DNA from: Cyclobacteriaceae bacterium
Lineage (GTDB): Bacteria > Bacteroidota > Bacteroidia > Cytophagales > Cyclobacteriaceae
Length of the DNA: 64,000 bases
Direction: 5' to 3'
NCBI GenBank assembly: GCA_020832375.1
Contig: JAFIEW010000004.1
Location: 1 to 64,000 of the forward strand
Under the pieces are notes generated by a model. It was not told the DNA's origin. It made no database searches and saw only the letters and a list, made by a program, of their open reading frames with translations. Positions 1 through 64,000 of this stretch are shown in pieces; within the stretch, counting starts at the first letter, position 1; every line of letters starts with the position of its first letter. A program made the position numbers and the translations under genes.

Positions 1-39
1 AAAACTATTAACTAGATTAAGTGAATTTGAGGGTATTTT

Positions 40-417
40 TCATGAGAGGCCTATGGTATCTATCGATCCTAGTTTTTCCAGTGAGAGTTTACCTATCACT
101 ATATGTGACTCAACCAGCTCAGATAGTTTTTCAGGATCTGCCTGACTCATTAAAGCCTCAAATTTATTTCTGTCCATTCGCTCAAAGGCCTCATCTGTTG
201 GAGTAAATAGAGTATATTCCGCCTCATCTTCACTCAGTTTCTTTAACCATCCGCTACCCAAAAGTGCAGTTCGAAAAATTGAAAGCGCGTCCGCCTTTTC
301 CACAAGAATGCTAAGAGTTACATCCGTTTTTGCTTGCAAATGATCATCATCTGTATTCTGTGAAAGCAAAATGCTGAATGGATAAAAAATCAAGACGATT
401 GCAATGTAAAAATTCAT
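40..417 (-). CDS. Fasciclin (FAS1)-domain exported protein, short or C-terminally truncated
   Basis: The 125-residue product begins with a hydrophobic signal-peptide-like segment (about residues 1-19, ending SILLSQ). It continues into a FAS1-type sequence: TLSILVEKADAL, then YTLFTPTDEAFERM, then LSELVESHIVIGKLS, which correspond to the first conserved stretch (TxFAPTdeAF) and the H-box region of the family. FAS1 domains are normally about 130-140 residues and end with an NG-hViDxVL motif. Here translation stops soon after the H-box, so the last third is missing. The remaining bases to the window edge show no clear continuation in another frame. It may be a degraded gene or a short variant. 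FAS1 proteins are usually adhesion or matrix-binding proteins at the cell surface; that role is inferred. Confidence 0.6.
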   Translation of the reverse strand: MNFYIAIVLIFYPFSILLSQNTDDDHLQAKTDVTLSILVEKADALSIFRTALLGSGWLKKLSEDEAEYTLFTPTDEAFERMDRNKFEALMSQADPEKLSELVESHIVIGKLSLEKLGSIDTIGLS

Positions 418-565
418 GTTTTTAATAGTGTAATTAGCTTTTTATAAACGGACTATTATAATTCATAACTCATGAACAAGTTTTCACATTTTAATTTTTT
501 TTTCGGGGAATGAGGATCTAAGTCATGAGTCATAGTTTAATTGTACGCTTATTGAAAAAATTAAG

Positions 566-866
566 TTGGCTTGCTAAAAAAGTCGTAAGTATTGCAGACT
601 CGAGACGACACAAGTCTCGCTTGTTTTCATTAATGGATAAAATGATAAACTCCAAGAAGCTTTTTTAAGATCTTGATCTTTTTTAGAAATAAACACCACT
701 TACGATTCACAATTATACTGGATCCAAAGCAACAAAACATTGATCTAAGATAATTTCGTGAAAGCTCTTTCACTATTTTTGATAAAAAACCATGCGCTTT
801 AATGAATGAAGTATAGACTTAATGATTGATATATCAACAATTTAGGCGGTTTTTAAACATGCCCTA
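566..866 (+). repeat. Degenerate ~300-bp repeat with GGCTTGCT-type end (family A, copy 1)
   Basis: The left end reads GGCTTGCTAAAAAAGTC, followed by a diverged CAGACTCGAGACGACAC segment. The right end reads ATCAACAATTTAGGCGG and finishes near GCCCTA. The same ends and order occur at 2456-2540, 14690-14991 and, inverted, at 24186-24490. There is no transposase ORF inside. It looks like a non-autonomous or decayed insertion element. Confidence 0.55.
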
Positions 867-1190
867 AATTTACCTCATTTAATAAGGGTAATTTCATTAA
901 TATTATTCATGACATGTTGCCTAATTTTCTTGTAGAGGCATCATCCCTTACCATCGCAGCGATCAAAAAGGCTAGCCACTTCAAAAACATGCTATTTATT
1001 TCGAATTCGAAAAGTATAGTTTCCGTCCTTATCTCAGGTGGATAGCCTCATCCCCCATAAAATTGTTTCTTAAGCTTTTATTTCATCATGCTAGGCAGTA
1101 ATTTTAAATTTTGCTTATCATCCTTCATTAGATATCCGTATTGATAAAAAATCTGATACACATCATCTACTATCTTTTAAATTAAGATTT
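867..1190. other. Intergenic stretch without a recognisable gene
   Basis: AT-rich sequence between repeat A copy 1 and the GlmU-like gene. It contains one reverse-oriented copy of the recurring GGAATGAG-like motif (CCTCATCCCCCATAAAA at 1046-1062). No convincing ORF, RNA gene or terminator is visible. Confidence 0.4.
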
Positions 1191-2387
1191 ATGAAACCAA
1201 TCGTCCTACTAGATACACAAAAAGTCCACCTGCAGTTAGCCCCACTTACTTTAACAAAACCTGCTAGTAAATTGCGCTGTGGTATTTTGACTATTGAGGA
1301 AAAGTACATGCAGCGTGGCCTCAAAGTACAAACCATCACTCAGGTAGGATATCTAAAGGAAAAATTTGAAAATTTTTCAGCTAGTGATGATGCTCATGTT
1401 TTTATCTTATCCAATGTTATACCAACAGAAGAGTTTTTAAACCAAGTTCAACATTTGGAGGATGGTCAAGCCATTCATTGTAAGGATAATATTTTTGCTA
1501 TAAAGACATCCTCAGCGGAGCATGCCTTAGCTGTGCTTACATCTGCGGAAAGAGTAAAAAATAAAATTGTAGAAATTGATCTTATTCAATTATCCACACC
1601 CATGGATCTTTTTATGAATAACGGTGATCAGATTAAGGCTGATTTTAAACTTTTATCCACCAAAGATTCAAAAAACTATTTTCCTATTGCCGATCCGCAT
1701 ACAATTGTGTACGGAGATAAAGACGCTATTTTTATTGAAGAGGGTGTCAGTTGTAAAGCGGCCATTATCAATGCTGAAAATGGTCCCGTTTATATCGGTA
1801 AGCATGCTAAAATTAATGAAGGTAGTATCATCCAAGGGCCTGTGGCAATCTGTGATCATGCAGAAATAAGAATAGGTGCTAAGATCAGGCCTGATACGAC
1901 TGTCGGTCCTAACAGTAAAGTTGGCGGCGAGGTGAGCAATAGTATTTTTATGGCCTACTCAAACAAAGCACATGATGGCTTCTTAGGTAATAGTGTCATC
2001 GGAGAGTGGTGCAATCTCGGTGCTGACACCAACAGCTCAAATCTTAAAAATAATTATTCTCCAGTAAGCCTTTATTCTTATTTGAATCGTGATTATAGAC
2101 CCACCCAACAACTATTTTGTGGACTTATCATGGGAGACTATTCTAAGTCAGGTATCAACACCATGTTCAATACAGCAACTGTGGTCGGTGTTTCTGCCAA
2201 TGTATACGGTGCAGACTTCCCTCCAAAGTTTATACCTTCATTTAGTTGGGGTGGTGCCCAAGGATTTCAAACCTATCTACTCGATAAAGCTACTGAGGCC
2301 GCAGATCGTATGATGCAAAGAAGACAGCTTGCACTAGATGAGCAATTACAAAAGATCTTTAAGCAGATTCATATATCAGAACAATAG
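1191..2387 (+). CDS. GlmU-like sugar nucleotidyltransferase-related protein with left-handed beta-helix
   Basis: This 398-residue protein matches the Bacteroidota GlmU-family pattern. It has a short divergent N-terminal half (opening MKPIVLLD) and a C-terminal hexapeptide-repeat region from about residue 180, visible as GPVYIGKHAKINEGSIIQG, then EIRIGAKIRPDTTVGPNSKVG and VIGEWCNLGAD. The true GlmU signature LGTAxAv in the N-terminal domain is not visible, so the uridylyltransferase activity is uncertain. By family knowledge these proteins are predicted sugar-nucleotide or acyltransfer enzymes of cell-envelope synthesis. The gene stands alone, with an intergenic repeat directly downstream. The ATG is preceded by an A-rich stretch with no strong Shine-Dalgarno, as is common in this phylum. 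Confidence 0.8.
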   Translation: MKPIVLLDTQKVHLQLAPLTLTKPASKLRCGILTIEEKYMQRGLKVQTITQVGYLKEKFENFSASDDAHVFILSNVIPTEEFLNQVQHLEDGQAIHCKDNIFAIKTSSAEHALAVLTSAERVKNKIVEIDLIQLSTPMDLFMNNGDQIKADFKLLSTKDSKNYFPIADPHTIVYGDKDAIFIEEGVSCKAAIINAENGPVYIGKHAKINEGSIIQGPVAICDHAEIRIGAKIRPDTTVGPNSKVGGEVSNSIFMAYSNKAHDGFLGNSVIGEWCNLGADTNSSNLKNNYSPVSLYSYLNRDYRPTQQLFCGLIMGDYSKSGINTMFNTATVVGVSANVYGADFPPKFIPSFSWGGAQGFQTYLLDKATEAADRMMQRRQLALDEQLQKIFKQIHISEQ

Positions 2388-2433
2388 TGATTCAAACTTA
2401 TGGCTATGCGCTGCGCATACATTAGTGATTCAA
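2385..2433. repeat. 11-bp direct repeats flanking a small palindrome
   Basis: TAGTGATTCAA occurs at 2385-2395, overlapping the stop codon of the GlmU-like gene, and again at 2423-2433. The 27 bases between them include the palindromic ATGCGCTGCGCAT. It may be a small terminator-like or REP-like insertion. Confidence 0.4.
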
Positions 2434-2455
2434 TAGACAAGTACTACAGATAATT

Positions 2456-2540
2456 AGGGCTTGCTTATAAACTATGCAATCAGATAAATAAAGTTTAGAC
2501 TTTATTTATCAACAATTTAGCTGTTTTTAAGCGGATCCTA
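2456..2540 (+). repeat. Internally deleted copy of repeat family A (copy 2)
   Basis: It starts AGGGCTTGCTTATAAA and ends TTTATTTATCAACAATTTAG followed by CTGTTTTTAAGCGGATCC. Both ends match the ~300-bp family A copies, but only about 85 bp remain, consistent with an internal deletion. Confidence 0.5.
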
Positions 2541-2754
2541 ATTAGTCTTCTCCGTCCTAACAAAGGTAAGGTCTTGCTTCTGTTGCTGGCAAGCATGCTC
2601 ATCCCCAATTCATCAAGCCGTTCAATACTTAAGATGTGTTCATGAAAATCAGCCAAGAGATTCCTAATTAAAAACAAATGCTCTTTGGAATTAAAATTAT
2701 CCCAAACAAATGATTGTTTTTTCGTAAACTAGAAAGAATTAAACAATTATAGAC

Positions 2755-5542
2755 ATGAGCAAAGATCCCTATAAGATTAAACAAACCCTCCAGTCGGGTG
2801 ATAAACAATTAGATTATTATTCACTCAAAAGGCTTAGTGAAAATCATCCTGAAGTAGAGAAGCTCCCTTTTTCTATCAGAATTCTTTTAGAAAATGCACT
2901 CCGTAATTTTGATGACTTTGCCATTACCAAGGAGCATATACAAACGCTCTTGAATTGGAAACCTGAAGCATCGGAAAAAGATATTCCCTATAAGCCGGCT
3001 CGGGTGCTGATGCAAGACTTTACTGGGGTACCTGCCGTAGTAGACATCGCTTCTTTGCGTGCAGAAGTAGCGCGAAAAGGAAAAAAAAGCAGATAAAATT
3101 AACCCCCTCATCCCAGTAGACTTAGTAGTAGATCATTCTGTACAGGTAGATTACTTCGGAACCAAAGACGCCTACAAACTCAATGTAGATGAAGAATATA
3201 ACCGTAATGGCGAGCGCTATCAGCTGCTCAAGTGGGCACAAAAGGGATTCGACAATTTCTCTGTTGTTCCTCCAGGCATGGGTATCTGCCACCAGGTTAA
3301 TCTGGAGTACCTCGCACAAGGCGTGATAGAAAGAGATGGCTTGGCATTTCCCGATACCCTCGTGGGTACCGATAGCCATACACCCATGGTCAATGGTATA
3401 GGCGTAGTCGGTTGGGGCGTAGGAGGTATAGAAGCAGAGGCCGCACTACTTGGGCAGCCGATTTACTTCATCATGCCGCAAGTGGTTGGACTCAAGCTTA
3501 CAGGTAAGCTCCCTCTAGCAACCACAGCTACCGACCTAGTACTCACTATCACTCAGTTGCTCAGAAAGCATGGCGTAGTAGGTAAATTTGTAGAGGTCTA
3601 CGGACCAGGATTAGATCACCTCACCATTCCCGATCGCGCCACCATCTCCAATATGTCGCCAGAGTTCGGCTGTACAGTCACCTACTTCCCCATCGATGAT
3701 CAGACACTCGACTATATGGAGCGAACCAACCGCTCAGCAGAGCAGATCAAATTGGTAGAAGACTATTGCAAATCAAACCTTCTATGGAGGGAAAATGAAG
3801 AAAAAATTAATTATTCCGAAAATCTAGAGTTAGATTTATCCACCGTTCAAGCCACAGTAGCTGGACCAAAGCGACCACAAGATAAAATCGCCGTGGCAGA
3901 CTTCAAGCCTACTTTCGAAAAACTTATCCACAGTGAGTTTGGTCGCGATTATCTAGCCCTCGATCAAAGAGAAAGCACCCGATGGTCGGGAGAGGGAGGG
4001 GGCGGCACTGCTTTCGTGCATCCAGAAAACGATGATTTGCCTATGGATGTAGAAATCGAAAAGCATCCAGAAAATAAATTCCGCTCCGTAGATGTAAAAA
4101 TTAAGCATGAGGAGTTCACCCTCTCCGATGGATCAGTGGTGATTGGTGCCATCACTTCTTGTACCAATACCTCCAACCCATCGGTGATGATCGGTGCGGG
4201 CCTCGTAGCAAAAAAAGCAAGAGCACTCGGTATTGACGTGAAGCCTTGGGTGAAAACCAGTTTGGCTCCTGGCTCTAAAGTGGTAACCGACTATTTGAAA
4301 TCAGCGGGTCTCCTAGAAGATCTTGAAGCACTGCGCTTTCATCTCGTAGGCTATGGCTGTACCTCCTGTATCGGAAATAGCGGGCCACTGCCTCCACACA
4401 TCGCTAAGGCGGTAGAAGAAAACGACCTCATTGTGGCATCTGTGCTCTCTGGAAATCGAAATTTTGAGGCGCGAGTCCATCCACAAGTGAAGATGAACTT
4501 CCTCATGTCACCACCTTTGGTAGTAATTTACTCCATAGCCGGTAGGGTAGATATTGACCTTGCCAATGAACCCATTGCCTATGACCCTAATATGAGGCCG
4601 GTATATTTCAAAGATATTTGGCCAGAACAAGAAGAAATCATGGAGGTGATGCAAAAAGTACTTACTCCAGATGACTATAAGAAAAATTATGGTGAAATCT
4701 TCGATGGTAATGAGCAGTGGAAAGCCTTGGATGCTCCCCAGTCTTTACTCTACGATTGGGATGAGCAATCGACCTATATCAAAGAAGCTCCTTTCTTCGA
4801 AAATATCTCCGAGGACGCCCCAGCACCAGAAGATGTGAAAGATGCACATGTACTCTTAAAACTTGGAGATAGCATTACTACTGACCACATTTCACCCGCA
4901 GGAGCCTTTGCAGAAAACTCTGCAGCCGGAATGTACCTCAAAGAAATGGGGATAGAAAAAGCTGACTTCAACTCTTATGGCTCGCGCAGAGGTAATCATG
5001 AAGTGATGATGCGCGGTACTTTCGCCAATGTACGCATCAAAAACCAGTTGGCAGAAAAAGAGGGCGGCTATACCAAGCACATTCCATCAGGAGAGGAGAT
5101 GAGCGTATATGAGGCCGCTCAAAAATATAAAGAAAATAGCACAACCCTTGTAGTACTTGGTGGTAAAGAGTATGGTAGCGGTTCTTCTCGCGACTGGGCC
5201 GCCAAAGGTACTAGCCTCTTGGGTGTGAAGGCTGTAATTGCTGAAAGCTATGAGCGTATTCACCGTTCTAATTTGGTAGGGATGGGTGTGATGCCATTAC
5301 AGTATAGCGAAGGTGAAAATGCCGAATCGCTAGGACTCGACGGTACAGAGACCTTTAGCATCACGGGTATTGCGGATGGACTGAAGCCATTGAAGAACTT
5401 AAAAGTAGTGGCTAAAAAGTCCGACGGTAAAGAAATCGAGTTTGAAGTCGTGGCCCGATTAGATTCTGCTATTGAAATTGAGTATTATAAAAATCAAGGG
5501 ATCTTACAATACGTCTTAAGACAGTTTTTGAAAGAGGCTTGA
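2755..5542 (+). pseudogene. acnA: Aconitate hydratase A with a frameshift
   Basis: The reading frame from ATG 2755 encodes the aconitase N-terminus (about 111 residues, through SLRAEVARKGK) and then hits TAA just past an A8 run at 3081-3088. If one A is skipped, translation continues in frame 2 from 3089 (ADKINPLIPVDLVVDHSVQ) without interruption to 5542. The result is a protein of about 928 residues, the normal size of bacterial AcnA. The [4Fe-4S] cysteines are visible in SCTNTSNPS (near residue 468) and GCTSCIGNSG (near residue 534). The C-terminal swivel domain has GSGSSRDWAAKG. The enzyme interconverts citrate and isocitrate in the TCA cycle, one step before the isocitrate dehydrogenase encoded at 15.3 kb. 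The lesion could be a sequencing or assembly error, a true loss, or slippage at A8. The rest of the gene looks fully maintained. Confidence 0.93.
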
Positions 5543-5570
5543 TAATTAATATTGCTCTAGGTTAAAAGAA

Positions 5571-5638
5571 CCGCAAAGTTGCGAAGTAGACAAGGCTTGT
5601 TAAAAGTCGATGTTTGCTCGATAGCTTTGCGGTTTTTT
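5571..5638 (+). terminator. Stem-loop and T-tract after aconitase, also a degenerate first unit of the 72-bp array
   Basis: CCGCAAAG (5571-5578) pairs with CTTTGCGG (5625-5632), followed by TTTTTT. The outer arms match the ends of the downstream repeat units, so this terminator and the array look evolutionarily related. Confidence 0.6.
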
Positions 5639-5642
5639 ATTC

Positions 5643-6440
5643 CACCGCAGAGACGCAGAATTCGCAGAGGGTTTTAATCTCAGCCTCCTTAGCGCCTTGG
5701 CGGTTTTTTTATTTCACCGCAGAGACGCAGAGATCGCAGAGAGTTCTAGTCTTAGCGTCCTTTGCGCCTTTGCGGTTTTTTTATTCCACCGAAGAGACGC
5801 AGAGCTCGCAAAGGATTCTAGTCTTTGCGTCCTTAGCGCCTTTGCGGTTTTTTTATTTCACCGCAGAGACGCAGAATTCGCAGAGGGATTCAAATCTTTG
5901 CGTCCTTTGTGCCTTTGCGGTTTTTTTATTTCACCGCAGAGACACAGAATTCGCAGAGGGATTCAAATCTTTGCGTCCTTAGCGCCTTGGCGGTTTTTTT
6001 ATCTCACCTCAGAGACGAAGAGATCGCAGAGGGTTTTAATCTCAGCCTCCTAAGCGCCTTTGCGGTTTTTTTATTCCACCGAAGAGACGCAGAGCTCGCA
6101 AAGGATTCTATTCTTAGCGCTCTTCGCGCCTTTACGGTTTTTTGTCTCACCACAGAGACGCGTAGATCGCAGAGAAATTCTAGTCTTAGCGTCCTTCACG
6201 CCTTTGCGGCTTTTTATTTCACCGCAGAGACGCAGAGATCGCAGAGAAATTCTAGTCTTAGCGTCCTTCACGCCTTGGCGGCTATTTATTGTTTTACCGC
6301 TGAGACGCAGAGTTCACAAAGGGATTCTATTCTTAGCGCTCTTCGCGCCTTTGCGGTTTTTTTATTCCATCGCAGAGACGCAGAGTTCGCAGAGGGTTTT
6401 ATCTTGGCGTCCTTGGCGATTTTGAAGTAGTCTTTCGTTT
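5643..6440 (+). repeat. Tandem array of eleven ~72-bp hairpin repeats
   Basis: Units begin (CACCGC or variants) at 5643, 5715, 5787, 5859, 5932, 6005, 6077, 6148, 6220, 6295 and 6368, so the period is 71-75 bp and mostly 72. Each has a left arm CCGCAGAGACGCAGAG..CGCAGAGG, a variable middle (for example GATTCTAGTCTTA), and a right arm GCGTCCTTAGCGCC then TTTGCGG followed by T6-T7. The arms are imperfect reverse complements, giving a long hairpin with a T-tract. Because 72 is a multiple of three, the array has spurious long ORFs in all three plus frames (low-complexity FHRRDAEFAE-like translations); these are not called as genes. Confidence 0.9.
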
Positions 6441-6478
6441 AGTGCCTACTAAAATTATATTTTCTCATATTCATAATT

Positions 6479-6511
6479 TCTCTGCGTTCTTTGCGCCTTT
6501 GCGGTTTATTT
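6479..6511 (+). repeat. Half unit of the 72-bp repeat
   Basis: CTCTGCGTTCTTTGCGCC followed by TTTGCGGTTTATTT matches only the right arm of the repeat unit. It lies between the main array and the 3' end of the GxxExxY gene, as if an array unit had been split there. Confidence 0.65.
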
Positions 6512-6591
6512 AGCTTGCGTCTATTATGATACTTCTTTTTTCTAAGCCTTGATCTATTTGTCGTTTGCGGATCATTTATTTTTGAAGTTGG

Positions 6592-6969
6592 CTATAAATT
6601 ATTGACAATCCTTTTGATTCCACTAACTACTTTGGTGGTATTAAAATTTATCAGAAGACCAAGCTTGATATTTTTTAATTTTAGATAGGTTAAAAGTTGA
6701 GCTGTATGAATATCTGCAAGTCCATCAACTGCTTTGACTTCAATAATTACTTTGTTTTCGACAAGGATATCGATTCTGTATCCAGCGTCCAGTTTCACAT
6801 CCTTGTAAATTACGGGTAATGCAACTTGTGTTTGAACGTTAAGCCCCTGTTTTCTTAATTCATAGGCCAAACAGACTTCGTAGCTACTTTCTAATAAGCC
6901 CGGCCCCAATTCTTTATGAACTTCTATTGCAGCACCAATTATAAGTTTTGATATTTCATTTTCCGTCAT
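6592..6969 (-). CDS. GxxExxY protein (PDDEXK_3-like putative nuclease fold)
   Basis: This 125-residue protein carries the family signature [10 protein letters not shown] near residues 22-31 (the G..E..Y pattern). It also has a PD-(D/E)XK-like core: [10 protein letters not shown] then VIIEVKAV (Asp near residue 66, Glu-x-Lys near 76-78), then AQLLTYLKL and LGLLINFN. GxxExxY proteins are widespread in environmental bacteria, often as paralogues; their function is not established. The visible Asp and ExK residues are compatible with a metal-dependent nuclease, but this is inference. The gene runs opposite to its neighbours and is surrounded on both sides by the 72-bp hairpin repeats, with about 80 bp of non-repeat sequence on its 3' side and about 60 bp on its 5' side. 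Its full length and intact motifs suggest it is functional. Confidence 0.85.
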
Positions 6970-7032
6970 AGCTCTTTTTGAAAAAAACGAAGACTTAAAA
7001 CTCTTGGTTGATATTTGTACTAATCTTTTCTA

Positions 7033-7312
7033 GCAGTGCTAAGACGCAGAGATCGCAAAGGGATTCCAATCTTAGCGTCCTTTGCGGCTTTTTATTTCAC
7101 CGCAGAGACGCAGAGATCGCAGAGAAATTCTAGTCTTAGCGTCCTTTGCGCCTTTGCGGTTTTTTAATCTCACCGCAGAGACGCAGAGATCGCAGAGGGA
7201 TTCAAATCTTAGCGTCCTTAGCGCCTTTGCGGTTTTTTATTTCACCGCAGAGACGCAGAGTTCGCAGAGGGTTCTATTCTTAGCACCCTTCACGCTTTTA
7301 CGGAATATCTAT
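7033..7312 (+). repeat. Second tandem array of 72-bp hairpin repeats (about four units)
   Basis: A left-truncated unit begins near 7033 (GCTAAGACGCAGAGATCGC). Full units start at 7098, 7171 and 7243, in the same orientation and with the same arms as the 5.6-6.4 kb array. The last unit decays at its right end (CACGCTTTTACGG without a T-tract). Confidence 0.88.
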
Positions 7313-7510
7313 TCAAGAGCATTTAACTATTATTCAAAATCGGACTATACATCGCTCAAATATTGTATTTGCGCATTCTTCAAAATCTTAACAGTTTATT
7401 CATCTAGTACTTAAAACTTTAATCTGAACTCTTCTGTATATTGTGGGTTATTTAGAGAAATGGGTTAAAACAATCGATCTAAATGCATTTTCAATCAAAA
7501 TAAAAACAAT

Positions 7511-10500
7511 ATGAACAAAATTTACTTAGGATTAATCACCCTATTGTTGCTGTATGCACAATTAGGATGGGCACAGGAAACCATATTTTTAGAAACCTTT
7601 GATGCCAGTTCTGCGACTGGAACGCAAACTCTCGAAAATACAACTTTTGATAATCCAGACTTTACTTTCGAGGGGAATACGGATTCTAGAACCTCGTTAC
7701 AAAGTACTGGTTACCAAGGTGCATCAGGCTTGAGAAACATTTTCTTTGGTACAGCCTCCGGTATTTTAAATCGAAATTTTAGTATTTCTGGAATAAATAC
7801 TGAGGGATATACAGATATTAAGCTTTCTTTTGGTCAGAATAAAACTCCGACCGATGCCCTTAATGACATGGTTATTGAAGTTAGCATTGATGGTGAGGTA
7901 TGGAATGAGCTAACTTATACAAGAGAGCCAGATCAAACAGGTTGGATTCTAATTGAAACGGAAGGCATTATACCAGCCACAGAAAATTTGCATATAAGAT
8001 GGCGTAAAGATAGTGATACGCAATGGAGAATAGATGATATACTTTTAACTGGTACTTCCGTATCTGATCCGAGCTCACCCACGCTCACAGTTAACACCAC
8101 CGGATTTAACGGTGATTTTGGATTTGTAAATGCTGGGAGCTCATCAGAACCTTCAACATTCGTCGTAAACGGTGCTAATTTAGAGGCAGAATTCGTATTA
8201 GTGTCTGTAGACGCTCCATTTGAGGTATCTGCTATAAGCGACGCTGGTTATAATCAAACTATTTCTTTGATGGTCACTGATGGTGATATATCTCAAGATG
8301 TCTTCGTTCGGTTTTCGCCTACGGAAGCTACTGGAGATTCTTTTGATACTAATATAACTATATCAGCCGATGGTATTGAAAGAACACTCGCTCTAAGTGG
8401 TACTGAAGGCGAAATTCCAATTACAAGTATAGCTGATGCGAGAGCTTTAGCCAATGGTGAAGTTGTGACTGTAGAAGGTCTAGTAATCGGTGGACCTAAT
8501 AATGATAATACGAACCGTATCATCAATGATGGTACAGGAGGCATCACCATAAGACAAGGATCTGGCGAATTTGCAACTGGATCACTTGCATTAGGTACGA
8601 GAGTGCGCGTTAGTGGTACTATGGCCACCTTTAGAAATGCAAGACAAATTGAGACTCTAACTGATCTAGAAATACTAGAGGAAGAGGTAGATTTACCTGT
8701 TTTTGAGGTGGCTACAATCTCCCAGATAAGGGAGAATCTCGAAGGTTTCAAAGGCGCTTTAGTGACACTAGAAAACGTGATCGTCACTGATGACCGGACA
8801 GAATTCGAAGGTGGTGGGCCAGTTGGAAGTTTCGCAATTGCCCAAGGAGATGATGTATTAACTTTTAGAATCGGAACTAATACTCATCCACTTGTAGGAA
8901 CTAATGTTCCGAGTGTACCTGTAAACATCAGCGGTTTTATTGGTAGATTTAATGATGACATCAGAATATTCGTAAATGACGAAAACGGGATTGTTGAAAT
9001 ACCTAACCTTACCGTTAATCTCAATGACTTCAATGGTAATTTTGGATCAACCCTTGTCAATGAAGTTAGTCCTACATCGAGCTTCATTTTATCGGCAAAT
9101 AACTTGGAGGATGATATTACTTTCAATATTCCAGCCGCATTCCAGCTTTCATTAACAGAAGATTTCACAGAAACTTTTGATGACTCAACTCCTCTTGTCA
9201 TTTCAGATGATATAGAAGATGGCTCTTTAGAAAGTACGACTATATTTGTTCGATTCGCGCCAGATGCGGCTCAAGAATTTTCAGGCAATTTACTTATCGA
9301 AAGTGATGGGGCTGCAGTAGTCAATATTGCTCTCAATGGTGGAGGTATCGAACCCGGACAACCAGTGATTACTCCCAATTTAGATAGCTTTTCAGGTGAT
9401 TTCGGTACTATAGTACAAGATTCTGAATTAGAAATACGATCTTACCTCGTTTCCGGAGTGGATCTAACTGAAAATTTAGTAATCAGTGTATCTGAAGATG
9501 ATTTTCTTATCTCGCTAACAGGTGGACAAGATTTTGACGGCCAAGCTGAAATTTCACTTCCTGCTGCTGAAGGTATAGTTGAAGAAACAACCATTTTTGT
9601 AAGATTAGCGTCTGCGGCTGAGGTAGGTATTTTTGAAGCAGAAATCTCACATACTAGTGCTGGTGCAACTACTCGGATCATTGAGTTATCTGCGATGATA
9701 GAAGAACCAACTGAAGTTACTAGTATCGCCGAGGCCCGTCAGTTAGACAATGGTGAAGTAGTGACTGTAGAAGGTTTGGTCATCGGCGGACCACTCAATG
9801 AAACAACTAGTAGAACCATCAATGATGGCACTGCTGGAATTCTAATTTTTCAGGGTGGTGCAACGAACCTCAATTTTACTGGTAATCTTGCTTTAGGAAC
9901 CAGAGTAAGAGTAACAGGTACTACAGCCACTGAACGTTCTGGAAAACGTATTGGTACTATTACTGAATTAGAAATTCTTGAAACAGATGTTGCTCTTCCA
10001 GATTTTGAAGTGGCTACTGTAGCACAGCTTACTGAGGATACAGAGTCTTTTACGGGCAAGCTAGTCACTTTAGAAAATGTAATTTTTACTGATGATCGTA
10101 CTGAATTTGTTGGTGGTGGGCCAGGTGGAAGTTTCGCAATCGCTCAAGGGGAAGATGCCATGATTTTCAGAATTGGAAATGCAGCCCATCCACTTGTAGG
10201 TACAGCTGTGCCTGGTGTTGCTGTAAATATTAGTGGGTACATTGGCACATTTGATGACGATATCCAAATCTTTGCGAACGATGAAAATGGCATCGAGCGA
10301 TTGGAAGTAGAGCCACTTATTTCACTCGATCTAGGTGAACTAGAAAACAATTTTGGAGCCGTAGATTTCGGAGAAAGCTCAGCATCACAATCTTATGTTT
10401 TATCAGCTACAGGTCTTAACGAAGCCGTGTCTATCACTGCACCGGTTGGCTTTGAGCTCTCATTATCAGATGATTTTGTCACCGATGTAGTCCGTGATGG

Positions 10501-11875
10501 AGAACCATTGCTTATTGAACCAACAGCGGATGGTGAAATAGAGGAGACGACTATTTTTATTCGTTTTACTCCAACAGCCTTAGAGCAATCTGCAAGAGGT
10601 AGTGTAGAACATGTGAGTGAGGGAGCTGTTACCCAATCTTTCAATGTGCAAGGAAGAGAGACCACTGCAAGTGAGGTAATCACTATTGCTGAAGCTGCAA
10701 CTCTTGAACCGGGGACTCAAGTGACTGTAGAAGGTTTAGTTATCGGTGGTCCTAACAATGATAATACCAATCGAATCATCAATGATGGTACGGGCGGTAT
10801 CACCATCAGGCAAACAGGAAGTGACAACCCTAATTTCACAGGAAACTTAGAACTAGGAACAAGCGTGAGAGTAACTGGAACAATCAGTTTATTCGGTGGA
10901 TCACCACAAATAGAAACCCTTACGCTCTTAGAAGTTCTTGAAGAAGGACTTGATTTGCCTGAATTTACTACATTAACAATTGAGGAGATTAATGCAGATT
11001 TAAGTGCATTAGTTGGATCATTGGTTCGTATCGAAGAGGTGCTTATTACTCGTGAGGACGAAGGTACAGTATTCGTTGGCGGAGGTGCACCAGGAAATCA
11101 CATTATCACTCGTGGCGAATCGAGCATGATTTTCAGAATTGGTAATAGTGCTCACCCACTTGCAGGTGAAAACATTCCATCTGAGGCAGTAACATTAGAG
11201 GGTTACATTGGTAGCTTTAATGGAGCGGCTCAAATCTTCGTTAACGACGAAAATGGATTGATTGGTGAAATTCCAGCTCCTCCAAGCTTTGAAGTTTCTG
11301 AAGTTCCAGCCGCAGGATTCAACCTAGGTATAGTACAATCTGGCAATGTGTCGAGAGTGGTTTCTTTCCAAATTACCGCTGCAAACCTTGACTTAGACGC
11401 TATTACGATCACTGCACCAGCGGGATTTGAATTCTCACTAGAAGAGGAAGGTACTTTCGAAAATGAAATCTCCATATCTCTGACTGATGGTAATGTCGAT
11501 CGAGCGGTATTCTTGCGTTTCAATGCTGCCAGCATTGCTTCCGGAGCATTTATCGAAAATGTGGTTATTGATGCTGGAGAATTCGGTGCTAGTTTCAGAG
11601 TCATAGTGGAAGTAACACCAATATTAAGCATTAGTGATCTTGCGCAGCGAGTAGTAATCTATCCTAACCCTGCAAGAGGTCATTTAAATATCGATACAGA
11701 CTTAAGCATCCAAAAAGTGAGCATCCTAGATCTAAACGGCCGCATATTGCGCAATATCGACTGGACTAGTGAGCAGTCCAATATTTCACTTGATGGATTT
11801 GCAGAGGGTATTTACCATATCATCCTTCAAAACGATCAGAACAAAATCAGTAAAAAGCTGATCATACGTCCTTAA
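7511..11875 (+). CDS. Very large secreted protein with three repeated OB-like modules and a type IX secretion sorting domain
   Basis: This 1454-residue protein has a signal peptide (about 1-21, ending LGWAQ) and an N-terminal jelly-roll-like domain (ETFDAS to WRIDDILLTG, about 25-180). Bacterial Ig/cohesin-like beta segments alternate with three modules starting near residues 301, 734 and 1055, each containing VTVEGLVIGGP and later ENVI(V/F)TDDRTEF-like and FVNDENG sequences. These resemble the OB-fold, nucleic-acid-binding-like domains of Bacteroidota extracellular proteins. The C-terminus (from about 1380: VVIYPNPARGHLNI, VSILDLNGRI, GIYHIIL) is a typical type A T9SS sorting domain, so export and surface attachment or release by T9SS is expected. 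Its substrate is unknown. A clear terminator follows. The upstream gap carries the hairpin arrays. Confidence 0.85.
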   Translation: MNKIYLGLITLLLLYAQLGWAQETIFLETFDASSATGTQTLENTTFDNPDFTFEGNTDSRTSLQSTGYQGASGLRNIFFGTASGILNRNFSISGINTEGYTDIKLSFGQNKTPTDALNDMVIEVSIDGEVWNELTYTREPDQTGWILIETEGIIPATENLHIRWRKDSDTQWRIDDILLTGTSVSDPSSPTLTVNTTGFNGDFGFVNAGSSSEPSTFVVNGANLEAEFVLVSVDAPFEVSAISDAGYNQTISLMVTDGDISQDVFVRFSPTEATGDSFDTNITISADGIERTLALSGTEGEIPITSIADARALANGEVVTVEGLVIGGPNNDNTNRIINDGTGGITIRQGSGEFATGSLALGTRVRVSGTMATFRNARQIETLTDLEILEEEVDLPVFEVATISQIRENLEGFKGALVTLENVIVTDDRTEFEGGGPVGSFAIAQGDDVLTFRIGTNTHPLVGTNVPSVPVNISGFIGRFNDDIRIFVNDENGIVEIPNLTVNLNDFNGNFGSTLVNEVSPTSSFILSANNLEDDITFNIPAAFQLSLTEDFTETFDDSTPLVISDDIEDGSLESTTIFVRFAPDAAQEFSGNLLIESDGAAVVNIALNGGGIEPGQPVITPNLDSFSGDFGTIVQDSELEIRSYLVSGVDLTENLVISVSEDDFLISLTGGQDFDGQAEISLPAAEGIVEETTIFVRLASAAEVGIFEAEISHTSAGATTRIIELSAMIEEPTEVTSIAEARQLDNGEVVTVEGLVIGGPLNETTSRTINDGTAGILIFQGGATNLNFTGNLALGTRVRVTGTTATERSGKRIGTITELEILETDVALPDFEVATVAQLTEDTESFTGKLVTLENVIFTDDRTEFVGGGPGGSFAIAQGEDAMIFRIGNAAHPLVGTAVPGVAVNISGYIGTFDDDIQIFANDENGIERLEVEPLISLDLGELENNFGAVDFGESSASQSYVLSATGLNEAVSITAPVGFELSLSDDFVTDVVRDGEPLLIEPTADGEIEETTIFIRFTPTALEQSARGSVEHVSEGAVTQSFNVQGRETTASEVITIAEAATLEPGTQVTVEGLVIGGPNNDNTNRIINDGTGGITIRQTGSDNPNFTGNLELGTSVRVTGTISLFGGSPQIETLTLLEVLEEGLDLPEFTTLTIEEINADLSALVGSLVRIEEVLITREDEGTVFVGGGAPGNHIITRGESSMIFRIGNSAHPLAGENIPSEAVTLEGYIGSFNGAAQIFVNDENGLIGEIPAPPSFEVSEVPAAGFNLGIVQSGNVSRVVSFQITAANLDLDAITITAPAGFEFSLEEEGTFENEISISLTDGNVDRAVFLRFNAASIASGAFIENVVIDAGEFGASFRVIVEVTPILSISDLAQRVVIYPNPARGHLNIDTDLSIQKVSILDLNGRILRNIDWTSEQSNISLDGFAEGIYHIILQNDQNKISKKLIIRP

Positions 11876-11898
11876 GGATATTGAATAAACAAGAGTAT

Positions 11899-11932
11899 AA
11901 AAACCCGATTCATTATGAGTCGGGTTTTTCTT
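11899..11932 (+). terminator. Rho-independent terminator of the T9SS protein gene
   Basis: AAAACCCGA and TCGGGTTTT form a stem around a TTCATTATGAG loop, followed by a T-rich tract, 23 bp after the stop codon. Confidence 0.8.
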
Positions 11933-11986
11933 TTTACGGGAAATGAGAAGCCATCCATATTTTGGCTGACTAGATGAAGAGGTTAA

Positions 11987-12154
11987 GTGATTGCAGATCT
12001 TGGTGATAAGATTTTTACCCAATTCCCATTGGGTGATTTTATCATGACTTCGGGTGATGACCTTTGGTTTACTAAAAACTTGGAAGAACTGGAGGTAGAA
12101 GATGATTATACTGTTTTTTATCGGGTTGTTTTGCAGGCTGCTCCTGTAAAGTGA
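11987..12154 (+). other. Possible small ORF or gene remnant (55 codons, GTG start)
   Basis: The frame opens at GTG 11987 directly after an in-frame TAA. It reads IADLGDKIFTQFPLGDF.. to LQAAPVK and stops at TGA 12152-12154. The composition looks coding-like but I recognise no family and see no good ribosome binding site. It could be the tail of a decayed gene. Confidence 0.2.
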
Positions 12155-12500
12155 GATGATTGAAGGATAAGTCCCCTGCTACGATGAATGGCAAAGGGTT
12201 CAATAAAACGTCTTCTTTTCTCATCCCTCAAAAAAATAGATGCTTATCCTCAATATGCTAGATGTCATTTTCTTGAAAGTATCATTGCGACCTAAGACGA
12301 TTAGAAATTACAATAAGTCATGGTGTATTTTTCATCAGTAAAAGCAGTTCTTAGGGTAAATTCTTTAAAAAACATCCACGGATAAATAGAGCCAAGAAAT
12401 CACGCTATTGTCTGACCGTATTTTATTCCAATAGCGTTAAATGACATCCATTAATAGATGATAAATCCATATCGCTAAGTTTATGAACCAGTGGTAAGCA
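12155..12500. other. Intergenic stretch without a recognisable gene
   Basis: AT-rich sequence between the possible remnant and the 3' end of the aspartyl protease gene. I see no convincing ORF, repeat or terminator. Confidence 0.35.
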
Positions 12501-13835
12501 TTAAATTTTTCTTTTGAGGCGAAATTTTGCTTTACCTCTTTCGCCATTACGTAAATAGCGGATTCGGATTTTTTTTCCGTCTTTGGATCGGAAGAGCCTA
12601 TGAATGCTTTGAAAATCTAAATCATTGGCGTGAGTAGCATTGATCGATATGATCTGATCGCCATAGCGAAGTCCAGCTTCATCAGCTGGTGATCCTTCTT
12701 TAATGTCGATGATGACAAATTCTTGAAGCTGAGGACCCGCCGCACGAACGTAAAGACCACTCATATCATGCTCAAAAGGCTCACGATATCGCCAGTATTG
12801 CTTCTTAAAGTAGATTTTTCCACTTTTATAGTCAAAAGTAACTCGAAATCGCTTTAGCACCTCTGACCCTATGCTTCCGCTTCTACCTGAGTCTTTAAAA
12901 AGTTTGAGATTTTCTTCACTTGTAGCAGACGATTTAGGAAAGGAAGACAGAACATCTTCAAACGCGAAATCGCCCCACCGGATAGCAGGTACTCTTCCCA
13001 ATTCGCCCTCCAATATACCAGTTAAGCTTCTTCCCAATTGGGTTTCTATTCTTTCATCGGGTAAGCTGACCCTTGGATCAATGCGAGGGTCCAGGAGAAG
13101 TGGATGACCAGCGCCTGTATCGATCAGAAGCTTAGCTGTATAACTGCTATCTGGCTGATCGATCTGCATCTTCATGTAGGGTTTCATTCCATCAATCTCC
13201 AAGTCGAAGACTTTTTCATTTCGCTTAGGTCGAAATGTTCTGGTTTTGTATAATCGCATCACCCGATGCCGATAATCGATTTGTACTGTGAAGTTACGAA
13301 ATAGTTCGTAGCCTATAATTCCGTGTACCTCAATACCTAAGTAGTTGCTTAACTCCAAGAAGTCTTCTTCTAATACAAGCAGGGCTTGTCCTACCCCCTC
13401 TACTCCCTTCATGTCAATGCGGACATCATTGGTGAGTAAAGCATTGATGGCAATGCCTCCGGCCGCACCGACAAGGGGTATGCTGCGACTGAATTTAACA
13501 TCTAAAACATCAGTAATGAATTTCTCTGTAAGAATGGCCGTCGGTACACCAGTATCAACTATAAATTTTAAATCGATAAGTCCGTTGACTTTTACTGGCA
13601 CCACCACCAGATTGTTCGCAATTTCAATGGGAATCTCGATCTGATTGCCTTTTTCTGTAAATCTAAAGCCAACATCTTGCCCATTGGCTTCCGTTTGAAG
13701 CAATATGAAGCACATAGCTATGAAAAGATGTTGTAAATATTTCATATATCGTAGATGACCAGCCGAGGCAAGGGTAATTAATACGCACAAAAGAACCCTA
13801 AAAGCTTTAACTCCAAAAGATTGATAGAATTTCAC
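12501..13835 (-). CDS. Retropepsin-like aspartyl protease with C-terminal PDZ domain
   Basis: Two aspartyl-protease half sites are visible: FIVDTGVPTAIL (near residue 91) and LLIDTGAGHPLLLD (near residue 238), each with D-T/S-G geometry. A C-terminal PDZ domain follows (GSPADEAGLRYGDQIISINA, about 380-440). This order is common in Bacteroidota clan AA proteases with a PDZ domain, which are exported. The most upstream ATG would add a 30-residue extension. The ATG at 13745 (MKYLQHLFIAMCF..) gives a normal signal peptide ending near TEANGQ and is the better start. The protein is expected in the periplasm or outer membrane region; its substrate is unknown. It is a single-gene unit, opposite to both neighbours. 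Confidence 0.82.
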   Translation of the reverse strand: MKFYQSFGVKAFRVLLCVLITLASAGHLRYMKYLQHLFIAMCFILLQTEANGQDVGFRFTEKGNQIEIPIEIANNLVVVPVKVNGLIDLKFIVDTGVPTAILTEKFITDVLDVKFSRSIPLVGAAGGIAINALLTNDVRIDMKGVEGVGQALLVLEEDFLELSNYLGIEVHGIIGYELFRNFTVQIDYRHRVMRLYKTRTFRPKRNEKVFDLEIDGMKPYMKMQIDQPDSSYTAKLLIDTGAGHPLLLDPRIDPRVSLPDERIETQLGRSLTGILEGELGRVPAIRWGDFAFEDVLSSFPKSSATSEENLKLFKDSGRSGSIGSEVLKRFRVTFDYKSGKIYFKKQYWRYREPFEHDMSGLYVRAAGPQLQEFVIIDIKEGSPADEAGLRYGDQIISINATHANDLDFQSIHRLFRSKDGKKIRIRYLRNGERGKAKFRLKRKI

Positions 13836-14060
13836 ATCAATGCTTTATGATTATCTAAACGCTGACGTACTACCTTCTGTTTGTGTTAGCCAATAGATAT
13901 TTTACGCAAAGCCAATGTAAAACTGGCCATTTTGTGATGGTCAAAATATCAGAATTATACATTCTCTCTTTATTGATCTTCGAATTTTTAATATTTTGTT
14001 AGCTAGCTTCAGAAACTGTTGCATTTCATTAGTCTTGATCGATCTATTAATAAAAAATCT

Positions 14061-14430
14061 TTATGCATATCCGCATAATTACATCAATGGATACAGGCCT
14101 TGAACCCGGAATATGCATTAGATTTTCTATTCCGAGCTAAAAATACTTCATAATCAAACGCTTCGCTGCATTTAACGCCTTCACCATAGCGGTGCTATGC
14201 CTTAGTCGTTAAATACTTGATTTTCTTGTATTTTTAGCTCTCATAACGAACCCTAACACATAATCCGGGTTGAAAAGACACAACTTGTTATGTTGTGACG
14301 ATCTTTCAGGGCTAGTTTCTATTTCTCCCAGGGCTTCCCTCTGTACTTTGTTTTAGAGCGCCTTCAGCGCTATAAAGCCATAATACTTCCTTTGAAAATT
14401 AAGGAGCATACAAGCGGATAAGTATAAAAA
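14061..14430. repeat. Repeat family C (host element) interrupted by a family B element
   Basis: The outer ends are inverted: TTATGCATATCCGC at 14061 and GCGGATAAGTATAA near 14416. Between them are ACATCAAT, CAGGGCTTC, GCGCCTTCAGCGC and ACTTCCTTTGAAA, all shared in the same order with 53561-53768. The 165-bp family B element at 14105-14269 interrupts it. Without that insert the copy is about 200 bp, like the 53.6-kb copy. Confidence 0.7.
14105..14269. mobile_element. 165-bp inverted-repeat (MITE-like) element, family B copy 1, with TTGAA duplication
   Basis: Ends CCCGGAATATGCATTAG and TAACACATAATCCGGG are imperfect inverted repeats. Internal inverted pairs (GAGCTAAAAATAC with GTATTTTTAGCTC; TTTAACG with CGTTAAA) allow the whole element to fold. 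TTGAA occurs once on each side (14100-14104 and 14270-14274), a candidate 5-bp target duplication. There is no ORF. Confidence 0.72.
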
Positions 14431-14689
14431 TATTTGAGAAGGTAGGTAACTGTTTTTTAATATCCTTAATAATATGAAGCTAGTGCCAATTATGCTCAAC
14501 TGTACCACACCAGAGCTTTTATGAAAGCCTAGGAATATATCTCAACCCATCTGCCAGTAATCAGCATGGGCTTTTGTACTAAAAGGAAATCAATGCTGCT
14601 TACAGGTATATACTCGCTTAATATGATGTAGATGTCCTAGCGCTTTTTAAGCTAAGGTTAGTTACTCTTTAAAAGGAGGCGGATTATTT
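14431..14689. other. Intergenic stretch without a recognisable gene
   Basis: AT-rich sequence between repeat C and repeat A. No ORF with family features, RNA gene or clear regulatory site is visible. Confidence 0.35.
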
Positions 14690-14991
14690 AGGGCTTGCTG
14701 AAAAAGTCCCAAGTACAACAGACTCAAGGCGACACCTACTGCGCTTGCTCTAATAGATGAGAAAATGATTAACTTCAAGGGCTTATTTTTAGCTTTTACT
14801 CTTTTCCATGTCAGTACGATTACCGAATAACAAACTACGATAATGCTTGAGGCTAGGCATCAAAATATCTGTGAAAGAGATTTTGATGAAAAAATTTTAC
14901 CCCTTTTTCTTTAGTGCTACAGAACAGCTCTTGTTAAAGATAAACTTTATAAACTAGTTATCAACATCTTATATTTTATTAAGCAAGCCCT
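14690..14991 (+). repeat. Repeat family A copy 3, with terminal inverted repeats
   Basis: AGGGCTTGCT at the left end (14690-14699) and AGCAAGCCCT at the right end (near 14982-14991) are perfect inverted repeats. AAAAAGTCCCAAGTAC follows the left end, as in copies 1 and 4. The element is about 300 bp and has no transposase. It is the best-preserved copy and defines the ends of the family. Confidence 0.65.
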
Positions 14992-15144
14992 ATCTACATG
15001 AGTTAAAATATAAGGTTAGCTTTCTAATAATGATTTAACAACTCTTACACAGGGGCTAAGCCACCGCCAAATGGACAATCGCCAAAAAATGCTTAAATTC
15101 GCATCGGGTTCAAGGATTTAGATCCTCATCCCCCATAAAAAAAC

Positions 15145-15231
15145 ATGAAAATACTATTCCCGTTAGCTATTTTAGGGTTGAATTTTCCTGTTGGCATTTT
15201 CTCTTCACTTGAAGTAAAATCCATCTTTTAG
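15145..15231 (+). other. Possible 28-residue hydrophobic small ORF upstream of isocitrate dehydrogenase
   Basis: ATG at 15145 opens MKILFPLAILGLNFPVG.. and stops at TAG 15229-15231, 32 bp before the next start codon. It is hydrophobic, like a signal peptide or a leader peptide. No homology can be claimed. Confidence 0.2.
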
Positions 15232-15257
15232 AAATATAAGCAACAAATAATCTTTAA

Positions 15258-17495
<2,238 letters not shown>

Positions 17496-17518
17496 TTGAT
17501 GATTAACCAAATACTTAA

Positions 17519-17555
17519 AAACCGAGTCCATATAAGTGGGCTCGGTTTTTTTTTG
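17519..17555 (+). terminator. Rho-independent terminator of icd
   Basis: AACCGAG and CTCGGTT pair around a 15-nt loop (TCCATATAAGTGGGC), followed by nine T. A GGAATGAGAA motif copy follows immediately (17558-17567). Confidence 0.88.
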
Positions 17556-17571
17556 CGTGGAATGAGAAGCT

Positions 17572-17676
17572 ATGACCGTACAGCCCAGTGGAAAATACGA
17601 GCCCGTTTATCCACATGGCGCGGTTGAACATATCGAAAGACCATTATTTCCGTATAAAAGTGAACAGGCACAATAA
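17572..17676 (+). other. Possible 34-residue small ORF
   Basis: ATG 17572 to TAA 17674-17676 encodes a polar peptide beginning MTVQPSGKYEPVYPHG. It lies between the icd terminator and a stem-loop (GCAGTGT at 17691 with ACACTGC near 17717, then a T-run). I recognise no family. It may be chance or a remnant. Confidence 0.22.
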
Positions 17677-17759
17677 TTTAGATAGAATTGGCAGTGTACC
17701 AATTCAATGCTTTAGCACACTGCTGAGGCTTTTTTAAAATTTAAAACCCGTACGACAAT

Positions 17760-18407
17760 ATGACTACCCTACAGTTTCAATTGAATGATGCTAAGTTAAC
17801 CAATGAGTTGACAAGCGCATGGACTAATAAAGATTATATAGCACTACTCGAACAGTTCGACTTTCCTGATGCAAATACAATTAAAGCTGAAAATGCACTT
17901 GAGTATCTAAAGATGGCCATTGAAGAGGAGGAACCCAATGCCGCTGCTGCCATTGTACTCGAATATCGACTGGGCGAAGAGCTCAACAGCGGTCAGATTG
18001 ATCAAATTTCAAATGATATGTTAGTCGATAAGGTATGTGAAGAGTATCCAGAAATCAATTTACATGAACAGCTGTTCAATGTGAACCAGCTGCTTTATAA
18101 AGCCTATAATGGAAAATTTCCCAATGCTCAAGCCATTATTATCAGTGGTGAAGTTAAAAATGAGGGAGAAATAGATATCAAAGATCCAACTAATTTCCTT
18201 AAGGCTTTCGCTCAAGGATTGGATGAGGGTAATTTGATTAAGCGCTTGTTTAGCGATAAATTAAATTTGGAAGCAGATTTCCCAACTGCACCCTATATCG
18301 TTTGGCAATTGGATTGGGAGGATGACCACAAATTTCAAATGATCACCTCCGAATATTGGATCAATACTTCCGATCTCAACCAAAGCTCATTTGAGGCATC
18401 TCTTTAA
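17760..18407 (+). CDS. Hypothetical protein, acidic, 215 residues
   Basis: No signal peptide or membrane segment is visible, so it is probably cytoplasmic. It is rich in Glu/Asp and Asn, with a helical N-terminal half (YLKMAIEEEEPNAAAAIVLEY, in two parts) and a C-terminal part ending in aromatic residues (PYIVWQLDWEDD, SEYWINTSDL). I do not recognise a family. The start ATG follows an A-rich leader. It stands alone between icd and the minus-strand YfiR-like gene; a family B repeat copy follows its stop codon. Confidence 0.7.
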   Translation: MTTLQFQLNDAKLTNELTSAWTNKDYIALLEQFDFPDANTIKAENALEYLKMAIEEEEPNAAAAIVLEYRLGEELNSGQIDQISNDMLVDKVCEEYPEINLHEQLFNVNQLLYKAYNGKFPNAQAIIISGEVKNEGEIDIKDPTNFLKAFAQGLDEGNLIKRLFSDKLNLEADFPTAPYIVWQLDWEDDHKFQMITSEYWINTSDLNQSSFEASL

Positions 18408-18486
18408 GAATCAGAATGCATAAGAAGGCCCTCAGTAATCAAGCCTTTTAAATTATCAGCTGTTTTATATAGGCTTTGATTATTCG

Positions 18487-18651
18487 ACCCTTAATATACA
18501 TTGGAATTTCTATTCCGAGCTAAAATACTTCAAAATCAAACGCTTCGCTGGATTTAACGCCTTCACTAGAGCGGTGCTATGCCTTAGTCGTTAAATACTT
18601 GACTTTCTTGTGTTTTTAGGTCTCATAACGAACCCTAACGCATAATCCGGG
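18487..18651. mobile_element. 165-bp family B inverted-repeat element, copy 2
   Basis: It has the same length and internal order as 14105-14269: TTTCTATTCCGAGCTAAAA, AATCAAACGCTTCGCTG, then GCGGTGCTATGCCTTAG, TAACGAACCCTAAC and the end ATAATCCGGG. The left terminus is more diverged (CCCTTAATATACATT), and no clear target duplication is seen. Confidence 0.68.
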
Positions 18652-18671
18652 TGTCAAAATTGGTAGACAAT

Positions 18672-18706
18672 AAAAAAGCCCATTATAAAAAATGGGCTTT
18701 TTTTAA
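18672..18706 (-). terminator. Bidirectional-looking terminator between the hypothetical gene and the YfiR-like gene
   Basis: AAAAAAGCCCAT and ATGGGCTTTTTTT form a stem around a short AT loop. It lies 18 bp after the stop of the minus-strand YfiR-like gene and has a T-tract on either strand. Confidence 0.8.
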
Positions 18707-18723
18707 AATGAATATCGATGAAA

Positions 18724-19251
18724 TTATACTTCAATTGTCATTTTGAGTAATTCGCTAGATACTTTTAGATTTCTACTGGCAAGATTTTCACGATTAAGTT
18801 CTAGTTTCCATTTACCATCCTTCAAAATAAAGTTGATACCACTTCCTCTTTTTGCTAGTCCAGGCTTTTCTGTAATAATTAAAGTAGGTGTATTTTGAAG
18901 TGCAGCCGTAACATTATCAAGTGATCTGCTTTGGTTACTAGGTATGAAGATCATATGACATTTTTTAATCTCAGACACATCGTTATAGGTCACAACGGTG
19001 ATTTTCTGTGATCCTACCATTTTATTGTTTGCTAATCTATTGAGATCGGGTTCGATAGGAGAATTTCCTAATACAGCAATGACAAATTCTCCAGATTGGT
19101 AGTTTGCAGGCCACTGTATGTACTTGGTAAAATTATACATAAACAGGGCATGATATTTATAGTCCTGAGCTTGCGCTATTTTCGCTTGAAAGCTAAAAGC
19201 TATGATGAATAAAATCGGTAACCATTTCGTGCTTTTCATAAGCTTAATCAT
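18724..19251 (-). CDS. YfiR-like (DUF4154) periplasmic protein
   Basis: This 175-residue protein has a signal peptide ending near AKIAQAQ (about residue 28). It then matches the YfiR/DUF4154 pattern: YHALFMYNFTKYIQWP, FVIAVLGNSPI, KKCHMIFIPSNQS, TLIITEKPGLAKRGSGINF. In Pseudomonas, YfiR is a periplasmic repressor of the diguanylate cyclase YfiN. Many Bacteroidota homologues occur near sensor kinases, but no cyclase or sensor is adjacent here, so the partner is unknown. It is divergent from prfA; the gap contains a perfect 9-bp inverted repeat. Confidence 0.85.
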   Translation of the reverse strand: MIKLMKSTKWLPILFIIAFSFQAKIAQAQDYKYHALFMYNFTKYIQWPANYQSGEFVIAVLGNSPIEPDLNRLANNKMVGSQKITVVTYNDVSEIKKCHMIFIPSNQSRSLDNVTAALQNTPTLIITEKPGLAKRGSGINFILKDGKWKLELNRENLASRNLKVSSELLKMTIEV

Positions 19252-19353
19252 TAGTATGAGTCTGTGAATTAGATTCGGGTTAAACTTTTATCAGGTAAAT
19301 AGTATCTCTATCTATCTAATTGTCAATTAATAGCACAAAAATACCTGTATATC

Positions 19354-19378
19354 TCATACATTCGAAAGAAATGTATGA
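19354..19378. promoter_or_regulatory. Inverted repeat in the divergent yfiR-like/prfA gap
   Basis: TCATACATT and AATGTATGA form a perfect 9-bp inverted repeat around a CGAAAGA spacer. The position between divergent genes suits an operator, but no regulator is known here. Confidence 0.35.
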
Positions 19379-19526
19379 TTAATCACGATTTACAATATTT
19401 TTCTTGGATAAAAACTTAGTAGTATATTGATTTTATATATTTAATACCATTTTATATTAGAATCATGTTATTAAGCTTTCCTACGAAGCAATAGCATTCT
19501 ATATGCCAATTTCAAATTTGAATGCT

Positions 19527-19534
19527 TATCTTTG
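19527..19534 (+). promoter_or_regulatory. Bacteroidota-type -7 box upstream of prfA
   Basis: TATCTTTG matches the TAnnTTTG -7 consensus of Bacteroidota and ends 21 bp before the prfA start codon. No good TTTG -33 element is visible at the expected spacing. Confidence 0.4.
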
Positions 19535-19555
19535 TAGCATAAAACGTAAATCAAT

Positions 19556-20626
19556 ATGCTCGATAAATTAGCCGCAATAAAAGATAGGTTCGAAGACGTA
19601 AGTCAATTAATTGTACAGCCCGATGCTATGGCTGACATGAAAAACTATGCAAAGCTCAATAAAGAATATAAAGATCTTGAAAAAATCGTTATAAAATACG
19701 AGGAATACTTGGAGGTTTTAGAAAATGTAAAAAACACCAAGCAAATCATCGATCAAGAAAAAGATCAAGACTTTCGAGCTATGGCGAAAGAAGAATTGGA
19801 AGATTTTCTTAAGCGCCAATCTGCCTTAGAATCTGATCTAAAACAAATGTTGATTCCTAAGGACCCAAATGACAGCAAAAACAGTATCTTGGAAGTCAGA
19901 GCTGGTACAGGTGGAGATGAAGCTGCTATTTTTGCCGGTGATCTATTTAAGATGTACCAACGCTTTATTGATAAGCAAGGGTGGAAAATGACGATACACG
20001 ACCTTACTATGGGGACATCAGGCGGATATAAAGAAATAATTGCGACCGTTTCTGGTGAGGACGTATATGGCATGTTAAAGTTTGAGTCTGGAGTACACCG
20101 AGTGCAGCGAGTACCACAAACTGAGACACAAGGAAGAGTACATACTTCCGCAGCATCTGTAGCCGTTCTTCCAGAGGTTGACGAGGTGGAAGTTGAGCTC
20201 AATATGAATGAGATTAGAAAAGACACTTTCTGTTCATCAGGACCTGGTGGTCAGTCGGTAAATACCACCTATTCTGCGGTGAGGTTGACCCACGAACCAA
20301 CAGGTATAGTTGTTTCATGTCAGGATGAAAAGTCCCAGATTAAAAACTTTGAAAAAGCACTTCGAGTTTTAAGATCTAGAATATATGAAATTGAGCTTGC
20401 CAAGCAGAACGAAGAAATTGGCGCTCAGAGAAAATCTATGGTAAAGACGGGTGATAGATCTGAAAAAATTCGTACCTACAATTATCCTCAAGGAAGGGTA
20501 ACTGATCATAGAATAGGATATTCTGTTCAAAATCTACCACAGGTTATGCAAGGCGATATCGGTGATTTTATTGAGCAACTGCGTATTGCTGAAAATGCAA
20601 CCAAGCTCAAAGATGGCACAGAGTAA
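19556..20626 (+). CDS. prfA: Peptide chain release factor 1
   Basis: The 356 residues equal the usual RF1 length. The catalytic GGQ loop is present in [18 protein letters not shown] (Gln near residue 235), preceded by the [13 protein letters not shown] motif of class I release factors. It recognises UAA and UAG stop codons and triggers peptidyl-tRNA hydrolysis on the ribosome. It begins a plus-strand group: the next start codon is only 10 bp after its stop, suggesting cotranscription with the beta-helix lipoprotein. Confidence 0.97.
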
Positions 20627-20636
20627 GTAATCTAAG

Positions 20637-22064
20637 ATGAAGCGATCAGATAAACTCAGGCATTGGGCCGTTTTATTATATGCCCTTTTTATGAGCATTT
20701 TGATCAGTGCATGTAATCCTGACGATGATCTTGGTCGAATCCAAAACTTAGGCTCTGGATTTGTTTTTTCTGAAGATACTGTCAGTTTTGACACCTTATT
20801 TTCGGGATTTCTTTCTGTCACTAAGCGACTAAAGTTATATAATGCTACTAGCGAGGACAGGGTTCTGGATCAGTTTCAGCTTGAAAATGAAGCTTATGAC
20901 TTATTTGATATTCAGATCAATGGTATCCCTATTCGAGAGTTTACCAATCGCCGAATAAGAGCAGGCGATAGCTTGTTGATGCTTTTACAGGCAAAAATAC
21001 CAGAAAACGAACGCGATGAAGTTTTTGCCTTTGAGGAAAGGATTGCTGCCATACATGAAGGGGTGATAGAGTCCACAGCTTTACTGCAAGCTTGGTCAGA
21101 AAATGTACGATTAATTAGTGGTGGCCGCTTAACTAGCCCCCAAGTTTGGGATTCACTCAGACCATACATCCTACAATCCAGCATTTTGATTGAAGAGGGT
21201 GTAAGCCTGCATCTTGAGGCTGGCACACGCATTTATGCGTTTCAAAATGCTGCAGTATTCGTTTCTGGTAGCCTAATAGCCAAGGGAGCGGAAAAAGCAT
21301 TGGTGAGTTTCAGTAATGTAAGAAGAGATAAACCTTTTAATAGTAGTCCAGGACAATGGGGTGGCATCTACCTCCTTGAGGGAACTACCGGTAATCAGTT
21401 GGAGTACACCAACATCCGCAATGCTGAATACGGTATTCGTATGGGCGCCCCGTCAGAAAGTCAAGATCCCGATCTTATTCTCAAAAATACAACAATCGAA
21501 AATATGAGCCTTGCCGGAATTCTTGCTTTCAGTTCTAATTTTGAAGCCGAAAACCTGCTCATTACGAATTGTATCATGCAGCCCTTAGCACTTATAGCGG
21601 GAGGTAGCTATCGCTTTAACCACCTTAGTGTACTTAACTTTTCATTTGACTTCTTTCCTTCTGGGCCTTCTTTTACCGCCTCCAACTTTATAGCACTTGA
21701 TGATGGTAATGTGCTCGACATACCACTTAATATCACGATGAAGAATAGCTTAATCTGGGGAAATGTAGAAGAACAAGCAGTATTGTTAGATCAAGGAACA
21801 TCACCAATCAATATAGAGGTTGCTTCCAACCTGGTAAGGGGGAATAATAACTTTTTGAGTGCTAATGGAGGTATTTCTGCTACTGCATTTAATTTTCAGA
21901 CTTTTGTTGATGCGAGAGAAGGTAATTTACGCCCACTATTAGGAAGTCCAGCAGATGGACTCGCTCAGTCTACGCTAATGCTTGACCTTAAGGGGCCCAC
22001 TTTAAATATACGTACTACCGTTGGCGCGCTTGAAGCCGCTGCAGCCTCAGACGATGATAGTTGA
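20637..22064 (+). CDS. Lipoprotein with beta-helix-like repeats
   Basis: The 475-residue product has a positively charged N-terminus and a lipobox (LISAC, Cys near residue 26), so it is a predicted SPII lipoprotein. After a short beta-sandwich-like part (FDTLFSGFLSVTKRLKLYN) there is a likely right-handed beta-helix region, visible in LHLEAGTRIYAFQNAAVFV, GQWGGIYLLEG, LEYTNIRNAEYGIRMG and LKNTTIENMSLAGILA. Such proteins are common in Bacteroidota and may bind or process polysaccharide; no catalytic residues can be assigned. It is 10 bp after prfA and 52 bp before the ceramidase-like gene. Confidence 0.75.
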   Translation: MKRSDKLRHWAVLLYALFMSILISACNPDDDLGRIQNLGSGFVFSEDTVSFDTLFSGFLSVTKRLKLYNATSEDRVLDQFQLENEAYDLFDIQINGIPIREFTNRRIRAGDSLLMLLQAKIPENERDEVFAFEERIAAIHEGVIESTALLQAWSENVRLISGGRLTSPQVWDSLRPYILQSSILIEEGVSLHLEAGTRIYAFQNAAVFVSGSLIAKGAEKALVSFSNVRRDKPFNSSPGQWGGIYLLEGTTGNQLEYTNIRNAEYGIRMGAPSESQDPDLILKNTTIENMSLAGILAFSSNFEAENLLITNCIMQPLALIAGGSYRFNHLSVLNFSFDFFPSGPSFTASNFIALDDGNVLDIPLNITMKNSLIWGNVEEQAVLLDQGTSPINIEVASNLVRGNNNFLSANGGISATAFNFQTFVDAREGNLRPLLGSPADGLAQSTLMLDLKGPTLNIRTTVGALEAAAASDDDS

Positions 22065-22116
22065 TTGAGCTAATATCGCGGTAATAGAAGTACACTAGTC
22101 TTATAGAAAAAATTCG

Positions 22117-23457
22117 ATGAATAGGATGAAAAGAAAAGGTTGGATTTATTTTTTTGCAATCTTTGTCAGCATTTTACTGCTATTTAGGCTATCGATAGTA
22201 TCGGTTAAAAAGCATTATGAGCCGATCCATATCAATAAAGATCAACTGCCACCGCTGCCCCCACTTTCAGAAGATAGCCTGAAATTTGCCTATGCTAAAT
22301 TTAGCTTATTACTCGACGACATCTCTCAAAACCTTGGCGGATACGGCAACAGAGGAGCTTATGAGCAGGTCATTGATACCCCTTATTTTCATTTGTTTTT
22401 GTTGGAAACCAAAGACCATCGGCAGCTAATTGCAACGGCTGATTTGTTAATCTATCCTCCTTCTTTATACGATTTACCGCTAGATTTAAAGCAAGGAGGT
22501 CATATTGATGCCTTCTACCTTTCTGCCTCACACTCGCATCATTCTATAGGTGGGTGGGCGCCATCACCTGCAGGAAAGTATTTAGCGGGTACTTATAGTA
22601 AAAAGCAGATGGAGCGTTGGCGCATTGCTTTTCAAGACGCTTTTGCTCGGGCAAAAAAGGAGCTAAAAAATGCGTGTACTAATATTTACCAGACGAGTGT
22701 ACCAAATGCAATTCAGAATAGATTGATTCATCAAGGCCCTACTTATGATCCGCTTACCATAGTACATTTTATGACAGAGGACAGCCTCGAGTATGCATGG
22801 GCTAGCTACTCGGCTCATCCTACAACAAGGTCAAAAAAAGATCTGCGACTTAGTAATGACTATCCTGGAATTTTAAGAAAAAACTTACTTGACAATCACT
22901 CGCAACTGAAAGGCTTTGCTTTTTCTGCTGCTGCTGTTGGCTCTCAAGGGCCTCGCTTTGTGGGAGAGAAATCTTATCGAGCGGGCAAGCAGGTAGCTGA
23001 CCTTATCATGCATGCCGTGGATTCAATACTAGAAATAAAAAAGACTCCTGACACTTTCATTTCGTTGCGTGGAATGAGCATAGAACTTGACCTTCCTACC
23101 CCAGCACCAAGATTATGGGAGAAGTACGCCCTACATCCGCGCTTGTTTAAATGGGCACTCCAACCCGCAAATGCCCCAATGCATATGATGCAGCTCGATG
23201 ATTATCTTTTTTTTTCACTCCCTTTCGACTTTAACGCACAGCTAGCAAGGGCTGTGAGTGATTATTCTATACAACGCGTGGCCTTTAATAGCTTCAGTGG
23301 CGACTATCGAGGTTATATAGTGCCAGACTCCCTGTATATGCTACCAAGAGCGGAGGCGAGGGAAATGAACTGGAGTGGTCCTTATGCTGTAGATTATATT
23401 CTTGAAGTGATCAGTCATTATAAGGATGAACATTCTGACTCAAATCCTACACGCTAA
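22117..23457 (+). CDS. Neutral/alkaline ceramidase-like protein
   Basis: This 446-residue protein has one N-terminal hydrophobic segment (residues 9-25), acting as signal peptide or membrane anchor. It shows the N-terminal domain pattern of neutral ceramidases: LGGYGNRG near residue 78, the Zn-ligand-like SASHSHHSIGGW near residue 137, and AVGSQGPRF. The typical ceramidase N-terminal domain is about 450-500 residues; the C-terminal Ig-like domain of full ceramidases is absent. The predicted activity, hydrolysis of an N-acyl sphingoid or related lipid, is inferred. Bacteroidota themselves make sphingolipids or sulfonolipids, a plausible substrate class. It is likely in one unit with the preceding lipoprotein. 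Confidence 0.7.
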   Translation: MNRMKRKGWIYFFAIFVSILLLFRLSIVSVKKHYEPIHINKDQLPPLPPLSEDSLKFAYAKFSLLLDDISQNLGGYGNRGAYEQVIDTPYFHLFLLETKDHRQLIATADLLIYPPSLYDLPLDLKQGGHIDAFYLSASHSHHSIGGWAPSPAGKYLAGTYSKKQMERWRIAFQDAFARAKKELKNACTNIYQTSVPNAIQNRLIHQGPTYDPLTIVHFMTEDSLEYAWASYSAHPTTRSKKDLRLSNDYPGILRKNLLDNHSQLKGFAFSAAAVGSQGPRFVGEKSYRAGKQVADLIMHAVDSILEIKKTPDTFISLRGMSIELDLPTPAPRLWEKYALHPRLFKWALQPANAPMHMMQLDDYLFFSLPFDFNAQLARAVSDYSIQRVAFNSFSGDYRGYIVPDSLYMLPRAEAREMNWSGPYAVDYILEVISHYKDEHSDSNPTR

Positions 23458-23640
23458 AATAAAAGTAAAAAGTTTATTTTTATAGAATTTTTCAATATTA
23501 TTAGGCAAAATAGCTTAAATTACACCCAGTCTTTGGTCATTATAACTTAGGACGATATTTATTAACTCATAATGAAGTAATACTAAAGAAAAATTTTTTT
23601 TGATCGATTTCAAATTTATAACCATTTAAACTAATCCACC

Positions 23641-24075
23641 ATGAAGTTGACTTTTTACACAGCACTTTTTTTAATTTTTGCGCTATATGCATGTGATTCT
23701 GATGATGAAATTGGTAATGTAGCATTATCAGAAAGCGCATTGACAGGTGTATGGATAGAAACTGCGAATTTGGTAGATGGTGAGGAAGACGAGCGACGTA
23801 GCAACTGTTATAATGAAAACATTGCTCGTATTGAAATCGATAGCGATGGCTTTACGATGTATCGGATAAATTTAGGAGCTACTGACTGTCAGCAGGAAGG
23901 AGGGGCACGGCCTTTGCCTTGGAGCCTCACAGATAATGAAATCACAACCACTCAAACAGCATTCGGACAAGAAATACGCCAAACGTATCGAGTAATTAAC
24001 TTTGAGGGTAATAATATGCAACTCGAATTCAGAGACTCACCGAGTGACTATCTACTCACCTATCGTAAACGATAA
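23641..24075 (+). CDS. Small lipoprotein, lipocalin-like
   Basis: 144 residues with a clear SPII signal (LYACDSDDE, Cys near residue 18). The mature part has a lipocalin-like beta pattern starting LTGVWIETANLVDGE and ending DYLLTYRKR, with two more Cys (NCYNE and TDCQQ) that could form a disulfide. Bacteroidota genomes encode many lipocalin-like lipoproteins of unknown ligand. It is separated by 183 bp from the ceramidase-like gene and is probably monocistronic. Confidence 0.68.
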   Translation: MKLTFYTALFLIFALYACDSDDEIGNVALSESALTGVWIETANLVDGEEDERRSNCYNENIARIEIDSDGFTMYRINLGATDCQQEGGARPLPWSLTDNEITTTQTAFGQEIRQTYRVINFEGNNMQLEFRDSPSDYLLTYRKR

Positions 24076-24185
24076 AGATTTTTTTTTAAACACCTTTATT
24101 TATAAGAGTAACACTAAATCAGATATAATAACGGTAGTTACCTTTAGAATTTGAATTCATGTTCTTCTAGTCCGCATTCATTAAA

Positions 24186-24490
24186 TAGGGCATGCCGCAA
24201 AACAGCTAAATTGTTGATAAATAATTCATAGAATCTATACTTTATTTAAGTGCACAGTTTTTATTCAAAAGTTGTAAAAATGCTCGTGCTAAAATGTCTT
24301 AAATCGCCATTTTTTAGCTAAGCCCTAAGCAATTTTTTGTTTGGTGACTCGAAACAGGTAATTGGTTTTTGATGAAATTTAAACAAATGCTAAAGCAAAT
24401 TGAGAGGTCTATAATTCACTGCTTTACAAATCAAGCGAAGCTTGTGCCGCATCGCATCTGCAGTACTTGGGACTTTTTAAGCAAGACCTA
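24186..24490 (-). repeat. Repeat family A copy 4, inverted orientation
   Basis: Read on the minus strand it begins AGGTCTTGCTTAAAAAGTCC then CAAGTACTGCAGATGCG, and ends TTTATCAACAATTTAGCTG then GCATGCCCTA. It therefore matches copies 1-3 at both ends. A GGGCTTAGCTAAAAA stretch near the middle may be the remains of a second nested end. Confidence 0.55.
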
Positions 24491-24501
24491 TTTCTCAATT
24501 A

Positions 24502-24510
24502 TGTGGATAA
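24502..24510 (+). promoter_or_regulatory. DnaA-box-like 9-mer
   Basis: TGTGGATAA is a perfect match to the reverse complement of TTATCCACA. It sits between repeat A copy 4 and the 3' end of the TPR gene. Confidence 0.35.
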
Positions 24511-24519
24511 GCATAAAAA

Positions 24520-26358
24520 TTAATTAAGAATATCCCCACGTAACTGCCTAAATCTTTTTCTAGCTTCTGCAACAAAAATACTACCAGGGTAATCACTAAG
24601 TAATTGACGATACAGGCTGGCTGCTTGCTCTGTATCCTTCAAATACTTTTGATTGATTTCCGCAATGAGAAATAAAGCATCATCCCCATATATATCATCA
24701 GGGAATTTTTGAAGGATTTTGTTTAAATGGGAAACTGCTTGGTCGAATCGAGCAGCTTTCATATCGATTTCAGCCAATTTATAATGGATTTCTTGCACCA
24801 AAGAATGCCTAGGGTATTGTTCAAGTAACTTTTCCAGCTGACGGTAAGCTTCTTCGTGTCTGTTTTGAAAAATCAATAAATCTGCAGCGGCAAATGCTTG
24901 CATAGGTTTATCATCCGACTCCAAGACACGATTATTTTTTATATGAACGCTGAGCTTAATCGCGTCGTTAGATATCTCTCTTGTAGTAGCTTGTTTTAAT
25001 ATATCTAAGTGAGATTCTGCTAGAGTGAAGTCACCTTTATAATAATTAAGCTTAGCATTTTTCAGCTTAGCTTCATGACCTATATTTTTTTCTTTGTGAG
25101 ATTTTTCAACTTGTGAATATAACAAAGTCGCTTCCCATGGCTCATTTTTAAGTAAATAGATGTCACCTAAATCAAGCTTCGATAGAGCCGTCAAATCTGT
25201 ACCCGCCCGATTGCTATCAATTAATGCATTAAGTAAATTTACAGCCGAATCTTTTTCATTAAGGTAAAAAGCAAAAAGTAGGGCTTTAGATCTTAAGGCC
25301 TCATAAGCTGTGTTTGAGCCATTGAACTCATCAATAAGTACTGTGTAGTCATTAATCAACTTGCGAATATCTTTATGAGCAACAGGATAGGTGTTTTTAA
25401 TTTTTTCTTCTACTGTTTGTATACTCATTCTTCTGGCCACGGAATAATTTCTAGATTCGGGATATTGCTTAGCTACATACTCATAGATTTCTAAGGCTAC
25501 GTCGTAATCCTTATTTTCAAGTGCAATCTCAGCAATGTCCATACTCAAATATCCACTGTTTCTGGTGCGTTTTTCATAGGCTCTTGACTGTATGAAAGCA
25601 CTATAAAAATCTTTATCTTGTAAGTACACCCATATTAACATTTGTGGATAAATGTCATTACTTGGGTCTCTTTGTGTATTATCCAGTAAAAGCGTTTCTA
25701 ATTGTTTAAATTCTTCCGGTTCTGTTAAAATATTTTGAAGGGTATTTTGAACATACTTCATATTACTAGGATTATCTTGAATGAACAATAAGTACTCATT
25801 GATCATTTTGTCCTTCTCATTCATCATTCGGTATATGCTAGCAAGGTTGAGAGCAAAGCTAGTGGGTTGACCTTGATCCTCTCGAGCTTGTTCTAACGAT
25901 TTAGCCGCCAAAGCTAACATTTGTTCCTTAATAAAATAATTTGCGACCAGACGTATTTTATATCGATCTGGTGAATAACTGTTGATAACACTTATAAAAT
26001 GCTTTTGTGCTGCTGCATCATTTCCTTGTCTCTTTTCCAATCTACCCTCGTCTAATTCATAGTTTACATTGGTTGGAAAAGACTTTTGAACTTGTTTTAG
26101 ATACCTTTTGGCTTCCTTAAATTCTTCTTGATTAAGGAGTAGATCAAAATAACTATTGTGGATATAAGGTATATTTCTTTGATCATTTGCCAATGCCTTA
26201 TAAATATCTTTAGCTTTCTCTATTTCACCTTGAGAAAGATATTCCTCAGCTAATTGAACCTGATTTGTATTTTCCTGTGCATTTAAAACTCCTACTAGCA
26301 TGTACTGCAAGACTAGAATAAGGAGAGTTATCAACAGCTTTTTAAAATATAAACTCAT
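24520..26358 (-). CDS. Tetratricopeptide-repeat protein, exported
   Basis: 612 residues with a signal peptide (LQYMLVGVLNAQE, cleavage near residue 28), then TPR-type helical repeats over most of the length: AEEYLSQGEIEKAKDIYKAL at the start and YRQLEKLLEQYPRHSLVQEI, ARFDQAVSHLNKILQKFPDD, DTEQAASLYRQLLSDYPGS near the end. The C-terminal repeats resemble outer-membrane TPR proteins of the BamD/YbgF type, but no specific function can be given. It is the last gene of the minus-strand block, with the DnaA-box-rich gap on its 5' side. Confidence 0.8.
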   Translation of the reverse strand: MSLYFKKLLITLLILVLQYMLVGVLNAQENTNQVQLAEEYLSQGEIEKAKDIYKALANDQRNIPYIHNSYFDLLLNQEEFKEAKRYLKQVQKSFPTNVNYELDEGRLEKRQGNDAAAQKHFISVINSYSPDRYKIRLVANYFIKEQMLALAAKSLEQAREDQGQPTSFALNLASIYRMMNEKDKMINEYLLFIQDNPSNMKYVQNTLQNILTEPEEFKQLETLLLDNTQRDPSNDIYPQMLIWVYLQDKDFYSAFIQSRAYEKRTRNSGYLSMDIAEIALENKDYDVALEIYEYVAKQYPESRNYSVARRMSIQTVEEKIKNTYPVAHKDIRKLINDYTVLIDEFNGSNTAYEALRSKALLFAFYLNEKDSAVNLLNALIDSNRAGTDLTALSKLDLGDIYLLKNEPWEATLLYSQVEKSHKEKNIGHEAKLKNAKLNYYKGDFTLAESHLDILKQATTREISNDAIKLSVHIKNNRVLESDDKPMQAFAAADLLIFQNRHEEAYRQLEKLLEQYPRHSLVQEIHYKLAEIDMKAARFDQAVSHLNKILQKFPDDIYGDDALFLIAEINQKYLKDTEQAASLYRQLLSDYPGSIFVAEARKRFRQLRGDILN

Positions 26359-26690
26359 CTCTTAAAATTTATTAGTGCTTTTATTAAGACCGTGGATAAG
26401 TGGATAAATATTAGCTTTTTCTTACTATCTATCAATTGTGAGTAAATGCATGAGTTATTCACACTACGAATCTGCCTTTTTTGTATGTATTTTCTATTTT
26501 TATACATTTTTCCACAAAGTAATGCTTTAGTGTGGATAATTATTTTGTGTATTGTTTACTGTTAATAACTTGAGGAAGATTTACCTATAACCTGTACTTA
26601 TTCCGCTTTATCCCCAATTGATTTTGATCGTTTTTTAATCGCAAAGGTTTATACAGTTTATCAAATTTTAATCTATAGGTTATCCACATC
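26359..26690. other. AT-rich gap with a cluster of DnaA-box-like sites; oriC candidate
   Basis: The 313-bp gap between two minus-strand genes contains GTGGATAAG (26392-26400), TTATTCACA (26455-26463), TTTTCCACA (26508-26516), TGTGGATAA (26531-26539, perfect) and TTATCCACA (26680-26688, perfect, overlapping the last codons of the Ig-like gene). Long AT-rich segments lie between the boxes and could unwind. dnaA is not in the window. Three parS-like sites lie 5 kb away. Bacterial origins near parS clusters are usual, but the assignment needs skew data. Confidence 0.45.
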
Positions 26691-28556
26691 TGATATTGTT
26701 ATATCTATACCACCAATTTCCCAGTTAGCTCGAACTTCTATCTCTAGATCGTGAACATAAATAGGCTCGGGATTCTCTCCCTTAGTGATATCTCCAGCAT
26801 CCCATTTCTGATTGTTATTTTTATCAATGATCACTCTTATTCTATATTTAGTTGGTCTTAACCAGTCGAATGTATAAGTCGACTTATTATAAATTTCATC
26901 TACTACCTTAAACTTACTATCTACTAATTGAATAATATAGGGATGTTCTGTATTGATGTTTACCTTACCACTTATCATTCCAAAATCATCCTCATTCTTT
27001 AAAGTATATTTAATAACATCTGACTCTGATGTATCTTTTTCTACACTAATAAATGCTCCTTCACCGATGAACAACCGATATCCATCATCAAGTGTTGGCT
27101 TTTTTGGTTTTGGATCTATACCTTCTTCTTTAGTTGGTTTGCTGGTATTTCTTTTTTGTGCTTGTTTCGGTAATTGAGTTGCTTCTTCTTCTGCCTCTTC
27201 TAATGGTGGATTTCTAACAATCCATGCTGCCGAATCAATACTATATTGAATCATGTTTCTTTCAAACTCCTCTCCTTTTATTTGTGTGAGTTGCTTTTTA
27301 CTAATTCGATATTGTAGCTTTAATGCTGTTCTATTGTAATTCCATTGTGGATAAAGGCTATCATATCGTATGATGTTTAAGCTATCCACCATGATGTAAA
27401 TTGAATCTTTAGTAATGGTACGGACAGGTTTATCGAATTGGATGGTGATACCGTTATTTTCATTTACTTTCGCTTTATCCTTAGGTTCTACTTTTATTTG
27501 CATGGGTGGTGGATCCCTACGGTACTGACCAAATTTTGCATAATCTTTTAATAAAATTGAATTACCAAGGCTATCTATAGCTTCCATTTCAAAATAGATC
27601 GAATCGATTTCTCCAAATATATTGTATAAACGCGCTAAACTATTACTTTCATGTAGGGATGCGAACATGTTGGTAGATTCCAAAAACCTAAACGATTCTA
27701 AACCTTTAGAAAAGCTTATCTCATAATAGGGACCTCTAGCTCTTGCTCTCCTTAACTCTATAGGTTTGATATTATTTTGTACCAATGGTATGCGAAAGGT
27801 CTTAGTAATGGTGTCTAGTTGTATGACATTTGGTACGAATCCATACTTATCTTTTTCTGGGTTTGCCGTAAGAGAATTGTTATCATCCTCTGTTGCATAC
27901 AATAAATAGTTACCTGACCTTATGTTTCTTATTACGAAGTCACCTTCCTCTTTTGATTTCGTGAAGTAAAGCGGCTTACCTGTAAATATATCTAAGGTAT
28001 CAGTTTCTTTATACAGTCCAATTACAGCCTCATCTATCGGCTTACCAGTAAGTGGGTCATAAACATTGCCTTCTATTGACATGGAGTCCAAATCTGGTCC
28101 GGTGCTAAAGGCTACCACCAAATTTACAGCGGATGTTTTTTCAGTTATATCTGTAACTCCTTCTCTGAAATTGAAAGTATATGTAGTGCTGTCTTCTAGC
28201 TTTTCTTCAAATTCAATAATCAGGGTATTTTTTTTTATTTTTGAATTATAGTTTGCTTCAGTTCTTGGACTGATCAATAGTTGATCCTTTAGTTTATCAG
28301 CATTGATATATTCATTGAATTCAAAGGTCATGTCATTTCCCTGAAAGTTCCTGGATTGATCCTTTGGATTGCTTTTTATTAATACTGGTGGGATAGTGTC
28401 TTTTGGTCCCCCATCTGGAGGAATTTGTGTAGCACAGGATGCAATAGTAAAAACTGCAATCAAAATAATTGACACAGCGAAGAGGTCTATTAAGTATGTT
28501 TTTATTTGCTGTGGCATAAAGATTATAGTATTATTTTTCTGGTTTTCGCGAATCAT
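26673..28556 (-). CDS. Ig-like (Big_5-type) domain lipoprotein
   Basis: The product is 627 residues from the first ATG. The second ATG at 28517 (MPQQIKTYLIDLF..) leaves a standard signal with lipobox FTIASC and is the likelier start. After the Cys, PPDGGPKDTIPPVLIKSNP introduces a Big_5 bacterial Ig-like domain (FEFNEYINADKLKDQLLISP). The middle has a carboxypeptidase-regulatory-like fold (SIEGNVYDPLTGKPIDEAVI, in the DSMS..region). The family is widespread in Bacteroidota, outer membrane associated, and of unknown function. It follows the methyltransferase gene at close spacing, so cotranscription with that gene and mnmG is likely. Confidence 0.78.
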   Translation of the reverse strand: MIRENQKNNTIIFMPQQIKTYLIDLFAVSIILIAVFTIASCATQIPPDGGPKDTIPPVLIKSNPKDQSRNFQGNDMTFEFNEYINADKLKDQLLISPRTEANYNSKIKKNTLIIEFEEKLEDSTTYTFNFREGVTDITEKTSAVNLVVAFSTGPDLDSMSIEGNVYDPLTGKPIDEAVIGLYKETDTLDIFTGKPLYFTKSKEEGDFVIRNIRSGNYLLYATEDDNNSLTANPEKDKYGFVPNVIQLDTITKTFRIPLVQNNIKPIELRRARARGPYYEISFSKGLESFRFLESTNMFASLHESNSLARLYNIFGEIDSIYFEMEAIDSLGNSILLKDYAKFGQYRRDPPPMQIKVEPKDKAKVNENNGITIQFDKPVRTITKDSIYIMVDSLNIIRYDSLYPQWNYNRTALKLQYRISKKQLTQIKGEEFERNMIQYSIDSAAWIVRNPPLEEAEEEATQLPKQAQKRNTSKPTKEEGIDPKPKKPTLDDGYRLFIGEGAFISVEKDTSESDVIKYTLKNEDDFGMISGKVNINTEHPYIIQLVDSKFKVVDEIYNKSTYTFDWLRPTKYRIRVIIDKNNNQKWDAGDITKGENPEPIYVHDLEIEVRANWEIGGIDITISDVDNL

Positions 28557-28571
28557 TATTTCCTCTTGTGC

Positions 28572-29432
28572 TTACAGTTTTTTAAAGACGTAAATGTTCG
28601 AGCTATAATTTTGTGTTTTTTTAGCTTTCCTATTTGATATCCACCCTAAGACGACTGCTCGAATACTGTTGAATATATTCTTATTTTTCAAGTTGTAGGA
28701 TAGAAATGAAATGTAGTATGCATCAAATGGTAATGGATAAATTGAATCTAGTATAAATCCTTTTTGTTTCATATACTTTTGTATTGAATCCTTATTCCAA
28801 TGATAAAGATGCCTTGGCACATCCCAAGCTACCCAATATTTTTTAAAATATTGAGAATCATATGAATCATGATTAGGGAGTGCAATGATGAGTCTTCCTT
28901 CGCTAGTTAGCATATTAGACAATTGCTCTACTCTATCATTGATTTCGTGTACATGCTCTAAAACATGCCATAAACTTATTGTAGTGTACTGTTTATAAAT
29001 AAGCTTATTAAAATCAGATGTAATTTTTTTATGATTATTAATTGCTATAGGTTCATAGCCTTCTGCATTCACGTTTTTTATAGATAGATAATCAACCCAT
29101 TTTCCTATTCCTGCACCATAATCTAAATGTGTCCCACCATTGTTGATATATTTTTTTAATTTATTCCATTTATGTCTTTCATTTCGTCTTTGAATGATTC
29201 CATATATATAATCGAATACGGAACGTTTTTTACTTTGGTGTGATGTATATTCGTCATAATGGTAGTGTTTTTTAATTTCCTCTTTTTTTGGTCTTGGGTT
29301 GGTGAATATAACTGAACAAGAATCACATGAGTATAAGCTGTATCGATGTGAGCTTTGAAAACGATCTATTATTTGATATTGTTTTTTAATTCCTTGATGA
29401 TGACATAAAGGACATTTATCAAGTTTTTCCAT
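28572..29432 (-). CDS. Class I SAM-dependent methyltransferase with N-terminal zinc-ribbon-like motif
   Basis: 286 residues. The N-terminus has CPLCHHQG and YSCDSCSVIF, a four-cysteine zinc-ribbon-like unit as in Methyltransf_23-type proteins. The SAM-binding motif is HLDYGAGIGKWVDYL (near residue 98), with later LWHVLEHVHEI and GRLIIALPN. The substrate cannot be predicted; relatives act on sugars, lipids or quinones. Its start codon abuts the mnmG stop codon, so it is very likely cotranscribed with mnmG. Confidence 0.85.
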   Translation of the reverse strand: MEKLDKCPLCHHQGIKKQYQIIDRFQSSHRYSLYSCDSCSVIFTNPRPKKEEIKKHYHYDEYTSHQSKKRSVFDYIYGIIQRRNERHKWNKLKKYINNGGTHLDYGAGIGKWVDYLSIKNVNAEGYEPIAINNHKKITSDFNKLIYKQYTTISLWHVLEHVHEINDRVEQLSNMLTSEGRLIIALPNHDSYDSQYFKKYWVAWDVPRHLYHWNKDSIQKYMKQKGFILDSIYPLPFDAYYISFLSYNLKNKNIFNSIRAVVLGWISNRKAKKTQNYSSNIYVFKKL

Positions 29433-31292
29433 TTACTTACCCAAGTAGATCATTAAAATACTGATATCAGCGGGCGATACACCAGAAATTCTAGAAGCTT
29501 GGCCCAATGTTGCTGGTTTGTGTTTACTTAATTTCTCCCTTCCTTCAGCTGATAATGCTTTGATTCTACTATAGTCCATATCTGATCTTATTTCCATTGT
29601 TTCGTATTGTGACATTTTATTAGCCGTTTCTTCTTCTCGTTTTATATAATGGTCGTACTTTATTAAGATTTCTACTTGTTCCAGCTCATCTTCTTTGAAA
29701 TCTCCGTATTTAGGTATTTGCTTATGTATACTAGGATACTTGATACTTACTTGAGGCCGTTTTATAAGTTTTTCTATACTTGTTTTCTCAGTTATCTCCG
29801 CAGTTCCCATTTCTATCAATTTATCATTTATATCCTCAGGCTTAATTTTATGTGATGCTGTAAGGTCATATAGTGTTTCAATTTTTTCCCTGCGGTTGAT
29901 CATTGTTCGCATTCTTTCCTCATCTGCAAGTCCTATATCATAGCCTTTTTCTGTTAGGCGTAAGTCTGCATTATCTTGTCGTAGTAAAATTCTAAATTCA
30001 GCTCTTGATGTGAACATACGGTATGGTTCCTCGGTACCTTTATTGATAAGATCGTCTATCAGTACGCCAATATAGGCTTCGCTTCTTTGAAGTATGAATG
30101 GATTTTTTTCCTTGATTTTTCTAGCTGCATTTATACCTGCTATTAGTCCTTGACACGCAGCTTCCTCATAACCCGTAGTACCATTAATTTGGCCTGCAAA
30201 GTATAAATTTTCTATTGCTTTAGTTTCTAAGGTTTGCTTTAATTGGGTAGGTGGAAAAAAGTCATATTCTATAGCGTAACCTGGTCTAAAAAGTTTAACT
30301 TTTTCAAAACCGGGTATATGTCTTATTGCCTTTTGTTGAACATCTTCCGGGAGTGAGGTTGAAAATCCATTCACATATACTTCGACTGTTCTCCATCCTT
30401 CTGGTTCTGCAAAAATTTGATGGCGATCTCGTTCAGAAAACCTATTTATTTTATCTTCTATACTTGGACAATATCTTGGGCCCAAGCCTTGAATACGTCC
30501 ATTAAACATAGGCGATCTATCAAAGCCTTCTTCCAAGATTTCGTGGACCGTAGGATTTGTATAGGTTATCCAACATGATCTCTGTTTATGAGTCGGTGTT
30601 GTGGATGTAGAAAATGAAAACTTGCTTGGGTGTTCATCTCCTGCTTGTTCTTCCATTTTAGAATAATCTAAAGATCTCCCATCTACGCGTGGAGGTGTTC
30701 CCGTTTTCATTCTACCGCTCTCTAAGCCCAATGATACTAATTGTTCAGTGATTCCTTTTGCTGATCGTTCACCTGTTCGTCCTCCTCCAAATTGTTTCTC
30801 GCCGATATGAATAATTCCATTTAGGAATGTACCGTTTGTAAGTACAACGGCTTCAGACCTAAATTCTATACCCATTTGTGTTCTTACTCCTTTCACCACA
30901 TCCTTTTCGACTATTAATTCACTAACCATTTCTTGCCACATATCCACCATTGGGTTTGCTTCTATGGCATAACGCCATTCTTCCGCAAATTGCATTCTAT
31001 CATTTTGCGTTCGTGGAGACCACATTGCAGGACCTTTCGATCTATTCAGCATTCTAAATTGTATGGTTGATTTATCTGATATAATTCCAGACATACCGCC
31101 TAAAGCATCGATTTCTCTTACGATCTGGCCTTTCGCTACTCCTCCCATGGCCGGATTACAAGACATTTGCGCTATGGTATTCATGTTCATTGTTACTAAT
31201 AAAGTCTTCAGCCCCATTTTACCTGCTGCATATGCAGCTTCACATCCTGCATGACCTCCGCCAACAACGATTATTTCATAATGTTCTCTCAT
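29433..31292 (-). CDS. mnmG: tRNA uridine-5-carboxymethylaminomethyl(34) synthesis enzyme MnmG (GidA)
   Basis: 619 residues, the normal length. The FAD-binding motif VVGGGHAGCEAAYAAGKMG is at residues 9-27. The family signatures CNPAMGGVAKGQIVREID (near 46) and TGTPPRVDGRS are present, as is the C-terminal RISGVSPADISILMIYL helical domain. With MnmE it makes cmnm5U34 in tRNAs reading NNA/NNG codons. In many bacteria gidA lies near oriC and parAB. Here parS-like sites lie just upstream, between it and ybeY, which fits that pattern. Confidence 0.97.
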   Translation of the reverse strand: MREHYEIIVVGGGHAGCEAAYAAGKMGLKTLLVTMNMNTIAQMSCNPAMGGVAKGQIVREIDALGGMSGIISDKSTIQFRMLNRSKGPAMWSPRTQNDRMQFAEEWRYAIEANPMVDMWQEMVSELIVEKDVVKGVRTQMGIEFRSEAVVLTNGTFLNGIIHIGEKQFGGGRTGERSAKGITEQLVSLGLESGRMKTGTPPRVDGRSLDYSKMEEQAGDEHPSKFSFSTSTTPTHKQRSCWITYTNPTVHEILEEGFDRSPMFNGRIQGLGPRYCPSIEDKINRFSERDRHQIFAEPEGWRTVEVYVNGFSTSLPEDVQQKAIRHIPGFEKVKLFRPGYAIEYDFFPPTQLKQTLETKAIENLYFAGQINGTTGYEEAACQGLIAGINAARKIKEKNPFILQRSEAYIGVLIDDLINKGTEEPYRMFTSRAEFRILLRQDNADLRLTEKGYDIGLADEERMRTMINRREKIETLYDLTASHKIKPEDINDKLIEMGTAEITEKTSIEKLIKRPQVSIKYPSIHKQIPKYGDFKEDELEQVEILIKYDHYIKREEETANKMSQYETMEIRSDMDYSRIKALSAEGREKLSKHKPATLGQASRISGVSPADISILMIYLGK

Positions 31293-31448
31293 CTTCCGTT
31301 ATATCTTGTAATTTTAAACTTAGTCTTTTTTGTATTTCGTTTTTTAACCCCTGATGTATAAACTTTTTTCAAATTTACTGTGCTTCCAAAATGTATTACA
31401 GCAATTAACTTCTAGTGCCGTTTGATTAATTATCTTAAAACAAGAAAA

Positions 31449-31466
31449 GTGTTCCACGTGGAACAC
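31449..31466. promoter_or_regulatory. parS-like palindrome 1
   Basis: GTGTTCCACGTGGAACAC is a perfect 18-bp palindrome whose core TGTTCCACGTGGAACA resembles the bacterial parS consensus (TGTTTCACGTGAAACA). It is the leftmost of three copies, in the upstream region of mnmG. Confidence 0.8.
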
Positions 31467-31519
31467 CTTGTTAATTATGTTTAGATATTTTTTTAACAAA
31501 TTTTTTAGTTTTAAGTTCC

Positions 31520-31535
31520 TGTTCCACGTGGAACA
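31520..31535. promoter_or_regulatory. parS-like palindrome 2
   Basis: TGTTCCACGTGGAACA, identical to copies 1 and 3 over 16 bp and exactly 70 bp from each of them. Confidence 0.8.
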
Positions 31536-31586
31536 TTTTTGCTAATCATAGTTAGTTTTTCTCTAGTATGCTTTTTAATGTTAAAT

Positions 31587-32030
31587 CTATGTTCCACGTG
31601 GAACATTTGGGTGCATAGCGTGAAATAATCTTATGGAGTTATTTTCTAGGGTTCGCATTTGTGTCTCTTCTTCTTCGGTTTTATCGCCTTGTCCTTTTAA
31701 GTGGTGTATACCGTGAATCATAACGCGAAGGTATTCTTCTAGTAATTCTACTTGTGCAATCTTGGCATTTTCCTCCACCCTGTCGGTACTTATGAATATA
31801 TCTGATTCTATTGATGTCTTGGTTTCGCTATTGTCAAAAGTGATGATGTCTGTGTAATAGTCGTGGTTCAAATACTTTCTATTCATTTCTAATAGGTATT
31901 CGTCTGAGCAAAATATGTAAGTGATTTCAATGTTAACTTTTCCAGAGAAGTGATTTGACACCCATTCTTCTATCTCATTTGAAAGTGATTCAAATGGAAA
32001 AATCTTATCTTCATTCTGTATGAAAATCAT
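31587..32030 (-). CDS. ybeY: Endoribonuclease YbeY (rRNA maturation)
   Basis: 147 residues. The UPF0054 metal-binding signature appears as VMIHGIHHLKGQGDKTEEEE; the His-G-x-x-His part is clear. The third ligand, a His in E. coli, is replaced by the GQGDKT form often seen in Bacteroidota. The start MIFIQNEDKIFPF and YLNHDYYTDIITFDN are also typical. It acts on 16S rRNA 3' end maturation and ribosome quality control. Its last codons (VPRGT, stop) are formed by parS-like palindrome 3. It is 7 bp downstream of the RsbW-like gene, so one transcript is likely. Confidence 0.93.
   Translation of the reverse strand: MIFIQNEDKIFPFESLSNEIEEWVSNHFSGKVNIEITYIFCSDEYLLEMNRKYLNHDYYTDIITFDNSETKTSIESDIFISTDRVEENAKIAQVELLEEYLRVMIHGIHHLKGQGDKTEEEETQMRTLENNSIRLFHAMHPNVPRGT
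31590..31605. promoter_or_regulatory. parS-like palindrome 3, inside the ybeY coding end
   Basis: TGTTCCACGTGGAACA is immediately next to the ybeY stop codon; on the minus strand it encodes V-P-R-G-T with the preceding Asn codon. It is 70 bp from copy 2. Confidence 0.8.
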
Positions 32031-32037
32031 AGGTTAA

Positions 32038-32439
32038 CTAGTCAATATAAAAAGTTAGTTTTACTGTTTTGCCTTCTTGGTCGTAACTTAATTCATCGCA
32101 AAGGTTTTTCATAAGAAACACTCCTCTGCCACTTGGTTTCTCTAGATTTTCTGGTGATGTTGGGTCTGGTAGTGTGTGATGGTCAAAACCTTCGCCTTCG
32201 TCAGTGATATAAAAAATAATCGACTCCTCTTGTAATTGTAAGACCAACTTAACATTTTTGTTTTCATCTTTCTTGTTTCCGTGTAAAATAGCATTGTTCA
32301 CCCCTTCTGTTACGGCAATCATGATGTTGCCATAAATATCATCGTTAAGTTGATATTTGTCCTTCGCATTATCAATGAAGCTCTCTACAATCCTTATGTT
32401 TTCACTGAGCGAAGGGATTTCAATTTTAATTTCTTTCAT
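32038..32439 (-). CDS. RsbW-like ATP-binding protein (anti-sigma factor/serine kinase family)
   Basis: 133 residues with the HATPase_c_2 pattern: N-box IAVTEGVNNAILHGNK, G1-type YITDEGEGFD and G2-type GRGVFLMKNLCDEL. Such proteins are small serine kinases that bind a sigma factor or an anti-anti-sigma partner. No STAS protein or sigma factor is adjacent, although a SpoIIE-type phosphatase of the partner-switching type is encoded 28 kb away at 60.6-63.9 kb. A role in cell-envelope or stress signalling is possible. It lies 7 bp upstream of ybeY and 78 bp after the DUF4175 gene. Confidence 0.88.
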   Translation of the reverse strand: MKEIKIEIPSLSENIRIVESFIDNAKDKYQLNDDIYGNIMIAVTEGVNNAILHGNKKDENKNVKLVLQLQEESIIFYITDEGEGFDHHTLPDPTSPENLEKPSGRGVFLMKNLCDELSYDQEGKTVKLTFYID

Positions 32440-32517
32440 TTCTATTAGTGGTCAATTGTTGCTTTAAAAATATCTGTTTATTTTTTATGAATTCTTTTTT
32501 TGGTTTATGGCAAGCAT

Positions 32518-35500
32518 TTATTCCTTGCGTTCCAGTCTGTCGAAGTATTTATTCACTTCCCTCTTATAGTATGGGTTAAGTGCGGGTGGTACTGACCTTA
32601 ATTGTTCTATTTGTTGTTCTTTAGCTTTTATGTACTCTTCAAACTTCTTTGGTCTTAAACGATCGTATTCTTTTGCTTGTTCGCCTTTTCTTTCTTCATC
32701 CTCCTCTTGCTCTCTCATGGATTTTTCTGCCTCTAGCATTCTCGTTAATATTTCCTTTTGCCTTCTTATCAACTGCTCGGTTAGGCGTTTATTGACCAAA
32801 TCTGTCTCGGTTTGCTCCATGCTTTCCATTAATTTTTGCTGATTTCCATTTCCCTCGTCTTCGGTTGACCTGCCTTGTTTATCCATTAGGTCTTGTAGTC
32901 GTCTTCTGATGGATTCTTGTTCCGCAGCCATTCTTGCTAGCTCTTCAGAGAGTTCTCTTCCTTCTGTTCCGCTATCTTTTATTTCTTGCATTTGCTCATT
33001 TAATTGGCGTTGTTGATTAAGCAAATCCTCCATCTCTCCTTGTTGACTGTCGTCTGGCATGCTTGGTTGCCCCATGCTTTGTGCCATCGACATCTGCATA
33101 TTTTTTAACACATCATCTAGTAAAAGTGCCAAGTTATTCATAGCGGTCATGCTAAATTGCATCTTTCCGGTGGCTTTAGCTTTATTTCGTTCTCTTAGCT
33201 CATAAATTGTGTCATCAAGGTGGTTATTCAAGTCATTCATTTCGCGGGTAATGAAACTCTGAAGTTGAAATACGCGCTCTGCCAATGCTAATAGACTATC
33301 TTCTACAATTTTGGTGTTGTCTTGTATTTTCAATTGATCTTGGGATAATTCTACAAATCGCGGGTCTGTTTGACGGACATTTCTGAATTCTTTCATCAAG
33401 TCTTCTTGGTCGAATGATAGTTTTATTAAATTGTCAAGTATCATTCTTAGATCATCTATATTCTCGTTGAGCGCTTCTAATTCTAGGTCAAATTGCATTC
33501 CTTGCATTTTTTCCAGCATTTGTTCCATTTTTTCCCCTGCGTCTTGCTGGTTTTTTTGTGCGTCTTGCTTCTTTTGTTCCTTTAGTTCATTAATGCTTTT
33601 TTCTTGTTTGTCTTTTATTTGTTCTTGATCGCCTTTAGTATCTTCCATTTTCTTCGGACGTTTGAGGTCTTCGTTGAGCTTCTTTAATTCTTCCATTTCT
33701 TTTTCTAGCTCTTCAAATCGCTCATTCAGCTCTTCTTGTTTCTGTATGGATTCGTCGTTGTTTAGTTCTTCTTCCTTGGCTAAGGATTTCTGTTCTTCTT
33801 TAATGTCTTCTAGTTCTCGAATGTTGTCGTCAAGTTTTCTGTCAAACTTCATCTCCTTGAACATTTCTATTGCTCTTTCCAGCTCTCTTTCAAGATTGCG
33901 TTCTCTGTTTTTTATCTTGTCTAGCTTTTCATTTACATCTTCTACCCTAGTTTTTTCATCCTCCATTAACTTTTTTAGCTCCTCATATAATTCGCGGGTT
34001 TCTTCATCCATTAAGTCTTCTAAGTGTTGTTCAAAAGCCTCAGATTTTTCCTTTATCTTCTCATTATCCTCTTGGAATCGTTCTCGTTGCGCTTCCTGCT
34101 CACGATTAAGTTCCTGAAGTTTTTCTATTTCTTTTTCCAGTCTTTGTCTTTCTTGGATAAGGTTTTCTACATCTTTCCTGTCTTGAAAGCGTAATTCTTT
34201 TTGTCCTTTTAGTTTCTGGCTAATTTCCTCTATCCTATTCTTTAGCTCCTCCGCATTTTTTTGAGTGCTGCTTGAGCTCTCTTCGGTTCTCTTCTGCTTT
34301 TCTTGGATTTCTTCTTTTATTTTTTTTGAGTCTGGCATTTTCAATGTGTACAATCCACTCCTGCTAGATTTGTATCCATTGACTGCGTCATTATCTCTCA
34401 CCTCTACATAATAGTTGATCTGTTCTCCAGACTTTAGATTTAATGTGTCAATTTCCCAGTTTAGGAAAAATCGCTCATTTTGGCTATTAGCACGAATATC
34501 TATAGCTATGCTTTTATTTTTTTCTTTTTCCTCCTGTTTTCTTTTAATACTATAGTGCAAAGTTAAATCTCGTATGCCATAATCATCAGAGGCTTTGCCA
34601 CTCAACATCACGAAATTATACAGCACTGAATCTTCAACTACTGTAAGTTCTAATTCTGGAAATTGGTCTTCTATTACCTCGACACGATATCGGATAGGTT
34701 CCTTGTTTTCAATCTTGTTGTTTATGAGTTGTATTTCATAATTACCTGATTTTTGAAAAGCTTTCTTTATGGTGAAAATATCTTCTGATTTGGTTTGGGC
34801 CGAAATTATTTCATCAGCAAAGATCATACTTGCCGCATCTGTATATTTTGTTTGTAGATTCCAATTCACTGTTGTACCCTGTGGTATGATCAAATTACCG
34901 CCGTTTACTTGCCTTTTATTTTCAAGTCCAAGATATTCGGGGAAATGTAAAGAGACCACAAACTCCCTTAGAACGGGACGATTAGCTACTTTTATTTCAT
35001 AGGTTGGTGATTGGTAACCAGCACCTTCAAATGCAAAACGTTGATTGTTTCTGATTTTGCTGAAAGTAAACTCATAAGTGCTATTATCTACTTGTTTAAG
35101 ACGATTTTTGCGGCCACGATTAATTAAAAAAAGGTCTGAAGGTATTGCGCTGCCTTCCAATCTAACTTTCACAGTGTAATCTTCATTAGCAAAAGCTTGT
35201 AGGTCATTGTTTTCCAAAATGAATTTAAAAGGTGCCTCTGCTTCAAAACTTTGATCATATTGGATAATTCGGTTGGTACTTTCTAAAATTAATTGTGGAA
35301 TAAAAAGCAAGATGAATGCAATCAATAATATGAGGGGTGCTAATATTTTTGCGTAAGGTATATTTGTTTTGAAAGAAATGGCCTCAGTAAATTGAAAAAA
35401 CTTTAATCGATCTGCTTTTTGGGTGATACTAGCTGCGATCAGGTCATTAGCTTGGTCGAGTTTACTTAATTGTAAAAGATTCAGTAATTTATCCTCAATT

Positions 35501-35808
35501 TCGGGAAAGTGTTTTCCTATTTCTTTTGCTGCTTGTTCGTCATCGATCTGTTTGTTAGAACTGAGGATAAGATATAGCGGGTAAAATATAAATCTGCTAA
35601 AAATTCCTATTGATAAGAAGACCCCACTAAAAAATAGAAAGCTACGCAATCCAGTACCGAAGCGGTAGAAATGCTCTAATGAGGAACCTACTAAAATGAT
35701 AATAGCGATACTTGCCAAGCTAATAAGAACTCCCTTAATGAATTCGTTTAGATACTTTTTTTTCTTGTAAGAATTCAGTTCTCTCTTAAATTGATCATGT
35801 GCTTTCAT
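32518..35808 (-). CDS. DUF4175-family large membrane protein with long coiled coil
   Basis: 1096 residues. N-terminal hydrophobic segments are visible near residues 24-47, 55-80 and 150-172 (FIKGVLISLASIAIIILVG; LAPLILLIAFILLFIP). A beta-rich middle follows (about 180-490). The C-terminal half (about 490-1090) is a long, strongly charged Glu/Lys/Gln-rich coiled coil. This is the DUF4175 architecture known from Bacteroidota and Alphaproteobacteria, function unknown. The high charge makes many spurious opposite-strand ORFs. It precedes the RsbW-like gene and ybeY in the same direction, an arrangement I recall as common in this phylum. Confidence 0.85.
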   Translation of the reverse strand: MKAHDQFKRELNSYKKKKYLNEFIKGVLISLASIAIIILVGSSLEHFYRFGTGLRSFLFFSGVFLSIGIFSRFIFYPLYLILSSNKQIDDEQAAKEIGKHFPEIEDKLLNLLQLSKLDQANDLIAASITQKADRLKFFQFTEAISFKTNIPYAKILAPLILLIAFILLFIPQLILESTNRIIQYDQSFEAEAPFKFILENNDLQAFANEDYTVKVRLEGSAIPSDLFLINRGRKNRLKQVDNSTYEFTFSKIRNNQRFAFEGAGYQSPTYEIKVANRPVLREFVVSLHFPEYLGLENKRQVNGGNLIIPQGTTVNWNLQTKYTDAASMIFADEIISAQTKSEDIFTIKKAFQKSGNYEIQLINNKIENKEPIRYRVEVIEDQFPELELTVVEDSVLYNFVMLSGKASDDYGIRDLTLHYSIKRKQEEKEKNKSIAIDIRANSQNERFFLNWEIDTLNLKSGEQINYYVEVRDNDAVNGYKSSRSGLYTLKMPDSKKIKEEIQEKQKRTEESSSSTQKNAEELKNRIEEISQKLKGQKELRFQDRKDVENLIQERQRLEKEIEKLQELNREQEAQRERFQEDNEKIKEKSEAFEQHLEDLMDEETRELYEELKKLMEDEKTRVEDVNEKLDKIKNRERNLERELERAIEMFKEMKFDRKLDDNIRELEDIKEEQKSLAKEEELNNDESIQKQEELNERFEELEKEMEELKKLNEDLKRPKKMEDTKGDQEQIKDKQEKSINELKEQKKQDAQKNQQDAGEKMEQMLEKMQGMQFDLELEALNENIDDLRMILDNLIKLSFDQEDLMKEFRNVRQTDPRFVELSQDQLKIQDNTKIVEDSLLALAERVFQLQSFITREMNDLNNHLDDTIYELRERNKAKATGKMQFSMTAMNNLALLLDDVLKNMQMSMAQSMGQPSMPDDSQQGEMEDLLNQQRQLNEQMQEIKDSGTEGRELSEELARMAAEQESIRRRLQDLMDKQGRSTEDEGNGNQQKLMESMEQTETDLVNKRLTEQLIRRQKEILTRMLEAEKSMREQEEDEERKGEQAKEYDRLRPKKFEEYIKAKEQQIEQLRSVPPALNPYYKREVNKYFDRLERKE

Positions 35809-35846
35809 ATTGTATCGCTTTTTAAAAAAAGAATTAATAGGAGGTG

Positions 35847-37595
35847 TTAATTCAATTTTTTACTTTTTTTAAAATATACTTCTGAGAAATCACGATACTG
35901 CATTGGATTGTTTGGAAAATCCATAATGTAGTTTTGAACCAATCGGTATCCCTCATCATACCATAATACCGCCACAGGATGATCTCTCATGAGTTCTTTT
36001 TCTGCCTCAAGAAAATAGAGGTTGGCTTCATTGATTGTCGAGGCATTCAACGCCATTTCGTACAAACGATCAAAATTGGGGTTTACATAACGTGCCACAT
36101 TAGGATAACTTATCTCCTCTTTGCTTTTTGGTACATCTTTGCCATAATAAAGCCATAAGAAGTTTTCCGGGCTAGGAAAGTCTGCAAACCACGCTACTTT
36201 CATCATGCTATAATTACCTTTATAGGCTTGCTCTAAAACTTGTGAAAATGGTAAAATGTTAATTTCTAAGTCTATATCAATTGCATCTTTCACTTGTTTT
36301 TGTATTTCTACTGCAACTTGTGTGTTTCTTTCTCCTTCTGCGTTGAGTAGAAATTCTATTTTCGGAAGCGCTTTCTTGCCTGTACCATAAGCTGAGCGCT
36401 GTAGGTAATACTGAGCTGAATCTACATTATGGGATACGCCCTGAATTTCACTGATATCATAATTTGAGAATACTGGTGGTGTTATTCCATGATGGCCAGG
36501 TGCATATCCTTCGCCATTCAGTACAAAATTTAATATCTTTTCTCTATCTATGGCAAAACTGATAGCTTTCCTTAGGTTTTTATCCGCGAAAATACTTGAG
36601 CTAGTGTTGAAATTGATCATTTGCGTGACCATTTCAGGTGATCGCTGTAATTCATAATTCCTATATTCTCCGTTTGTGTCTGATAGTGTGCCTTCCAATA
36701 TTTCTATAATGAACTCTGTTGGAAGTCGATAAATCATATCGAGATTACCTTTTTTGAATTCAAAAAGCTCAGATTTTTTGTCACCGATAAACGAAATACT
36801 TAATGCATCTAGAAAGGGGAGTTCATTGTCAAACTCATCAGTATCGTGATAATTATCGTTCCTTTTTAAAATCATTCGAGTATTTTCTTCCACATCACTG
36901 AGGTAGAAGGGCCCTGTACCAACGGTATTGATTCTCATATCAGTGCCATACATGTCAAAAGCTTCTTTCGGATAAATGAATCCAGCCGCACCAGCTAATG
37001 TCACAGGGAAAATTGAATTGGGTTTTTTGAGTTGAATTTGGACCCTATATTTGTCCACTATCTTTATTCCCTTTACATCAAAATCAGGTTTTTTCCCCCC
37101 TCTAGCAGCTTCATAGTATTCGTCAGCTCCTACTACTAAGCCTTGAAAAGTACTGAAGTTTTGATTCATATTTCCAGGGGTACATAATTGTGTGAAGCTG
37201 AACTTAACATCCTCACTCGTCAGTTCTCTGCCCTTTCCCTCAGGAAAGCATTTGTCATCATGGAAATATACCCCTTCCTTTAGTTTGAAGGTATAAACTG
37301 TATTACTGCTATCGATTCTGTAGCTTTCAGCTAGGGATAAACTAACTGATAAATCTTGGTCATTGAATTTAAAGAGGCCTTCATATATCTGTGAGGCAAT
37401 TCGATAAGAATATACATCGCCTATTGCATGTGGATAAAGGCTCCTAATGTATTCCGATTCATTCATTCTAAATACACCACCATAATATTTGCCTCCCGAT
37501 GCTTCTCGATATTCTGTGGTGTCTTCATTCTCACCTCCACATGCAGCAAAAAATATGGTCAAAAAAAGGTATCCCAATAACTTTACTCGCTTCAT
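35847..37595 (-). CDS. Oligopeptide/dipeptide-type ABC transporter substrate-binding lipoprotein
   Basis: 582 residues. The N-terminus has an SPII signal with a lipobox (FFAACGGENED, Cys near residue 19). The SBP_bac_5 pattern is visible: YEGLFKFNDQDLSVSLSLAE, YTFKLKEGVYFHDD, GTGPFYLSDVEENTRMILKR, KAISFAIDREKILNFVLNG and VAWFADFPSPENFLWLYYG. It should bind peptides or similar ligands on the outer leaflet side of the inner membrane. No permease or ATPase gene is adjacent, so the transport partner is elsewhere or the protein acts independently. The stop codon is 38 bp upstream of the DUF4175 start. Confidence 0.9.
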   Translation of the reverse strand: MKRVKLLGYLFLTIFFAACGGENEDTTEYREASGGKYYGGVFRMNESEYIRSLYPHAIGDVYSYRIASQIYEGLFKFNDQDLSVSLSLAESYRIDSSNTVYTFKLKEGVYFHDDKCFPEGKGRELTSEDVKFSFTQLCTPGNMNQNFSTFQGLVVGADEYYEAARGGKKPDFDVKGIKIVDKYRVQIQLKKPNSIFPVTLAGAAGFIYPKEAFDMYGTDMRINTVGTGPFYLSDVEENTRMILKRNDNYHDTDEFDNELPFLDALSISFIGDKKSELFEFKKGNLDMIYRLPTEFIIEILEGTLSDTNGEYRNYELQRSPEMVTQMINFNTSSSIFADKNLRKAISFAIDREKILNFVLNGEGYAPGHHGITPPVFSNYDISEIQGVSHNVDSAQYYLQRSAYGTGKKALPKIEFLLNAEGERNTQVAVEIQKQVKDAIDIDLEINILPFSQVLEQAYKGNYSMMKVAWFADFPSPENFLWLYYGKDVPKSKEEISYPNVARYVNPNFDRLYEMALNASTINEANLYFLEAEKELMRDHPVAVLWYDEGYRLVQNYIMDFPNNPMQYRDFSEVYFKKSKKLN

Positions 37596-37938
37596 AAGCT
37601 CAAAATATTTTAGTCGTCAGTAATTCTGTTCTTTGTTTTACAATAAACCTGGAAAAAGTATCAACCTAGATAGATCAATAAGCATAGATATTTGCTTATC
37701 AATGTATTATTTCTACTAATAGTAAATCTAACTGTTACTTAAGGTAAAAAGGATCATTCTCGTGTAAACTCCTTCAAACCTTTCTTGAACGTCAACATGT
37801 TTTTAATACAATAAAAATGGATCCTTAACCCTTATTTACAATATTTCTATCAGCCAAGCGCTATAACCAAATTCGCAGTGAATGTTACCATTCCCTTTCA
37901 ACTAATTATAATTCAGAGGATTAAAACCTTCTGCACAG
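37596..37938. other. Intergenic stretch without a recognisable gene
   Basis: 343 bp of AT-rich sequence between the substrate-binding lipoprotein and xth. No ORF, hairpin with T-tract or repeat copy is evident. Confidence 0.4.
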
Positions 37939-38712
37939 TTAAATATTAAGTTTCAGAGAAATAGGGCAATGATCCGAATGCTTTACCTGATCTAATATAT
38001 CAGCATCAATGATTCGATCTTTCATTGCCTCACTTACCATTTGATAGTCAATGCGCCATCCTTTATTGTTGTTACGAGCATTGGCTCGGTATGACCACCA
38101 ACTGTAGCGATCACCCTCAGGATGAAACATTCTGAAGGTGTCTGTAAAACCTATTTCTAAAAATCGATCTACCCACTCCCTTTCTTCGGGTAAAAATCCC
38201 GACGAGTTTTTATTGCGTATAGGATCATGAATGTCAATCGGCCGGTGACAGATATTATAATCACCGGCGATTATCAAAGATTTTCTGCTAGTAAGAAGCT
38301 CTTTGACATATGCCTCAAACCAAGCTAACCACTCCATTTTATATTCCTGACGTTCTTCTTTCGAAGAGCCACTAGGAATGTATACGCTCATAAAACTAAA
38401 GTTGTCGTAGTCGGCTAAAATAATTCTACCCTCCCGATCTATATCAGCATTTCCACTTCCAAACGTGACCTTTTTTGGCTCTACTTTTGATAAAATACCG
38501 ACACCACTATAACCTTTTTTTTCAGCAGGATGCAAATAAACATTATATCCTAAGGCTTCTAAATCTACACGATCAATTTGATCTTCTTGAGCTTTTAACT
38601 CTTGCAATCCTATGATATCTGGCTTTTCATCTGCTAGCCACGCTGCAAAACCTTTTTTTACTGCTGCACGAATGCCATTTACATTATAGCTTATGCACTT
38701 AATTTCACTCAT
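37939..38712 (-). CDS. xth: Exodeoxyribonuclease III
   Basis: 257 residues, usual XthA length. AP-endonuclease family motifs are all visible: SYNVNGIRAAVKKGF at the N-terminus, DIIGLQELKAQ (catalytic Glu), YSGVGILSK, GDYNICHRPIDIH (Asp and Asn of the active site) and KHSDHCPISLKL (catalytic His) at the C-terminus. It is a 3'-5' exonuclease and AP endonuclease of base-excision repair. It is the final gene of a three-gene minus-strand run (AhpD-like, hypothetical, xth), separated from its upstream neighbour by 66 bp. Confidence 0.95.
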   Translation of the reverse strand: MSEIKCISYNVNGIRAAVKKGFAAWLADEKPDIIGLQELKAQEDQIDRVDLEALGYNVYLHPAEKKGYSGVGILSKVEPKKVTFGSGNADIDREGRIILADYDNFSFMSVYIPSGSSKEERQEYKMEWLAWFEAYVKELLTSRKSLIIAGDYNICHRPIDIHDPIRNKNSSGFLPEEREWVDRFLEIGFTDTFRMFHPEGDRYSWWSYRANARNNNKGWRIDYQMVSEAMKDRIIDADILDQVKHSDHCPISLKLNI

Positions 38713-38778
38713 TTCCTTTTATCGCTTCTACATCTTCAATTATTGCCAATGCTCACCTTAATTACCTATATAAATCGA

Positions 38779-39195
38779 TTATTCCTCCCAAGGGTTTTTA
38801 CTACCATTTTCAGCTTCAGGTGGATAATAGGCATCTGGTGTTTTCATATCGTATTCTAACTCGAAATACTCTATTACATGCATTTTGAGCATTTTTTCTT
38901 GTTCTCCAAGACTTATGCGAGGTAGTTTTTTCACCAAGTTCCAGTGAGGCCACCCATCTTGGTCGTGGCCCTCTAGCTCATAAAATCCACTTAAACTCAA
39001 TACCTTGCATATCGCCAGGTGCATTAGATCTTGCTTTTCTTCTTTGCTGTAGTTTTTTGGACCCGCACCTAATTCTTGCACTCCAATCAGAAATAGCACG
39101 GAGTTTAAATCTTTAGGTCGCTTACCTAGATTCTCTCCCAGTGTTTTCGTTAGGAAGCTCCACTTTCGCTGTAAATCAAGGTCTTTTTTAAACAT
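38779..39195 (-). CDS. Conserved hypothetical protein, Bacteroidota type
   Basis: 138 residues, no signal peptide or membrane segment, so probably cytoplasmic. Distinctive stretches are LNSVLFLIGVQELGAG, DGWPHWNLVKKLP and VIEYFELEYDM. I recognise it only as the kind of small conserved protein of unknown function found in this phylum. It starts 3 bp after the stop codon of the AhpD-like gene, so the two are almost certainly cotranscribed and may act together. Confidence 0.75.
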   Translation of the reverse strand: MFKKDLDLQRKWSFLTKTLGENLGKRPKDLNSVLFLIGVQELGAGPKNYSKEEKQDLMHLAICKVLSLSGFYELEGHDQDGWPHWNLVKKLPRISLGEQEKMLKMHVIEYFELEYDMKTPDAYYPPEAENGSKNPWEE

Positions 39196-39197
39196 CT

Positions 39198-39617
39198 CTA
39201 TTTTTCATTCAACTCATCCCAATATTCTACTGCCCGTCGCAAGTGAGGTATTACAATCGTACCACCTATCAATGTACCAATACTTAAAATCTCAAATATT
39301 TCCTTTTCGGTAACGCCAGCCTCATGACATTTTCCGAGATGGTAGCGTACGCAATCGTCACAGCGTAATACTAAGCTGCTACTTAAGCCAATCATCTCTT
39401 TCACCTTTACCGAAAGCTCACCTTCGCTAAAAGTATTTGTGTCTAAATTAAAAATCCGCTTCAAAATCTTATTGTCGGCAGATAAAATTCGATCATTCAT
39501 GCGTGATCGATAGTCGTCAAACTGTGAAACTAGGTTTTCCATAAATTGCCTCGGTATTACCGATTTCGATGTGTTTTTTAAGTGTTTTAAATCAATGGTA
39601 GCTTTAATCTCTATCAA
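39198..39617 (-). CDS. Carboxymuconolactone decarboxylase/AhpD-like protein
   Basis: 139 residues. The core LSSSLVLRCDDCVRYHLGKC (near residues 76-95) has the CxxC and downstream His of the AhpD/CMD family (CxxCxxxH), followed by AGVTEKEIFEILSIGTLIGG. This suggests a thiol peroxidase-like or alkylhydroperoxidase-like activity rather than true decarboxylation. The N-terminal 60 residues are an extension with no clear motif. First gene of the minus-strand run with the hypothetical protein and xth; a stress or repair theme is possible but inferred. Confidence 0.85.
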   Translation of the reverse strand: MIEIKATIDLKHLKNTSKSVIPRQFMENLVSQFDDYRSRMNDRILSADNKILKRIFNLDTNTFSEGELSVKVKEMIGLSSSLVLRCDDCVRYHLGKCHEAGVTEKEIFEILSIGTLIGGTIVIPHLRRAVEYWDELNEK

Positions 39618-40386
39618 AACGAAAGTCTAAAAAAGACAGAAGATACCAACTCACAAATTAAACTATATTTTACCACTTTTCAGTCAAAATAAGCATGAAA
39701 TCAAGACATTAACTGCTAAGTGGAAATCTTTTATGATCGGTGGTTTTTGTTTTTATTTTTTAGCGTGAAATGAGGATGTAACCGATACTTAAACCACATA
39801 TAATTTTGATTGGTTTCTTTGAGATTGTATTGCTTTTTAATCAACCATTTGCTTTCAATGCCTAGCGTCATTTAAGATATAATGCATTTCGTCTTAAACA
39901 TCAATTATCTTTCTTACTTTGCTTTAATAGCATTTCTTTACATCTTAGGCTAATGTTAAGGTTTTTTCAATATTACATTTTTCTACAATCTTCATCCTTA
40001 TCAGGATTACCGATATCTCCATATCTAAAATCAATCACAAGTTCATAGTCTGTCGATGGTATATGCATTGCATGTCTATAACCAGTCGATCGCATTGTTT
40101 TTAACCCACTTTTTACTTCACTTATCCCTCATTTCATTATTCTCTAATAAGCATTGCATCTTTTGAGGCAGTCGATCGCATTCAATTTCCTTATGGTTTT
40201 CTCATTTCTATTCCATTTTTCCGGTACATTGAGGCGCTATCTCTATTTCCCTCATCTCACGTAAAAAACGATTTTTTTAATCGGCCGTAAAAATAAGAGA
40301 TATATTTCATAGGTCCGGTCACAAACTCAGTGATCGTTTTGTAGGCCTTCAAGATTACTTTTATCACATTCAATCAACAACACATC
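39618..40386. other. Long divergent intergenic region
   Basis: 769 bp between the minus-strand AhpD-like gene and the plus-strand acetolactate synthase-like gene. It has two copies of the recurring motif (GCGTGAAATGAGGATG at 39763; CTCATCTCACGTAAAAAAC at 40251, reverse) and two short direct repeats CAGTCGATCGCATT (near 40083 and 40168). No ORF of note, tRNA or clear terminator. Promoters of both genes should lie here. Confidence 0.4.
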
Positions 40387-42021
40387 ATGAAAGCATCTGA
40401 TCTTTTTGTAAAAGCACTCGAAAATGAGGGAGTAAAGTATATCTTTGCTGTGCCTGGCGAAGAAAATATTGATTTTTTAGAATCCATCCGTAAGTCCACA
40501 ATCGAACTTGTGCTCACTCGCCACGAGCAAGGAGCTGGTTTCATGGCTGCTACCTACGGTAGACTTACCGAACAACCGGGTGTATGTATGGCTACCTTAG
40601 GTCCTGGTGCTACCAACTTAATTACGCCAGCGGCTTATGCACAATTGGGAGCTATGCCTATGATGATGATTACGGGTCAAAAACCCATCAAAAAATCCAA
40701 GCAGGGCCGATTTCAAATCATTGATGTGGTGGACCTTATGCGACCTGTTTCTAAATTTACACGCCAAATCGTAAATGGTAATACCATTGCACCCCTGACT
40801 AGAGAATCCTTCCGTTTAGCACAAGAAGAAAGACCAGGCACTGTGCACTTAGAATTTCCTGAAGACATAGCCCGAGAGGACACTGACGGTCAGTTACTAG
40901 ATCCTGTAGGTAGTCGAAGGCCAGATGCTACCGACGAAGATATTAGAGATGCGGTACGCCTAATTGAAGCAGCTAATCATCCACTATTACTTATCGGTGC
41001 AGGTGCCAACCGTAAAAATACCAGTCGTGTGCTGACAGAATTTGTGGATAAAACGGGTATGATGTTTTTCAATACCCAAATGGGTAAAGGCGTTATTGAT
41101 GAGCGCTCGCCGCATTATCTCGGTACAGCTGCACTTTCTGATCACGACTTCTTGCATGATGCCATTGATCAGGCTGACCTTATCATCAATGTAGGCCACG
41201 ATGTAATTGAAAAGCCACCTTTCTTTATGAAACATGGAGGCACCAAAGTTATCCACATCAATTTTCAGCCAGCCGAGGTTGATGAAGTATATTTTCCGCA
41301 GCTTAATGTGGTGGGAGATATCGATTCAACGATTAGCAGATTGGGTGACGCCATTCAAAATACAGACAACTGGAATTTTGACCAATTTAAAGCAGTGAAA
41401 AAGAAGGTAGAAAGCCACTTAGGAAAATATTTTGAAGATGATCGCTTTCCTATCTTACCACAACGATTGGTGAACCTTTTAAGAAATAGAATGGCCGAAG
41501 AGGATATGGTAACCCTGGATAATGGTATTTATAAAATATGGTTCGCCAGAAACTACAAGGCTTACCGTCGCAATACGCTTCTATTGGATAATGCGCTTGC
41601 TTCTATGGGTGCAGGACTACCTTCCGCTATGATGGCAAAAATGATCTACCCCGATCGAAAAGTAGTTACCGTATGTGGCGATGGCGGATTTATGATGAAT
41701 TCACAAGAACTCGAAACTGCCGTAAGATTAAACTTGGACCTTACAGTGATCATTCTCAATGACAATGCTTATGGTATGATCAAGTGGAAGCAGAAAGATC
41801 TAGGCTTCGATGATTACGGTTTGGACTATCGTAATCCTGACTTTGTAAAATATGCTGAGAGTTACGGTGCTAAAGGCTTTCGACCAGAAAGTGATGCCGA
41901 CTTTCAAGAAATTTTGGATCGATGCCTCTCTGAAAAGGGCGTGAAGGTGATTGACCTTCCTGTAGACTATTCTCTCAACCATCCGATTCTTAATGAATTG
42001 CTTAAAAAGAAAAGAGACTGA
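40387..42021 (+). CDS. Acetolactate synthase-like thiamine-diphosphate enzyme, large subunit
   Basis: 544 residues. The ThDP-enzyme pattern is complete: FAVPGEENIDFLES with HEQGAGFMAATYGRL (catalytic Glu region) and GPGATNL at the N-terminus, and the ThDP/Mg motif CGDGGFMMNSQELETAVR..NDNAYGMIKW at the C-terminus. Acetolactate synthase condenses two pyruvates. No ilvN-type regulatory subunit and no alsD are adjacent; instead an aldehyde dehydrogenase gene follows after 59 bp. This points to a catabolic (AlsS-like) or divergent function rather than branched-chain amino acid synthesis; the real substrate is open. Confidence 0.85.
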   Translation: MKASDLFVKALENEGVKYIFAVPGEENIDFLESIRKSTIELVLTRHEQGAGFMAATYGRLTEQPGVCMATLGPGATNLITPAAYAQLGAMPMMMITGQKPIKKSKQGRFQIIDVVDLMRPVSKFTRQIVNGNTIAPLTRESFRLAQEERPGTVHLEFPEDIAREDTDGQLLDPVGSRRPDATDEDIRDAVRLIEAANHPLLLIGAGANRKNTSRVLTEFVDKTGMMFFNTQMGKGVIDERSPHYLGTAALSDHDFLHDAIDQADLIINVGHDVIEKPPFFMKHGGTKVIHINFQPAEVDEVYFPQLNVVGDIDSTISRLGDAIQNTDNWNFDQFKAVKKKVESHLGKYFEDDRFPILPQRLVNLLRNRMAEEDMVTLDNGIYKIWFARNYKAYRRNTLLLDNALASMGAGLPSAMMAKMIYPDRKVVTVCGDGGFMMNSQELETAVRLNLDLTVIILNDNAYGMIKWKQKDLGFDDYGLDYRNPDFVKYAESYGAKGFRPESDADFQEILDRCLSEKGVKVIDLPVDYSLNHPILNELLKKKRD

Positions 42022-42039
42022 GCCTTTTATGTGCAGAAT

Positions 42040-42048
42040 TGTGGATAA
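42040..42048 (+). promoter_or_regulatory. DnaA-box-like 9-mer between two genes
   Basis: TGTGGATAA, a perfect match, in the 59-bp gap before the aldehyde dehydrogenase start. Similar GTGGATAA strings within the dehydrogenase are probably just Val-Asp-Lys codons. Confidence 0.25.
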
Positions 42049-42080
42049 CTCATCTCATCTCAACAAAATACAAATATATA

Positions 42081-43466
42081 ATGGATCAATTGGAAATAAA
42101 TTCCCCGTATGATGGGGCACTAATAAAAAAAATCAATTTTCACCAATTTGCTGATGTGGATAAGGCACTCGATCGTGCTTACAAGCTCTTTCAAGATCGT
42201 ACGCTATGGCTGGCTGTGGATAAGCGAAAGCAAATTCTCAAAAAGTTGCAACAATTAATGGCGGAGTCGGCCGAAGAGCTGATTATTACGGCTGCCAAAG
42301 AAGGTGGTAAGCCTTATCAAGATTCGAAAGTCGAATTGGAACGCGCCATCAATGGTATTGAAATCGCAGCTGAGAATATCGGTCAGCTAACTGGTGCGGA
42401 GATTGCTATGAATCAAAATGCGGCAAGTGCAGGCAAGATGGCTTTTACACAGCGCGAACCTATTGGGGTAGTGGCGGCAGTAAGTGCATTCAATCATCCC
42501 ATTAATTTGGCAGTACATCAAATTATCACCGCCTTCGCTGCTGGCTGTCCTGTTATTTTTAAACCTGACTTGCGTACACCCCTTTCGGGTTTGCACTTAG
42601 AACGTCTCATAAAAAAGGCTGGTTGTCCTGATGATTGGGTTCAAGTGATGATTTTGAATAATGAAGATGCAGAAAAGCTGGTGACTGATAGCAGGGTGAA
42701 TTTTTTCACCTTTATAGGCTCTCATAAGGTGGGCTGGTATTTGCGATCTAAATTAGCCGCGGGTACTCGCTGTGCACTTGAACATGGTGGTGCAGCACCG
42801 GTCATAGTAGAAAGAGATGCCGATGTGGATAAACTTATTCCTGCGATTGCGAAAGGAGGTTTTTATCATGCAGGTCAGGTTTGTGTATCGGTTCAGAGGG
42901 TATTTGTGCATGAAGAGATCGCAGAAGAGTTAGCAGAGCGCCTCGCAAAGGACGCTACGAACATGAAGGTGGGTGACCCTACAAAAGCGGATACCGAAGT
43001 GGGGCCGATGATAGGTGAGGCCGAGGTCGAACGGATGAAAATGTGGATAAGTGAAGCTGAAAAAGCTGGGGCTAAGATACTTTGTGGCGGAGAAGCGATA
43101 GGCAAAACATGCTTCGAGCCGACTGTTTTATATAATCCACCGCATGATGTGAAAGTAAGTCAGCAAGAAATTTTTGGACCTATCGTTTGTGTTTATCCTT
43201 ATAAAGATAGAGAAAAAGCGATTCACCAGGCCAATGCATTGGATATGCACTTTCAAGCCGCTGTATTTACCAAGGATATCAATATTGCAATGGATACTGT
43301 GGATAAGCTCAACGCCAATGCGGTGATGGTCAATGAACACACCGCTTTCCGTGTGGATTGGATGCCTTTTGGGGGTCGTGATGCGAGTGGCATTGGTATG
43401 GGTGGCATTCCCTATAGCATGCATGAGATGACAAGAACCAAATTGATGGTAATCAATAAATCATAA
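42081..43466 (+). CDS. Aldehyde dehydrogenase family protein
   Basis: The likely start is ATG 42081 (MDQLEINSPYDG), giving 461 residues; an upstream in-frame start at 42039 adds 14 residues unlike the family. Motifs: GVVAAVSAFNHPINLAVH (NAD-binding/Asn region), FIGSHKVGWYL, LEHGGAAPVIV (general-base Glu) and GGFYHAGQVCVSVQRVFV (catalytic Cys, near residue 273), then EIFGPIVCVYPY. It should oxidise an aldehyde with NAD(P)+. It is next to the acetolactate synthase-like gene, and the two probably form a two-gene unit acting in one route. Confidence 0.93.
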   Translation: MDQLEINSPYDGALIKKINFHQFADVDKALDRAYKLFQDRTLWLAVDKRKQILKKLQQLMAESAEELIITAAKEGGKPYQDSKVELERAINGIEIAAENIGQLTGAEIAMNQNAASAGKMAFTQREPIGVVAAVSAFNHPINLAVHQIITAFAAGCPVIFKPDLRTPLSGLHLERLIKKAGCPDDWVQVMILNNEDAEKLVTDSRVNFFTFIGSHKVGWYLRSKLAAGTRCALEHGGAAPVIVERDADVDKLIPAIAKGGFYHAGQVCVSVQRVFVHEEIAEELAERLAKDATNMKVGDPTKADTEVGPMIGEAEVERMKMWISEAEKAGAKILCGGEAIGKTCFEPTVLYNPPHDVKVSQQEIFGPIVCVYPYKDREKAIHQANALDMHFQAAVFTKDINIAMDTVDKLNANAVMVNEHTAFRVDWMPFGGRDASGIGMGGIPYSMHEMTRTKLMVINKS

Positions 43467-43579
43467 TGAGCACTTGGTGTAGTGCGTAAACTTATGGTTT
43501 AGGGTATCAGTATAAGGCACAGATCTAAATATGTGCATTATTCCGGCCATTAGTCACTTCAAAACCTCACAAATATTTG

Positions 43580-43587
43580 TATATTTG
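43580..43587 (+). promoter_or_regulatory. Bacteroidota-type -7 box upstream of the DUF4442 gene
   Basis: TATATTTG matches TAnnTTTG and lies 12 bp before ATG 43600 and 21 bp before ATG 43609. The latter start would give a more normal leader. Confidence 0.35.
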
Positions 43588-43599
43588 AAGGATTGAAAA

Positions 43600-44112
43600 A
43601 TGAAAATTATGGAAAGTCAAGCGATACAGCAGCTGAATGCTGCACAAGAAAAGTTTTTAAAACGCATGCGCAACCCCTTCATCTTTTGGTGGGCCATGTT
43701 AGTACAATTACCATCGGTTATCTTTTGGGGCGTTCGCTTAAAAAGCATTAGCACTGAAAAGTGTGAGATTACTATTCCCTACAAATGGCGGTCGCAAAAT
43801 CCATTTCGCAGCATTTATTTTGCAGCATTAGCTGGAGCGGCAGAGTTATCCACTGGAGCCTTAGCCCTTCTGGCTCTAGAAGGAAAAGGAAAACACTCGA
43901 TGCTTGTGGTCGACTTCAAGTCGGAATTTTATAAAAAAGCTGATCAGAAAATTACCTTTACTTGCCATCAGGCGCAAGAAGTATTAGATACTATCGATAA
44001 TTTGGATGCCAAAGGGGGAGCTGACACCTTAATGATGATTTCCGAAGGAAAAAATCCGAAAGGCGAAACTGTAGCAAAGTTTTTTATCACTTGGTCATTC
44101 AAGAAGAAATAA
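43600..44112 (+). CDS. DUF4442 hotdog-fold protein, thioesterase-like
   Basis: 170 residues (167 from the alternative start ATG 43609, MESQAIQ). It fits the DUF4442 pattern: an N-terminal helical part with a hydrophobic stretch (FIFWWAMLVQLPSVIFWG), then CEITIPYKWRSQNPFRSIYF with AALAGAAELSTGALALLAL, the central helix of a hotdog fold. Hotdog proteins of this type are probably acyl-CoA or acyl-ACP thioesterases, with unknown substrate. It is monocistronic, ending in a clear terminator. Confidence 0.82.
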   Translation: MKIMESQAIQQLNAAQEKFLKRMRNPFIFWWAMLVQLPSVIFWGVRLKSISTEKCEITIPYKWRSQNPFRSIYFAALAGAAELSTGALALLALEGKGKHSMLVVDFKSEFYKKADQKITFTCHQAQEVLDTIDNLDAKGGADTLMMISEGKNPKGETVAKFFITWSFKKK

Positions 44113-44138
44113 TCAAAACCTATCAATCGTTATTAACA

Positions 44139-44167
44139 ACAGAAAAGCCGAATCACTCGGCTTTTTG
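44139..44167 (+). terminator. Rho-independent terminator after the DUF4442 gene
   Basis: AAAAGCCGA and TCGGCTTTTT pair around an ATCAC loop. The most upstream possible start of the next gene (TTG 44165) lies in its T-tract, supporting use of the later ATG 44198. Confidence 0.85.
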
Positions 44168-44197
44168 TATGTCAACCCAATTCTTATCAATTATATC

Positions 44198-45214
44198 ATG
44201 CAAAAACAAACACTTTTTTTAAGTTTCAATCTCTTCTTTGTCACCCTATTTGCCTTTTTTTCCACAAGCTGTTCTACTCCTTGTGGTGAAGATATCGATA
44301 CTTCTGATATTAAAATTGACATCAATTTCTCACTTTTCCACAAAGATATGTTGAGCGCAGCTTCACCTTCCGAGCTTCGTGAGCTGATTATGTCAGATAG
44401 TCTACTGGCACATGCTTACTTCGGGGTACACGAATATCCTGACGACAGCATGCTCTTCAAAGGGATGCATAGTGTATTGCAAAATGAGGAGTTTCAAGTG
44501 GTAGTCAATGAAGCCGAAAGGGTGTTTGGCGAAATGGCAGATATCAAAATAGAATTTGAGGATGCTTTCCGTAGAATAAAATACTTTTATCCTGACTTTG
44601 AAGCACCCCGCATTGTCACTACAATTACGGGATTTGGCGAAGGTTTTGATTTTTATGTATCAGATAAACTGATTGTGATAGGCTTAGATTACTTCATTGG
44701 CGAGACTGCAAGTTTCCGTCCTCGGCACATTCCCATGTATATTTTGGAGCGCTACGAAAAAGAAAATATTGTTCCGCTCACGGTAAAGTTCATTTCTGGT
44801 GCCTACAATTACAATGATCCCAATGAGGCAAGCATGCTCCACGATATGATTTATTATGGAAAGGCGCTTTATTTTACATCACAGGTTTTACCATGCGCCG
44901 ACGAACATCTTTTGGTAGGCTATAAGGAAGAAGTGGTGGAAGAGACGCGTGAAAATGAAATCGTGATTTGGGCACATTTTCTTGAAAACGATTTGGTTTA
45001 TGAAACATCAGAGATGAAGAAACGCAAGTATTTGGAAGAGCGTCCCAACATCCCTGAAATTGGGGATAAGTGTCCCGGTAGAGTGGGTCGATGGCTTGGT
45101 TATCGTATGGTAAAACTATATGCTGAGCGTGAAAAGGTAAGTTTACAAGAGGTAATGCGAGAAGCGGATTTTGAAAAAATATATACCAAGAGCCGCTACC
45201 GTCCTGATAGATGA
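44198..45214 (+). CDS. gldB: GldB-like gliding motility lipoprotein
   Basis: From ATG 44198 the protein has 338 residues, with a signal peptide and lipobox (FSTSCSTPCGED, Cys near residue 25). The mature sequence follows the GldB pattern: KIDINFSLFHKDML, KYFYPDFEAPRIVTTITGF, KLIVIGLDYFIGE, IPMYILERYEKENIVPLTVKF, MLHDMIYYGKALYFT and PGRVGRWLGYRMVKLYA. GldB is an essential lipoprotein of the gliding/type IX secretion machinery in flavobacteria, matching the T9SS substrate at 7.5 kb. It is alone here; the rest of the gld genes are outside the window. The upstream TTG start at 44165 is unlikely because it lies in a terminator. Confidence 0.75.
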   Translation: MQKQTLFLSFNLFFVTLFAFFSTSCSTPCGEDIDTSDIKIDINFSLFHKDMLSAASPSELRELIMSDSLLAHAYFGVHEYPDDSMLFKGMHSVLQNEEFQVVVNEAERVFGEMADIKIEFEDAFRRIKYFYPDFEAPRIVTTITGFGEGFDFYVSDKLIVIGLDYFIGETASFRPRHIPMYILERYEKENIVPLTVKFISGAYNYNDPNEASMLHDMIYYGKALYFTSQVLPCADEHLLVGYKEEVVEETRENEIVIWAHFLENDLVYETSEMKKRKYLEERPNIPEIGDKCPGRVGRWLGYRMVKLYAEREKVSLQEVMREADFEKIYTKSRYRPDR

Positions 45215-45220
45215 TAGTGT

Positions 45221-45249
45221 TTATCCACACTCTTTCTTTTTGTGGATAA
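45221..45249. promoter_or_regulatory. Inverted pair of perfect DnaA-box-like sites
   Basis: TTATCCACA (45221-45229) and TGTGGATAA (45241-45249) face each other with an 11-bp CTCTTTCTTTT spacer, 6 bp after the GldB stop codon. The pair can also fold as a stem-loop and may simply be a terminator. A GGAATGAG motif follows directly (45253-45260). Confidence 0.4.
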
Positions 45250-45453
45250 GTTGGAATGAGAATGCTGCATAGATTGGTTGTAAGCACTTAAAATTGGCAG
45301 ATAATAGATGCCGCCTCTCACATTGACTAAATTTTATCCATTGGAAGGTTGTAAACCATTTGTTAAAATTTGCTTTGGACAGTGTTTTTTAGTTTCTTAA
45401 CTACAGCGCCTAGATACAACAAAATGTAAAATATAAATTGAAAGTAAGTTTCT

Positions 45454-46674
45454 TTGATCCATTCCATTCGTAAATTTTTTTCCAACCTAGGGCCAGGCGC
45501 CATGGTGGCTGCAGCCTTTATTGGACCTGGTACGCTGACGGTGTGTGCTGCGGCAGGAGCTGAATTCGGATATGCTTTATTATGGATTATACCGATTACC
45601 CTTTTGATAACTTTTTTTCTCCAAGATCTTGCTGTTCGTATAGCTTTAGCTCAGGGAATTGATCTTGCGCCAGCTATTAGAGAAAGCTTTCAACATCCAT
45701 TAATTAAGCGCTCAGTAGTGCTGTCGGTTGTTATGGTAATTGCCTTTGGCAATGCAGCCTATCAGTCAGGTAATATTAGTGGTGCATCCTTAGCTTTAGA
45801 TAGTTTTGACCTTTCAGTGAAATTTGCAGTTGGGAAGATCACAATTAATTTCATTCCGATAGTACTTGCCTTAATGGCCATACCGCTTTTATACTTCAAA
45901 GAAAATATCCGGCTTGATCGCCTCTTTGTAGGCTTGATCTTTCTAATGAGCCTATCATTTATTCTGTCTTTATTTTTCATTTCTATTGAGTTTGGCGAGT
46001 TGCTGAGGGGTCTATTTATTCCAAAGGTACCTAGTGGAAGCATCTTGGCTATATTATCCCTGGTAGGTACGACGATAGTTCCTTACAATTTTTTTTTACA
46101 CAGCTCAACAGTCAGGCGCAAATGGAATAATGCATCAGGTTTAAAAATGAGCCGCTTTGACAGTGCTTTTTCTTTATTTCTTGGCGGCTTGGTCACCGCT
46201 TCTATTCTTATTGGCTTGGCAGCATCTAAGGTCACCACTGTGGATAACTTTGCCGATTTATCAGCGGGCATGGAAAATGCTTTTGGCAGTAGGGCAACTT
46301 ATTTTTTAGCCTTTGGTATGTTTATAGCGGGCCTTAGCTCAGCCGTTACTGCACCTCTCGCTGCTGCTTATGTGGTAGCATCAGCTTATGGTCAGTCAGA
46401 TGAAAGTAACACTTTTCGATTGACATGGGTGTCTGTGCTTTTGGTTGGAGCATTTTTTGCCGCCACATCCCAACAACCCATTGAGTTGATTCGCATCGCT
46501 CAAGGTGCTAATGCGATTTTACTCCCACTCTTACTATTTGTTCTGTTGCGGATTGCTTCTTCTGCCAAGATGGGTAAATTGAAAAATCATCTCACGCAAA
46601 ATGTTATAGGGTGGGGAATATTTATGGTTACAATTTTACTTTCTGCACTCGTTTTGATACGGCTACTTACTTGA
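45454..46674 (+). CDS. NRAMP-family metal transporter-like protein with non-canonical metal-site motifs
   Basis: 406 residues, about 11 hydrophobic segments, in the inner membrane. The start is TTG 45454 (translation MIHSIRKFF); no ATG gives a complete first helix. Family features are GPGAMVAAAFIGPGTLTVCA for TM1 and GTTIVPYNFFLHSSTV for TM6. In classic MntH/NRAMP, TM1 carries DPGN and TM6 MPHN, which bind Mn2+/Fe2+. Here the corresponding positions read GPGT and VPYN, so the Asp, Asn and Met ligands are missing. Substrate specificity is therefore not predictable; Mg2+-type or other NRAMP-related families also deviate here. Confidence 0.88.
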   Translation: MIHSIRKFFSNLGPGAMVAAAFIGPGTLTVCAAAGAEFGYALLWIIPITLLITFFLQDLAVRIALAQGIDLAPAIRESFQHPLIKRSVVLSVVMVIAFGNAAYQSGNISGASLALDSFDLSVKFAVGKITINFIPIVLALMAIPLLYFKENIRLDRLFVGLIFLMSLSFILSLFFISIEFGELLRGLFIPKVPSGSILAILSLVGTTIVPYNFFLHSSTVRRKWNNASGLKMSRFDSAFSLFLGGLVTASILIGLAASKVTTVDNFADLSAGMENAFGSRATYFLAFGMFIAGLSSAVTAPLAAAYVVASAYGQSDESNTFRLTWVSVLLVGAFFAATSQQPIELIRIAQGANAILLPLLLFVLLRIASSAKMGKLKNHLTQNVIGWGIFMVTILLSALVLIRLLT

Positions 46675-46937
46675 ATAAATCTTTTCATTTTCAAGGTGTA
46701 TATGTATTGCTTTTGAGATTGAAAAATGATTGATAATCGACTTGCATAAGTCATATTGCCTTAGACTTCAAGGTAGAAATTTTTATAAATTATAAGTTTT
46801 ACTTGCTAATTATTTTTCGCGTTCAATCAATAAACACCTTGATTCGTCATGGTCTTGCTGGCCTTCATTAGAAAAGTCAAACAAATAATTTTGTAGTAAC
46901 TATCTTTCTGATTTTACATCAATCTACTCTGCTGTTT

Positions 46938-49772
46938 ATGAAATTCAAGCTACTAACCATTTGTTTATTCTTGCTTATTGGTTTTTTAACTTCTTGCGGA
47001 AGCGCTCGCTACTCTAAGCTGATTGAGAAAGGAAAATACAATAAAGCTGCGACTAAGATCAATAAAAAATTAGAAAAAGACCCTGATGATGTTGAGCTTA
47101 ATTTAATGAAGTCCGAGCTATTGGCTATTAGGGACTATAGAAAATACGATATTCAGTCCTCTTATGAATATTATCTTCATGCTTATGAGCAATATAAATC
47201 TCTTAAGGATGAGAAGTCTTACGATAAGCTAGCCAAGAAAGAGATTACTGCCACTACTTTTGAGGTTTGGAATGATAGTATCACTGGCTTGGCCTTAGAA
47301 GATGCAAAGGCGATTCATCAAGTCAAGGCCTATCAGGATTACTTAGATACTTATCAAACTGCACCTGCTTCTTTTAGGAGTGAAGCGATAAGATTGCGAA
47401 ATCAAGTTGCATTTGAATCGGCTAAAAAGGAAAATACAATAGCTGCCTATCAGCGATTTGTTGACACCTATCCTAATGCAACGGAAGTTCCCGAAGCCAA
47501 ACAACTGAGAAATGCACTAGCTTTTGATCAAGCTAAGCAAAAAGATACGATTGCTGCCTATGAGGCATTCATTAAAAAATATCCTGAAGCGAAAGAGCTT
47601 ACTCAAGCACAAAGTAGAATTCACGAAATCGCTTTTGATGATGCTAAGAAAGCTGGCACGGCTGACGCCTATAAAGCATTTATTAAAAAATATCCAAATA
47701 GTGCGCAGTATCAACAGGCTTTTAGTTTAATGGAAAGAGCTCGATTTTTAGAAAATACCACAGCTGGAGAATGGATATCATATAAAAACTTTCGCCTTCA
47801 ATATCCAAATAATAGTTATGTGAGCGTCGCTGAAGACAGCATAATAGCCTTAGGGCGACAAAGTATGGATTTTGAGATCATTGATTATGCAATAATGAAT
47901 TTTAGTGGTAATCGACAAGAGGAAGCTGTTTCTATCGCATTCAATTATTATCATCAAGATGGTGAAATGAAGACTTTGGATCTTTTAGCTGAAAAATATG
48001 ATCAATATTTTTCTGATATGTTTAAGTTGCGCTTTGTTTCAGCTTTAGCAATGGCGCTAGAAGCCGATAAATTATCGCTTGAAAGTGGTTATACACCTGA
48101 GAAGAATGCCGCTTATATAAAATATGTGAAAAGTGCGGCTCCGAGAGATCGCGCATTTTTAGCTTTGCAACAGATGGCGTCCTATGTTTACAAAAATGAA
48201 AGTAGTGTAGCAGCGGCTGAATTTTTAGAAAATTATGAAGACTACTTTGAGGACAATCCCAAAAAACTAAAAAACCTCATCGCCATTTACCAAGCCGATG
48301 AAGAAAAGGTTCAATTGACCAAATTACCAGTAACCGTTAATTCAAAATCAGGATCGGAATATGTACCTGTGGTTTCTGCAAAAGAGGATTTACTATATTT
48401 TTGTGGACAAGATAGGGTCGACAATATTGGAGGCGAAGATATTTTTGTATCGCGCAATATAAGAGGTAGATGGCAAAAAGCTGGTATAGTTGAAGATTTA
48501 AGTGAGCGCTTTGGGAATGAAGCTCCCGAGCATTTATCTGTAGACGGTACTACCATGATACTGTTTAAGTCAGGAACCACGCATATTAGTGAGAAAACTG
48601 CGAGAGGATGGTCAACACCAGAGCTACTACCTCAAACTATCAACTCGGGCGACTGGCAAGCCGATGCGATGATTAGTTCTGACGGAAAGGCATTACTTTT
48701 TGCCTCCGTAAGACCTGATAACTACAACTTTCATATCAGATTGTCTCCCTATCACGGTTCATTCAATCATCAGTCTGATATTTATGTTAGTTTACTCAAT
48801 GAAGATGGGGAGTGGGGTGAACCAATGAATTTGGGGCCTACGATCAACACCATTTATGCAGATCGCTCACCATTTTTACATCCGGATATGAAAACGCTTT
48901 ATTTCAGTTCAAATGGACATGGCGGTATGGGAAACTTAGACGTGTTTATGTCGGTTCGCGAGGCTGACGACTGCTGGGACTGCTGGTCTGAACCAGTAAA
49001 CTTAGGTAAATCAATCAATAGTGCTGGCCCTGATTGGGGATACCGAATTACAACCGATGGTAAAAAGGCCTATTTTTCTAAGAGAGATGAAGTTGGAAAT
49101 AAAATCCATACCATAGAATTACCCGATCATTTAAGACCCGATTATGTTGCTTCTCTTACTGGTACACTTACTGATCAAAGTGGACAAATCGTCAGTGCGG
49201 CCATTCAATGGGAAGATTTGAATACTGGAGAGTTAATAGGTCAAGCTAAAAGTGACCCTACCACAGGAGGATACCATATTATTTTACCTATGGGAAAAAT
49301 TTATGGTTACTATGTGGATCATCCGGATTACTTTCCTTTATCGGGAAATTTAGACCTAAGAGGGAAAGACGAGGCGGTAATGGTAGAACAGCCTATTCAA
49401 TTGACCTCTTTCGATGAGATGATAGAGAATAAAATGCCCGTGCCAATTAACAATCTATTCTTTAAGTTTGCAGAGAGCGACCTACTGCCAGAATCACTAC
49501 CTGAATTACGAAGGGTAGCTAAGATCATTCAAGACTTAGATGTGGCAGTAGAAATCGGTGGACACACCGATAATATAGGAAGTAAAGAGAAAAATAAAGT
49601 ATTAAGTCTAGAGCGTGCGGAGTCTGTAAAAAATTACTTGATAGAGCAGGGATGTGATGAAGATTTCTTGCAAATAGAGGCTTACGGCATGGATAAACCC
49701 ATCGCTGATAATCGCACTGAAGCTGGCAGAGCTAAAAATAGAAGAGTAGAACTCAAGCTTTTGAAAGATTAA
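46938..49772 (+). CDS. OmpA-family lipoprotein with repeat region and PD40-like propeller
   Basis: 944 residues. The SPII signal ends FLTSCGSARYS (Cys near residue 20). Residues about 25-70 form a TPR-like helical start. Then come about four degenerate ~37-residue repeats with AYQRFVDTYPNATE, AYEAFIKKYPEAKE and AYKAFIKKYPNSAQ (about 170-260). A PD40/WD40-like beta-propeller follows (SKEDLLYFCGQDRVDNIGGEDIF, DADRSPFLHP.. TLYFSSNGHGGMGNLD). The C-terminal OmpA domain has IGGHTDNIGSKEKNKVLSLERA and GMDKPIADNRTEAGRAKNRRVEL, predicted to bind peptidoglycan. Similar Bacteroidota proteins are linked to envelope and T9SS function. No adjacent PorP-type partner is visible. Confidence 0.9.
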   Translation: MKFKLLTICLFLLIGFLTSCGSARYSKLIEKGKYNKAATKINKKLEKDPDDVELNLMKSELLAIRDYRKYDIQSSYEYYLHAYEQYKSLKDEKSYDKLAKKEITATTFEVWNDSITGLALEDAKAIHQVKAYQDYLDTYQTAPASFRSEAIRLRNQVAFESAKKENTIAAYQRFVDTYPNATEVPEAKQLRNALAFDQAKQKDTIAAYEAFIKKYPEAKELTQAQSRIHEIAFDDAKKAGTADAYKAFIKKYPNSAQYQQAFSLMERARFLENTTAGEWISYKNFRLQYPNNSYVSVAEDSIIALGRQSMDFEIIDYAIMNFSGNRQEEAVSIAFNYYHQDGEMKTLDLLAEKYDQYFSDMFKLRFVSALAMALEADKLSLESGYTPEKNAAYIKYVKSAAPRDRAFLALQQMASYVYKNESSVAAAEFLENYEDYFEDNPKKLKNLIAIYQADEEKVQLTKLPVTVNSKSGSEYVPVVSAKEDLLYFCGQDRVDNIGGEDIFVSRNIRGRWQKAGIVEDLSERFGNEAPEHLSVDGTTMILFKSGTTHISEKTARGWSTPELLPQTINSGDWQADAMISSDGKALLFASVRPDNYNFHIRLSPYHGSFNHQSDIYVSLLNEDGEWGEPMNLGPTINTIYADRSPFLHPDMKTLYFSSNGHGGMGNLDVFMSVREADDCWDCWSEPVNLGKSINSAGPDWGYRITTDGKKAYFSKRDEVGNKIHTIELPDHLRPDYVASLTGTLTDQSGQIVSAAIQWEDLNTGELIGQAKSDPTTGGYHIILPMGKIYGYYVDHPDYFPLSGNLDLRGKDEAVMVEQPIQLTSFDEMIENKMPVPINNLFFKFAESDLLPESLPELRRVAKIIQDLDVAVEIGGHTDNIGSKEKNKVLSLERAESVKNYLIEQGCDEDFLQIEAYGMDKPIADNRTEAGRAKNRRVELKLLKD

Positions 49773-49782
49773 AAGCTTGAGT
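49751..49782 (+). terminator. Long perfect stem-loop over the stop codon of the OmpA/PD40 gene
   Basis: ACTCAAGCTTTT and AAAAGCTTGAGT pair perfectly over 12 bp with an 8-nt loop. The stem contains the last codons and the stop codon overlaps its right arm start. A T-tract is absent, so terminator function is uncertain. Confidence 0.5.
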
Positions 49783-49838
49783 CCTAAATGGCTTTTGAAG
49801 AGGAGAAAGGAACTATAAAAGCTGACCTTCGACTGAAA

Positions 49839-50777
49839 TCAAAGGGTTTGAGCTTCCTTTACTCGGTTGGGGTAGTCTGTGATGATACCATCTACACCCC
49901 AGCTCAATACTTTTGCAATGGATTTGGGTTTATTGACCGTCCAAGGTATTACGCGCATACCTTTGGCTTGCAGTTGAGTTACATCCTCAGCGGTAATTTG
50001 CTCATAATATGGACTGTAAATTTCTGGCTGAAAGCTCAATTTCTTAAGGTTCTCTTCTACCGTATCCTTCCCATAGAAAAGGGCAGCAAGCTCATATTCA
50101 GGATGTTTCTTACGGATTTCTTCAAGTATGCGCATATCAAAAGACTGAAAGTTGAGATCATCGGCTTTCAGATATTCTTGAACTACAGCCACCACTAGCT
50201 GCACATACTCTTGCGGCTCAGGATGATAGATATTATCATATTCGGGTAGGGATTTTAATTCAATATTATACTTGATGTCCGGACAATCATGCTTAGCGCA
50301 GTAAGCAGCTACAGCTTCAAATACCTCTGAAAGTAAAGGTTTATGTACTTTTTGCAGAATTTGCTCAGGAAAACCATCATGAGGCTTGCTGCCGCAGTCA
50401 TATTGTTGTACTTCTTCTAGCGTCATTTCAAAAATATTGATCTTCAGCTCATCCTCTTTGGCTATTTCATTATTCTGTGGATCGAGGCAAAAAGTAGCAT
50501 TCATATAGGGATCGTGAGATACAAGCACTTTGCGATCTTTGGTGATGACCAAATCCAGTTCAAGCACATCAGCACCAAGTTCTATGGCTTTGATAAATCC
50601 TGGAATGCTATTTTCAGGCATCAAGCCACGTGCTCCTCGATGTCCGTGGAGCTCTACTTTTGTCAATTCACTTTCCATTGTTTCAGGGGTGCTTTCAGTA
50701 CTTTCTTGATTTTTGCTCGGTTCGCAAGCCCAAAGAATTAGTCCTAACCCAAGACTAAAAAGACTAAGTTTTTTCAT
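49839..50777 (-). CDS. Glycerophosphodiester phosphodiesterase family lipoprotein
   Basis: 312 residues. SPII signal with lipobox (LILWACEPSKN, Cys near residue 18). The GDPD motif is clear: HGHRGARGLMPENSIPGF (catalytic HR, near residue 45), GADVLELDLVITKDRKVLVSHDP (Glu, Asp, His ligands) and a C-terminal VDGIITDYPNR. It would hydrolyse glycerophosphodiesters to glycerol-3-phosphate and an alcohol at the cell envelope. It is convergent with the OmpA gene, with only 66 bp between the stops. Confidence 0.92.
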   Translation of the reverse strand: MKKLSLFSLGLGLILWACEPSKNQESTESTPETMESELTKVELHGHRGARGLMPENSIPGFIKAIELGADVLELDLVITKDRKVLVSHDPYMNATFCLDPQNNEIAKEDELKINIFEMTLEEVQQYDCGSKPHDGFPEQILQKVHKPLLSEVFEAVAAYCAKHDCPDIKYNIELKSLPEYDNIYHPEPQEYVQLVVAVVQEYLKADDLNFQSFDMRILEEIRKKHPEYELAALFYGKDTVEENLKKLSFQPEIYSPYYEQITAEDVTQLQAKGMRVIPWTVNKPKSIAKVLSWGVDGIITDYPNRVKEAQTL

Positions 50778-50859
50778 GTTGCGGTTTTTAGATGTTTATG
50801 TTTTGCGTGCGATGAGCAACTATCGACAGCCTACTGCCAAATGTGAGCATCGCTAATTT

Positions 50860-51849
50860 TTAATATGGAACTCTTACCCTTAAGAACTCGTGGCTTTTTT
50901 CTAAAACGGATTCCCAATCGTTGGATCTAAATTCTGAACCGATCACATGATTGCCTGTTTCAGGGAGTGCGTACTTTTCTTTATCACTACTAGCCAGCAA
51001 AGGAAACATCTGTAGCATAGCGGCCACAGAAACTACTTTATCTTGCTCTTCTTCATTTTTGTAATAATAAAGCAAGAGTACTGGGCAGTCTATTTTTTTG
51101 TATACTTCTTCTCGCGCTAGTGCATTGACCACCGTTTTGAGTGCTGGTAATCCATTGATGTGATATTTAGTATACCAAAACTGTTCATGCTCGTCACTTT
51201 CTGAAGGAAATTCGATGTAGTCAGAGCCTACTACGGATCTGATTATGTTTGTTGACCATGGGTAATCAAAAAGTACACTTTCTGACACTGCAAAATCAAT
51301 CAAAGGAGAGTAAAGCAATAAGTGACTGATCAATGGATCTTGGGCTGCAAGTCCCATTCCTAGTAAGCCTCCAGTTGATGTGCCAATTACAATAACACTA
51401 TCACCCAGTTGCTTGGCTATCTCTAATGCCTCTTTGGTCGATTGCCACAATCCTGTGGAAGTTAGGCTTTCAAAGGCATTTACATCATCTCTACCATGGG
51501 CTCTTAGCCGGCTTAGATAAAGGTTTGCTCCAAGAGAATCAGCTAAAGCGCGGTGAACAGGCTCGCCTTCACCCCATGAAGAGGAGAATCCATGAAGATA
51601 TAAAATGCTATAGGGTGTTTTTGTTCGAAGTGTATCGTCTTGCCAGATGATTCTACTTTCGTTGTCGTTTTTTATCGGAGCTTCATTTTCATTGAGCTGC
51701 TGATTAAAATCTTCGAGGGCATCAGTATCGTCAAACTGAAGTGATAAGGGCTCCCCTAGATTCAAAGGCTCTGGCCGAGGCCCCATCAAAAAGACAATAA
51801 AAAATACGGTTAACAATAAGATGAGTGCGCCTAATATTTTCTTGATCAT
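50860..51849 (-). CDS. Alpha/beta hydrolase, membrane-anchored
   Basis: 329 residues with an N-terminal hydrophobic segment (ILGALILLLTVFFIVFLMG, signal anchor or signal peptide). The alpha/beta-hydrolase pattern is YLHGFSSSWGEGEPVHRA (oxyanion region, HG), VIVIGTSTGGLLGMGLA (nucleophile elbow with Ser, near residue 163) and NHVIGSEF at the C-terminus (catalytic His). A serine-lipase or esterase-type activity is likely; substrate unknown. Same strand as the phosphodiesterase; the 82-bp gap includes a weak copy of the recurring GGAATGAG-type motif. Confidence 0.83.
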   Translation of the reverse strand: MIKKILGALILLLTVFFIVFLMGPRPEPLNLGEPLSLQFDDTDALEDFNQQLNENEAPIKNDNESRIIWQDDTLRTKTPYSILYLHGFSSSWGEGEPVHRALADSLGANLYLSRLRAHGRDDVNAFESLTSTGLWQSTKEALEIAKQLGDSVIVIGTSTGGLLGMGLAAQDPLISHLLLYSPLIDFAVSESVLFDYPWSTNIIRSVVGSDYIEFPSESDEHEQFWYTKYHINGLPALKTVVNALAREEVYKKIDCPVLLLYYYKNEEEQDKVVSVAAMLQMFPLLASSDKEKYALPETGNHVIGSEFRSNDWESVLEKSHEFLRVRVPY

Positions 51850-52209
51850 GTTTAGTAAGTGGTTTGTTCTTTTTTATGGACATTTATCAATGTAAATCTA
51901 AAATATATTTTGCGAAAGTACTCCCAACTTAACGAAAGATTAACAGTAGGTCCATTCTTCCTCATTCCACGTAAAGAATAGTAACTATTCGATGATTTTC
52001 ACTTTGGAAGAGCTGATATATAAGCCTTTAGCAGTTTTGTTTGGCCAAATTTAATTTTGGTATATATGAAAAGTGTTAATAATAAGCCTCCGTAGTAATG
52101 GTGTTTATGTTTTTATGCTCTTATGTGACAAAAGTCATAAAGGAAAATTAAAATTTGATGTAACTTTTTAAATATTATTACCAAGGAACTCTAATCACAC
52201 ATCTAACTT
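51850..52209. other. Divergent intergenic region before the SQR-like gene
   Basis: 360 bp between divergent genes, rich in A+T. It contains the motif copy CCTCATTCCACGTAAAG (51960-51976, reverse). No ORF, repeat or RNA gene is visible. Promoters of both flanking genes should lie here. Confidence 0.4.
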
Positions 52210-53472
52210 ATGAACAATTATCAAGTAGTTATTATTGGGGCTGGTACGGGCGGTATTACCGTAGCGGCGCAATTGAAGAAAAAAGATAAAAATTTATCAA
52301 TCGCAATAGTAGATCCAGCGGAGTATCATTATTATCAGCCTGCTTGGACTTTAGTAGGTGCTGGTACTTTTAAATATGAAGATACTATGCGACCAATGAA
52401 GGATTATATCCCTAAAGGCGTAGATTGGATTCAAGATAAGGCTTCAGGAGTTGATCCTGAAAATAATGAATTAAAGACTGAAAAGAGCGGCTCATTGCAT
52501 TATGAGTATTTAGTAGTGGCGCCAGGTTTGGTTTATGATCTGGATTTATTGCCAGGACTTAAGGAGTCTTTAGGTAAAGGGGTAGTTTGTAGTAACTATA
52601 CCGATCCTGAGCACACTTGGGAAGTTATAAAAAATTTCAAAGGAGGTAATGCTATCTTTACTCAGCCTACCACGCCCATCAAATGCGGTGGAGCACCTCA
52701 AAAAATCATGTATCTTGCAGAAGAGCATTTCAGAAAAAGTAAGGTGAGAGACAATACCAACGTAGTATTTGCCACCCCTGGATCGGTGATTTTTGGGGTA
52801 AAAGAATTCGCTCGTACCTTGACTAAAATTGTCAACGAGCGCGATATCCTACTAAAGCTTTACTACGCACCTACTCGCATAGACCACGAAAAGCAGGTGA
52901 TTTATTTTCACTACTCCAAACCAGGAGAAAATGCCTGCATCGTAACTGAAGACAATAAAATCAATGAGAATATCGTCGGCGAATCGGAAATTGCAGTGCC
53001 TTATGATATGTTGCACTTAGCACCGCCGCAGACTGCACCACAGTTTATTAAAGATTCAGTGCTTTGTCTCGACGAAGGGCCTTCAAAGGGTTGGGTTGAT
53101 GTAGATATTAATACTTTAAGACACCTTCGCTTTGACAATATCTTTGCACTTGGAGATGTGGCAGCTTTGCCTACCGCCAAAACGGGTGCTGCCATACGTA
53201 AACAAGCACCAGTAGTCACAGATAACATCTTGCATCTAATCAAAGAAAAGCAAATGGGTAAAAAGGAGTACAATGGCTATTCTTCTTGTCCTTTAGTAAC
53301 AGGCTACAGTAAAATGATACTTGCAGAGTTCAAGTATGATAATGTAAGAGATAGTGATCCTTTAATTTCTACCTTTATAGACACAACAAAAGAGCAACGA
53401 AGCATGTTTTTGCTGAAGAAATACGGATTACCTTATATGTATTGGAATCTGATGCTGAGAGGCAATGCCTAA
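52210..53472 (+). CDS. Sulfide:quinone oxidoreductase-like FAD flavoprotein
   Basis: 420 residues. N-terminal FAD motif VVIIGAGTGGITVAAQL (GxGxxG, residues 5-21), then EYHYYQPAWTLVGAG, typical for SQR and related type II flavoproteins, and a second FAD motif IFALGDVAALPTAKTGAAIR (near residue 313). Two family cysteines are visible: PIKCGGAPQK (near residue 158) and YSSCPLVTGY (near residue 358), compatible with SQRDL-type enzymes. It is expected on the inner membrane, oxidising sulfide (or a persulfide) and passing electrons to quinone. No rhodanese or persulfide dioxygenase is adjacent. Confidence 0.85.
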   Translation: MNNYQVVIIGAGTGGITVAAQLKKKDKNLSIAIVDPAEYHYYQPAWTLVGAGTFKYEDTMRPMKDYIPKGVDWIQDKASGVDPENNELKTEKSGSLHYEYLVVAPGLVYDLDLLPGLKESLGKGVVCSNYTDPEHTWEVIKNFKGGNAIFTQPTTPIKCGGAPQKIMYLAEEHFRKSKVRDNTNVVFATPGSVIFGVKEFARTLTKIVNERDILLKLYYAPTRIDHEKQVIYFHYSKPGENACIVTEDNKINENIVGESEIAVPYDMLHLAPPQTAPQFIKDSVLCLDEGPSKGWVDVDINTLRHLRFDNIFALGDVAALPTAKTGAAIRKQAPVVTDNILHLIKEKQMGKKEYNGYSSCPLVTGYSKMILAEFKYDNVRDSDPLISTFIDTTKEQRSMFLLKKYGLPYMYWNLMLRGNA

Positions 53473-53514
53473 TTTCTACCTTCAAGCCTATCTTTAAATG
53501 CTTGAAAACACTGG

Positions 53515-53544
53515 GAGCAAGTCGATATCGGCTTGCTTTTTTTG
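53515..53544 (+). terminator. Rho-independent terminator of the SQR-like gene
   Basis: AGCAAG and CTTGCT form the stem, extended by TCGATATCGG, followed by TTTTTTT. It lies 43 bp after the stop codon. Confidence 0.8.
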
Positions 53545-53560
53545 TGTTTCTTATAATTTA

Positions 53561-53768
53561 TTATGCTTATCCTCATAACTACATCAATAGATATTTGCAT
53601 TGAAAAGAAACAGCTTGATACTTTGATCCGCCCTTTCAAGGCTCAGTCATACTGTCTATTTCTCACAGGGCTTCACCCTGTGCTTTGCTTTATAGCGCCT
53701 TCAGCGCTTTTAAAACACAGTACTTCCTTTGAAATTTAAGATGCAAACAAGCGGTTATGCATATAATT
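53561..53768. repeat. Repeat family C, uninterrupted copy
   Basis: TTATGCTTATCC at the left and GCGGTTATGCATATAA at the right are inverted. Between them lie ACATCAAT, ATTGAAAAGAAACAG, CAGGGCTTCACCCTG, TAGCGCCTTCAGCGC and ACTTCCTTTGAAA, as in 14061-14430. At the position of the family B insert there is a single TTGAA. Confidence 0.68.
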
Positions 53769-53822
53769 TATAGTCAGAAACTTCCATTTAGACCCTCATT
53801 CCAACTTAAAAAGCATATAGAT

Positions 53823-55217
53823 CTAGTCTTTTATGTAGAAAGGGGGTCTTTTTTTGAATTCGCGGAGCTCAACAATTTGATCTTCCCAACCTTTAATCAA
53901 GCCTTCTGCATCATAAATAAGGTCGATGTCGGCACGCGTAATTTCGTGATGCAGCCAAAGCTTGCTCTCAAAGTCATTTTTTCTATTCATATGGCCTTTG
54001 ATGATGCGTTGGTGCATGTAAGCGGGTGCTAAAAGGCCATGCCTCATTTCAGGAAGAATTTCTACAGTAGAAAGAATGGTTTTTCCTTGAAAGGAGCTTT
54101 CGCCATATTTTTTATTTTTAAGGTGGGATGAGGTATTCATCCAATTTGACTCATTGAAGGAAGTGGCTTGATAGAAGATAACTGTTGCCAAAAGCAACAA
54201 AAAGTATATTTCTGCCCATAGCGATTTGCGCATTAACAAAAATGCATGAGTGCCTAAATAGGCCGCAACAGGTAGGAAAACCAGTAAATTACTATAAGTA
54301 CGATCAGGTATAGCCACAATAACGATCAAAGCCACCAAGCCATACATAAGGCTGAGACGGGTATGATTATTTTGATAATTTTTAAATCTTAAAAAGCCAT
54401 TATACTTAAGGAAGCCAAAAATGGCTAGTATAGCCATAGGGATAGACAGGTAAATGATTTTTTGATAAGGGATAGCTTGCATGCTTTCTATCCACAAATT
54501 TTTGAAAATGAAATAATAGAAAAATTCATTGATGTTGCCCTTGTAAAGGAAGATCATGATTCCCAAAAAGAAAGGTAGAAGCATACCGATGATGAGTAGT
54601 ATATATTTTCGTCCCGAAATGCTTCCAAATATCAGGTAGTAAATGATGGTGGGTATGATAAAAAAAGCATAGTATACATGCGCCAAGCTGGCGATTCCTA
54701 AAAATAAACCGCCATATAAAAGGGTGTCCTCGCCAGACTTTTGAAATTGTATACGCTTAAAGTTTTGCTGCCAATGCAATAGAAAAAAAGGCATACCGAT
54801 AAGAAGTGGATGCAAAGAGTAAAAATCAAAGTGCATGCTTCCTAAAACTATAAAGATTAAACCGGGTATATAAGTTACTTCTGAAAAGCTTTTATACTCT
54901 TGGGTGATGCGGACAAATAGGAAGGTACTAATGGCAAAAAGAATAAACGATAGGATGTGATGGCCTACATAGGTGTTCATTCCAAGCCAATCTAATGCAT
55001 AAAAGTAGCTGCCACTAAGAGGGCCCAAGGTAGTATGGATATCACCATAGAGATCAAAGGACTGATTCATCTGATAACCAACCGACTTATGCTGAAGTTG
55101 TAGTACAGAACTGTGTTGATCTACACCGCCCCAATAAAAGGGTAAGCGCATCAGCAGTAGCAACACAAGAAGTGCTAAAAAGCGTAGTGGATCGTTGATT
55201 TTAAAAAAAGTCAGCAA
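53823..55217 (-). CDS. Multi-pass membrane protein, glycosyltransferase family 39-like
   Basis: 464 residues with about 10 hydrophobic segments, for example FLALLVLLLLMRLPFYW, TYIPGLIFIVLGSMHF and YILLIIGMLLPFFLGIMIFL. The N-terminal loop after the first helix and the clustered helices resemble dolichyl-phosphate-mannose-type glycosyltransferases and their relatives, but a DxD or ExD motif is not clear, so this is a fold-level guess. It is inner membrane located, possibly acting on a lipid-linked sugar. Opposite in direction to its neighbours, with a 300-bp 5' gap. Confidence 0.6.
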   Translation of the reverse strand: MLTFFKINDPLRFLALLVLLLLMRLPFYWGGVDQHSSVLQLQHKSVGYQMNQSFDLYGDIHTTLGPLSGSYFYALDWLGMNTYVGHHILSFILFAISTFLFVRITQEYKSFSEVTYIPGLIFIVLGSMHFDFYSLHPLLIGMPFFLLHWQQNFKRIQFQKSGEDTLLYGGLFLGIASLAHVYYAFFIIPTIIYYLIFGSISGRKYILLIIGMLLPFFLGIMIFLYKGNINEFFYYFIFKNLWIESMQAIPYQKIIYLSIPMAILAIFGFLKYNGFLRFKNYQNNHTRLSLMYGLVALIVIVAIPDRTYSNLLVFLPVAAYLGTHAFLLMRKSLWAEIYFLLLLATVIFYQATSFNESNWMNTSSHLKNKKYGESSFQGKTILSTVEILPEMRHGLLAPAYMHQRIIKGHMNRKNDFESKLWLHHEITRADIDLIYDAEGLIKGWEDQIVELREFKKRPPFYIKD

Positions 55218-55517
55218 AACGGTATATTTTGATTAGTTTTGTAGCTAATCAACAAAAATAGAGAATGCCTTTGAGATTAACGAGATTGATAGCAAAAATA
55301 AAAGGCCGAAAATACGAACTTAAGCATAGCTGATTAATCTTATTTCAGCATGCGAGATTAGTTTTGGTATTTTTAACAAAAGGCTCCTAATGATGAGGAT
55401 TAAAGAAGCCAGAATCGAAAGAGCTGAACTTTTTAGAGAATAAATGAGAACTCAACAAAAACGGTTGATTTCTTTTGGTGTGGAGGATGATGATTTTAAA
55501 AATTGTGAATAAGTAAT
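55218..55517. other. Intergenic stretch before rbfA
   Basis: About 300 bp. It has TAGTTTTG boxes (near 55237 and 55363) matching TAnnTTTG. No ORF of useful length and no repeat. Confidence 0.35.
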
Positions 55518-55898
55518 ATGCAAAGTACAAGACAACTGAAAGTAGCGGGATTAATTCAACAAGATTTAGCTGACATTTTTCAAAAGGATTCAGCTGATTG
55601 GGTAGGGAGTAATGTATTAGTTACGGTGACACGAGTGGAGGTATCACCTGATTTAGGTGTTGCTAAGGTGCATCTAAGCTTCTTGCTGCAGAAAAACGGT
55701 GAAGAATTACTCGAGCGCATAGAGGAGAAAAATGGATTGATCAGAAAAAAGCTAGGAAATAAAATCGGAAAGCAAGTACGAATCATTCCTGAACTAAGGT
55801 TTTTTCTTGACGAGACAGCGGAGTACGCTCAGCGAATGGATAAGATCATATCCGATCTAAACATTCCAAAGGAAGACGATGACAAAAAAGACGATTAA
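55518..55898 (+). CDS. rbfA: Ribosome-binding factor A
   Basis: 126 residues, close to the usual RbfA length. The pattern STRQLKVAGLIQQDLADIF.. VTRVEVSPDLGVAKVHLSFL, IRKKLGNKIGKQVRIIPELRFFLDE is typical of the KH-like RbfA fold. It binds the 30S subunit during 16S rRNA 5'-end maturation and cold adaptation. The LolC/E-like permease gene follows 98 bp downstream on the same strand, an arrangement I recall from many Bacteroidota genomes. Confidence 0.93.
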   Translation: MQSTRQLKVAGLIQQDLADIFQKDSADWVGSNVLVTVTRVEVSPDLGVAKVHLSFLLQKNGEELLERIEEKNGLIRKKLGNKIGKQVRIIPELRFFLDETAEYAQRMDKIISDLNIPKEDDDKKDD

Positions 55899-55996
55899 AA
55901 AGGCTTAGGTGATCTAATAATTTTAGTCTTCTCAGTTTTAGGTCATTTATCAAGTATAATAATTTTAGAACAACCACCTATCACCTTTTATAAGCA

Positions 55997-57223
55997 GTGA
56001 ATTTTTCTTTTTTTATTGCTCGCCGTTATTTTAAAACTCGTAAGAAAAAGGGTTTTATCAATCTGATTTCCAACATTAGCATGATTGGAGTGGCGGTAGG
56101 TACTATGGCTTTGGTGGTAGTGCTTTCTGTTTTTAATGGTCTAGAAGACCTCATCAGATCGCTATTTTCATCTTTCGATGCTGATCTCAAAATCGAACTG
56201 GTAGAGGGTAAGTCTTTCGACAGAGATCAACTTGACCTTACTAACCTTGCCGAACTCGAAGAAGTTGCTTTCCTTACTGAAGTAATTGAAGACGATGCTT
56301 TCGTAAAGTATAAAGATGCCTTCATGTTTGTAAAGATGAAAGGGGTATCTGACAATTTCGTGGATCAGAAGCGACTCAATCAGGCCAATATAAGGGGTGA
56401 CTTTAAGCTAAAGGATGGTAAAAATAGTTACGCGATCATTGGCCGAGGGGTACAGTATACTTTGTCTATCAATCCCGACAATGATTTTTATGCCCTTCAG
56501 TTTTACTATCCGCGACAGCTTAGAGCTGGGGTGACCAACCCCGATCGGATTGCAAACCGAAGAGCCATCATGCCATCGGCTGTATTTTCTATCGAAAAGC
56601 AATACGATGAGAGCTACGTATTCGTGCCTATAGATTTTGCTGAGGACATCATGAACTATGAAGGCAAACGAACTTCTGTAGAAATTATGCTACACGAAGG
56701 TGTGAAAATGAAGTCGGCTCAATCTAAGCTTGCCGAAATTGTAGGGCCTGAATTTAAAGTGCTTAATAGCGATGAACAGCACAGTGGTTTGCTAAAGGCT
56801 ATCAAGATTGAAAAAATTTTCGTATATATCACTTTTACTTTCATTTTAGCCATCGCTTCTTTTAATATATTTTTCTCGCTGAGCATGCTTGCCATCGATA
56901 AAAAGAAAGATATTCAGCTACTTTATGCTTTGGGTGCTACAAAAAACATGGTCAAAAAGATTTTTCTGATCGAAGGTATGTTGATCGCATTTTCAGGCGC
57001 TTTGGTAGGGCTTATTTTAGGTCTTAGTATTTGTATCCTTCAGCAAGAGTATGGTTTGGTGGGCATGGGAATGCAGACCTCAGTGATGGACGCCTACCCA
57101 ATCAAAATTGTATGGCAAGACTTCGCCTTTACTGCCATAAGCATTATTAGTATCACGTTAATAGCTTCTTTAAGACCCGCAATCATCGCATCACGGTTCG
57201 CGCGTATGCACAAAACAGAATAA
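55997..57223 (+). CDS. LolC/E-like (FtsX-fold) ABC transporter permease
   Basis: 408 residues, GTG start. N-terminal IARRYFKTRKKKGFINLISNISMIGVAVGTMALVVVL is the LolC/E start with TM1 (here in two parts); a ~190-residue periplasmic domain follows (FSSFDADLKIELVEG..) and then three C-terminal TM segments (FVYITFTFILAIASFNIFF, GMLIAFSGALVGLILGLSI, FAFTAISIISITLIAS). It should work with a LolD-type ATPase in lipoprotein release from the inner membrane, or in related export. The ATPase gene is not in the window. Confidence 0.88.
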   Translation: MNFSFFIARRYFKTRKKKGFINLISNISMIGVAVGTMALVVVLSVFNGLEDLIRSLFSSFDADLKIELVEGKSFDRDQLDLTNLAELEEVAFLTEVIEDDAFVKYKDAFMFVKMKGVSDNFVDQKRLNQANIRGDFKLKDGKNSYAIIGRGVQYTLSINPDNDFYALQFYYPRQLRAGVTNPDRIANRRAIMPSAVFSIEKQYDESYVFVPIDFAEDIMNYEGKRTSVEIMLHEGVKMKSAQSKLAEIVGPEFKVLNSDEQHSGLLKAIKIEKIFVYITFTFILAIASFNIFFSLSMLAIDKKKDIQLLYALGATKNMVKKIFLIEGMLIAFSGALVGLILGLSICILQQEYGLVGMGMQTSVMDAYPIKIVWQDFAFTAISIISITLIASLRPAIIASRFARMHKTE

Positions 57224-57550
57224 ATAGTGAGCACCGTTTTTATCCGCTTAGCCCCGATTTGTGAGCTTCCACACAAGAGATCATTTTTTTAAGTCTTACT
57301 TTTGTTAACTTTAACAGTTTATTAATGAGTAACGGTCAATTTATTTTCCCCCAAATTGTTATTTTGGAGTAAGTATAAAGATGTTTACTCGTTTGTCAAT
57401 ACTGCTCAATCAATCATCAGTATGAATCTTGATGTCGTTAGAGGTAAGTATTAGAGAGAAACAAAATACATCAACTTAGGTTAAAAGCTTAAGACTACAA
57501 ATACACCTTTGCTTTTTCCTTTGGAAAGGCGAAAACCAAAAACTAATAAA

Positions 57551-58690
57551 ATGAATATAGGAATAGTATGTTATCCTACTTTCGGGGGTAGTGGCGTCGT
57601 GGCAACGGAGTTAGGAAAAGCTTTAGCTAATAAAGGTCATCAGATCCATTTCATCACGTATTCTCGCCCCTCAAGACTTGATTTTTTCAGTGAAAATTTA
57701 TTCTATCACGAGGTAGATATGCGCTCCTACCCTCTTTTTGATTATGCGCCTTATGAACTAGCTCTTACTTCTAAGATGGTCAACGTGGCAAAATTTGAAA
57801 AGGTAGACCTTTTTCACGTTCACTATGCTATTCCTCATGCCTCTGCAGCTGTTATGGCGCGATCTATCTTGGCGAGTAATGGCATTCATGTACCTGTCAT
57901 CACTACCTTACACGGCACCGATATTACTTTGGTGGGTAAGGACCCTTCTTATGAGCCAGTGGTTACTTTCAGCATTAATCAGTCTGATGCCGTTACCGCA
58001 GTTTCAGAGGATCTCAAGAAAGAAACCTATAAGCACTTTGCTATAAAGAATGGTATTGAGGTGATTCCCAATTTTATTGACCTTGATCGCTTTCAGCGCC
58101 AGAAAAAGGATCATTTTAGGCGTGCGATTTGTCCTGATGGGGAGAAGCTTATTGTACATACTTCCAATTTTAGAAAAGTAAAGCGGATTCAAGATGTGCT
58201 CACTGTATTTATGGGAATCCGCGAAAAAATGGATGCCAAATTACTTCTTGTAGGCGATGGTCCTGAGCGAACACACTTCGAGCGCCACTGCCGTGATATT
58301 GGGGGTTGCAACGACATCCGCTTTTTGGGTAAACTAGAGGCCGTTGAGGAAGTACTTTCTGTAGCGGATCTCTTCCTCATGCCATCAGAAAAGGAGAGTT
58401 TTGGTCTTGCTGCTCTCGAGGCGATGGCTTGTCAAGTGCCTGTCGTTTCTTCCAATGCAGGCGGTATACCTGAGCTCAATCTTGATGGTTTCAGTGGCTA
58501 TGTATGCCCGATAGGCGATACCCAAATGATGACGGAAAAAGCGCTTCATATTTTAAAAGACCAAAACTTGGAGCTTTTCAAGAAGAATGCCCTCGCAAGA
58601 GCAAAGGAATATGACTTATCGCAGGTAGTCCCTCAATATGAAGCGCTTTATGAAAAAGTAGTCAGTAAGCCGATCAAAGAGATGATCTAA
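57551..58690 (+). CDS. bshA: N-acetyl-alpha-D-glucosaminyl L-malate synthase
   Basis: 379 residues from ATG 57551; the upstream in-frame ATG 57509 adds 14 polar residues unlike the family. Family features: MNIGIVCYPTFGGSGVVATELG, FHVHYAIPHASAAVMARSI, TTLHGTDITLVGKDPSY (UDP-GlcNAc/malate binding), HTSNFRKVKRIQDV and LMPSEKESFGLAALEAMACQVPV (GT4 EX7E-type). It catalyses the first step of bacillithiol synthesis. bshB and bshC are not in the window. It ends 47 bp before the convergent cyclophilin gene. Confidence 0.95.
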   Translation: MNIGIVCYPTFGGSGVVATELGKALANKGHQIHFITYSRPSRLDFFSENLFYHEVDMRSYPLFDYAPYELALTSKMVNVAKFEKVDLFHVHYAIPHASAAVMARSILASNGIHVPVITTLHGTDITLVGKDPSYEPVVTFSINQSDAVTAVSEDLKKETYKHFAIKNGIEVIPNFIDLDRFQRQKKDHFRRAICPDGEKLIVHTSNFRKVKRIQDVLTVFMGIREKMDAKLLLVGDGPERTHFERHCRDIGGCNDIRFLGKLEAVEEVLSVADLFLMPSEKESFGLAALEAMACQVPVVSSNAGGIPELNLDGFSGYVCPIGDTQMMTEKALHILKDQNLELFKKNALARAKEYDLSQVVPQYEALYEKVVSKPIKEMI

Positions 58691-58737
58691 GTTTTATAGT
58701 TGGAATGAGAACGCAGTCGATATTTCACTGCATCATT

Positions 58738-59610
58738 TTACTCATCTTCCGATCCAAGTAGCGGATAACCTTTCTCTCTAAGTTGATCGTTGATATCCGA
58801 ACGCTTACGTTTCTCAACGATAATCTTTTGTATTTTTACGTCTTCTATAGGCTTATCCATCCTAGCAGTTTCAACGGTAGCGATAGCGTCTATGGTTTCA
58901 AAGCCATTGATTACTTGACCAAATACGGAATAGTCGCCATCCAAATGGGGTGAGCCTGCCTCCTGTGAATATACTGTCTTTTGAAGTTCGTTCATGGACT
59001 TAATATTCACATCGCCCACTTCTTTTTCTATCAGTTCTTTACTTGCTATCACCAAGTCATTGATACCCTCTCTGTCTCCTGCACTTTGAAGTGCTCTGAG
59101 TTGTTCTTTTATATCATCATTACCTTCCTTTCGAAGCAATTGCTGAAACCCACGACTCAAAGCGCTGATCATTTGGTTGCGATCCATTCTTTCGATCTCA
59201 TTGGCAGTGTACTTCTGACCATGTATGATATAAAATTGACATCCTGAAGATTCTTTTTTAGGGTTTACCTGGTCCCCCATTCTCGCAGCGGCAAGTGCCC
59301 CTTTACGGTGAATCAAGCGTTCGTTGATTTCCGCAGGCACTGTATATTCGATTTTTTCGGTATCCTCTTTTAGATTAACATCCCCACCTTGAATCATGAA
59401 ATCTTCGATTACACGATGAAATATGGTATTATCATAGGCTCCTGATTCTGCCAGTTTAATAAAATTGGCTTTATGCTCGGGTGCATCATCGTAAAGAATG
59501 AGTTCTAAATCGCCCTTATCGGTTTGCATGGTGATCCACACATCCTTTTCCGCGGTGCAAGAGGTCCATAGGAGGCTCATCCCAAGAAAAAATAAAAAAG
59601 AATATTTCAT
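58738..59610 (-). CDS. Cyclophilin-type peptidyl-prolyl cis-trans isomerase, lipoprotein
   Basis: 290 residues. SPII signal (SLLWTSCTAEKD, Cys near residue 18). The cyclophilin pattern is split by an insertion: EHKANFIKLAESGAYDNTIF, HRVIEDFMIQGGD and SSGCQFYIIHGQKY, then about 75 extra residues rich in helix (MDRNQMISALSRGFQQL..), then GDYSVFGQVINGFETIDAIA. The Phe and Gln residues of the active site are present. It should assist folding of exported proteins at the envelope. It is 32 bp downstream of hemC on the same strand. Confidence 0.9.
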   Translation of the reverse strand: MKYSFLFFLGMSLLWTSCTAEKDVWITMQTDKGDLELILYDDAPEHKANFIKLAESGAYDNTIFHRVIEDFMIQGGDVNLKEDTEKIEYTVPAEINERLIHRKGALAAARMGDQVNPKKESSGCQFYIIHGQKYTANEIERMDRNQMISALSRGFQQLLRKEGNDDIKEQLRALQSAGDREGINDLVIASKELIEKEVGDVNIKSMNELQKTVYSQEAGSPHLDGDYSVFGQVINGFETIDAIATVETARMDKPIEDVKIQKIIVEKRKRSDINDQLREKGYPLLGSEDE

Positions 59611-59642
59611 AGCTGTCCGTTGCTTAATTGTTATTTAGATAT

Positions 59643-60572
59643 TTATGAAGATGATTGTTTTGCTTTAATAGTAGCGAGTAAGTCTAGTGCGCCTCTTTGG
59701 CTGATGGCGCTTGCCAATGCCTGTCCTAAAGCCACAGCATCTCCATCGGTACTTAGGTTATCTTCGATACACTCAGTACCATCAAGACTAATTACTCCCC
59801 CTTTCATATGTAGCTGATTACCCTCAAAGTGGGCATAGCCGTATACAGGAACGCTACATCCGCCATTGAGCTGTTTAAGAAATGCGCGTTCGGCAAGAAG
59901 ACATTTTTCTGTTTCTTTGCAGTTTACGGCGCTTCTTATGACCTCATATAAGCTTGGATTCATATCTTTTGCAGCCTCTATGGCCACGCTACCCTGTCCC
60001 ACGGCAGGCGTGAAAGTATCGAGGGGTAGTTTGAGCACGATCTTATCGGTGTAGCCCATCCGCTCTACTCCTGCATAGGCAAGTAGCATAGCTTCACAAT
60101 GACCTTCCTCTAGTTTTCGAAAGCGCGTTTGTAAGTTGCCTCGCATTTCTACTCTTACTATTTCCGGGTAGAGTCGCTTAAGTAGTGCAGCTCTTCTTGT
60201 GCTACTTGTACCGATGATGCTTCCTTTTTTGATCTTAAAGTCAGGATTATGGCTTACAATAACATCATTGGCAATCTCACGAGGACCAAATGCAATGAGG
60301 TGCAAGTCTTCGGGTAAACTACCTGGCATGTCTTTGGCGCTATGTACTGCAATATCAATATCTTTGTTGCGAAGAGAGTCTTCTAGCTCTTCGGTAAATA
60401 CCCCTTTACTACCGATTTTTGAGATGGCTACATTCTGGATTTTATCACCTTTAGTTTCAAAAGGGACAATTTCAACCTGAAGTCCTTTTTCTTTTAGTCT
60501 ATCGGCTACGTAGTAGGCTTGCCATAAAGCTAGCTTAGAAGATCGTGTACCTATTTTAATGGGTTTTTGCAT
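59643..60572 (-). CDS. hemC: Hydroxymethylbilane synthase
   Basis: 309 residues from ATG 60572 (MQKPIKIGTRSSKLALWQA); an upstream ATG at 60599 adds 9 unlikely residues. Motifs: IAVHSAKDMPG (substrate arginine/Asp region), GTSSTRRAALLKRL, VEMRGNLQTRFRKL, AVGQGSVAIEA and the dipyrromethane-cofactor cysteine in LNGGCSVPVYGYA (near residue 244). It joins four porphobilinogen units into hydroxymethylbilane in heme synthesis. The cyclophilin gene follows in the same direction. Confidence 0.97.
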   Translation of the reverse strand: MQKPIKIGTRSSKLALWQAYYVADRLKEKGLQVEIVPFETKGDKIQNVAISKIGSKGVFTEELEDSLRNKDIDIAVHSAKDMPGSLPEDLHLIAFGPREIANDVIVSHNPDFKIKKGSIIGTSSTRRAALLKRLYPEIVRVEMRGNLQTRFRKLEEGHCEAMLLAYAGVERMGYTDKIVLKLPLDTFTPAVGQGSVAIEAAKDMNPSLYEVIRSAVNCKETEKCLLAERAFLKQLNGGCSVPVYGYAHFEGNQLHMKGGVISLDGTECIEDNLSTDGDAVALGQALASAISQRGALDLLATIKAKQSSS

Positions 60573-60634
60573 GCGAGGCTTATCTTTTTGTTTGTGCAAA
60601 TTTCGGAAATTGATGCGACAAGCTAAAACTTTAT

Positions 60635-63600
60635 TTACAGTGGATTATTCTCACTCCTATCTATTCGCATTACTAATACATCATCGATTTGTTCTTGATC
60701 ACCTTTCCAATCATGAAAATTATTAACTAGCTGCTTACTCGCTTCCTTAGGATCTTCGGAGAGGTTCAAAAGCATCTTTTTAAAACGCTTCATCATATAT
60801 TTTTTATTTTCTCTACCCCCAAATTGATCCGAATACCCATCGGTATAAAGGTAAATATGGTCAAAATCATCGAAGCTTATTTTGGTGTTTTTTAATTGTT
60901 GGATATCTCTTTTTTCCACACCGCTTAACTCATAGTTTGTTTTACGATAGTAGGTGCCATTATTCGACTTTACGGTAAATATTGATGTTCCTGCGTGAGC
61001 AAACTGTACAAGACGATTAGCTTTATCCATTAAGATAATGCTAATGTCCATGCCGTCATTATTGGCACTTCTAGACTTTAATTTCCAGTCTTTGAGACTT
61101 TTGTTCACTAGTTGTATTAATTCGGCTGGATTACTGTCGGGGTGGTTAGACACACACTGATTTAGTAAGTCATAAGCTACTATACTCATGATAGCACCTG
61201 GTACGCCATGTCCTGTGCAGTCGATTACTGCAAAAAATGCTTTGTCTTTATTAAGCCGATGAAACCAATAAAAATCACCTGAAACCACTTCTTTCGGCAG
61301 AAAAAATTGGCAGATAGGTCCAAAAAAGGCTTCTAAATCCTCTTCCAGCGGTAGGATAGACTTTTGAATGTTGGCAGCATATCTGATACTCTCACTAATT
61401 TCAGTATTCTTGCGACGTATAAGCCGTGTGCTTTTTTCAAGTAAATTTTTCTGACGAACGATCTCTTGATTAGTTTTTACCAATTGAGTGTTTTGTTGTT
61501 CTATTTCATGGTTTTTTTCTTCTAAGTCTTTCGTTCTCTGTCTTACAAGATCATTAAGCTTTTGATTGGATCGAATTAGACGACGACCATTCCAGTAGAT
61601 GATCAAATAAACAATTCCTATCAGCCCCAAAAAATAGATGATGATAAACTCAGTGCGCAGATAAATTGGTTTGCTAATTTGAAAATGTATTCTTCCAATC
61701 TCGCTTATGCCATGAGGCCCTTTTGCTCGTACTTCAAAGCTATATTCACCCGGCATGAGGTTCATATATTCTCTCGTATTATCTGTACTATATTCGGACC
61801 ATTTATCATTGTAGCCGATTAAACGGTAAGCATACTTCCAGTCTTTGTTAAAGTCTATATCGTTTACAGCATATTTAAATATGATGCGATTGTTATAAAA
61901 ATCGATGTCTTTTAATTGATAGGTTGTGTCTGGAAAGTAGTAAGTGGTATCATTACTTACTTCTAAAGCGTAAATGTAAGCTTTAAGGAGTGGTTTTATA
62001 TGCTTTTTGTTGAGGTCTAATTTTAGTAGCTGGTTACCTGAAAGCCAGAGCTGATTTTCATTATCAATCAGTATATTATTGAAGCTAAAACCTTTATAAT
62101 GGGCGTATTGAATCATGTCATCGATACTTTCATCAAAGGAAGTCTCCGTGATAGGATCATAAAGCTTAAAACCTTCGGCTGATTGTAAAAATAGCAAGTC
62201 TTTCCCCTGATAAAATACATTTTGCCTAATGTAGGAATTAAATAAAACCGGGTCTTCAACATTTTCAAATTCTTGCCTTTTGAAGTTAAACTCTTGCACT
62301 ACTCTCTCAATAGAGGAACTTCGGAAAATACGATCCTTCGCCTGATACAATCGGTTAAAACCTGCTGAATCGGTGCCAGCACTACCTTGGACTATATGTG
62401 AAGTAGTCTCTAATTTTCCGTTTTTTTCGGTTAAGAAGTATACACCATTGTAGTATGTACCAACCATGAGTTTATTTTCCAGTGGTATGATTTTGTGTGG
62501 TCTTCCATCTAATTCGATAAAGTCATTGTTTGAGGTGATCGTGTCATTAACAAGTCTTACCGACTCAAGTCCATATTGATGGAGTATGAGCCATTCGTTG
62601 TTTTTGTTTTTACGTGGAATGATGTCATAAATATATTTTATTTTCTTGTGCCATTCTTTCCATTGTTCATGGTCACCTTGGCTTATCATTAGGCCATCGC
62701 CTGAGCCAACAAGTAATTGCTTTTTCCCTTTGCTATCTTGTAGACTTTGGATAGCATTGACTTGGGAGAATTGCTTTTTTTGTTGAAATTTATTTCCATT
62801 CCAAGTGAAAAGAGATAGAATATTGCCAGCATAAATGTTATTATCAATTTCATCAAAAAAGGTAATGTTACTTTGAAATGGGCTTTGTTCTTTTTGCCAA
62901 TACTGTAAATCTGGGCTTAAATTTACCCTAGCTAAGCCTTTGTTTAAGCTTATGATCGCCTCTTGCCGATTGGATTCAAAAAGTTCGAGCACCGTTTCAC
63001 TTTCAAGACCGTTGGATTGATGATAATGGTGGATCAGTTCTCCTTCGGAATTGATAAGATAGGCTCCATTTGCCAGTGTACCTATGAGATAATTATTATT
63101 TTTGAGCTTAATAGCTCGGTAGATATTAGCTTCTTTTAGCTCTTCATTGATTTCATTGTACCAAGGGCGTAATTTTAATGGTACCTGATTGGCATGTGTA
63201 ATAAAAATACCTTTATCTATGCTGAAAAAAAGTAAACTATCTTTTGAATGAGGCAGAATAGAAAAATAAGTGTATTTGAATTCCTCATCCTCCGAAGAAA
63301 GAGAGATAAAGTTGCCTTCTTTTGTGTACTCCTTCAGTCCTGATTTGTTGTGATCAATGAAAAGTCGATCATTAACTGAGTATATTGCATAAAAGGAATC
63401 GTCATCTCGCTCTGGCCTTATGCTAAAGTTATCTTTTCCTGAGTAGAAAAAGATTTTTTGATCAGTAAAAAAAGCCACGCTTCCGTTGAAGGGTTTAATG
63501 TAAAAAACCTCTTTAAAAGAACTACTATCATTAGAAAAGTGGTGCTTTAAACTTTGGTATTCAAAGTTGCGGTTTGGTTGTCTGGTGATTTTTCCAAATT

Positions 63601-63874
63601 CGTTGACTCCACCTACGAAAATTTCATTGTTTAATTGTAAAATGGATCGAGCGGGACTACTATTAGGAAGGGGTATTAGCTGTTGAAATTTACCATCGGT
63701 AATTATAACTCCGTTACCATTTGCGATGTAAAGAAGCCCTGAGCTATCTTCAGTGGCTCCAAAGGATTGCTTGTGCCCTCCAAAGCTTTCTTCAGAAAAA
63801 TATTCTACTAATGGTATTTGGGCGCTTAGCTTCAAGCAAAAGCAGATTAAAATACAGCTTAGTAGTAATCGCAT
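60635..63874 (-). CDS. Sensor protein with propeller, Y_Y_Y domain and SpoIIE-type serine phosphatase
   Basis: 1079 residues. Signal peptide (MRLLLSCILICFCLKLSAQ). Residues about 25-630 look like the two-component-regulator propeller (many GxNG-like short beta blades). A Y_Y_Y domain follows (YAYRLIGYNDKWSEYSTD, near residue 685; YSFEVRAKGPHG). Then one TM segment (FIIIYFLGLIGIVYLIIYW, near 755), a coiled coil (about 780-840) and a PP2C/SpoIIE domain with VVSGDFYWFHRL, FAVIDCTGHGVPGAIMSIVA (near residue 885) and YLYTDGYSDQFGG. It would sense an extracytoplasmic signal and dephosphorylate an anti-anti-sigma protein; its target is unknown. The RsbW-like kinase at 32 kb is a possible indirect partner. 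Confidence 0.92.
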   Translation of the reverse strand: MRLLLSCILICFCLKLSAQIPLVEYFSEESFGGHKQSFGATEDSSGLLYIANGNGVIITDGKFQQLIPLPNSSPARSILQLNNEIFVGGVNEFGKITRQPNRNFEYQSLKHHFSNDSSSFKEVFYIKPFNGSVAFFTDQKIFFYSGKDNFSIRPERDDDSFYAIYSVNDRLFIDHNKSGLKEYTKEGNFISLSSEDEEFKYTYFSILPHSKDSLLFFSIDKGIFITHANQVPLKLRPWYNEINEELKEANIYRAIKLKNNNYLIGTLANGAYLINSEGELIHHYHQSNGLESETVLELFESNRQEAIISLNKGLARVNLSPDLQYWQKEQSPFQSNITFFDEIDNNIYAGNILSLFTWNGNKFQQKKQFSQVNAIQSLQDSKGKKQLLVGSGDGLMISQGDHEQWKEWHKKIKYIYDIIPRKNKNNEWLILHQYGLESVRLVNDTITSNNDFIELDGRPHKIIPLENKLMVGTYYNGVYFLTEKNGKLETTSHIVQGSAGTDSAGFNRLYQAKDRIFRSSSIERVVQEFNFKRQEFENVEDPVLFNSYIRQNVFYQGKDLLFLQSAEGFKLYDPITETSFDESIDDMIQYAHYKGFSFNNILIDNENQLWLSGNQLLKLDLNKKHIKPLLKAYIYALEVSNDTTYYFPDTTYQLKDIDFYNNRIIFKYAVNDIDFNKDWKYAYRLIGYNDKWSEYSTDNTREYMNLMPGEYSFEVRAKGPHGISEIGRIHFQISKPIYLRTEFIIIYFLGLIGIVYLIIYWNGRRLIRSNQKLNDLVRQRTKDLEEKNHEIEQQNTQLVKTNQEIVRQKNLLEKSTRLIRRKNTEISESIRYAANIQKSILPLEEDLEAFFGPICQFFLPKEVVSGDFYWFHRLNKDKAFFAVIDCTGHGVPGAIMSIVAYDLLNQCVSNHPDSNPAELIQLVNKSLKDWKLKSRSANNDGMDISIILMDKANRLVQFAHAGTSIFTVKSNNGTYYRKTNYELSGVEKRDIQQLKNTKISFDDFDHIYLYTDGYSDQFGGRENKKYMMKRFKKMLLNLSEDPKEASKQLVNNFHDWKGDQEQIDDVLVMRIDRSENNPL

Positions 63875-64000
63875 AGAGGGTAATTTGCAAGAGATATATA
63901 AAATTAAAATAAAAGTCCGAATTATAAGAGTTATACCTGCAAATTTCCACCAATGGTCATTGGAAGAAACAAATTTGAACTGATAAATACATAAATTGGT

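Follow-up and report, generated by a model that had tools for sequence, protein, structure and literature searches.

A MITE with IS1380-type ends, nested in a second repeat of a Cyclobacteriaceae genome, as a landing site for a putative IS110-related element

A short segment of DNA that lies inside a longer repeat, with the same five bases on either side, raises the questions of whether it moved there and what moved it. Such a segment, element B, is found at positions 14105–14269 of the window, a stretch of 64,000 nucleotides from a Cyclobacteriaceae bacterium (features are on the + strand unless stated otherwise). It is 165 bp long and, as read from the sequence, is flanked by TTGAA on the left (14100–14104) and on the right (14270–14274), the whole site reading GGCC-TTGAA-[165 bp]-TTGAA-AAGACACAACTTG. 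The repeat that it interrupts, family C, is recognizable on both sides: the left part (14061–14104) has 82% identity to C positions 1–44 and the right part (14270–14429) has 76% identity to C positions 40–206. An uninterrupted C copy in the same window (53561–53766) reads GCATTGAAAAGAAACAGCTTG, with a single TTGAA, the empty site, at 53600–53604. The initial annotation had concluded from this pair that B moved; as a correction to it, the interrupted C copy ends at 14429.

The genome holds about 40 copies of C, and a BLAST comparison of C with its genomic copies found the insertion point uninterrupted in 41, among them 53561–53766, with the exact TTGAA in 28. None of the 41 has an insert there, and B occurs in the interrupted window copy alone; the nesting of B in C, with its empty site, is therefore real, and the proposed movement of B into C is upheld. 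One rival view, already named in the initial annotation as its counter-case, is that B belonged to C from the start and was lost from other C copies; another is that the nesting arose by recombination. Nothing beyond the shared location favors either; an ancestral B was sought in the 41 other C copies and was absent, the 28 intact sites each hold one TTGAA, and some 40 B copies lie elsewhere, outside C, with duplications of their own. This alternative is refuted; the segment at 14105–14269 is a nonautonomous transposable element inserted in a copy of C.

The ends of B are CCCGGAWTATGCRTTAG, and B-type ends are also written CCCGGAWTATGC. They form terminal inverted repeats of 17 bp, the left one, CCCGGAATATGCATTAG, at 14105–14121 matching the IS1380 ends of relatives and the right one reading CCCGGATTATGTGTTAG on the − strand at 14253–14269. 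A search of the bacterium's own genome (4.1 Mb in 215 contigs) identified at least 40 copies with 84–100% identity, the window copy scoring 167.7 bits with covariance model R1. Exact 5-bp duplications flank 20 of the 38 full-length copies, nearly all of the form TTNAA (TTAAA 9, TTTAA 5, TTCAA 3, TTGAA 2, TTAAG 1), whereas randomly re-paired flanks gave a mean of 6.2 exact duplications and a maximum of 12. In G069, a relative with a complete one-contig chromosome, a perfect TTNAA duplication surrounds all 19 of the B-type copies read. As the variable middle base is identical on both sides, the duplication is one of 5 bp and not the 4-bp TTAA of piggyBac (PMC10813416). The 5-bp duplication originally proposed from a single site is therefore borne out by many more copies, and the claim that B has no transposase gene holds as well, its longest stop-free run being 30 codons and too short for a gene. 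The second copy reported at 18487–18651 is real too (covariance-model match at 18488–18651, 136.2 bits), but its left end is decayed and its flanks, TTCGA and TGTCA, form no target duplication. Short, multi-copy, bounded by terminal inverted repeats, without a transposase gene and flanked by target duplications, B is a MITE.

In two genomes, the genes on either side of a copy are tandem in 28 cases, convergent in 14 and divergent in 2, a distribution that is suggestive of an avoidance of shared promoters, with a background sample that is too small; no large open frame was found broken by a copy. The window gave no Rfam matches.

Family C is itself a MITE, with ends TATGCWTATCCGC and 8-bp AT-rich duplications. 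The uninterrupted window copy carries the duplication TAATTTAT, and the 8-bp duplications are exact in 14 of 28 copies and agree at 7 or more of the 8 bases in 19 of 28, compared with 1.4 expected by chance. Other repeats occupy the same landscape. Element E (positions 3106–3405 of locus L126), with ends GGGCTTGCTTAAAAAG and TTTTTAAGCAAACCC, lies within a B copy; its tail resembles window repeats at 813–853 and 2488–2528, and contigs C126 and C76 hold C copies with E-like sequence inside them. The window also contains an array of ~72-bp repeats, CACCGCAGAGACGCAGAGATCGCAGAG...TCTTAGCGTCCTT, at 5597–6430 and 7026–7309, as well as a Por secretion tail, which fits a member of the Bacteroidota.

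Which transposase could move B? The best explanation is mobilization in trans by an IS1380-family transposase, to which, as the most likely agent, we assign a probability of about 0.8. Among 59 relatives, 6 have transposases of this family (model NF033539), as do two additional, selected genomes, and 7 of 15 IS1380 loci carry a B-type end within 300 bp of the gene (at most 3 mismatches); the end pattern read backwards, as a control, matches once per 386 kb at the same stringency. Four of these loci (L171, L173, L177 and L214) have B-type ends on both sides of the gene, and three have one on the 3' side (L182 and L183 with 1 mismatch each, L218 with 2). The transposase of L182 stops 9 bp before CCCGGATTATGCATTGGAATA, the ends of L177 and L171 are of the CCCAGAATTGTCATTAG type, and L214 combines a complete 442-aa gene with the ends CCCAGATTGTTTATTAG and CCCAGATTGTCCATTAG and the flanks TTTAA and TTAAA. 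The ends of B differ from the IS1380 ends of relatives by 1–3 mismatches, and the TTNAA-like flanks are similar. Three other IS1380 elements (L172, L216 and L217) are without B-type ends, which limits the link to one IS1380 subgroup; B is a MITE with the ends of that subgroup. IS1247, an IS1380-family element, makes 5-bp duplications (PMC3281130); at the IS1380 copies identified here, the flanks are mostly 4-of-5 matches and not exact.

Within the bacterial family, 54 of the 148 genomes have B-type ends, the reversed pattern being almost without matches, and most genomes with such ends have no IS1380 match. The highest count, 423 end matches in one 7.1-Mb genome (G019), occurs beside broken IS1380 genes. 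The initial annotation had called for an insertion sequence with matching ends: one exists, of the IS1380 family, in related genomes, but neither NF033539 nor PF13701 detected an IS1380 gene in the present 215-contig draft, an assembly from which a multi-copy insertion sequence could be missing. The same two models found no IS1380 gene in G069, which is complete and in which the 19 copies have a recent look, and the ~1.05 Mb of this genome's contigs that were read contain no full-length IS110 or IS1380 gene. The shared ends and the 5-bp duplication speak for an origin of B from IS1380, but no parent element was detected in the same genome. As neither genome has an IS1380 match, we infer the mechanism from ends and target: an IS1380-family transposase supplied in trans would recognize the CCCGGAWTATGCRTTAG terminal repeats, excise B and integrate it at TTNAA with duplication of 5 bp. 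The enzyme would have come from an element since lost or absent from the draft assembly.

The case for a different, non-IS1380 transposase that shares these ends and this target by descent or convergence is G069 itself, whose one complete contig holds 19 or more B-type copies, all with perfect duplications, and no IS1380 match. Yet the other terminal-repeat matches read in that genome are further MITEs or unpaired ends, with no repeat-bounded element carrying a gene, and matching ends do occur at seven IS1380 loci of other genera, which makes such an enzyme unlikely. Far less probable is that B is a Tn3-type miniature element (TIME). Tn3-derived TIMEs also make 5-bp AT-rich duplications, but their ends are ~40 bp long (PMC4133298) compared with ~17 bp in B, whose target is TTNAA rather than AT-rich sequence in general and whose ends match IS1380 elements.

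The arms of B are 58 nt long and 72% complementary; the fold has a z-score of −9.0, and none of 200 shuffles folded equally well. At the center lies a hairpin, CATAGCGGTGCTATG (14185–14199), that is conserved between genera and corresponds to helix 10, in which 94.7% of cells are paired. In other genera, the elements bounded by B-type ends are mostly 162–169 bp long, some 181–218 bp, and fold over their whole length. An alignment of 19 copies from 13 genomes had a mean column identity of 59%; automatic consensus folding returned 13 pairs only, whereas on a structure taken from a single member 81.3% of cells are paired, compared with 30–41% in slid controls. Double changes occur at 25 of 55 hairpin pairs, a number reached in none of 500 shuffles, and they extend beyond the terminal repeats, with 13 in the inner helices 5, 8 and 9. 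The reference structure comes from one of the aligned sequences and related copies inflate the counts, so that these controls serve for orientation and do not amount to a p-value. By covariance model, 41 of the 148 genomes from the family contain the element, as do 32 of the 84 genera (about 40% of the sampled genera), with copies per genome as lower bounds because 9–19 candidates were scored in each. In an even sample of the phylum, the element was confined to the same family except for one weak 70-bp match.

The hairpin is kept by compensating changes across genera, which suggests either that B needs its folded form to transpose or that the arms are matched to each other by arm-to-arm repair. 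Quasi-palindrome correction and gene conversion act on long inverted repeats, and the arms of B are precisely of this sequence type; the copies also have no strand preference relative to tandem neighbors (11 same, 17 opposite). Paired changes created by repair, and not by selection on function, are on these grounds a serious contender, although at somewhat less than even odds: the 5' side carries an unpaired bulge of ~10–12 nt (GCTTYGCTG) that is similar in many genomes, and full correction would tend to erase such bulges.

Some B copies are ~380 bp long, the extra 214 bp forming element D, of which this genome contains 18 copies or parts (L129–L146). The junctions lie at CCCGG/AWTATGC (the slash marks the junction) in all 15 left and all 11 right cases, with GG on both sides. 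Left junctions read TTNAA-like sequence followed by CNCGG/ATTCTA; at right junctions, TTAGATGG/A leads into the remainder of the B end, and the B repeat concerned may be the left or the right one. The same left junction recurs in G019, a genome of another genus, in the two copies L151 and L160. The single fixed junction point, with GG on both sides, establishes that D entered existing B copies, and the terminal repeat of B is thus the precise landing site of D. Two other arrangements were considered and rejected because D sits at this one position inside either B end: that D is a deletion product of B's own insertion sequence (it starts CCCGGATTCT and ends in a reading frame, ...LNAALKIS and a stop), and that B flips inside longer elements. 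One D copy (L138; contig C181, 28575–28752) starts as B's own end, CCCGGATTATGC, and not as D's; gene conversion or an assembly chimera is possible.

A relationship of D to IS110 is suggested by a 35-bp match, with 91% identity, between the noncoding part of D and sequence upstream of a DEDD_Tnp_IS110 gene in genome G003. IS110 elements choose their targets by means of a guide RNA, and REP repeats are known among these targets (PMC11187229, PMC11208160, PMC1525189). D contains both halves of its target (TATGCAT and CCCGGA) 28 nt apart, an arrangement seen in 2 of 20000 shuffles; the search was post hoc and the order of the halves is the reverse of that reported for IS110 guide segments (PMC11187229, PMC11208160), and a guide RNA in D is not claimed. 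Several contigs break near D positions 154–178, which would fit a longer version of the element; none, full-length or otherwise longer, occurs in the ~1.05 Mb of contigs read. A more novel reading strikes us as doubtful: B-type elements would constitute a family-wide, structurally constrained repeat with a fold that functions in transposition or for the host, and their ends would be the dedicated target to which an IS110-type element is guided by RNA, one mobile element thus living on the ends of another.

Known parents of MITEs include IS982 (PMC9769881), IS5 (PMC4596501) and Tn3 (PMC4133298). A literature search, mostly without subscription papers and hence weak evidence of novelty, retrieved no description of a MITE that has IS1380-type ends, and IS1380 goes unmentioned in a review of prokaryotic MITEs from 2024. 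If the proposed mobilization is true, one bacterial family contains a widespread nonautonomous partner of IS1380 transposases. The hairpin, near-constant in length and kept by double changes in 32 genera, goes beyond a decaying deletion product and makes selection on MITE interiors testable; its wide distribution, its constant fold and its use as a landing site together place B above an ordinary MITE. The D insertions offer a clean natural case in which the terminal repeat of one mobile element is the address of another, comparable to IS621 at REP sequences.

How does this pair compare with known systems? B resembles IS1380-family elements (IS1247, ISEcp1, ISPme1) in its ends, which in relatives' copies read CCC-RGAWT-...-CATTAG, and in its 5-bp AT-rich target duplication; unlike them, it has no transposase, and apart from the ends no part of B was seen in an IS1380 element. 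ISEcp1 and ISPme1 mobilize neighboring DNA by a one-ended process (PMC9330008), of which B gave no sign. MITECca01 of Cardinium is likewise short, high-copy, mostly intergenic and from the Bacteroidota (PMC9769881), but it derives from IS982, measures ~240 bp and is found in one lineage with its parent present, whereas B-type elements occur in 32 genera, mostly without a parent. BrickBuilt and the other MITEs of Porphyromonas gingivalis (PMC4596501), also from the Bacteroidota and intergenic, can form long stem-loops as well, but are distinguished by IS5-type ends, internal 23-nt repeats and irregular duplications. The REP sequences targeted by IS621, ISPpu9, ISPpu10 and ISPa11 parallel B as high-copy palindromic repeats that serve as precise targets of IS110-type elements (PMC1525189, PMC11208160, PMC11187229); here, with no full-length IS110 gene in the part of the genome read, the target differs from REP in being the terminal repeat of another mobile element.
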